Part shown: piece by piece, positions 1 through 33,313 of the stretch
How the letters are laid out: each line of letters opens with the position of its first letter
How positions within the stretch are numbered: the stretch's first letter is position 1
Assembly: GCA_024709955.1 (NCBI GenBank)
Contig: JANJVS010000172.1
Coordinates: 1-33,313 of the forward strand
Length of the DNA: 33,313 nucleotides
DNA from: Rhodocyclaceae bacterium
Lineage (GTDB): Bacteria; Pseudomonadota; Gammaproteobacteria; Burkholderiales; Rhodocyclaceae
Direction of reading: 5' to 3'
Notes under the pieces: generated by a model
What the model was told of the DNA's origin: nothing
The model's input: only the letters and a program-made list of their open reading frames with translations
Databases searched by the model: none
Program-made: the position numbers and the translations under genes

Positions 1-54
1 AAGATGCGCGCCGAACGGCGCAAGAAGATGATGGAGCAACAGCACAAGGGATGA
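1..54 (+). CDS. 3' end of an unidentified gene (partial)
   Basis: An open frame enters from the left edge and stops at TGA 52-54. The visible tail is 17 residues, highly charged and rich in Lys, Arg and Met, ending QQHKG. Its stop overlaps the ATG of the next gene as ATGA, so the two are probably co-transcribed and translationally coupled. Seventeen residues are not enough to name a family. A charged cytoplasmic tail would fit a membrane protein, but that is inference only. Confidence 0.6.
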   Translation, partial: KMRAERRKKMMEQQHKG

Positions 55-563
55 AACGCTTTCTCGCCGCATTGCTGATCGGCCTCTGGGCGACGTTGGC
101 CGCCGCCCAGGCACCGCAGTCCTTCGCCAAGCCGCCGCTGCAGGCCAGCGTGCCCAAGCCGGGGCCCAAGGATCTCTGCCCGGTGTGCGGCATGCTCGTT
201 TCGAAGTACCCGCACTGGATCGCCACCATCGTCTACAAGGACGGCCACACCCACCACTTCGACGGCGCCAAGGACATGTTCAAGTTCTGGTTCGACCCGC
301 CGAAGTACGCCGCCGGCCACAGCCGCGAGATGATGGCGGCGATCTGGGTGACCGACTACTACAACCTCCAGCCCGTGGACGCGAGGAGCGCGTTCTACGT
401 GACCGGCTCCGACGTGCTCGGACCGATGGGCCATGAATTCGTGCCGCTCGCCTCGAAGGAGGATGCGGACGACTTCATGAAGGAGCACAAGGGCAAGCGC
501 ATCCTGCGCTTCGACCAGGTGAACAAGGAAATGCCGGTGCAACTCGATGCCGGCAAGTTCTGA
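51..563 (+). CDS. nosL: NosL-family periplasmic copper-binding protein
   Basis: The 170-residue protein starts with a Sec signal peptide (residues 1-20, basic then hydrophobic, probable cleavage after AAA). It carries the NosL hallmark CPVCGM at about residues 43-48, followed by the GHTHHFDGAKDMF segment. NosL proteins bind Cu(I) and assist assembly of the copper sites of nitrous oxide reductase; some relatives sit elsewhere as general copper-delivery proteins. Classical NosL is a lipoprotein, but no lipobox cysteine is visible here, so this one would be soluble in the periplasm. Start ATG 51 overlaps the preceding stop. No nosZ, nosD, nosF or nosY lies in the window, so the link to N2O reductase is inferred from the family and not shown by context. 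Confidence 0.85.
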   Translation: MKRFLAALLIGLWATLAAAQAPQSFAKPPLQASVPKPGPKDLCPVCGMLVSKYPHWIATIVYKDGHTHHFDGAKDMFKFWFDPPKYAAGHSREMMAAIWVTDYYNLQPVDARSAFYVTGSDVLGPMGHEFVPLASKEDADDFMKEHKGKRILRFDQVNKEMPVQLDAGKF

Positions 564-789
564 AGCGCCGCGCCCCGGCGTACGCAAGGACCGCACGCTG
601 CAAGCACGCCGCGCGCTGGCGAAGGCCGGCATGTCGGCCGCCATCGGCGTGCTGGTCTGGAGCGCGGTGGCGGGCCGGCGCGTGCTGCGCCGCTACCATC
701 CGCTGGCCGGCGTCGCCCTGCTGGGCTTCACGGCCTGGCACATGACGCTGTATCAGCCCAAGCGACCGCGCACCGCGAAAAAGGTCTGA
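547..789 (+). CDS. small membrane protein, function unknown
   Basis: This 80-residue frame overlaps the end of nosL by 17 bp. After a basic N-terminal segment it has two likely membrane helices (about residues 29-45 and 54-68) joined by an RRVLRRYHP loop, and a basic C-terminal tail. A shorter product could start at ATG 631. Histidines lie at the edges of the second helix (YHPLAG and AWHMTLY), which could ligate heme or metal, but I do not recognise the family. The tight overlap with nosL suggests one operon and a membrane role linked to copper or respiration. Codon use and GC content match the neighbours. Confidence 0.6.
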   Translation: MPASSEAPRPGVRKDRTLQARRALAKAGMSAAIGVLVWSAVAGRRVLRRYHPLAGVALLGFTAWHMTLYQPKRPRTAKKV

Positions 790-829
790 GCGCGTTTCGC
801 GGGTGGCTCATTTGGGTTACCCTGCGCCC

Positions 830-2293
830 GTGAAAAAACCGCCCGAACTCCTCGCCCCCGCCGGCAGCCTCAAGATGGCGCGGACCGCCTTCGACTACGG
901 CGCCGACGCCATCTATTGCGGCCAGCCGCGCTACTCCCTGCGCGTGCGCAACAACGAATTCGGCGACCTGGCCAAGCTCGGGGACGCCATCGAACTCGCC
1001 CACGCGCGCGGCCGCGGGCTCTACGTCGTCAGCAACATCTATCCGCACAATGCCAAGCTCAAGACCTATCTGGCGGACATGGCGCCACTGGTCGCGCTCA
1101 AGCCCGACGCGCTGATCATGGCCGACCCGGGTCTGATGCTGATGATCCGCGAGACCTGGCCGGAGCTGCCAATTCACCTTTCGGTGCAGGCCAACACGGT
1201 GAACCACGCCGCCGTGCGCTTCTGGCGGTCGGTCGGCGTGCGGCGCGTGATCCTCTCGCGCGAGCTCTCGCTCGACGAGATCGCCGAAATCCGCCAGGAA
1301 TGCCCGGACATGGAACTGGAGGTCTTCATCCACGGCGCGCTCTGCGTCGCCTATTCGGGCCGCTGCCTGCTGTCCGGCTATTTCAATCATCGCGATCCGA
1401 ACCAGGGCAGCTGCACGAACTCCTGCCGCTGGGAATACCGGCTGCACGCCGGCCACGAGGATGCGGCGGGCGACGTGCGGCCCGACGCCACGCCGGTCGC
1501 CGCGCGCCCCGCCGGCAGGACGCCACGCCGGCCGGGCCAGGTTTTTCTCATCGAGGAGGCGACGCGCCCCGGCGAGCTGATGCCCATCGAGGAGGACGAG
1601 CACGGCAGCTACATCATGAACTCGAAGGACTTGCGCGCCATCGAGCATGTCGCGCGGTTAGTTGAGATCGGCGTGGATTCGCTGAAGATCGAGGGCCGCA
1701 CCAAGTCGCCCTACTATGTCGCGCGCACCTGCCAGAGCTATCGCCACGCCATCGACGACGCCGTTGCCGGCCGCCCGCTCGCCCCGGACCTGATCGGCCA
1801 GCTCGACGGCCTGGCCAACCGCGGCTACACGACCGGCTTCTACGCGCGCCATGGCGCGGACGAACTCCAGAACTACGCGCGCGGCACCTCGGAATCGGAC
1901 CGCAGCCTCTACGTCGGCGACGTGCTCGGCTACCGGCCCGACGGGCTCGCGGAAATCGAGGTGAAGAACGGCTTCGCCGTCGGCGACCGCGTCGAGCTGA
2001 TCCACCCGAGCGGCAATGTCATCGTCGAAATCGAGCGCATGGAAAAAGTCGGCGCTGGCAAGACGGCAATTCCTGCGGTGGACCACTCCGACTTTTCGGT
2101 GGAGGCCAACCTGGGCACGGCCCAGGTTAAGCAAAGCGGCCGGAGCCAAAAAGTCGGCGCCGGCGGGACGGTGGAAGCGACGTCGCGCGCGCCCGGCAGC
2201 GGCCACCGCGTGTTCATCCCCCTGCCGCCGGGGAAGGAAGGCGCCTTCCTCGCCCGCCTGCTGCGGAGCGAGGAATCTGCTACTTCAATCTGA
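830..2293 (+). CDS. trhP: U32-family tRNA hydroxylation protein TrhP (YegQ)
   Basis: The protein is 487 residues from GTG 830. It is a peptidase-U32 family member of the YegQ/TrhP type, which with prephenate forms 5-hydroxyuridine at tRNA position 34. Visible marks are the N-terminal ELLAPAGS, the U32 core around HGALCVAYSGRC and the nearby GSCTNSC, giving four conserved cysteines, then EEATRPGELMP and SLKIEGRTKSPYY. GTG 803 is an in-frame alternative start; neither has a clear Shine-Dalgarno, and alignment begins right after 830. Two regions are unusual. A Pro/Arg-rich loop (bases 1484-1531) contains a 13-bp direct repeat. The C-terminal domain carries about 40 extra residues bracketed by two copies of the dispersed repeat (KVGAGKT and KVGAGGTV). 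The family average is about 450 residues, so these insertions account for the excess. Confidence 0.88.
   Translation: MKKPPELLAPAGSLKMARTAFDYGADAIYCGQPRYSLRVRNNEFGDLAKLGDAIELAHARGRGLYVVSNIYPHNAKLKTYLADMAPLVALKPDALIMADPGLMLMIRETWPELPIHLSVQANTVNHAAVRFWRSVGVRRVILSRELSLDEIAEIRQECPDMELEVFIHGALCVAYSGRCLLSGYFNHRDPNQGSCTNSCRWEYRLHAGHEDAAGDVRPDATPVAARPAGRTPRRPGQVFLIEEATRPGELMPIEEDEHGSYIMNSKDLRAIEHVARLVEIGVDSLKIEGRTKSPYYVARTCQSYRHAIDDAVAGRPLAPDLIGQLDGLANRGYTTGFYARHGADELQNYARGTSESDRSLYVGDVLGYRPDGLAEIEVKNGFAVGDRVELIHPSGNVIVEIERMEKVGAGKTAIPAVDHSDFSVEANLGTAQVKQSGRSQKVGAGGTVEATSRAPGSGHRVFIPLPPGKEGAFLARLLRSEESATSI
2043..2066 (+). repeat. dispersed 27-bp repeat, copy A (in trhP)
   Basis: This copy runs AAAAAGTCGGCGCTGGCAAG then ACGG, sense to trhP. 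It is read as EKVGAGKT (about residues 404-411). Compared with the consensus it has AA for GG in the middle. A partial inverted copy, CCGACTTTT at 2088-2096, lies 35 bp downstream and forms a 9-bp inverted repeat with AAAAGTCGG at 2044-2052. Confidence 0.75.
2147..2174 (+). repeat. dispersed 27-bp repeat, copy B (in trhP)
   Basis: Second direct copy in trhP, 104 bp after copy A. Its core is AAAAAGTCGGCGCCGGCGGG followed by ACGGTGG. It is read in the same frame as QKVGAGGTV. The protein resumes family-like sequence (APGSGHRVFIPLP) just after it. Confidence 0.85.
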
Positions 2294-2320
2294 TTGCGCG
2301 CGCAGCGCGCCACAAAGTCT

Positions 2321-2340
2321 CCCCCTTCGTGAGAAGGGGG
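2321..2340. repeat. REP-like hairpin after trhP
   Basis: CCCCCTTC (2321-2328) pairs with GAAGGGGG (2333-2340) across a GTGA loop, followed by a G-rich stretch. It resembles the short C5/G5 palindromes scattered between genes of many GC-rich proteobacteria. There is no T tract after it, so it is not a typical intrinsic terminator, although it could stabilise the 3' end of the trhP transcript. Confidence 0.5.
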
Positions 2341-2372
2341 CTGGGGGGTAGCGGGTCGATATTTGCGGCAAG

Positions 2373-2767
<395 letters not shown>

Positions 2768-4393
2768 TCATTCCCATTCGTCGGGATAGCGCGATGTTAT
2801 CGGATAACGCCAGTCCTTGCCGAAGGCGCGCCGCGTCACGCGGATGCCCGGCGGCGCCTGGCGGCGCTTGTATTCGTTGCGCTTGAGCAGGCCCACCACG
2901 CGCCGCACGTCGGCCTCCGGCAGGCCCTGGGCGACGATCTCCCTCGGGCTGCGATCGCGCTCCATGTAGGCCTCGATGATGGCGTCGAGGATCGCGTAGG
3001 GCGGCAGGCTGTCCTGGTCGGTCTGCCCAGGCTTGAGCTCCGCCGAGGGCGGACGCGTGATGATGTTTTCCGGGATGACGTCGGACACGCCGTTGCGATG
3101 GCGCGCGAGCCGATAGACGAAGGTCTTGAAGACGTCCTTGATGACCGCGAAGCCGCCCGCCATGTCGCCGTAGAGCGTCGCGTAGCCGACCGCCATCTCG
3201 CTCTTGTTGCCGGTGGTGAGCACGATGCGGCCGGTGCGGTTCGAGAGCGCCATGAGGATCATGCCGCGGATGCGCGCCTGCAGGTTCTCGTCGGTGGTGT
3301 CCCACTCCGGCTTCGGCCCGAGGGCGGCGAAGGTCGGCGCCAGCAGGCCGGCGAACTGTTCCATCGCGCCGGCGATGGGAATCTCGTCGTATTGCACGCC
3401 CAACCGCCGGATCATCTCGCGCGAATCGTCGAGGCTCATCTGCGCCGTCCAGGGCGAGGGCATCATCACCGCGCGCACCTTGTCGGCGCCGAGCGCATCG
3501 ACGGCGACCGCCAGCGTCAGCGCCGAATCGATGCCGCCCGAGAGGCCGATGATCGCGCCGGGAAAACCGTTCTTGCCAAGATAGTCGCGCACGCCGAGCT
3601 TGAGCGCGCCGTACACCATCTTCTCGAGCGGCGGCTCGGGAATCTGCACGCCGGGCAGGATGCGGCCGTCGTTGATCTCGACCAGGGCCACGGTTTCCTT
3701 GAAGGCGGCGAGCTGGTGCGTCAGTCGGCCGCCGGCGTCGAGGGCGAAGGAGGCGCCGTCGAACACCAGTTCGTCCTGGCCGCCGACCATATTGCAGTAA
3801 AGCGCCGGCAGACCGGTCTCGGCGACGCGCTTGCGCAGGGTGGCGTGGCGCGTCGCCTGCTTGTTCATGTGGTAGGGCGAGGCGTTGAGCACCAGCAGCA
3901 GTTCGGCGCCGCCGGCGCGCGCGACCTGGGCGGGCTCCGGCTCCCAGACGTCGGCGCAGATATTCACGCCGCAGCGCACGCCCTGGATCTCGAACACGCC
4001 GGGCGCCGTGCCGGGCTTGAAGTAGCGCGCCTCGTCGAAGACCTCGTAGGTCGGCAGGCGGTGCTTGCGGTAAGTGGCCTCGACGCGGCCGTCGCGCAGC
4101 AGCGAGGCGGCGTTGTAATGCGACTTCTCGTGCGCCAGGGGATGGCCGACGATGGCCGGCAACGGCAAGCGTGTCGCCAGCGCCGAGATTTCGCGCTCGC
4201 AGGCGCGGTAGAAGTCGGGGCGCAGCAGCAGGTCTTCGGGCGGGTAGCCGCAGAGCGCGAGTTCGGGGGTCAGCAGCAGGTCGGCGCCGAGCAGGCGCGC
4301 GGTCTCGGCGGCGGCGAGGATTTTCGCGGCATTGCCGGCCACGTCGCCGACGGTGCAGTTGATCTGCGCGATCGCGACCTTCAGACCGGCCAT
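2768..4393 (-). CDS. nadE: glutamine-dependent NAD+ synthetase
   Basis: The 541-residue enzyme makes NAD+ from deamido-NAD+, ATP and glutamine in the cytoplasm. The N-terminal glutaminase domain (about residues 1-250) is nitrilase-like, with the catalytic Glu in LTPELALCGYPPEDLL, Lys in YRKHRLPTYEVFDE and Cys in VNICADVWEP. The C-terminal synthetase domain (about 265-541) has the ATP-pyrophosphatase loop GLSGGIDSALT and the TTGNKSEMAVGY motif. Length and domain order match the two-domain bacterial form. The ATG lies one base from the stop of the upstream exported-protein gene, so the genes from ppa through to glnB probably form one transcription unit. Confidence 0.96.
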   Translation of the reverse strand: MAGLKVAIAQINCTVGDVAGNAAKILAAAETARLLGADLLLTPELALCGYPPEDLLLRPDFYRACEREISALATRLPLPAIVGHPLAHEKSHYNAASLLRDGRVEATYRKHRLPTYEVFDEARYFKPGTAPGVFEIQGVRCGVNICADVWEPEPAQVARAGGAELLLVLNASPYHMNKQATRHATLRKRVAETGLPALYCNMVGGQDELVFDGASFALDAGGRLTHQLAAFKETVALVEINDGRILPGVQIPEPPLEKMVYGALKLGVRDYLGKNGFPGAIIGLSGGIDSALTLAVAVDALGADKVRAVMMPSPWTAQMSLDDSREMIRRLGVQYDEIPIAGAMEQFAGLLAPTFAALGPKPEWDTTDENLQARIRGMILMALSNRTGRIVLTTGNKSEMAVGYATLYGDMAGGFAVIKDVFKTFVYRLARHRNGVSDVIPENIITRPPSAELKPGQTDQDSLPPYAILDAIIEAYMERDRSPREIVAQGLPEADVRRVVGLLKRNEYKRRQAPPGIRVTRRAFGKDWRYPITSRYPDEWE

Positions 4394-4394
4394 G

Positions 4395-5120
4395 TCACTG
4401 GCCCAGCCTGGCGAGGATACGACCGTCGTCGCCGCAGAACCAGAGCGTTTCGAGCCGGCCCATGAAATAGCGGTTCTTCAACCACAGGTCGATCGGCTGG
4501 GCGGGAATGGCGCGCCAGTAGGTGGAGCTTTCCGCGCGCCAGGGCGCGGCGAAGCGGCCGCGCACGACCAGATGGAACGGGCCGTTGCCGACGGCGTCGG
4601 CCGGCATCTCGACGGCGAAGCCGAGGTCCGCGTCGTTGCGCGCGTAGAAGTCGTAGGGATTGTCGAAGGCGAAGTAGTAGGCGTCGCGGCGGCGGTAGTT
4701 CACCTGGAAGCTGCCGTAGGCGGGATCGGGCTCCATGCGCGGCGGCGCCACCTCGGTTTCGCGCTGGCCGAGGGGCAGGTACTTGTAGAGGTAGTAGTCG
4801 GCAACCGTCGGGTTGGCCTCGGGATGCCAGTTCCAGCCCTCGGTGACGTCGTTGCGTCCCATGCGGTACATCAGGCGCCGCCGCCCGAAGGGCAATGCCT
4901 CGCTGTCCCAGCGGTCGGCCATCGGATCGTCGACACGCAGGGTCAGGGCCTGGCCCTGCAGCTCGGCCAGGCCGGCGGCGGGCCGGGCGGCGAGCTGCGC
5001 ATAGCCCGCCACGGGATCGAGCGCGCCCAGCGCGGCGCACTCCGAGCCGGCGGGGAAGTCGGCCGCCGCCGCGCCGGCGGCGATGGCCGAAAGAAGCAGC
5101 AGCGCGGCCGACGGGCGCAT
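4395..5120 (-). CDS. exported protein of unknown function
   Basis: The 241-residue protein begins with a clear signal peptide (residues 1-20, hydrophobic, ending AGAAAA before DFPAG). The mature part is rich in aromatic residues (YYLYKYLPLGQRE, AYYFAFDNPYDFYARND) and looks beta-rich, with a conserved-looking FHLVVRGRFAAPW segment. Two cysteines (ECAAL near the N-terminus and WFCGDDG near the C-terminus) could form a disulfide. I do not recognise the family. It is packed one base from both ppa and nadE, so it is co-transcribed with them, but nothing in those neighbours explains a periplasmic protein. Confidence 0.8.
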   Translation of the reverse strand: MRPSAALLLLSAIAAGAAAADFPAGSECAALGALDPVAGYAQLAARPAAGLAELQGQALTLRVDDPMADRWDSEALPFGRRRLMYRMGRNDVTEGWNWHPEANPTVADYYLYKYLPLGQRETEVAPPRMEPDPAYGSFQVNYRRRDAYYFAFDNPYDFYARNDADLGFAVEMPADAVGNGPFHLVVRGRFAAPWRAESSTYWRAIPAQPIDLWLKNRYFMGRLETLWFCGDDGRILARLGQ

Positions 5121-5121
5121 G

Positions 5122-5670
5122 TCAGTAGGCGGGCTTTTCCTTGGCGTCGTTGTAGCGCTTCACGCCGGCCATGATCTCCTTCTTGGCCTCCTCGGCGTCC
5201 ACCCAGCCCTCGACCTTGACGAACTTGCCCGGTTCAAGGTCCTTGTAATGGGCGAAGAAATGGGAGATGGAATCGAGCACGATCTGCGGAAAGTCGCGCG
5301 GCGACTCGATCTCCCGGTACATCGGCGTCAGCTTGTCCACCGGCACGGCGAGCAGCTTGGCGTCCTCGCCGGCCTCGTCGGTCATCTTGAGCATGCCGAC
5401 CGGGCGGCAGCGCACGACGACGCCGGGCGGCAGGGCGTACTGCGAAACCACCAGCACGTCCACTGGGTCGCCGTCGCCGGCGATGGTGTGGGGAATATAG
5501 CCGTAGTTGCAGGGGTAGTGCATCGCCGTCGACATGAAACGGTCGACGAAGATCGCGCCGGAATCCTTGTCCACCTCGTACTTGATCGGATCCGAGCGCA
5601 TCGGAATCTCGATGATCACGTTGAAATCGTTCGGCAAGTCCTTGCCGGAGGGGACGTTGTTCAAGGCCAC
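5122..5670 (-). CDS. ppa: inorganic pyrophosphatase, family I
   Basis: The 182-residue cytoplasmic enzyme hydrolyses pyrophosphate and so pulls biosynthetic reactions forward. The family I signature DGDPVDVLV, which carries the metal-binding aspartates, is present. So are the N-terminal substrate-binding segments [18 protein letters not shown] and [12 protein letters not shown], and [14 protein letters not shown] near the C-terminus. The start is GTG 5670 with GGAG about 6 bases upstream. Length is normal for the bacterial hexameric type. Confidence 0.95.
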
Positions 5671-5696
5671 GGAATGCTCCTGCGCAAAAAGCCTGG

Positions 5697-5702
5697 ATTA
5701 TA
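5697..5702 (-). promoter_or_regulatory. putative -10 element of ppa
   Basis: The minus strand reads TATAAT, a perfect sigma-70 -10 hexamer, 27 bp upstream of the ppa start codon and just beyond the copZ stop. No good -35 hexamer is visible at the usual spacing. It suggests that ppa starts its own transcript separately from copZ. Confidence 0.5.
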
Positions 5703-5708
5703 CGGGTA

Positions 5709-5915
5709 TTAACTGGCCTCGAAGCCGGCATCCTCGATGGCGGCGCACAGGGCGGCGCGGTCCACCCGGGCGGCGTCGTATTCCACCGTCGCCTGGCCCG
5801 GATCGAGCACCACCTCGGCCTTCGCCACGCCGGGCAATTCGCCGAGCACCTTGGTCACGCTGGCCACGCAGCCGCCGCAGGACATGCCGGATACCTTGAT
5901 CGTCGTCTTTTCCAT
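5709..5915 (-). CDS. copZ: copper chaperone CopZ-like (HMA domain)
   Basis: A 68-residue single heavy-metal-associated domain. The metal-binding motif is GMSCGGC, with the two cysteines near residues 11 and 14, and the fold pattern of the family ends in AIEDAGFEAS. Such proteins carry Cu(I) in the cytoplasm and hand it to the N-terminal domain of CopA-type ATPases. ATG 5915 is chosen because GGAG lies six bases upstream; a GTG at 5927 is the alternative. It follows copA by 13 bp, so the pair is one operon with the rhodanese gene. Confidence 0.93.
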   Translation of the reverse strand: MEKTTIKVSGMSCGGCVASVTKVLGELPGVAKAEVVLDPGQATVEYDAARVDRAALCAAIEDAGFEAS

Positions 5916-5928
5916 CGCGTTCTCCACT

Positions 5929-8142
<2,214 letters not shown>

Positions 8143-8153
8143 GGGGGCTCGAT

Positions 8154-8534
8154 TTATTCGAAGTTGATGGGTTCGGGTTTTTCGGTCGGGCGGTTTTCGT
8201 TGTTCCAGGCCTCGTAGCCCCCCGCCATCGAAATGATGTTGCCGTAACCGAGCTTCTGCAGCTGCACGGCCGACAGGGCGGCGCGGCCGCTGGTGCGGCA
8301 GTAGATCAGGAAGGCGCCGTCCTTGTTGGCGCACTCGGGCACCATGCCGATCTTGAATTCGAGCACCCCGCGCGGAATGTTGATCGCGCCGGGCAGATGG
8401 CCGGCGGCGTATTCGTCGTATTCGCGCACGTCGATGATGACGCGCTTGCCGAGCTGCTGCTGGGCATCGGCGGTACCGACTTCCTTGATCTGGGACTTGG
8501 CTTCGACCACGAGGTCGTGCGGGGTGACTGCCAT
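8154..8534 (-). CDS. rhodanese-domain sulfurtransferase
   Basis: The 126-residue protein has a single rhodanese domain. It shows [22 protein letters not shown] and the active-site loop YCRTSGRAA, whose cysteine would carry the persulfide, then GGYEAWN at the end. There is no signal peptide, so it is cytoplasmic. It lies 11 bp upstream of copA, and the order rhodanese-copA-copZ suggests a shared transcript. A role in thiol or copper handling is inferred from context only; single-domain rhodaneses have many roles. Confidence 0.9.
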
Positions 8535-8566
8535 GGTGCTCTCCGTTCGTATATTAGGGGCCGCTG

Positions 8567-8596
8567 ATTATCCCAGAACGTCCGCCCTGCCGGCAA
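8567..8596 (-). promoter_or_regulatory. putative sigma-70 promoter of rhodanese-copA-copZ
   Basis: On the minus strand TTGCCG (-35, bases 8596-8591) and GATAAT (-10, bases 8572-8567) are separated by 18 bp. They lie about 33 bp upstream of the rhodanese start. No clear CueR-type dyad with a long 19-20 bp spacer was recognised, so copper control is not evident from the sequence. Confidence 0.45.
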
Positions 8597-8603
8597 CGCG
8601 GGT

Positions 8604-9260
8604 TTAGCGCCAGAAATTGAACAAGCCGTAACCGCCGTAGCCCAGCACCAGCAGGCCCGCGACGACGCGCGTCGCCCGTGCCTGGGCGAAGCGGCGGAAG
8701 CGCGCGAGCAGCAGGCCGGCGAGCAGCAGATTGGGCAGCGTGCCAAGACCAAAGGCCAGCATCAGCAAGGCCCCGCGGCCGGCGGAACCACTCGCCAGGG
8801 CCGTCGTCAGCGCGCTATAGACGAGACCGCAGGGCAGCCAGCCCCAGAGCAGGCCCAGCGGCAGCGCCTGGGCCACGCCGCGCACCGGCAGGAAACGGCC
8901 GGTCAGCGGCTGGATGCGCTTCCAGAGCGCCTGGCCGCCGTTCTCGATCCAGCTCAGCGTGCGTGTCGCCCCGAGCAGGTAGAGGCCCATGGCCACCAGC
9001 ATCAGGCTGGCGAAGAGGTAAAGCCCGCGCTGCAGCGGCAGCAGGCCGCCGGCCGCCTGGCCCAGCAGGCCGGCCAGCAGCCCCGCGAGGGCATAGCTGG
9101 CGATGCGGCCGAGGTTGTAGGCGAGATGGACGGCGACCGAAGCACCGCCGCGCGGCGACTGCAGGCTCAGGGCGCCGACGATGCCGCCGCACATGCCGGC
9201 ACAGTGGCCGGCGCCGAGCAGGCCGACGACGAACAAGGCGAGCAGGCTGTTATCGGGCAT
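8604..9260 (-). CDS. TauE/SafE-like (COG2836 type) membrane protein
   Basis: The 218-residue polytopic membrane protein has about six helices. The first carries GHCAGMCGG, a Cys/His/Met cluster typical of the UreH-like/COG2836 group and reminiscent of metal or thiol transfer. This group is often encoded with cbb3 oxidase assembly genes and is thought to act in copper supply or cytochrome maturation. Here it lies 49 bp downstream of hemN and is probably co-transcribed with it. The name sulfite exporter used for the superfamily is probably misleading for this member. Confidence 0.85.
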   Translation of the reverse strand: MPDNSLLALFVVGLLGAGHCAGMCGGIVGALSLQSPRGGASVAVHLAYNLGRIASYALAGLLAGLLGQAAGGLLPLQRGLYLFASLMLVAMGLYLLGATRTLSWIENGGQALWKRIQPLTGRFLPVRGVAQALPLGLLWGWLPCGLVYSALTTALASGSAGRGALLMLAFGLGTLPNLLLAGLLLARFRRFAQARATRVVAGLLVLGYGGYGLFNFWR

Positions 9261-9285
9261 CGCGGCTGGGCGGTACGGAAGGCGG

Positions 9286-9313
9286 CACCGTGCCGCCAGC
9301 GCCGACTTCTTAG
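9286..9313 (-). repeat. dispersed 27-bp repeat, copy D (hemN stop)
   Basis: On the minus strand this reads TAAGAAGTCGGCGCTGGCGG followed by CACGGTG. The hemN stop TAA (9312-9310) is the first triplet, so the repeat starts within the stop codon and runs into the intergenic gap. Confidence 0.8.
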
Positions 9314-10701
9314 ATCACCTTGGAGTAGCGCACGCGCTCGCGGTCGGAGCGCAGGTACTTGTCGAACACCATGGCGATGACGCGCACCAGCAGGCGACCG
9401 CGCGGCTGCACGGTGATCCACTGGTCGTCGATGGTCAGCAGGCCGGCCTTTTCCATCTCGGCGAGATCCTGCAGCTCGGCGGCGAAGTAGGACTTGAAGT
9501 CGATCAGGTGGGCAATCTCGATGGACTCGATGGACAGCTCGAAATGGCACATCAGCGCCTGGATGATGGAGCGGCGCAGCAGGTCGTCGGCGGTGAGTTC
9601 CAGGCCACGCATCACCGGCAGGATGCCGCGGTCGAGGGCGTCGTAATACTCGTCGAGGGTGCGGTAGTTCTGGCAGTAGGTCGGGCCGACCTTGCCGATG
9701 GCCGAAACGCCGAAGGCCAGCAAGTCGGCCTCGGCATGGGTCGAGTAGCCCTGGAAGTTGCGGTGCAGGCGCCCCTGGCGCTGGGCCACGGCGAGCTCGT
9801 CGTCGGGCTTGGCGAAGTGGTCCATGCCGATGAAGACATAGCCCGCGTCGGTGAGGCGGCGGATGGCCAGCTGCATGATCTGCAGCTTGACGTCGGCGCT
9901 CGGCAGCTCGGCCTCGTTGATGCGGCGCTGCGGCTTGGCCAGTCCCGGCAGGTGGGCGTAGTTGTAGATCGACAGCCGGTCGGGGCCGAGCTTGATGACC
10001 TCGTCCAGCGTATGGTTGAAGCTGATGACGTTCTGCTTCGGCAGGCCGTAGATCAGGTCCACCGACAGGCCCTTGAAGCCGAACTCGCGCGCCGATTCGA
10101 GCACCAGCCGCGTCTCGTCGAGGCTCTGGATACGATTGACCGCCTGCTGCACGCGCGGATCGAAGTCCTGCACACCGACGCTCATGCGGTTGAAGCCGAG
10201 TTCGGCGAGCAGCTTGACGGTGTCGCGATCCACCTTGCGCGGGTCTACCTCGATCGAATACTCGCCGTCGGGCAGCATCCTGAAGTGCTGCCAGGTCATC
10301 TCCATCAGGCGGCGCATCTCGTCGTGGGACAGGAAGGTCGGCGTGCCGCCGCCCCAGTGCAGCTGCACGACGTCGTGCGGGCCGTCGAGGGCCTCCGCCT
10401 GCAGCGCCAGCTCCTTGCCGAGGTACTTCAGGTACTTGGCCGAACGCCCGTGATCCTTGGTGATGATCTTGTTGCAGGCGCAGTAGTAGCAGATGGTGTT
10501 GCAGAACGGGATGTGAAAGTATAATGAGAGCGCCCGACCGATTCCGCCGATCGTCCGCCGCCCGAGCCAGGAGCGATAGGCCGCCGCGTCGAAGGCCTCG
10601 ACGAAGCGATCCGCCGTCGGGTAGGACGTGTAGCGCGGGCCACTGACGTCGAAGCGACGGATGACCTGCGGATCGAAAATCAGTTCTTGGTAATGGCTCA
10701 C
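9310..10701 (-). CDS. hemN: oxygen-independent coproporphyrinogen III oxidase
   Basis: The 463-residue radical SAM enzyme oxidatively decarboxylates coproporphyrinogen III, the anaerobic step of heme synthesis in the cytoplasm. The iron-sulfur cluster motif is CNTICYYCAC (CxxxCxxCxC), preceded by SLYFHIPF and followed by LHWGGGTPTFL. The conserved N-terminal block FDVSGPRYTSYPTADRF is intact. GTG 10701 is chosen because homology starts at about that point; the frame remains open 44 codons further upstream, across the promoter region. An FNR box lies 100 bp upstream, as expected for a gene needed without oxygen. Its stop codon merges with repeat copy D. Confidence 0.95.
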   Translation of the reverse strand: MSHYQELIFDPQVIRRFDVSGPRYTSYPTADRFVEAFDAAAYRSWLGRRTIGGIGRALSLYFHIPFCNTICYYCACNKIITKDHGRSAKYLKYLGKELALQAEALDGPHDVVQLHWGGGTPTFLSHDEMRRLMEMTWQHFRMLPDGEYSIEVDPRKVDRDTVKLLAELGFNRMSVGVQDFDPRVQQAVNRIQSLDETRLVLESAREFGFKGLSVDLIYGLPKQNVISFNHTLDEVIKLGPDRLSIYNYAHLPGLAKPQRRINEAELPSADVKLQIMQLAIRRLTDAGYVFIGMDHFAKPDDELAVAQRQGRLHRNFQGYSTHAEADLLAFGVSAIGKVGPTYCQNYRTLDEYYDALDRGILPVMRGLELTADDLLRRSIIQALMCHFELSIESIEIAHLIDFKSYFAAELQDLAEMEKAGLLTIDDQWITVQPRGRLLVRVIAMVFDKYLRSDRERVRYSKVI

Positions 10702-10772
10702 GACTCTGAGATGGTGACGATGCGGGCAGCGATGGTAGAAAATGGCGGCGCTTGCCGTCAAGCGAGGCTTGC

Positions 10773-10778
10773 AGAATG
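10773..10778 (-). promoter_or_regulatory. putative -10 of the FNR-dependent hemN promoter
   Basis: CATTCT on the minus strand is centred 32 bp from the centre of the FNR box at 10801-10814, the spacing of class II FNR promoters. Transcription would start near 10766, giving a leader of about 65 nt before the hemN GTG. Confidence 0.45.
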
Positions 10779-10800
10779 CAGCAAGCGGCCCCGATCCACG

Positions 10801-10814
10801 TTGACACAGATCAA
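10801..10814. promoter_or_regulatory. FNR/Dnr box between hemN and fnr
   Basis: TTGACACAGATCAA matches the FNR consensus TTGAT-N4-ATCAA at nine of ten defined positions. It lies 43 bp before the fnr start and 100 bp before hemN. It fits class II activation of hemN (see the -10 at 10773-10778). In the fnr direction a weaker -10 (CATACA, 10836-10841) also lies at about the right distance, so autoregulation is possible. Confidence 0.85.
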
Positions 10815-10856
10815 AGCCCCCATACATCCACACGGCATACAGCGGGGCGCGCGGCG

Positions 10857-11594
10857 ATGCATGCGCAAGTAGTCCCGCTGTCGGTTCCGGCGCTGCGCGA
10901 AGCCTGCTCGCAGTGCAACCTGCGCGAGCTCTGCCTGCCTGTCGGCTTGTCGGAGAACGAGCTCGACCAACTCGATCAACTCGTCCATCTGCGCAAGAAG
11001 ATTCACCGCGGCCAGCATCTCTACCGCGGCGGCGACGCCTTCGAGGCGATCTACGCCATCAAGACCGGCTTCTTCAAGACCGACGTGCTGCTGGAGGATG
11101 GCCGCGAGCAGGTCACCGGCTTCCAGATGGCCGGAGAAATCCTCGGCATGGACGGCATCGGCTCGGAAAAACATACCTGCAACGCCGTCGCGCTGGAGGA
11201 CAGCGAGGTCTGCGTGATCCCCTTCACCGAGCTCGAGGAGTACTCGCGCGAGATCAGCGCGCTGCAGCACCACTTCCACAAGGTGATGAGCCGCGAGATC
11301 GTGCGCGACCACGGCGTGATGATGCTGCTCGGCATCATGCGCGCCGAGGAACGACTGGCCGCCTTCCTGCTCAACCTGTCGCAGCGCTTCACCGCGCGCG
11401 GCTACTCGCCCACCGAGTTCAACCTGCGCATGACGCGCAACGAGATCGGCTCCTACCTCGGCCTCAAACTCGAAACCGTGAGCCGCGCCTTCTCGCGCTT
11501 CCAGGAGGAAGGGCTGATCACGGTGCACCAGAAGCACATCCAGATCCGCGACGCGGCCGGCCTCAAGAAGCTGCTGTCCGACCGGCGCGTCTGA
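10857..11594 (+). CDS. fnr: oxygen-sensing transcription factor FNR
   Basis: The 245-residue CRP-family regulator holds an oxygen-labile [4Fe-4S] cluster. The four cysteine ligands are visible: Cys17, Cys20, Cys26 (ACSQCNLRELC) and Cys108 (KHTCNAV). The cyclic-nucleotide-like domain is followed by the dimer helix and a helix-turn-helix with ETVSRAF, whose Glu and Arg read TTGAT half-sites. ATG 10857 is chosen because it precedes the conserved cysteine region at normal FNR distance; the frame stays open upstream across the FNR box. It is divergent from hemN and meets the SirB-like gene tail to tail with no gap. Confidence 0.95.
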   Translation: MHAQVVPLSVPALREACSQCNLRELCLPVGLSENELDQLDQLVHLRKKIHRGQHLYRGGDAFEAIYAIKTGFFKTDVLLEDGREQVTGFQMAGEILGMDGIGSEKHTCNAVALEDSEVCVIPFTELEEYSREISALQHHFHKVMSREIVRDHGVMMLLGIMRAEERLAAFLLNLSQRFTARGYSPTEFNLRMTRNEIGSYLGLKLETVSRAFSRFQEEGLITVHQKHIQIRDAAGLKKLLSDRRV

Positions 11595-11978
11595 TCAGGC
11601 CAGCAGTCCGAGCGGATTCTTGGTCAGCGCCACCGACACGATCCAGCCGAACACGATGATCGCCGCGAGGCCCGCTCCGACCCGCAGCCAGACCGACCGA
11701 CCGGCCCGCAGCGCCAGCGCGCCGAGGATGATGTAGGCGATGAGGCCGAACACCTTGGCGGTCAGCCAGGCGTCGACGAAGGGATACTGGCCGATCAGCG
11801 CGGTCAGTGTCAGCGCCGCCGCCAACAGCAGGCTGTCGTTGATATGCGGCAGGATGCGCAGCCAGCGCCGTCCCACCAGCGCCGACTTGTTCGCATGCAG
11901 CAGCCCGCGCAGGCAGAAGCCGCAGATGCTCAGCACCACGCAAGTGACGTGCAGATGCTTGATGGCAAGGTAAAGCAT
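11595..11978 (-). CDS. SirB-family integral membrane protein
   Basis: The 127-residue protein has four predicted membrane helices and the family pattern of an N-terminal IKHLHVTCVVLS, then RRWLRILPHINDSLLLAAAL and a KVFGLIAYIILGALALR helix. SirB-type proteins are widespread in gamma- and betaproteobacteria and their biochemical role is not established. The first loop (about residues 28-36) is encoded by copy E of the dispersed repeat, read in a different frame (NKSALVGRRW) from the copies in TrhP, CopA and CcoI. Its stop directly abuts that of fnr. Confidence 0.85.
   Translation of the reverse strand: MLYLAIKHLHVTCVVLSICGFCLRGLLHANKSALVGRRWLRILPHINDSLLLAAALTLTALIGQYPFVDAWLTAKVFGLIAYIILGALALRAGRSVWLRVGAGLAAIIVFGWIVSVALTKNPLGLLA
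11869..11894 (-). repeat. dispersed 27-bp repeat, copy E (in the SirB-like gene)
   Basis: On the minus strand it reads AACAAGTCGGCGCTGGTGGG then ACGG, sense to the host gene. It is read as NKSALVGR, one frame different from copies A, B, C and G. Relatives often have a similar short loop ending in RRW here, so part of the match could be native protein sequence. Confidence 0.6.
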
Positions 11979-12030
11979 CGGTTATCCCCAAGCAAACAAT
12001 GGTAATGTTGCGCCCCACGGAGAGAGGCCC

Positions 12031-12738
12031 ATGACCCAGAATCAGGAAAATCGCATCGACATCCCCGCGCTGCTCGCGCGCCTGCCGCTGTTCCAGGAAC
12101 TGACCCCCGAACAGGTGGCGCAGATCGCCGCCAATACCCGCGAAAAGCGCCTGTCCAAAGGCGAAATGCTATTCCAGAAAGGCGATCCCTCGCGCGGCTT
12201 CTACGTCATCGTCTTCGGCCAGCTCAAGCTCGCCTTCCCCTCCTCCAGCGGCAACGAAAAGGTCGTCGACATCCTCGGCCCGAAGCAGAGCTTCGGCGAG
12301 GCGGTGATGTTCATGGACCGCCCCTATCCCGTGTTCGCCGAGGCCATCGCCGACACGCTGCTGCTGCACGTCGCCAAGGACGCCGTGTTCGAGCTGCTCG
12401 CCGGCGACCCCTCCTTCGCCCGCCACATGCTCGCCGGCCTGTCGATGCGCCTGCACTCCCTGGTGCAGGACGTCGAGTCGTATTCGCTGCGCTCCAGCGC
12501 CCAGCGTGTCATCGGCTACCTGCTGCAGCACTGTCCGAGCGAAGGCAACGGCAACTGCGAAGGCAGCATCGACATCACGCTCCCCACTTCGAAGCAGATC
12601 ATCGCCTCCCGCCTCAACCTCACACCCGAAACCCTGTCGCGCATCTTCCACGATCTGGCCGAAGCCAAGCTGATCAGCGTCCAGGGCAAGCAGGTCACCA
12701 TCAACGATCTCAAGCGGCTGCGGGAATACGACTTCTAG
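12031..12738 (+). CDS. dnr: Dnr-type CRP/FNR-family regulator
   Basis: The 235-residue protein has the CRP-family sensor domain (about residues 15-130, with KGEMLFQKGDPSRGFYVIVFGQ-like strands), a long dimer helix and a C-terminal winged helix. The recognition helix TPETLSRIF has the same E-x2-SR reading residues as FNR, so it should bind the same boxes. The N-terminal cluster cysteines of FNR are absent. This fits the Dnr/NnrR group, which senses NO through heme and activates denitrification genes. The assignment to NO rather than another signal is inferred from the family and from the neighbouring O2/NO genes. A good ribosome site (GGAGAGAGG) lies just before ATG. Confidence 0.85.
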   Translation: MTQNQENRIDIPALLARLPLFQELTPEQVAQIAANTREKRLSKGEMLFQKGDPSRGFYVIVFGQLKLAFPSSSGNEKVVDILGPKQSFGEAVMFMDRPYPVFAEAIADTLLLHVAKDAVFELLAGDPSFARHMLAGLSMRLHSLVQDVESYSLRSSAQRVIGYLLQHCPSEGNGNCEGSIDITLPTSKQIIASRLNLTPETLSRIFHDLAEAKLISVQGKQVTINDLKRLREYDF

Positions 12739-12750
12739 CGCCACGCCGGC

Positions 12751-14049
12751 TCAGACCGCCGCTGCCGTCTTGTGCTCCAGCTCTGCCTTGAAGCGCCGGT
12801 AGACGCGCACCGCCTGCAGCAGGTTGAGGCCGAGCCAGACGCAGTCGATGGCGAACACCAGCCCCGCCAGGCGCGCCAGTGCCGGCTGCCAGACCGCGAG
12901 CAGCAGCAGGGCAAGCCCCAGCAGATGCATGTAATACTGGCGGCGCATGGCTCGTTCGGGAATCATCTGGTTCATCGTCGGCGGCAGCATGTTCAAGCCG
13001 CACAGCCGCTGCAGGTGCAGCCAGTTGAGAAAGGGCATGATCTTGTAGAGCATGCCCTGGATCGCGGAGACGAAAACCCCGACCAGCGCAAGCATGCCGA
13101 TCCATATGGCGGCACGTGGATCGTTCCAGAAATCGGGCCGCACGGCGAACAGCAAACCGGACAGGAAGATGGCGAGCAGGCACAGCATCGCGGTGCGGAA
13201 GAACAGCAGGGTCGTGTCGCTCACCTTGCGCCGGCGGCGGCTCTGCAGATACAAGGTTCCGACGGCGAAGGCGCTACCGACCGCCAATCCGAAGAGCAGG
13301 ATGCCCATGCGCAGGTTTTCGCCCAGGCCGGCAAGCTGCGCCGACCAGGCCAGCAGCCCCAGCAACAGCATCACGGGCAGGCCGCGTGCCAGCCAGGCCG
13401 GGTAGGCCGGCGTCAGCTGAAACATCGGCACGACGAAATAGGAGACCCCCGCCAGCAGCATCAGTGCCCAACCGCCGAGTCCCCAGCCGACATGCACGTC
13501 CGTGAGGGTCAGCAAGGGCAAATCGCTGCCGCGCGCGAGGCCGGTCGCCAGGGTGACGCCGAGCCCCATGGTGACCAGCAGGCCAAGCAGCGCGATACGC
13601 AGGGCCATGATCGTCGCGCCCCGCGCCGGCGTGCGCCATAGGGCAAGACTGACCACCACGCCGAAGAAAGCCAGCGTCACCAGGAAGACATGGGCGGCGG
13701 CGATGAAGAGCGGCGGATGCATGCTGAGGAATGCCGCGACCAGCAGACTCACCGCGACGATCAGCAGCGGATGCACGGCGCCGGCCACCCAGGTCGGTCG
13801 CCAGATGTTGCCGCCGGCCGCCACCGGCACGAACTGCATCAACGCTCCGCACATCGCCTGCAGCATGAACCCGGCCACCAGCAAATGGGTTGCGGCGAGG
13901 GTGCCCGGTGTCCAGCGCGAGGCCAGCATCTCGCCGCCGAACACGGCCAGTAAGAGACCGGCGGCGACGCCGAACCAGGGAGCGGTCAGGAAAAACCGAT
14001 AGGGAACCCCGATGGGTGGCGCCTGTTCGAAAGACAGATTCGGGTGCAT
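12751..14049 (-). CDS. polytopic membrane protein, COX1/NnrS-like
   Basis: The 432-residue protein has about twelve membrane helices. Its histidine patterns recall heme-copper oxidase subunit I and NnrS relatives: a His in THLLVAGFMLQAMCGALMQF, a second in AAHVFLVTLAFFG, and DVHVGWGLGGWALMLLAGVS followed by VVPMFQLTPAYPAW. I cannot see a full set of heme-copper ligands, so enzymatic oxidase or NO reductase activity is not claimed. Proteins of this sort often accompany denitrification genes and NO-defence systems. It is the last gene of the minus-strand O2/NO cluster, 21 bp downstream of the DUF2249 gene, and meets dnr tail to tail. Transcription through the FNR box at 14816 could reach it. 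Confidence 0.7.
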   Translation of the reverse strand: MHPNLSFEQAPPIGVPYRFFLTAPWFGVAAGLLLAVFGGEMLASRWTPGTLAATHLLVAGFMLQAMCGALMQFVPVAAGGNIWRPTWVAGAVHPLLIVAVSLLVAAFLSMHPPLFIAAAHVFLVTLAFFGVVVSLALWRTPARGATIMALRIALLGLLVTMGLGVTLATGLARGSDLPLLTLTDVHVGWGLGGWALMLLAGVSYFVVPMFQLTPAYPAWLARGLPVMLLLGLLAWSAQLAGLGENLRMGILLFGLAVGSAFAVGTLYLQSRRRRKVSDTTLLFFRTAMLCLLAIFLSGLLFAVRPDFWNDPRAAIWIGMLALVGVFVSAIQGMLYKIMPFLNWLHLQRLCGLNMLPPTMNQMIPERAMRRQYYMHLLGLALLLLAVWQPALARLAGLVFAIDCVWLGLNLLQAVRVYRRFKAELEHKTAAAV

Positions 14050-14070
14050 GATCTAGCGGACGCCAGGCGC

Positions 14071-14301
14071 TCAAGCACGACGAATGCGAATCTCGTGCGT
14101 GCCGTCGTCGCGGATGTCTTCCTGCCAGACGAAGCCGTTGTTGCGCAGGATATTGAAGAGAGGATTGGGATGGCAATAGAGCAGCATCAGCAGCTCGCCG
14201 TCCGCCGGCAGGGTATCCAGAGCGGCTAGCGCCTTTTCGAGTGGCTCCGGCGGCTGCATTTCGCGGCCGTCGATCACCACGCAACTGGCGGTGGGATTCA
14301 C
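14071..14301 (-). CDS. DUF2249-domain protein
   Basis: The 76-residue protein matches the DUF2249 pattern: an initial VIDGREMQPPEPLEKAL, then LMLLYCHPNPLFNILRNNGF and an ending with alternating charges. The fold is expected to be TusA/SirA-like. GTG 14301 is chosen because it forms a GTGA overlap with the hemerythrin stop, a common translational coupling. DUF2249 proteins repeatedly occur beside hemerythrin-type and NO-related genes, as here, and may work with them. The biochemical role is unknown. Confidence 0.85.
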   Translation of the reverse strand: MNPTASCVVIDGREMQPPEPLEKALAALDTLPADGELLMLLYCHPNPLFNILRNNGFVWQEDIRDDGTHEIRIRRA

Positions 14302-14759
14302 TGGGCCGCCAGACACTCCGCCTCCAGTTTTTCGTGCAGTTTCGGTCCCAGGTCCGCCGCCTGGCCGGCTAGACTGCGGTCGCACATCGGATAGAGGATG
14401 TTCTCCTCCTTCATGTTGTGCTGCTGCATGAACACCAGCAAGGTTTCGGCGGCGCCGGCAAAAGCCTCCCCCGCCGTTTGGGCCAGCGCGGCCTGCATCT
14501 GCCCCATCAGTTCGCGCATTTGTGCATGTTCGATGCGCATCATCTGGGTCGGTCCGCCGGTCATGCCGGTCGCGGCCTCGAAAGCCGGGAACAACATTTC
14601 CTCCTCGGTGCGGAAATGCCCTTCCATTTCGTCCCGGAAGCGCTCCAGCATGCTCTTGCAGCGTGACCAGTCCTTGGCGGCTGCGGCCGCCTCGGCGTCG
14701 GCAAATAGTTCGTCGCAATGCTTGTGGTGCTGATGCAGGGGCTCTGTCAGGGAATTCAT
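14298..14759 (-). CDS. hemerythrin-domain di-iron protein
   Basis: The 153-residue four-helix protein carries hemerythrin HHE motifs: LHQHHKHCDELF, EGHFRTEEEMLFPAF, MRIEHAQMRELM and MQQHNMKEENILYPM provide the His, Glu and Asp residues of a di-iron site that binds O2 or NO. Two starts are possible, ATG 14789 and ATG 14759. I prefer 14759, because the FNR box at 14816-14829 and a GAAAAT -10 place the transcription start near 14781, downstream of the first ATG. A GGGG-rich stretch upstream of 14789 keeps the longer form possible. It is coupled to DUF2249 by a GTGA overlap. A role in NO or O2 defence is inferred. Confidence 0.88.
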   Translation of the reverse strand: MNSLTEPLHQHHKHCDELFADAEAAAAAKDWSRCKSMLERFRDEMEGHFRTEEEMLFPAFEAATGMTGGPTQMMRIEHAQMRELMGQMQAALAQTAGEAFAGAAETLLVFMQQHNMKEENILYPMCDRSLAGQAADLGPKLHEKLEAECLAAQ

Positions 14760-14787
14760 GGTGCGAACGGGATCGAAGGGATGGTGC

Positions 14788-14793
14788 ATTTTC
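14788..14793 (-). promoter_or_regulatory. putative -10 of the FNR-dependent hemerythrin promoter
   Basis: GAAAAT on the minus strand is centred 32 bp from the centre of the upstream FNR box, the class II FNR spacing. The predicted transcription start is near 14781, which decides in favour of the downstream start codon at 14759. Confidence 0.5.
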
Positions 14794-14815
14794 GTTGCCC
14801 CCCCCAGGACGAGCC

Positions 14816-14829
14816 TTGATTCTGGTCAA
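14816..14829. promoter_or_regulatory. FNR/Dnr box upstream of hemerythrin-DUF2249
   Basis: TTGATTCTGGTCAA has one change from the ideal palindrome. It lies between the ODP gene and the hemerythrin gene and is correctly spaced for class II activation of the latter. Control by Fnr, Dnr or both cannot be told apart from the box. Confidence 0.8.
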
Positions 14830-14848
14830 TCACGGATGCAGGCCGTGA

Positions 14849-15589
14849 CTACCTCCGGACGATGCCGATTTCAAGTTGCGCAAACCAGTCGATGAAGCGC
14901 CTCACATGCGCCCCGCGATAAATCGCGCCGTGCTGGGGGCAAAGCATCTCGATGTCGAGCTGGGAAACCCGGTCGCACCAGTCGCGCTTCGCCCGCTCGG
15001 AACCCATCCAGCGCCGATGGAAGGTTTCCGCGTGGCGGATGTGGCGGTCGAAGTCCTCGACGAACAAGGAGTCCTCACCCGGCGGCAACAACGCGGCCCC
15101 GACATCTCCGGAAAACAGGATCTTCGCCTTTGAATCGTAGAGGTGGAAGTTGCCGGACGAGTGCAGATAGTGCGCCGGGATCGCCTGCAGGCGCTGGCCG
15201 CCGACGAAGATGTCCGCGCCGCCGTCCGGAATGGGCACGAACGTGTCCTGGTTGCCGCCGAAATGCGGCACGAAACTGGCCCACAACCAACTGATGTGGC
15301 ATTTGATCTGAGGGTTGAACTCAAGCCAGAGCGACAGGGAGGAAATGATGTCCGGATCCTGGTGGCTGGCGAACAGCTTGTCGATCTTGCGCGGATCGAA
15401 CTCCGTGGACAGCGCGGAAAACACGGCGGGGAAAATCTCGTTGCCGCCCGGATCGAGCAGGATCGCATCATCGCCGACGGACACCAGGTATTCGTTGGTG
15501 TCGATCAGATATTCCGGGCGGTTGGGATCGCGCACCAACGCCAGCCAGCGATGGCCGCCCTCCTCGTAGATGACGCGGGCTGTTTTCAT
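14849..15589 (-). CDS. ODP-type di-iron metallo-beta-lactamase-fold protein
   Basis: The 246-residue protein has the metallo-beta-lactamase fold of flavodiiron proteins but no flavodoxin domain. Metal ligands are visible as SHQDPDI (His76, Asp78, Asp80), AHYLHSSGNF (His143), SGDVGA (Asp162) and CPQHGAIY. The HxDPD motif without the usual following His is the mark of the oxygen-binding di-iron (ODP) group. In Treponema denticola an ODP is reported to act as an O2/iron sensor that works with chemotaxis proteins. It lies 3 bp downstream of a gene resembling a chemoreceptor signalling tip, so a similar pairing is plausible here. An enzymatic O2- or NO-reducing role is the alternative. Confidence 0.85.
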   Translation of the reverse strand: MKTARVIYEEGGHRWLALVRDPNRPEYLIDTNEYLVSVGDDAILLDPGGNEIFPAVFSALSTEFDPRKIDKLFASHQDPDIISSLSLWLEFNPQIKCHISWLWASFVPHFGGNQDTFVPIPDGGADIFVGGQRLQAIPAHYLHSSGNFHLYDSKAKILFSGDVGAALLPPGEDSLFVEDFDRHIRHAETFHRRWMGSERAKRDWCDRVSQLDIEMLCPQHGAIYRGAHVRRFIDWFAQLEIGIVRR

Positions 15590-15592
15590 GGC

Positions 15593-16198
15593 CTAGAGTT
15601 CCCGTTGCTTGGACAGACTCGCGAGAGAACGCTGAATCTCGCCAATGGTGTTTTCGAAGTCGCTGGAAACCTGCATGAGCGCCGCCGAGAACGGCCCGCC
15701 GTAGGCGGCCTCGATCTTCGCCGACCGCGCCAGCACGCTGCCGAGCTCGACGAGTTGGCTCGTGTCGGCGATCATCTGGCTAAGGCGCCGATTGAGCGCG
15801 CCGATCTGTTCGCGCTGCCGCGCATGGGCGAAGCCATGGCGACCGCGCATGAACTCGTCGATCACGCCACGGCCGATGCCGGTCGCCTCCCGCCGCGCCC
15901 GCTCCAGCACGTTGTTCAGGCGCGCCTGCTTGACCAGCGCGGTGACCGTGGCGACGCTGCCGTAGGTCGTCTCCCGCAGCTGGGTCATCTGCCGCTGCAG
16001 ATCCATGGCGAAACGCCGCAGTTCGTTCGACAGCACGCCGAAGCCGAGCGCGGACTGTCCCGCGCGCTTGGCCAGGAAGATCGCGTTCATCGCCATCAGG
16101 TTGATCTTGAAAGCCCGCGCGATGACGCTCTTGATTTCCTCGTTGATGCGGACGATGCGCCTCAACTCGCATCCCGGATCCTGATTCGCCAGCGCCAT
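15593..16198 (-). CDS. soluble MCP signalling-tip-like coiled-coil protein
   Basis: The 201-residue protein has no membrane helix or sensor domain. Residues 30-64 closely resemble the hairpin tip of chemoreceptors: INLMAMNAIFLAKRAGQSAL and then GFGVLSNELRRFA align with the canonical tip (NLLALNAAIEAARAGE, then GRGFAVVAEEVRKLA). The Asn, Arg and Gly of the tip remain, but the Glu of the canonical AAIEAARAGE is replaced by Leu, so contact with CheA/CheW or trimer formation may be altered. The rest is predicted helical coiled coil. A GGAGAGA ribosome site precedes ATG. It is translationally close to the ODP gene (3 bp) and may be its signalling partner. Confidence 0.75.
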   Translation of the reverse strand: MALANQDPGCELRRIVRINEEIKSVIARAFKINLMAMNAIFLAKRAGQSALGFGVLSNELRRFAMDLQRQMTQLRETTYGSVATVTALVKQARLNNVLERARREATGIGRGVIDEFMRGRHGFAHARQREQIGALNRRLSQMIADTSQLVELGSVLARSAKIEAAYGGPFSAALMQVSSDFENTIGEIQRSLASLSKQREL

Positions 16199-16236
16199 TC
16201 CGATCTCTCCCCGCCAACGATGAATGTGCAGGAAGA

Positions 16237-17487
16237 CTATCCGCGCTCCGGCAATGCGATCGCGTCGCCCTTGCTGTAGCGGTAGTCGTTGAAGATGTGC
16301 TCGGCCGACAGCAAGGCGTAGCTGTCATCCGGCAGGCGCCGGGTGGTGTCCTTGAGCCGATAGGTATAGTGGCCGCAGGTCCACAGGTCGAAGTTGCGCA
16401 TGTGGGTGCACAGGCAGGTCTTGTCCCAGACCCGGATTTTCTTCTCATCCGGATGGACGGCGATTTCGCGGTTGTAGGCCTGGATGTACTGGCAATTGCC
16501 GTTGGCGTCGAGCAGGTAGCCGTAGGCCTCGCAGTTCGGACGGATGCCGCTGCCGATGGCCGGGCTGCTCTTCAGCATGCGCATCGGATAGCCGGTGGGC
16601 GAAATGCCATTGACCTCGATGTCGTCTTCGTTGGCCTTGAAGTATTCCTGCTTGACCTCGTCGGGCAAGCCGCATTCCCGCGCGACGGTAAAGCGGGTGG
16701 CCACCTGCACGGCGGCGGCACCGTTCTCCAGAAACGTGGTGGCATCACCGCCGGTGAAGATGCCGCCGGCGGGGATCAGCGGGATGGCGAGCTTTTCGGC
16801 GGCGAGCCAGAGGCGAATCTCGGCGACGATCGCGGCAAGATCGAACTTCGCCCAGTCCATGCCGAAGCCGAGGTGCCCGCCGGCCAGCGGCCCTTCGACC
16901 ACGACGAAGTCGGGCAGTCTTCCGGTGCGTGCGCTCTTTTTCAGGAACAGCTGCAAGGCGCGCAGCGAGGAAACGATGATGCCCAGCTTGACGTCGCGAA
17001 AGCGCGGATGGTCTTCCATCAAGGCGAACGAACCGAGATGCAGCCCGGCGGCCAGCGTGATGCCATCGATGCCCGCGTCCAGCGCGCTGCGCAGACGCAC
17101 GCGCAGGGTCTCCTTCGGCGCGTTCATCGTCAGCTTTTCCATGCAGTTGATGAAGATCAGGCCGCCGCCGCGCTTCGCCTCCATGGTGCGGCCGACGTGC
17201 ATCTGCGTCGCCTCGGCGAGCAGCGCCAGGTCGAACTGCACGTCCGACTTGTCCTCGTTGGCGACGTTGTATTTGTACTGCTGGAGCTTGTCCTTGACGA
17301 AGCGCGTCTTGAAGCGCCGGTCGGCGACCGTCGGCACCATCGCGTCGGAAATATGCCCGATGCCGCCGAGCCTAGCCGCTTCCAGCGCCAGTTCGGCGGT
17401 GGAAATATCCACACCCATGCCGCCGATGACGATGGGTACCAACTCGTGCTGCCCCAAGCGCAGGCGGAAATCGTCTACACATTTCAT
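16237..17487 (-). CDS. nitronate monooxygenase family flavoprotein
   Basis: The 416-residue TIM-barrel flavoprotein belongs to the 2-nitropropane dioxygenase/nitronate monooxygenase family, which uses FMN to oxidise alkyl nitronates. Visible marks are the N-terminal PIVIGGMGVDIS, the central VVEGPLAGGHLGFG with the catalytic-type His, IPAGGIFTGGDA for phosphate binding, and GAAAVQVATRF. A C-terminal extension of about 110 residues has several cysteines (RPNCEAYGY, GNCQYIQAY, KTCLCTHMRNFDLWTCGHY). It may bind a metal or iron-sulfur cluster; this is less common in the family. The gene lies 38 bp upstream of the MCP-tip-like gene and probably heads the operon. Its exact substrate is unknown. Confidence 0.85.
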   Translation of the reverse strand: MKCVDDFRLRLGQHELVPIVIGGMGVDISTAELALEAARLGGIGHISDAMVPTVADRRFKTRFVKDKLQQYKYNVANEDKSDVQFDLALLAEATQMHVGRTMEAKRGGGLIFINCMEKLTMNAPKETLRVRLRSALDAGIDGITLAAGLHLGSFALMEDHPRFRDVKLGIIVSSLRALQLFLKKSARTGRLPDFVVVEGPLAGGHLGFGMDWAKFDLAAIVAEIRLWLAAEKLAIPLIPAGGIFTGGDATTFLENGAAAVQVATRFTVARECGLPDEVKQEYFKANEDDIEVNGISPTGYPMRMLKSSPAIGSGIRPNCEAYGYLLDANGNCQYIQAYNREIAVHPDEKKIRVWDKTCLCTHMRNFDLWTCGHYTYRLKDTTRRLPDDSYALLSAEHIFNDYRYSKGDAIALPERG

Positions 17488-17578
17488 TGTCGATGTCCAC
17501 GACCGCGCCCGACGGTTCGTCCGTCCCTGATGGTGGTGCGGCCTAAGTTATAGACCGCGAATGATAGCCGATGACGCC

Positions 17579-17607
17579 CCCACCGTCCCACCAGCGCCGA
17601 CTTTTTA
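17579..17607 (-). repeat. dispersed 27-bp repeat, copy F (phaC stop)
   Basis: On the minus strand it reads TAAAAAGTCGGCGCTGGTGG then GACGGTGGG. The phaC stop TAA (17607-17605) is its first triplet, just as copy D merges with the hemN stop. The remainder lies in the gap before the nitronate monooxygenase gene. Confidence 0.85.
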
Positions 17608-19338
17608 GCTTTCCAGCACGTAGGTTCCGGGCGCATCCGCCACAGCGGGGTATTTCTTGTTGGCCAGCGCCGGCGGCTCGCCCAGGACACCGGACTGGGG
17701 CTTGAGCCAATTCATCCAGTCTTGCCACCAGCTGCCGGCATGATGTTCCGCCCGCTCCTGCCATTCTTCGGCGCTATCGTGGCGCTCGGCGCCGCCGACC
17801 CAGTATTCGCGCTTCGGCGGCGTCACCACGGGGTTGACGATGCCGAGGATGTGGCCGGAACTCGACAGCACATAGCGCTTCGGCCCCGACACGAAATTGT
17901 TCAGGCGGTAGGCCTGTTTCCACGGCGCGATATGGTCGTCCGCTGCGGCCACGGCATACACCGGCTGGACGATGCGCGTCAGATCGACGGGATAGCCGGC
18001 GACCTCGATGGCATCCCTCTTGATCAGCTTGTTGTCGAGATAGAAGTTGCGTAAGTACCAAGTATGCATCTTCGCCGGCATGCGCGTGGTGTCCATGTTC
18101 CAGTAAAGGACATCGAAGGGCGGCGGCGCCTCGCCGTAGAGATAGCCATGCACCACGTAATGCCAGATCAGGCTGTTCGAGCGCAACAGCCGGAAGGCGG
18201 CGGCCATCTCCTTGCCGTCCAGAAAGCCCTTCTGTTCCATGTTGCGGGCGAGGAAGTGGAAGCTTCCTTCGTCGAGAAAGACCTCGATATCGCCAGGCTT
18301 GTGGTAGTCCACCAGGGTAGTAAAGAAGGTGGCGCTCGCCACCGGCACCTCCTGGGGCGCATGGCGCCGGTTGGCCCAGGCCATGTAGGCCGCAAGCGCC
18401 GCGCCGCCGATGCAATAGCCGGCGGCATGAATCTTCTCGCTCTTCGCGATGCTGCGCACCGCCTCGACCGCCGTCGCGATGCCCTCGCTCAGGTAATCAT
18501 CGAAACCAACGTCGGCGAGTTCCGCCCCGGGATTCTTCCAGCTGGTGATATAGACGTCGAAGCCCTGGTCGAGCAGGAATTTGACCATGCTCTTCTTGGG
18601 CGTCAGATCGAGAATGTAGAACTTGTTGATCCACGGTGTGACGATGAGGAGCGGCACCCGATATGTCTGGGCAGCGGTGGGCGTGTAGTGGATCAGCTCC
18701 AACAGCCGGTTGCGCAGCACCACCTTGCCCGGCGTGGTGGCCAGATTGCCGCCGACCTGGAAATCGTCCGGCCGGGTCATGCGGATATTGCCGGCCTGCA
18801 GGTCGTCGATGAAATTGCGCATTCCGCGCAGCAGGCTCTCGCCATTGGTCTCGACCGCCTTGCGCATCGCCACCGGATTGGTGAGCAGGAAATTGGTCGG
18901 CGCCATGGCATTCAGCCATTTCCGCCACCAGAACGCGGCCCGGCGGCGGTCCCGGTTGGACAAGCCGGGCGTCTGGTACAGCATGTCCTGAATATGGTGA
19001 GTGGCCATCAGATACCACTCCTTGGTGACGTCCCAGGTCGCCGAGTCCTGCCAGACGCTGTCGGCGAACCGATTGTCGTCCGGATTGGGCGAAACGACAT
19101 CGTCGCATGGCAACCCCAGCATGCGCTGCCAGGAATGCCACTGCAGGGCCAGCATCCGGGTGGAAAAATCCGAGGCCGCCTCCGCCAGCTCTTGCGGGTG
19201 CATCAACCACGCCAGCTGCGCATGCACCAGCGGCATGGCCACGCCCAGCGGATCCAGATTCGCTTCCACCGCCTCATGAACCGCGCGGAAGGTGCGATGA
19301 GGCGCCACCGCGCTTGTCGAAAGTTTGCTTGTTGTCAT
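17605..19338 (-). CDS. phaC: class I poly(3-hydroxyalkanoate) synthase
   Basis: The 577-residue enzyme polymerises (R)-3-hydroxyacyl-CoA into storage polyester at granule surfaces. The lipase-like box GYCIGG holds the catalytic cysteine (about residue 309). The catalytic Asp lies in AAADDHIAPW and the His in SSSGHILGIVNP. The N-terminal block and the TPWINKFYILDL segment are typical. Its length matches class I single-subunit synthases. Start ATG 19338 has AGGAGA upstream, and a TATGAT -10 lies at 19391-19386 on the minus strand. No phaA or phaB is adjacent; a short-chain dehydrogenase occurs only 10 kb away. Its stop codon is fused to repeat copy F. Confidence 0.95.
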   Translation of the reverse strand: MTTSKLSTSAVAPHRTFRAVHEAVEANLDPLGVAMPLVHAQLAWLMHPQELAEAASDFSTRMLALQWHSWQRMLGLPCDDVVSPNPDDNRFADSVWQDSATWDVTKEWYLMATHHIQDMLYQTPGLSNRDRRRAAFWWRKWLNAMAPTNFLLTNPVAMRKAVETNGESLLRGMRNFIDDLQAGNIRMTRPDDFQVGGNLATTPGKVVLRNRLLELIHYTPTAAQTYRVPLLIVTPWINKFYILDLTPKKSMVKFLLDQGFDVYITSWKNPGAELADVGFDDYLSEGIATAVEAVRSIAKSEKIHAAGYCIGGAALAAYMAWANRRHAPQEVPVASATFFTTLVDYHKPGDIEVFLDEGSFHFLARNMEQKGFLDGKEMAAAFRLLRSNSLIWHYVVHGYLYGEAPPPFDVLYWNMDTTRMPAKMHTWYLRNFYLDNKLIKRDAIEVAGYPVDLTRIVQPVYAVAAADDHIAPWKQAYRLNNFVSGPKRYVLSSSGHILGIVNPVVTPPKREYWVGGAERHDSAEEWQERAEHHAGSWWQDWMNWLKPQSGVLGEPPALANKKYPAVADAPGTYVLES

Positions 19339-19385
19339 ATCCGCTCTCCTTGGCGATGCGCCGCGATCCCGCCAAACTGATCCGC

Positions 19386-19391
19386 ATCATA
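19386..19391 (-). promoter_or_regulatory. putative -10 of phaC
   Basis: The minus strand reads TATGAT, 47 bp upstream of the phaC start. No strong -35 is visible 16-18 bp further upstream, so an activator may be needed. Confidence 0.4.
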
Positions 19392-19464
19392 TTTGCATCA
19401 CACGACACACTTGTTACCTGGTGCACACTGCCTGTCGGGGTGATCGTGGCGCATGGGATTGCGC

Positions 19465-19470
19465 TATGAT
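19465..19470 (+). promoter_or_regulatory. putative -10 upstream of the universal stress gene
   Basis: TATGAT on the plus strand would start transcription near 19477. The FNR box at 19496-19509 would then lie about 26 bp downstream of the start, a position that favours repression. The -35 region is weak. Confidence 0.4.
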
Positions 19471-19495
19471 TGTGACGAGGGGCGCGGCTGGCGTG

Positions 19496-19509
19496 TTGAT
19501 CTGCATCAA
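19496..19509. promoter_or_regulatory. perfect FNR/Dnr box upstream of usp-hemerythrin
   Basis: TTGATCTGCATCAA is a perfect FNR palindrome. Its centre is only 39 bp from the usp start codon. Class II activation would put the transcription start at about 19544, inside the gene, so its position suggests repression or an unusual promoter arrangement. It is 158 bp from phaC. Confidence 0.85.
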
Positions 19510-19541
19510 CCACCGCCATGCGCAGAAAAGGAGATCGCCAA

Positions 19542-19985
19542 ATGTTCAAACATATCCTGGTTCCGACCGACGGCTCGCCGCTCTCGACTGAAACAGCGAA
19601 GCGCGCGATTGCGTTCGCGGCCGAGGCCGGCGCGCGCGTCACGTTCTTCTACGCCAAGCCGGAATATCCGGTCGCCTTCTACGGCGAGGGTGCGCTGATC
19701 GATCCGACCACGCCGGAGAAATTCGCCGAAATGGCAGACCAGCAGGCGCGCGAAATACTCGGCAAGTGTGAGCAGCTGGCGCAGGCGGCTAACGTTCCCT
19801 GCGCGGCGCTAGCGGTAACCAGCGACATTCCCTACGAAGCCATCATCGAGGGTGCCAAGACAGCTAATTGCGATCTCATTTTCATGGCATCGCACGGCCG
19901 CCGCGGCTTCAGCGGCCTGCTGCTCGGCTCGGAAACCCAGAAGGTTCTGACGCACTCGAACATTCCCGTTTTGGTTTACCGCTAG
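19542..19985 (+). CDS. universal stress protein (UspA family)
   Basis: The 147-residue cytoplasmic protein is a single Usp domain. It starts MFKHILVPTDGSPLS and has the ATP-binding type loop ASHGRRGFSGLLLGSETQKVL near the C-terminus, ending IPVLVYR. A good ribosome site (AAAGGAG) lies before ATG 19542; the frame extends eight codons upstream but without support. The family protects cells in growth arrest and low oxygen. It is 7 bp upstream of a hemerythrin gene and preceded by an FNR box, which ties it to the oxygen response. Confidence 0.93.
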   Translation: MFKHILVPTDGSPLSTETAKRAIAFAAEAGARVTFFYAKPEYPVAFYGEGALIDPTTPEKFAEMADQQAREILGKCEQLAQAANVPCAALAVTSDIPYEAIIEGAKTANCDLIFMASHGRRGFSGLLLGSETQKVLTHSNIPVLVYR

Positions 19986-19992
19986 CAGAAAA

Positions 19993-20580
19993 ATGCTCAA
20001 CCAGGCGCTGGCCATCATTCACGACGAACATCGCTCCCTCGGCGCCGTTCTGCATGGCTTGCGTTTTCTTGTCAGGGAAATGCAGGAAAAAGGGGCTCAA
20101 CCGGAGTTCAAGCTGCTCTGGGCGATGCTCTACTACATGGACGCGTTTTCGGAGCGGCTGCACAATCCGAAGGAGGAAGCGTATCTTTTTGCCAAGCTGA
20201 AGGCACGCACCCGCGCAGCCGATGAAACTATCGCCATGCTGGAGCACCAGCATGGCGATAGTATCGATCATGTGCGCCGGCTGGAGCAGGCGCTAGGACA
20301 TCTTGAGGCTGGGATACCGGGAAGCCTGGATGCGTTTGCAAAAGCCGCCGAGACGCAAATCGAAGAAGCCTGGCAGCACATGAATCTCGAAGAGAGGGTC
20401 GTCATTCCATTGGCCAAGAAATACTTGACCACGGAGGACTGGGTCGAGATAGCCGAGGCATTTGGCGAAAACGGCGATCCACGCTTCGATGAAAAACTGG
20501 ACCACGAATTCCGTGACTTGTTCTCGCGGATAGTCAACCTCGCGCCGCCCCCTATAGGAGTAGGTCCTCCTCAAGTGTAA
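19993..20580 (+). CDS. hemerythrin-domain protein (second copy type)
   Basis: The 195-residue protein is helical and carries hemerythrin-type motifs: IIHDEHRSLGAVLHGL, RLHNPKEEAYLF, EHQHGDSIDHVRRLE and HMNLEERVVIPLA. These give the His and Glu residues of a di-iron site. It differs clearly from the hemerythrin at 14298-14759, so the two are not recent duplicates. It follows usp by 7 bp and probably depends on that gene for translation, since no ribosome site is visible. Bases 20227-20262 inside the gene form a perfect 16-bp hairpin. The role is probably O2 or NO binding. Confidence 0.85.
   Translation: MLNQALAIIHDEHRSLGAVLHGLRFLVREMQEKGAQPEFKLLWAMLYYMDAFSERLHNPKEEAYLFAKLKARTRAADETIAMLEHQHGDSIDHVRRLEQALGHLEAGIPGSLDAFAKAAETQIEEAWQHMNLEERVVIPLAKKYLTTEDWVEIAEAFGENGDPRFDEKLDHEFRDLFSRIVNLAPPPIGVGPPQV
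20227..20262 (+). repeat. perfect 16-bp inverted repeat inside a coding region
   Basis: ACTATCGCCATGCTGG (20227-20242) and CCAGCATGGCGATAGT (20247-20262) are exact reverse complements around the loop AGCA. The segment is translated as TIAMLEHQHGDS in the hemerythrin. A perfect stem this long is unexpected in coding DNA and would form a very stable mRNA hairpin. Confidence 0.9.
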
Positions 20581-20586
20581 GGAGGC

Positions 20587-20618
20587 GGACAGATACCGCC
20601 GCCGGCGGCTATCTGTCC
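20587..20618. terminator. hairpin between convergent hemerythrin and DUF3149 genes
   Basis: GGACAGATA (20587-20595) pairs with TATCTGTCC (20610-20618) around a GC-only palindromic core (GCCGCCGGCGGC). It starts seven bases after the hemerythrin stop and 16 bases before the end of the minus-strand small gene. It probably ends or separates both convergent transcripts, though no U tract follows. Confidence 0.6.
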
Positions 20619-20633
20619 CGTGCCGCGAAAGGA

Positions 20634-20780
20634 TCAGTGCTTCGACGCGTTCTTCTCGTCTTCGTCCATTTTTTTCTTGGCGTAGCCATATACATAGACG
20701 ACAAACACCGCCGCGAAGCCGATAGTGAATACGCTCAGCAGACCGATGTCAGTACCGAATAGTAATTTCAGAGCCTCCAT
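20634..20780 (-). CDS. DUF3149-type small membrane protein
   Basis: A 48-residue protein: MEALKLLFGTDIGLLSVF, then one hydrophobic helix (residues 12-33) and a charged tail KKKMDEDEKNASKH. The LLFGTDIGLLS start is characteristic of the DUF3149 family of single-helix proteins. GGGGAGA lies at ribosome-site distance before ATG 20780. It follows ccoH by 35 bp at the end of the cbb3 locus, so it may be an accessory or assembly peptide of the oxidase, but no function is established. Confidence 0.8.
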   Translation of the reverse strand: MEALKLLFGTDIGLLSVFTIGFAAVFVVYVYGYAKKKMDEDEKNASKH

Positions 20781-20815
20781 GTGCAATTCTCCCCTAGTTG
20801 ATTGACAAACGACTA

Positions 20816-21355
20816 CTACGACTTGCGCTTCTCGGCGGTGTCCCCACCCCCGATCAGCGATTCGGCGGCGGCAGGCAATACGATGCTCCCCATCAACCGC
20901 CAGGTCCTCGCGTCATCCTCGACCAGCACCAGCCAATGCCCCGCCGCAGGCAGCCGAAAGTTTCCGGCATAGGCATCTCCGTCGCGCTCAAGCATGACTT
21001 TCTGATCCATCCCCGCGCGGGTCGGATGGGACAGGGTTACGGCAATACTCGGCGGAAAGGCGGCGTCCGCTTGCCGACTGAGGAGACGAACACGCATGCT
21101 CGACTCGGTGAGGCGAAGGCCCGCCTGCAATCCCAGCGCCTCCGCGCGGCGGCTGCGCGAAAGGGTTTCCCCCGCCGCTTGCCCCTGCTTGTAATAGTCC
21201 TCGGTCACCAAGCCATCGCTGCTGCGCACCGCCAACCAGGCAGTCGTGATACCGGCGACGATGACGATGAACGGACCGATCATCAATAACCAAGGCCAGG
21301 GCTCCCGATACCAAGGTTTGGCCCGTAGTGTTGCTGCAGTGATTATCGTCGTCAT
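20816..21355 (-). CDS. ccoH: cbb3 oxidase assembly protein CcoH (FixH)
   Basis: The 179-residue protein has one N-terminal membrane helix (about residues 20-43, PWLLMIGPFIVIVAGITT) followed by the FixH signature EDYYKQGQA and a periplasmic beta-rich domain. CcoH is needed for stable assembly of the cbb3 complex and interacts with the oxidase subunits. It lies 23 bp downstream of ccoG, so the two are co-transcribed. Confidence 0.9.
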   Translation of the reverse strand: MTTIITAATLRAKPWYREPWPWLLMIGPFIVIVAGITTAWLAVRSSDGLVTEDYYKQGQAAGETLSRSRRAEALGLQAGLRLTESSMRVRLLSRQADAAFPPSIAVTLSHPTRAGMDQKVMLERDGDAYAGNFRLPAAGHWLVLVEDDARTWRLMGSIVLPAAAESLIGGGDTAEKRKS

Positions 21356-21378
21356 ATAGCGCCTCTAGTTGTCCAGTT

Positions 21379-22800
21379 TCAGGGCATCAGGAAGGTGGCT
21401 TTTTCGTGCACCGCCATCTTTTCGTTGTCCTGTGCTTTCACGTCGAAATAGATCGTGTGCGACCCCTTCTTCCCGGATTCGGGAGGAACTCGCACCGCAT
21501 AAGAGAAACTCTTGGTGGTCGCCGGCGGCACCTCCAGGGTGGCATCGCCTTCCAACTTGATGCCATCGAGGCCAACCACGGTAATCACATAGCGATGGGA
21601 ATGCTCGGAGACGTTCATGACCTGGAGCCGATAGACGTTCTCGACGAGTCCGCCTTCGACCTCGCGGGCCAGAATGGCTCGGTCGCGAATCACGTTCACA
21701 CGCAGATCGGGTTTGTTGGCGATGCCCCAGAGCAGCCCAAGGGTAATGGCGATCAGGATTACCGTGTAGATGATGATGCGCGGGCGGACGATGTGACCGA
21801 TGATTTCCTTGCGCCCCCAGTGCTTTTCCAGTGCGTTCTCGGTGGTGTAGCGAATCAGCCCTTTCGGATAATTCATCTTCTCCATCACGTCGTCGCAGGC
21901 GTCGATGCACGCGGCGCAGCCAATGCACTCGTATTGCAGGCCCTTGCGGATGTCGATACCGGTCGGGCATACCTGGACGCAGATCCCGCAGTCGACGCAA
22001 TCACCCTTGCCAAGGCTTCGCGGATCGACTCCCTTCTTGCGCTGGCCACGCGGTTCTCCGCGCTCCACATCGTAGGTGATGACCAGGGTATCGGGGTCGA
22101 ACATCACGCTCTGGAAGCGCGCATACGGACACATGTAGAGACATACCTGCTCGCGCATGATGCCGGCGAACAGGTAGGTCATGAAAGCGTAGAAGAAAAT
22201 CCAGAAGGTCTCCCACGGCCCGAGATTCCAGGACCAGAACTCATCCCAGAGTACGGTGATCGGGGTGAAATAGCCGACCAGCGTAAAGCCGGTCCAGAGC
22301 GAGAACAAGGCCCAGGCACCATATTTCAGGGCGCGCAGACGGATTTTGCGAGCATCCACCGGCGCCTTATCCAGCTTTATGCGCGCACCACGGTCGCCTT
22401 CAATTTTTTGCTCTATCCAGAGAAATATCTCCGTATAGACGGTCTGCGGACAGGCATAGCCACACCACAAGCGACCAGCCACGGCCGTGAACAGGAACAA
22501 GGCATAGGCCGAGATAATCAGGATGATGGCAAGGAAGAAAACATCCTGGGGCCACAAAACCAGACCGAAAATGTAGAACTTGCGCTCGACCAAATTCAGC
22601 AGAACGGCGGGCCTGTCGTTCCAGGTAAGCCAAGGTAGCCCGTAATAGAGCAGCTGGGTAAGCCAGACCAGCGCCCAGCGCCAGCTGGCAAAGAAACCGG
22701 TGACTGCGCGCGGGTGAATCTTCTTGCGGGATTGATAAAGCGATTCGGAGCCTTCAGCTGCGGGGGTGGCAGTCTGACTATTGGGGGTGGGCTGATCCAT
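21379..22800 (-). CDS. ccoG: ferredoxin-type protein CcoG (FixG/RdxA)
   Basis: The 473-residue protein has about five membrane helices and two [4Fe-4S] cluster motifs in a cytoplasmic loop, CVDCGICVQVCPTG and CIGCAACIDACD. WCGYACPQTVYTE in the membrane part is typical of the family. The C-terminal domain is immunoglobulin-like and periplasmic. CcoG is reported to reduce copper for delivery to the cbb3 oxidase. The start ATG 22800 has no strong ribosome site. It lies 195 bp from ccoP with a hairpin in between, so it may have a separate promoter or depend on read-through. Confidence 0.94.
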   Translation of the reverse strand: MDQPTPNSQTATPAAEGSESLYQSRKKIHPRAVTGFFASWRWALVWLTQLLYYGLPWLTWNDRPAVLLNLVERKFYIFGLVLWPQDVFFLAIILIISAYALFLFTAVAGRLWCGYACPQTVYTEIFLWIEQKIEGDRGARIKLDKAPVDARKIRLRALKYGAWALFSLWTGFTLVGYFTPITVLWDEFWSWNLGPWETFWIFFYAFMTYLFAGIMREQVCLYMCPYARFQSVMFDPDTLVITYDVERGEPRGQRKKGVDPRSLGKGDCVDCGICVQVCPTGIDIRKGLQYECIGCAACIDACDDVMEKMNYPKGLIRYTTENALEKHWGRKEIIGHIVRPRIIIYTVILIAITLGLLWGIANKPDLRVNVIRDRAILAREVEGGLVENVYRLQVMNVSEHSHRYVITVVGLDGIKLEGDATLEVPPATTKSFSYAVRVPPESGKKGSHTIYFDVKAQDNEKMAVHEKATFLMP

Positions 22801-22944
22801 TTTATTGAATACTCAAGGGCAGGTTATGTGCAATGACTTGCAACGATGCTAATTACTTTACTAGCGTTTTCGGCAATCCCCTGAAATTGCCATACTCTTA
22901 TCCCTCACCCGCCTTCGCTTACGCGCCCCCTGAGTGCGGATGAG

Positions 22945-22971
22945 ATTCCCGGCCAGACACTGGCCGGGAAT
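22945..22971 (-). terminator. 12-bp perfect hairpin between ccoP and ccoG
   Basis: ATTCCCGGCCAG (22945-22956) pairs with CTGGCCGGGAAT (22960-22971) around ACA, 25 bp after the ccoP stop. No U tract follows on the minus strand. It is likely a transcript-end stabiliser or partial terminator that sets ccoNOQP apart from ccoGH, a usual way to make structural subunits in excess. Confidence 0.6.
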
Positions 22972-22995
22972 TCATGAAACGATTACAGCGACTAC

Positions 22996-23979
22996 TTATT
23001 GCTGCTCGGCTGCTGCAGGCTCTGCGGCAGGCGCCACTTCCGCGACCGGCGCGGGAGCAACGGGCTTAACGCCGCCACCGAGGCCCCAAACATAGGCGGT
23101 CAGCAGATGAATCTTGGCTTCGCCCAGGAACTCGCCAAAGGCGGGCATCTGGTTCTGGCGACCGTGGGTAACCGTCTCGATCATGCTGTCCTCGCGCGAG
23201 CTGTACAGCCAGACCTTGTCGGTCAAGTTCGGGTAACCGGCATCCTGGTTACCCTTCCCATCCGGGCCGTGACAGGCCGCGCAGGCCTGCGGATAGAGTT
23301 CCTGGCCACGTTGGGCACGAGCGGAATCCGCAGTCAAGCCGGAGAGGGAGCGCACATAGTGCACAACGTCCTTGACCTGCTCGGCGTCCATGTCAGGCTT
23401 GGTGCCCTTTGGGGTCATGAAGCCGGTACGACCCGCCGCGATGGTCTCCTTGATCTTCTCGGGCGTACCGCCCCAGAGCCAGTCGCCATCCTTGAGGTTC
23501 GGGAAGCTCGGCTGGCCGCCGGCATCACCGCCATGGCACTGGGCGCAATAGGTCTGGAACAGACGCGCACCCATTTCCTTGGCTTCCTGATTGGCGGCAA
23601 CGGTCATCACGTCCTGCTTCAGGAACTGGTTGAACTTGGGGCCGTATTGCTGTTCGGCGGCAGCCATTTCCGCGTCGTACTGACCGCGCATGGTCCAGCC
23701 GAAGGAACCGGTATTGCTGCCGAGACCCGGATAAAGCGCAAGATAAACCAAGGCAAATATCACGGTGATGTAGAACATCCAGCGCCACCAGTTCGGCAGC
23801 GGGTTGCTGTACTCCTCGAGAGTCTCGTCCCAGACATGCCCGGTTACTTCGCCGGGCTTGTGGGTGGCGGAGCTTTGCATCCAAAGAAAGACCGCGCAGC
23901 CGATAACGCTGACTGCGACGATCACGACCACGTAGAGGTTCCAGAAACCGACGAGGTCACCCGTATTATTGAAATTCAT
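22996..23979 (-). CDS. ccoP: cbb3 oxidase di-heme cytochrome c subunit CcoP
   Basis: The 327-residue subunit has two N-terminal membrane helices (about residues 8-32 and 65-85) joined by the GHVWDETLEEYSNPLPNWW motif. Two cytochrome c domains follow, with heme sites CAQCH and CAACH. The tail is rich in Ala, Pro and Glu. It passes electrons to CcoO and the catalytic subunit in the cytoplasmic membrane. A GGGAT ribosome site precedes ATG. It follows ccoQ by 12 bp. Confidence 0.97.
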   Translation of the reverse strand: MNFNNTGDLVGFWNLYVVVIVAVSVIGCAVFLWMQSSATHKPGEVTGHVWDETLEEYSNPLPNWWRWMFYITVIFALVYLALYPGLGSNTGSFGWTMRGQYDAEMAAAEQQYGPKFNQFLKQDVMTVAANQEAKEMGARLFQTYCAQCHGGDAGGQPSFPNLKDGDWLWGGTPEKIKETIAAGRTGFMTPKGTKPDMDAEQVKDVVHYVRSLSGLTADSARAQRGQELYPQACAACHGPDGKGNQDAGYPNLTDKVWLYSSREDSMIETVTHGRQNQMPAFGEFLGEAKIHLLTAYVWGLGGGVKPVAPAPVAEVAPAAEPAAAEQQ

Positions 23980-23991
23980 GGCAAATCCCTT

Positions 23992-24174
23992 TCAGTTGTG
24001 CTGACGACCCGCATCATTTTTCAAGGAAGCCTCCGGCCCATCCTCGCTAAGCGCCAACTTGGCCGCCTCGTCGAAAGACGCCTTCCTTTTGCCGGAATAA
24101 GCCCACCACACGATGCCGACGAAGCCGACGAATGCCAGCACCGTGAAAATAGTCCGCAGGTCGTTGATGTCCAT
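23992..24174 (-). CDS. ccoQ: cbb3 oxidase subunit CcoQ
   Basis: A 60-residue protein with one helix (residues 7-24, IFTVLAFVGFVGIVWWAYSG) and a charged cytoplasmic tail. It is the small subunit that stabilises the cbb3 complex. ATG 24174 is chosen from homology; the frame stays open upstream within ccoO. It lies between ccoO and ccoP, five bases from the ccoO stop, in the standard order. Confidence 0.93.
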   Translation of the reverse strand: MDINDLRTIFTVLAFVGFVGIVWWAYSGKRKASFDEAAKLALSEDGPEASLKNDAGRQHN

Positions 24175-24178
24175 GCTA

Positions 24179-24790
24179 TTAACGGCTCTGCTTGAGCGCC
24201 TGACCAAGACCCTGCAGGTAGGCGACAACCGCGTCAAGCTCGGTCTTGCCTTCAAGCGCCTTGGGCGCTTCCGCAATCTCCTGATCGGTGTAGGGCACGC
24301 CAACAATGCGCAGGGCACTCATCTTTGCGCCGATATTCGGATCATTGAGCGGACGATCCAGCCAACTGTAGGCAGGCATGTTCGACTCGGGGACGACGTC
24401 ACGCGGGTTCAGCAGGTGGATCTTGTGCCACTGGTCGGAATAACGGCCGCCGACACGGTGTAGATCCGGACCGGTCCGCTTGGAACCCCACTGGAACGGG
24501 TGGTCATAGACATACTCACCCGCCACCGAGTAGTGGCCATAGCGCTCGGTCTCGGCGCGGAAGGGACGGATCATCTGCGAATGGCAGTTGTAGCAGCCCT
24601 CGCGAATGTAAATGTCCCGGCCGGCGAGACGCAAGGCGTCATATGGCTTAACCAGCTCATTCACCGGAGTGGTGGTGGACTTCTGAAAGAACAGCGGCAC
24701 GATTTCCAGCAGGCCGCCGACGCTGACGACCAGCAGGGTCAGAACGATCATCAGCGTATTGCTGGTTTCGATTTTCTCATGCGTCAACAT
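24179..24790 (-). CDS. ccoO: cbb3 oxidase mono-heme cytochrome c subunit CcoO
   Basis: The 203-residue subunit has an N-terminal helix (about residues 12-30) and one cytochrome c site, [10 protein letters not shown]. Around it lie the typical [20 protein letters not shown] and [13 protein letters not shown] segments. It receives electrons from CcoP and gives them to CcoN. The ribosome site GGGAG precedes ATG. It lies 21 bp downstream of ccoN. Confidence 0.97.
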
Positions 24791-24811
24791 GATGTATTGG
24801 CTCCCTTGGAA

Positions 24812-26251
24812 TCAGTGGGCGTGTGCGGGCTCAAGCACCTTGGCGTCATCGACGGCACGACCGGAGGCGATGGTCTTGAACATGTTGTAGGCCATGAGGA
24901 TCATGCCGCTAAGGAACAGCAGACCGCCAACCACGCGGATCGTCCAGAACGGATAGGATGCCTTCACGGACTCCACAAAGGCGTAGGTCAGGGTGCCATC
25001 GGCGTTGGTGGCACGCCACATCAGACCCTGCATGACGCCGGAAATCCAGAGCGCGGCGATGTAAAGCACCGTGCCGAGAGTGGCGAGCCAGAAATGCACA
25101 TTGACCAGCTTGGTCGAATGCATCTCGGTCTTGCCGAAGAGTTTCGGAATCAGGTAGTACATCGAGCCGATCGACACCATGCCCACCCAGCCGAGCGCGC
25201 CGGAATGCACGTGGCCGACGGTCCAGTCGGTGTAGTGCGACAGCGCGTTCACGGTCTTGATCGACATCATCGGACCTTCAAAGGTGGACATGCCATAGAA
25301 GGACAGCGAGGTGATCAGGAACTTCAGGATCGGATCGTCGCGCAGCTTGTGCCAGGCACCCGACAGGGTCATGATGCCGTTGATCATGCCACCCCAGGAA
25401 GGCGCCAACAGGATCAGCGAGAACAGCATGCCGACCGACTGAGTCCAGTCGGGCAGCGCGGTGTAGTGCAGGTGGTGCGGGCCAGCCCACATGTAGGTGA
25501 AGATGAGGGCCCAGAAGTGCACCACCGACAGACGATAGGAATACACCGGGCGCCCGGCCTGCTTCGGCACGAAGTAGTACATCATGCCCAGGAAGGCGGC
25601 GGTCAGGAAGAAACCGACCGCGTTGTGGCCGTACCACCACTGGATCATCGCGTCCTGCACGCCGGCGTAGGCCGAGTAGGACTTGGGCGTCAGGATGCCG
25701 GCCTCGAAGACCGGGATTTCCGCGCTATTGAAGATGTGCAGCAGGGCAACGGCGATGATGAAGGCGCCGTAGAACCAGTTGGCGACATAGATGTGCGGCG
25801 TCTTGCGGGTGCCGATGGTGCCGAAGAAGACGATGGCGTAGGCGACCCAGACGACGGTGATCAGCAGGTCGATCGGCCACTCGAGCTCCGCATACTCCTT
25901 GCCGGACGTGAACCCCAGGGGCAGCGAGAGGGCGGCGAGAACGATGATCAGCTGCCAGGCCCAGAAAATGAAGGATGCCAGACCGGGAGCAAACAGCGTG
26001 GTATGGCAGGTACGTTGAACGACATAGAAAGAGGTGGCGAACAGCGCGCAACCACCAAATGCAAAAATCACCGCGTTGGTGTGGAGCGGACGGAGACGAC
26101 CGTAGCTCAGGAATTCGTGCACGTTAAGTTCAGGCCAGACCAGCTGGGCGGCAATGATGACGCCGACCAGCATGCCGACGATGCCCCAGATTACGGTCAT
26201 CACGGCGAACTGGCGCACGACTTTGTAGTTGTAAGTCGCTTGCGATTGCAT
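24812..26251 (-). CDS. ccoN: cbb3 oxidase catalytic subunit CcoN
   Basis: The 479-residue, twelve-helix heme-copper subunit reduces O2 with high affinity and pumps protons. Heme and copper ligand regions are visible: [41 protein letters not shown] and [16 protein letters not shown] 26251 is chosen because AGAGGTG lies nine bases upstream; a GTG at 26263 would add four residues. It is driven by an FNR-type class II promoter at about 26323, as expected for an oxidase made at low oxygen. It heads ccoNOQP. Confidence 0.97.
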
Positions 26252-26329
26252 GATGGTTTTCACCTCTCTTATAGAAAAAACAAAACCTATTCCCCTTCTC
26301 CACCAACAGCACGTGGAGGCTGGGGGCGG

Positions 26330-26335
26330 AGCATA
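26330..26335 (-). promoter_or_regulatory. putative -10 of the FNR-dependent ccoN promoter
   Basis: The minus strand reads TATGCT, with its centre 31 bp from the centre of the FNR box. This is class II geometry and places the start near 26323, leaving a leader of about 70 nt. The leader contains a weak hairpin (CTCCAC at 26298-26303 pairing with GTGGAG at 26313-26318). Confidence 0.55.
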
Positions 26336-26356
26336 CTGGACACCAAGTGCGGCATT

Positions 26357-26370
26357 TTGACCCAGATCAA
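26357..26370. promoter_or_regulatory. FNR/Dnr box of ccoNOQP
   Basis: Reads TTGACCCAGATCAA on the plus strand, TTGATCTGGGTCAA on the coding strand of ccoN: nine of ten defined positions match. The -10 TATGCT lies at class II distance, so activation by Fnr is expected. Confidence 0.88.
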
Positions 26371-26425
26371 CTTTGGTGCATTGCAGAATAATTTATACAG
26401 CCATTCGTGAAACTTTTGCGCAAGC

Positions 26426-26455
26426 AAAAAAAAAGGGTGCGCTGTAAGCGCACCC
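26426..26455 (-). terminator. strong intrinsic terminator upstream of ccoN
   Basis: On the minus strand GGGTGCGCT, loop TAC and AGCGCACCC form a perfect 9-bp stem (26455-26435), followed by nine T residues (26434-26426). It is the best intrinsic terminator in the window. It would end either the short FNR-driven transcript from about 26522, read-through from ccoI-ccoS, or both. Confidence 0.9.
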
Positions 26456-26522
26456 CCAACCCCAACAGAGAGACTAACCAGTTCGGGCCCGCATCCATGC
26501 TGCCGGACGCACACCCAAAGTG
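26426..26522 (-). ncRNA. candidate FNR-activated small RNA (about 97 nt)
   Basis: The 332-bp gap between ccoS and ccoN holds a complete small transcription unit on the minus strand. It has an FNR box (26570-26557), a CATAAT -10 exactly 32 bp from its centre (26534-26529), a predicted start near 26522, and a perfect terminator with a U9 tail at 26426. The RNA would have an imperfect 5' hairpin (GTCCGG pairing with CCGAAC), then a U/C- and G-rich single-stranded stretch containing GTCTCTCTGTTGGGG. The long U tail suits Hfq binding. FNR-induced small RNAs are known elsewhere (FnrS in enterobacteria, AniS in Neisseria), but sequence kinship is not claimed. The alternative is that the box drives an untranslated leader and the terminator serves ccoIS. 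Confidence 0.55.
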
Positions 26523-26528
26523 GTGCGG

Positions 26529-26534
26529 ATTATG
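26529..26534 (-). promoter_or_regulatory. -10 of the small RNA promoter
   Basis: CATAAT on the minus strand matches the sigma-70 consensus at five of six bases. It is centred exactly 32 bp from the FNR box at 26557-26570. Confidence 0.6.
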
Positions 26535-26556
26535 AATATCGACCCCAAAATGAGCA

Positions 26557-26570
26557 TTGATCTGCGTCAA
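26557..26570. promoter_or_regulatory. second FNR/Dnr box, between ccoS and ccoN
   Basis: TTGATCTGCGTCAA matches nine of ten consensus positions. It lies 13 bp beyond the ccoS stop and about 200 bp upstream of the ccoN box, too far to be part of the ccoN core promoter, and it has its own -10. Confidence 0.88.
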
Positions 26571-26583
26571 CATTCCACCCAAT

Positions 26584-26793
26584 CTAGGTTTTCAATTTAT
26601 CCGGCTCCGAACCCGCTGGCTCTGCGGTCACCGCGGGCTGCTCGGCCGTGGGAGCGTCATCGTCCATTAGGATGCGGTAAGCAGGCCCTTCCAGATCCTC
26701 CATCTGGCCACTCTTGAGCGACCACCAAAAGATTACCCCTATCACAAACACCAATAGCACGGAAAAGGGTATGAGCAAATACAGGCTTTCCAT
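26584..26793 (-). CDS. ccoS: cbb3 oxidase maturation protein CcoS
   Basis: A 69-residue protein with one helix (residues 2-25, ESLYLLIPFSVLLVFVIGVIF) followed by the conserved WWSLKSGQMEDLEGPAYRIL and a variable acidic tail. CcoS is required for insertion of heme and copper into CcoN. ATG 26793 is chosen because GGGAGG lies seven bases upstream; the frame can be read from a TTG at 26814 but without support. It follows ccoI by 17 bp. Confidence 0.93.
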   Translation of the reverse strand: MESLYLLIPFSVLLVFVIGVIFWWSLKSGQMEDLEGPAYRILMDDDAPTAEQPAVTAEPAGSEPDKLKT

Positions 26794-26810
26794 CGGGCAC
26801 CCTCCCCTGG

Positions 26811-29306
26811 TCAAACCGGTGTCGAGTTGTGCGGTACATTTTTCTGCAACCGCAACGCGTTCATCACCACTAACAGCGAACTCGCCGACATGCCTATGCC
26901 CGCCATCCAGGGAGTAACCAGCCCGGTCATGGCAAGCGGAATAGCAACCACATTGTAGGTGAAAGCCCAGACAAGATTCTGATGGATGATGCCGAGAGCC
27001 CGGCGCGCCATGCCCACGCCGCTAGCGAGATGAACGGGATCGTTGGACAACAACACCACATCGGCCTGGCTGCGCGCCAGATCCGTTCCTCCGCCCATGG
27101 CAATGGACACATGGGCTTGCGCAAGCACCGGTGCATCATTCACGCCGTCGCCAACCATCGCCACGGTCTCGCCCTCCGCCTGCCGCGCGGTCAGATAGGC
27201 ATGCTTGTCCTCCGGGGTCATGCCGCCATGGTGGTCGTCGATGCCCAACTCCGCCGCCACCGCCGCCACCGTCTGTGGCGCATCGCCGGAAAGGATCGTG
27301 AGCTTGACCCCTTGCGCACGCAGCCTGCCTAGCGCTTCCCTGGCTCCCGGGCGCAGGGTGTCGGCGATACGGAACCAGGCCAGCCAGCCCGTGGCGTCTC
27401 CCAACGCGACCACCGAATCGCTGGCGGACAGCCACGCCGAAAACACCCCCGGCACCCCTTGGCCGTGCAATTCGGCGACGAACTCAGGAATGCCGATGCG
27501 CACTTGGTCGCCGTTTTCCCGCCGCGCCTCGATCCCTTTCGCCGTCAGCGCCCGCAGGCCGGACAAGGCCACCGTCCCGCCAGCGCCGACTTTTTCCAGC
27601 AGGGCGCGGGCCACCGGATGTTCGGAGGACTGCTCCAGCGCGCGCACCAGCGCATGGATTTCGCGTTCCCGTGCCGGATCTTGGAGGCGCATCTCGATCA
27701 CGGTCGGTCGGCCGAGGGTCAAGGTACCGGTCTTGTCGAATATCCAGCGACCGGCCCGCGCCAGGGTTTCGATCGAATGCCCGTGGGTAACCAGCAGCCC
27801 TTCCCGCGCCAGGGCGCCGGTGGCCACCGTCAGCGCGGCCGGCGTCGCCAACGACAGCGCGCACGGGCAACTCACGACCAGTACCGCGACGAAGACCCAC
27901 AAGGCCCGCTCCGGATCGGCATCCAGCCAGTACAGTCCCGTCGTCAGCGCCAAGGCCAGCAGCACCCAGACGAAACGCATGGCGATGCGGTCCGCCAGCA
28001 GCACCAGCGCCGGCTTTTCCCCGGCCGCCTGCTCCATGAGGCGACGGATCGATGCCAGACGCGTCGCCTCGCCGACACGGTCGAGACGCACCACCAGCGG
28101 GCTGGCAACATTCACGCTGCCCCCGGTCACCCGATCTCCCGCGCAGCGCGGCACGGGCCGGCTCTCCCCGGTCAACAGCGACTCGTCGCTGCTGCTGTCT
28201 CCCTCGATCACCTCGCCATCTCCGGGGATCACCTCTCCGGGCCTTACCAGCACGACATCCCCCGCCCGCAGATCGGCCACCGCCACGCGCTCGCCGACGC
28301 GATTCGGCCAGTCGGCCAGGCGCTCCGCAAAGGCGGGCAACGCGCGCGCCAAGGCCTCCACCCCTCGCGCGGCCTTCTGGCGCGCCATCATCTCCAGATA
28401 GCGCCCCGAAAGCAGGAAGAACACGAACATCGTCACCGAATCGAAATACACCTCTCCCGCCGCGGTGAGCGTCGCCCAGACACTCGCGGCGAAGGCGCTG
28501 CCGACCCCCAGGGCCACGGGAACGTCCATGCCGACCCGCTTGAACTTCAGATCGCGCCAGGCGTTGGCGAAGAAGGGTGCGGATGAATAGACGATCACCG
28601 GCAGGGTCAGGATCAGGCTCGCCCAGCGCATCAGTTGCTCGATATCGTGCGTCATGTCGCCATCGGCAAGGTAGACCGGGATGGCATACATCATCACCTG
28701 CATCATGCCGAAGCCGGCGACGAAAAGCCGCCATTGCGCGGTGCGCCGCTCCTTCTGCGCCAGTTGCTCGGACTTGGTCACGTCGTAAGGATGGGCGCGG
28801 TAACCGATGGCCTGGATCGCCTCGAGGATCGCCGAGAGCTTGGTGACCCCGTCGTTCCAGCGCACGCGGGCGCGGCGAGTCGCATAGTTGATATCGACCG
28901 CCGTCACCCCGGGTTGGCGCGCGATATGCGCCTCGTTGAGCCAGACGCAGGCAGCGCAGGTGATGCCCTCGAGAATCAGCGCCGCCTCGCGCTCGTGAGC
29001 GCCCACCGGGCGCACGAAGTTCTTCTGCACGTCCGGATGGTCGAACAGACCGAGTTCCTGCAAGGCTTGGGGCATGGCCTCGCGCGGACTCTCCGGCAGC
29101 GCATCGCGATGGCGGTAGTAATCGGTCAGCTTGTTGGCGACGATCGCCTCGGCGACGGCCCGGCAGCCCGCGCAACACATCGTGCGCGGCTGGCCGTCGA
29201 TATCGACATGGAAGTCGGCGCCTGTCGGCACCGGCAGACCGCAGTGATAGCAGTTTTCGGTATCGCTCAACGACGGGCTACTTGGGCTGCATGCGAATGG
29301 CGCCAT
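26811..29306 (-). CDS. ccoI: copper P1B-type ATPase CcoI (FixI)
   Basis: The 831-residue inner-membrane ATPase exports copper for cbb3 oxidase assembly. The N-terminus has CYHCG and CCAGC, the additional metal site typical of CcoI, then an HMA domain with [12 protein letters not shown]. The membrane motif is [13 protein letters not shown], the phosphorylation site DKTGTLT, the HP motif [10 protein letters not shown] and the hinge [10 protein letters not shown]. It differs from CopA in these N-terminal sites. Copy G of the dispersed repeat lies directly after the HP motif and is read as EKVGAGGTV (about residues 569-577). ATG 29306 overlaps the end of the SDR gene by 29 bp; GAGGTG lies ten bases upstream. 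TTG 29270 is an alternative. Confidence 0.95.
27569..27600 (-). repeat. dispersed 27-bp repeat, copy G (in ccoI)
   Basis: On the minus strand this reads GAAAAAGTCGGCGCTGGCGG then GACGGTGG, the exact consensus. It is sense to ccoI and encodes EKVGAGGTV in the nucleotide-binding domain, in the same frame as in copA and trhP. Confidence 0.9.
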
Positions 29307-30045
29307 CCAGACGGATCACCTCGCCATTGAGCATGCTGTTTTCGAAAATATGCCGGGCCAGCGCCGCGTATTCGGCCGGCTTGCCCAGGCGCGAGGGAAA
29401 GGGAACCATCTTGCCCAGCGCCTCCTGCACCTCGGCGGGCATGCCGAGCAGCATCGGCGTCTCGAAGATACCCGGCGCGATGGTCATCACTCGAATTCCG
29501 CTGCGGGCGAGGTCGCGCGCGATCGGCAGGGTCATGCCGGCGATGCCCGCCTTGGAAGCCGCATAGGCCACTTGGCCGATCTGGCCGTCGAACGCCGCCA
29601 CCGAGGCGGTATTGACGATCACCCCACGCTCTCCGGCGGCATTCGGTTCGTTGCGGCACATCACATCGGCGGCAAGACGGATCATGTTGAAGCTGCCGAC
29701 CAGATTGACATCGATCACCCGCTTGAAGGAAGCCAGCGCATGGGGCCCTTCCTTGCCGACCGTTTTTTCGCCGATGACGATGCCGGCACAATTGACCAGC
29801 CCGTGCAGGGTACCGAAACCCGAGGTCGCGGCCGTGACGCAGGCCTGGGCGCTTGCCTCGTCCGCCACGTCGGTTTCGACGAAGCGGGCGCTCGATCCCA
29901 ACTCGGCTGCAAGAGCTTCGCCGGCGGCCTTGTTCATGTCGGCGAGGACGACCTTGCCTTCTCCACCAACCAGCATGCGCGCCGTGGCGGCCCCCAGGCC
30001 CGAGGCGGCGCCGGTAACGATGAAAACACCCCCACTGATCTGCAT
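29278..30045 (-). CDS. short-chain dehydrogenase (3-hydroxyacyl-CoA type)
   Basis: The 255-residue protein is a classical SDR. The NAD-binding motif GAASGLG, the NCAG segment, the catalytic Ser in NTASVAAF and the YAASK active site are all present. Overall sequence, notably VCRNEP-like and [11 protein letters not shown] segments, resembles HSD17B10-type 3-hydroxyacyl-CoA dehydrogenases of fatty acid or aromatic degradation, which use NAD+. The C-terminal [12 protein letters not shown] supports this. AGGAGG precedes ATG. It overlaps ccoI by 29 bp, so the two are co-transcribed, although no functional link to oxidase assembly is evident. Confidence 0.88.
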
Positions 30046-30069
30046 GAGCGCCTCCTAGAGCTTTCAAGG

Positions 30070-30096
30070 AAAAAAGGCTTGCCGAGGCAAGCCTTT
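30070..30096 (-). terminator. intrinsic terminator of tRNA-Thr
   Basis: On the minus strand AAAGGCTTGC, loop CTCG and GCAAGCCTTT form a 10-bp stem (30096-30073) running into a T tract ending at 30070. It starts nine bases after the tRNA 3' end and lies before the SDR gene. Confidence 0.88.
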
Positions 30097-30104
30097 GAAA
30101 AGTC

Positions 30105-30180
<76 letters not shown>

Positions 30181-30192
30181 ACTGGGCGGCGG

Positions 30193-30198
30193 ATTATA
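30193..30198 (-). promoter_or_regulatory. -10 of the tRNA-Thr promoter
   Basis: TATAAT on the minus strand lies 12 bp upstream of the mature tRNA, giving a start near 30186 and a very short 5' leader. No good -35 is seen 17 bp upstream. Confidence 0.6.
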
Positions 30199-30236
30199 CC
30201 GAAACTATGTCGGCGCACACGCTCCACGGCCCATTT

Positions 30237-33200
30237 TCAATCCAGCAGTTCGCGCCAGGATACCCGCCGGACCCCGCTGCCCGAGGCGCCAATCCGCACC
30301 TCCTCCACGTTGTTGGTCAATTGCTGCCCAGACGTGCGGGTGATGCTCTTCACCACTCCGCTCGGCAAGACCACGACGTTTGGCCGCGTGGATGCGCCCG
30401 CATAATGGGTGGCCACATGGGTATTCGGATCGCCCGGCTTTTCCACCACCCCGCCACAAAGATAGTCGATGTTATAGACCCAGCTCTCGAAACCGGACGG
30501 GTTGCAGGAATCCGCCGCCGAAGGCTTGTTGGTCGAGAACACCAGGGTGCCGAAGGCCAGGGTCGGGTCGGTATTGCCGCGCTCGCCGGCCTCGGGGAAA
30601 TCCATCTGCCACCCCAGGTTCGCGTCGTCATCGAAAACCGACTCGCACGTACCTCCGGTTCTGCCAGCCCCGCCACTGCTGACCGGCTGATTGACGATGT
30701 TCGACGGCGCGGCGCCGGAGGTCTTGTCCCAGATCGCGTAAAAGCTCTGCGGGTCGGTATTGCCCAGATCGGTCAAACCCAGCAGGCGCCCGGTCGGCAC
30801 GAACACCACGCGTTTTTCCTGCCCCGTGCTGGTAACCACCAGACCAAGCTCGGGCTTGGCCATGATCGGCTTGCTCACGCCGAAGCTCTTCAACAAGGTC
30901 ACCGCGCCGCTGGTCAGGTTGAAACGCCACAAATTACCCTGCAGATCGCCACCGTAGGCATAATCGATCGTGTTGTCGTGCATCGCATCGTCGGCCCATG
31001 CATTGATCCTGCCAAGTCCGCTCGGTGTCGTGGTGTCGCCCACCCCCGTGGCGATCTTCCTGATCAACGCGCCGCTATCGGCATTGAGCACATACAGATA
31101 GCCGACGCCCGTGCCGCCGTTCAGGTGATTGTTGTAGCCCGAGGAAACCAGTACCACCCAGGTCCCTCCGAGCTTGCCGATCACCGGGTTGCCGTAGCTG
31201 TAGCCAAGATCGCAATCCTCGGTGACGCCCGCGCTGCTGGTATAGCGGGGAGCGGTCGCCGCGGTGCAGCCCGTTTTCTTGCGGAACTCCCACTTCGCGA
31301 CAGGCGCGGTCTGATTGGAAATATCGAGCGCGTAGTACCCGGCTCCGCCGCCGGCCAGTCCCCCGACGATAACGGTTTTCCATGCGCCGCCCACCTGAAT
31401 GTCGCCGATGACCGGCGTGCCGTCCACCATGTAAGTGTGGTTGGTGTCGTAATTGACGTTGGCGAGCTTGTGCAGCTTGGGCAGCACCATGCTCGGAACG
31501 TAGGCCCACCGCTCTTCGCCATTCGCGGCATTCAGGGCGTGCAACATGCCGTCGTTCGACGCGACGTATACCGTCGGGTTGGAGCGCGCCGTGTTCTTTT
31601 CCGGGTACGTGCCGCCATAGTCGAAAAGATAACGGCCCGCATAAACCGCCTCCGCCGAGACGATGTCGCCCAGCAAATGTGTGCGCGGCCGATACCACGG
31701 CGGCGACAGGGACTCGTAGGTGCGCTCGCCGCGCAGGTAGTTCACGAGATTCTGGCCCGAGGCATTCACCTTGTCGGCACTCGACAGACAAGCCGGTCCG
31801 GCGGCGCAAAACTGGGCCAGCGTCGAATCGATGTAAGTGCTGCTGAAGCAGCCCTGTTCGTCGGCCGGCGGATTGCAGGTATTGGGCGAAGTGAAGTTGA
31901 GGTTCGCCCATTCGAAGGATTTCAGCAGGTCGGTGTCGGATGCGTCGAAGGTGTAGATGGTGCGCGTCGCCGATGTCTTGCCATCCAGCTGGGTCTGGGC
32001 CGACCAGTTGATCGCCGGCAGGATGTCCCCGGTGGTCACGTCGATGTTCTGACTCACGAGCTCGCCGGTCCACTCGACCGTCATGTAGTTGGAACTGAAG
32101 ACGAAGTTGTCGCCGGTCGTGATGTTCGGGTTGCTGGTGGTTGCCGCCGCCGCGCCGCCGGTGCTCGCACTGATGGCCGTCAGGGCATCCGTCAGACCCG
32201 AATAGAGTTCGTTCGGATTGCGCGCGCTGTAATACGTGCCATGGCCATTCACGGCCGCATGCCAGAGATCGTCGATGTTCTCCTGTTTGTCGGAGCCCGG
32301 CTGAGGCCAGTTGCAGCTGCCCGAAGTCTGCCAGGAACAGACTCCGGTCGTCGGGCTGGGCGCCGTGCCCGCCGCCACGGCGGTAAAATCATCCGGCAGG
32401 TCGCCGGCTCCCGCCGTCTGCTTGTAGTTCGAACGGAATTGCATGACGCCGTCGATGCCGAGACCGATGGTGAATGTCACCATGTGCTGCGTCTGCTTCA
32501 GGTCGGTCGTCGTCGTCGGCACATTGTTGGCGCAGACGTCGCCGCCCAGGGCGCCCGTGCAATTGGTGGTGCGCAGGTCGGTATTGTAGTAGTAGGCCGC
32601 CACGTCGGCCAGCGTGCCGCTGTCGCCGCGGCCATCCAGTTCCGGCCGCGGCAGGGCGCCGTCATGGTTGCCGATGGACGCCGCGCCGCCGAGCTGGTAG
32701 CCATTGCTGCCGTTCCAATAGCCGTCCGTCGAGAGGATCGTATAGTTCTTCTGGCAGGAATACTGCATGGGGTCGGTCGCCCCCATCAGCACGCTGGTTT
32801 TTTCCCCGGCGAACAACCGGCCGGCCCGGCTCAAGGCCTCGCGCAGCGGCGTTCCGCCATTGGGATTACCCGCGAACAGCCGTGAATACCACTTCTGCTT
32901 CTGCGTAGTATGGAAGTCATCGACGTTCAAACCCGTATTTGATGTCGACGACATATCGGTGTAGTTGATGGTGAAAAAGCCGACACGATAGGAATCGTCG
33001 ATACCCTGGAAAGCGAGGCTGACCGAGGATTTCATCATTTGCATGCGGCTGCGGTACCAGGCAAACCAGTTGGCGAAGTTCGCCAACTCCTCCTCGTAAG
33101 TACAGTTCGGTGCGGCCGCGCAGTCGCTGCGATTGCCGCGATTGACGACGATGGTGCCGTCGACCTCGATATTCCCGTACGTCTGGCCGGAAGCGATGTC

Positions 33201-33313
33201 CACCCGCTTGAACGAGCCCGGTACTGCGACGATCGAACTGCCAGTATTGCCGTTGCTATCAAATGTACCGTTATCATAGTCGTCGCTGCTATAGCTACCG
33301 TCATAATCGCCGC
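30237..33313 (-). CDS. pilY1: PilY1-type pilus tip protein, C-terminal part (partial)
   Basis: The frame is open to the right edge, so the N-terminus is missing; at least 1025 residues are visible. The proximal part resembles the von Willebrand A-type region of PilY1 (NYTILSTDGYWNG, YRVGFFTINY). The distal half is the conserved PilY1 beta-propeller, with PTVYVASNDGMLHALNAANG, ERWAYVPSMVLPKLH, TYMVDGTPVIGDI and GWQMDFPEAGER, ending in VSWRELLD. PilY1 sits at the type IV pilus tip and supports assembly, adhesion and twitching. Many Ser, Thr, Gly and Asn residues fit a secreted protein. It is unrelated to the respiratory genes and marks another operon. Confidence 0.92.
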   Translation of the reverse strand, partial: GDYDGSYSSDDYDNGTFDSNGNTGSSIVAVPGSFKRVDIASGQTYGNIEVDGTIVVNRGNRSDCAAAPNCTYEEELANFANWFAWYRSRMQMMKSSVSLAFQGIDDSYRVGFFTINYTDMSSTSNTGLNVDDFHTTQKQKWYSRLFAGNPNGGTPLREALSRAGRLFAGEKTSVLMGATDPMQYSCQKNYTILSTDGYWNGSNGYQLGGAASIGNHDGALPRPELDGRGDSGTLADVAAYYYNTDLRTTNCTGALGGDVCANNVPTTTTDLKQTQHMVTFTIGLGIDGVMQFRSNYKQTAGAGDLPDDFTAVAAGTAPSPTTGVCSWQTSGSCNWPQPGSDKQENIDDLWHAAVNGHGTYYSARNPNELYSGLTDALTAISASTGGAAAATTSNPNITTGDNFVFSSNYMTVEWTGELVSQNIDVTTGDILPAINWSAQTQLDGKTSATRTIYTFDASDTDLLKSFEWANLNFTSPNTCNPPADEQGCFSSTYIDSTLAQFCAAGPACLSSADKVNASGQNLVNYLRGERTYESLSPPWYRPRTHLLGDIVSAEAVYAGRYLFDYGGTYPEKNTARSNPTVYVASNDGMLHALNAANGEERWAYVPSMVLPKLHKLANVNYDTNHTYMVDGTPVIGDIQVGGAWKTVIVGGLAGGGAGYYALDISNQTAPVAKWEFRKKTGCTAATAPRYTSSAGVTEDCDLGYSYGNPVIGKLGGTWVVLVSSGYNNHLNGGTGVGYLYVLNADSGALIRKIATGVGDTTTPSGLGRINAWADDAMHDNTIDYAYGGDLQGNLWRFNLTSGAVTLLKSFGVSKPIMAKPELGLVVTSTGQEKRVVFVPTGRLLGLTDLGNTDPQSFYAIWDKTSGAAPSNIVNQPVSSGGAGRTGGTCESVFDDDANLGWQMDFPEAGERGNTDPTLAFGTLVFSTNKPSAADSCNPSGFESWVYNIDYLCGGVVEKPGDPNTHVATHYAGASTRPNVVVLPSGVVKSITRTSGQQLTNNVEEVRIGASGSGVRRVSWRELLD

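Follow-up and report, generated by a model that had tools for sequence, protein, structure and literature searches.

We propose that the gap between ccoS and ccoN in the genome of this Rhodocyclaceae bacterium encodes a trans-acting small RNA about 97 nt long, activated by FNR at low oxygen, which would pair with the ribosome binding sites of its targets, probably with the help of Hfq, the best of these targets being the mRNA of a DsrC/TusE-family protein and folE2 a likely second one. In our judgement this reading is highly probable. Comparison at the level of sequence demonstrates the conservation of the promoter, the core and the terminator, the covariation of the terminator stem and the complementarity to the DsrC-family leaders; transcription, dependence on FNR, the use of Hfq, repression and the purpose of the system are inferred. 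The element looks like an unnamed, oxygen-controlled small RNA gene, its expression being inferred, with a core that is nearly unchanged in many soil and wastewater bacteria.

The predicted gene in the ccoS-ccoN gap

The window, by which we mean the whole stretch of 33,313 nucleotides that was analysed, reads on its minus strand in the order ccoI, ccoS, a gap of 320 bases, ccoN and then ccoO and ccoP, as judged from Pfam and the open reading frames (Table 1). An FNR box, TTGATCTGCGTCAA, stands 13 bases beyond the ccoS stop codon, and its centre is 32 bp from the centre of a CATAAT hexamer, which is the class II spacing. The terminator, GGGTGCGCT-TAC-AGCGCACCC, consists of a perfect 9-bp stem followed by nine T and ends at 26426. 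The earlier note had described this box, the hexamer at 32 bp and the 9-bp terminator with its U9 tail, all of which were confirmed by direct reading and by scans, and the separate FNR box that it placed beyond the terminator for ccoN is likewise present. The transcription start was inferred from the class II position (box centre at -41.5 from the start) and leads to a predicted length of about 97 nt up to the terminator. The predicted fold of the whole RNA has a z of -4.63, and none of 200 shuffled sequences was equally stable.

Table 1. Coordinates of the features of the locus and of the likely activator gene in the window
Feature	Positions	Strand	Basis or remark
ccoI	26811-29306	-	Pfam and ORF list
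ccoS (FixS family)	26584..26814	-	Pfam PF03597
ccoN (cbb3 oxidase subunit I)	24812..26263	-	Pfam PF00115
FNR box TTGA-N6-TCAA of the putative small RNA promoter, palindromic	26557..26570	-	Read directly and motif scan
-10 hexamer CATAAT	26529..26534	-	Read directly
5' part of the predicted RNA (start inferred, ~26522)	26478..26522	-	Hairpin here; sequence variable between species
Conserved predicted target-binding stretch TTAGTCTCTCTGTTGGGGTTGGGG	26454..26477	-	Last bases double as foot of the terminator stem
Intrinsic terminator with T9 tail	26426..26457	-	Scan and stem covariation
Separate FNR box, ccoN promoter	26357..26370	-	Motif scan
fnr, likely activator	10752..11594	+	NCBIfam NF008365, 253.9 bits, cut-off 228

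Sites of the form TTGA-N6-TCAA are over-represented in the window (five vs 0.26 expected; none of 100 shuffles reached five). The three further perfect boxes lie by hemN/fnr (10801-10814), near 14.8 kb (14816-14829) and before a PHA synthase gene (19496-19509). A sigma-70 scan of the window found no two-hexamer promoter, and terminator-like sites number 3 vs 1.7 expected, neither scan being significant alone. What goes beyond chance, as far as comparison of genomes can tell, is the arrangement conserved elsewhere, and its conservation across genomes rules out a chance origin. A second Crp/Fnr-family regulator, whose top NCBIfam match is FtrB, below cut-off, adjoins fnr on the plus strand (12031-12738), so that another regulator of this family might recognise the FNR boxes too.

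Conservation and distribution of the element

A blastn search with the 171-base element found matches in 29 of 61 genomes, comprising all 19 of the genus (own genome included), 10 of 18 from other genera of the family and none of 24 from other families. The whole query was matched in its own genome and the 3' half alone in the other 28. Wherever the contig extends far enough, these 29 loci have ccoS/ccoI before them and ccoN after them, with the exception of L019, where no ccoN was found within the locus (L030, a second match at the same place as L028, was dropped from the counts). The 18-mer TCTCTGTTGGGGTTGGGG is found in at least 118 stretches of GTDB species genomes. The genera among the titles listed (80 of 118) include Azoarcus, Thauera, Aromatoleum, Azonexus, Dechloromonas, Zoogloea, Denitromonas, Parazoarcus, Uliginosibacterium, Tepidiphilus, Sulfuritalea, Accumulibacter and Desulfobacillus, together with many unnamed Rhodocyclaceae and betaproteobacterial bins; matches in the unrelated genera Nocardioides and Ruegeria proved to be due to chance. 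Among these 118 stretches, 112 adjoin ccoS, ccoN or ccoI on the same strand and six adjoin none of them. Six chance loci (L042, L044, L097, L130, L140 and L142) were left out of later counts.

The earlier note had named the comparison of box and -10 in close relatives as a check on its proposal, and both elements held. A perfect TTGA-N6-TCAA box is upstream in 29 of the 29 blastn loci and within 200 nt in 108 of the 112 cco-linked 18-mer loci; one more locus matches the box at 7 of 8 positions, two of the remaining three have less than 50 nt upstream, and L107 has no box in 200 nt. In both sets together, 137 loci have a perfect box, and 133 of them have the -10 at a distance of 21 or 22 nt, the commonest hexamers being CATACT (55) and CATAAT (15). 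The 18-mer set was preselected for the exact 18-mer, and the two sets (L001-L029 and L031-L148) share species in part, so the counts are not independent.

Within the predicted RNA, UCUCUGUUGGGGUU, which precedes the terminator, hardly varies, and the 5' half does, differing between species in length and in letters; the element has its own terminator, and coding potential was not formally scored. The predicted length ranges from 65 to 148 nt, with a median of 95 (125 distinct transcripts). The alignment, which leaves out L028, a repeat variant, and L051, whose end could not be located, contains 118 distinct cores after merging of identical ones, and the columns TCTCTGTTGGGGTT are invariant in all of them, part of these cores having been chosen by the exact 18-mer. 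The earlier note had spoken of an unpaired stretch. The conservation of the stretch before the terminator is borne out, this being the most conserved part of the RNA; as to pairing, its first 14 bases are predicted to be free in only about half of the cases (median unpaired 0.51, 125 predicted folds), because UCUC can pair weakly both with GGGG inside the core and with bases of the 5' half. The terminator stem is paired in 96.0% of cells, compared with 73.7% for the best slid version, and 6 of its 10 pairs have changed on both sides; on four of five measures of covariation none of 500 shuffles was as high, and on the fifth one was. A core that hardly varies, a variable 5' half and a covarying stem are, so far as an alignment can indicate, the pattern of a base-pairing small RNA.

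The repeat variant from G010 (L028, about 1507-1580 of the locus, minus strand) has a core with five G runs, GGGGTT being repeated, where the others have two. These runs could allow a G-quadruplex or a longer pairing stretch.

A covariance model, R1, was built from the 3' half cores without demanding the exact 18-mer. It matches 157 of 199 sampled genomes of the family at an E of 0.001 or better, the weakest lying near the limit, and 55 of the 68 genera sampled, the other 13 being without a match. When R1 was run against 399 genomes of the order, 43 had a match. Scores above 60 bits came from 13 genomes of the family and from two outside it, G229 and G209 (the latter genome 6% contaminated), in both of which the match lies between ccoS and ccoN. 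The other 28 genomes belong to other families and gave weak matches of 24.7-39.7 bits. Loci of fifteen of these 28 genomes were examined; none matched the seven cco-region proteins used, two were AniS-like, and the rest resembled ordinary terminators, the sequence ahead of the stem differing from case to case. One genome of another family, G205, has three weak matches, of which L165, the one examined, carries UUUCUCUAUGGGGGUUGG before its terminator and has no FNR box nearby; this type of locus is possibly a different small RNA family.

About 600 bases before ccoN were compared in 16 genomes, twelve of other families and four of family members without the RNA. A perfect FNR box precedes ccoN in 14 of them, and R1 finds nothing before ccoN in 15, the single match, in G035, being very weak (12.5 bits). 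In seven of the 16 (six of other families and G024) ccoS is directly before ccoN without the RNA, and gene order alone thus does not bring it. Seven family genomes without the RNA were searched for ccoN. Only remote matches were found in G020, G022 and G031 (the first two are 83-84% complete), no ccoS precedes ccoN in G035, G032 and G023, and the family member G024 has ccoS-ccoN and lacks the RNA. Taken as a trend among the genomes sampled, within the family the RNA tends to go with an intact ccoS-ccoN arrangement. In G035 (L316) a short frame before ccoN, standing where other genomes have ccoS, resembles by eye CydX, the small subunit of cytochrome bd.

Predicted targets and proposed mechanism

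Targets were predicted on the complete chromosome of a member of the same genus (G017), by using crude gene calls (2447 ORFs, 2446 of them scored) and a score that sums duplex energy and target opening. The top four genes are cydA (-36.3 kcal/mol), a 250-residue protein without Pfam match (-32.8), a DsrC/TusE-family gene (-29.4) and folE2 (-29.2); the best and the fourth of these scores were each reached by none of 80 shuffled seeds. The chromosome as a whole shows no excess of strong sites: 165 genes score -16 kcal/mol or below, and 15 permuted seeds gave 302 on average.

The DsrC/TusE-family mRNA is the best conserved of the predicted targets and the best supported in the genus. A search of 16 genomes gave a DsrC-family match in 14, the best match being taken from each (G025 and G029 had none), and with G017 this makes 15 leaders, which include G000 and two other genera; L335, a second piece of the gene of L333, was dropped. 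All 15 leaders examined carry a near-complement of the core near CCCCCAACYCYAACAGAGAGG, over the ribosome binding site. Their mean score is -33.5 kcal/mol compared with -20.5 for shuffled cores, none of 100 being as good, and 14 of the 15 fall within the lowest 0.6% of all genes of G017, the leader of G014 being at 3.2%. An independent blastn match of 29 nt at 90% identity, on the minus strand of G016 (C10:13690-13718), is the leader of a DsrC-family gene that starts at 13725; it is the sole match of the search with the 171-base element that is neither the RNA nor its repeat variant. No DsrC match was obtained in 24 of 34 further family genomes, and the leaders of the ten matches stood outside the leader test. 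Since many genomes outside the genus lack a DsrC relative, this target cannot explain the family-wide conservation of the RNA. The exact target pattern was found at nine non-RNA places in 36 genomes of other genera vs four for the reversed pattern, and no family-wide target emerged from the exact-pattern matches in these genera, where sites are rare.

We consider folE2 a likely second target, predicted from its leaders and weaker than the DsrC family. The gene is present in all 28 genomes searched. The same-genus leaders have a mean of -25.7 kcal/mol vs -21.2 for shuffled cores (0/100 as good), 10 of the 19 lying at or below about 1% of background and the other nine at 3.8 to 52%. In ten other genera the signal is weak (-22.6 vs -20.5, 0/100), with one leader in ten near 1%. 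In G002 (C1:1737679-1738362) five tandem pieces after folE2 resemble the last 35 residues of FolE2. Two further candidates were rejected. For cydA, relatives of which occur in just two of 28 other genomes, four leaders were compared and 2 of 100 shuffled cores were as good, the effect coming from G017; the three other leaders lie at 3.1 to 40.8% of background. For malate synthase, 75 of 100 shuffles were as good over 11 leaders, and the site is not conserved.

Both conserved predicted targets have IscR-like boxes upstream. Compared with the IscR type 1 consensus, the DsrC-family leader of G017 matches at 22 of 25 positions and the folE2 leader at 20, against a background in which 99% of 2446 genes of G017 score 18 or less. 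Such boxes, scoring 18 to 23, are found in 32 leaders of relatives (14 DsrC-family and 18 folE2), and they stand upstream of both targets in G000 (L353, DsrC-family; L340, folE2). Other genes of G017 with IscR-like boxes are not predicted targets (1290, 338, 2294 rank 260, 1557 and 1408). We offer only tentatively, and at somewhat less than even confidence, the idea that the family-wide RNA carries the low-oxygen signal of FNR to genes with IscR-type boxes, silencing a DsrC/TusE-family gene and folE2 through occlusion of their ribosome binding sites. If this were true, oxygen sensing and iron-sulfur status would meet on the same mRNAs.

In the mechanism that we propose, FNR would bind its box at low oxygen and start the small RNA from its own class II promoter, while ccoN would be switched on in parallel from its own FNR box, with the surrounding cbb3 genes. 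The transcript would stop at its own terminator, and its U- and G-rich stretch, CUCUCUGUUGGGGUUGGGG, may then cover the ribosome binding sites of selected mRNAs and block their translation, a pairing in which Hfq would probably take part. The complete chromosome G017 encodes both Hfq (135.7 bits, cut-off 95) and a relative of fnr (83% identical to FNR of the window, tblastn). Of the features expected of an FNR-activated small RNA, two are borne out by the sequence, a box at about -41.5 before a -10 and conserved pairing with target mRNAs, the former with a start that is itself inferred and the latter as complementarity alone. The DsrC-family sulfur-handling gene is probably switched off when oxygen is low, repression being inferred, and we infer that the purpose may be to lower the sulfur relay and GTP cyclohydrolase under oxygen scarcity. 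The suggestion of the earlier note that the RNA helps to rebalance expression at low oxygen has in this way gained a concrete predicted target, and no experiment supports it.

Alternative explanations and known small RNAs

The terminator lies after ccoS and before the ccoN promoter, where it would end ccoIS transcripts too, and the earlier note had allowed that this might be all it does. Such a mere ccoIS terminator, with ccoN controlled from afar by a second FNR site, is very unlikely in our opinion, as it would leave the conserved promoter and the pre-stem stretch unexplained: a terminator needs neither 14-18 conserved nt before its stem nor a box and a -10 at fixed spacing, yet both have been kept and the sequence between them has changed, and the upstream stretch shows complementarity to an mRNA leader that is conserved. 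We find it hardly credible that the element is a cis-acting RNA leader or attenuator controlling read-through into ccoN. It does precede ccoN in almost every locus in which that gene is within reach; however, ccoN has a perfect FNR box of its own between the terminator and its start in 113 of 123 loci, and no such element occurs in the genomes of other families compared here in which ccoN directly follows ccoS.

A common origin with a known RNA is conceivable, if unlikely, the gene being in that case a highly diverged homolog of AniS of Neisseria and both representing one old betaproteobacterial FNR small RNA. The layout of AniS is alike, with an FNR class II promoter, a 5' stem-loop, a U/G-rich stretch and a GC terminator with U8, the Rfam AniS model (RF02274) aligns end to end with the RNA of the window at 19.1 bits, and two genomes of another family contain AniS-like loci that R1 scores at 28.2 and 28.3 bits. 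Every AniS score is however far under the cut-off of 50, those of 14 other loci not exceeding 26.4 bits, and membership in this family was rejected; the core sequences are unlike (UCUCUGUUGGGGUUGGGG vs CCUCUUGAUGUGUGUGUUUGGGG), and gonococcal FnrS/AniS adjoins bfrAB, not ccoN, according to the accessible part of its description (PMC3032703). The claim of the earlier note that the RNA is unrelated to FnrS and AniS has been neither proved nor refuted by these scores. We retain a trans-acting, FNR-activated small RNA as the best explanation of the locus.

No published report of a small RNA in the cco gap was found in our literature searches. Two papers on the low-oxygen switch, in Accumulibacter (PMC6446978) and Aromatoleum (PMC9765128), treat FNR and promoters and note FNR motifs, and in neither text does the term "small RNA" refer to a gene of this kind (0 occurrences in the former and 1 in the latter, in a general remark). 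Members of the Rhodocyclales, among them Azoarcus, Aromatoleum, Thauera, Dechloromonas, Zoogloea and Accumulibacter, are important in denitrification and in the treatment of wastewater. If our proposal is true, a conserved FNR-driven small RNA among the cbb3 genes would extend the low-oxygen switch to the post-transcriptional level; its target can be named, and the pairing site can be tested directly. Control by FNR-activated small RNAs that differ in sequence from group to group would then seem to be a solution that recurs.

In an Rfam covariance search of the ccoS-ccoN gap no family reaches its threshold, and FnrS is not among the matches listed for the locus. SorX and SorY of Rhodobacter are the best-scoring families on the cco-gap RNA, all below cut-off, and membership was rejected for both (SorY RF02651, 21.4 bits in the window and at most 38.6 in 14 other loci, cut-off 111; SorX RF02784, 22.8 bits, cut-off 46.6). 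They have in common with our RNA a CUCYCUGUUGG just before the terminator, and differ in being named for singlet oxygen resistance. S17/bdhR1, the Betaproteobacteria toxic small RNA of Rfam (RF02278), is, in the available part of its report, an Hfq small RNA of betaproteobacteria in which a stretch of 27 nt is fully conserved, and it is reported from Aromatoleum and Desulfobacillus (PMC11722255). The cco-gap RNA is likewise a conserved betaproteobacterial RNA, and it is a separate gene: the locus scores only 17.3 bits with RF02278 (cut-off 50), and in G028 S17 is at 514166-514231 (65.5 bits) and the small RNA at 2291231-2291283. Copies of RF02278 above cut-off number three in G474:C1 and two in G422:C1.

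The two FNR-dependent RNAs known from other groups offer the closest comparison. folE is a target of FnrS. AniS, or gonococcal FnrS, shares with the cco-gap RNA an FNR class II promoter, a 5' stem-loop, an unstructured stretch and a terminator, and differs from it in core sequence and in genomic place, lying by bfrA/bfrB, as far as the accessible text goes (PMC3032703). FnrS of E. coli, in the part of the study at hand, is directly activated by FNR from a site at -42.5, and the genes regulated through it include gpmA, cydDC and sodB (PMC3688515). The cco-gap RNA resembles it in being a small RNA activated by FNR, in our case by prediction, and is set apart from it by the position of its gene in the cbb3 cluster.
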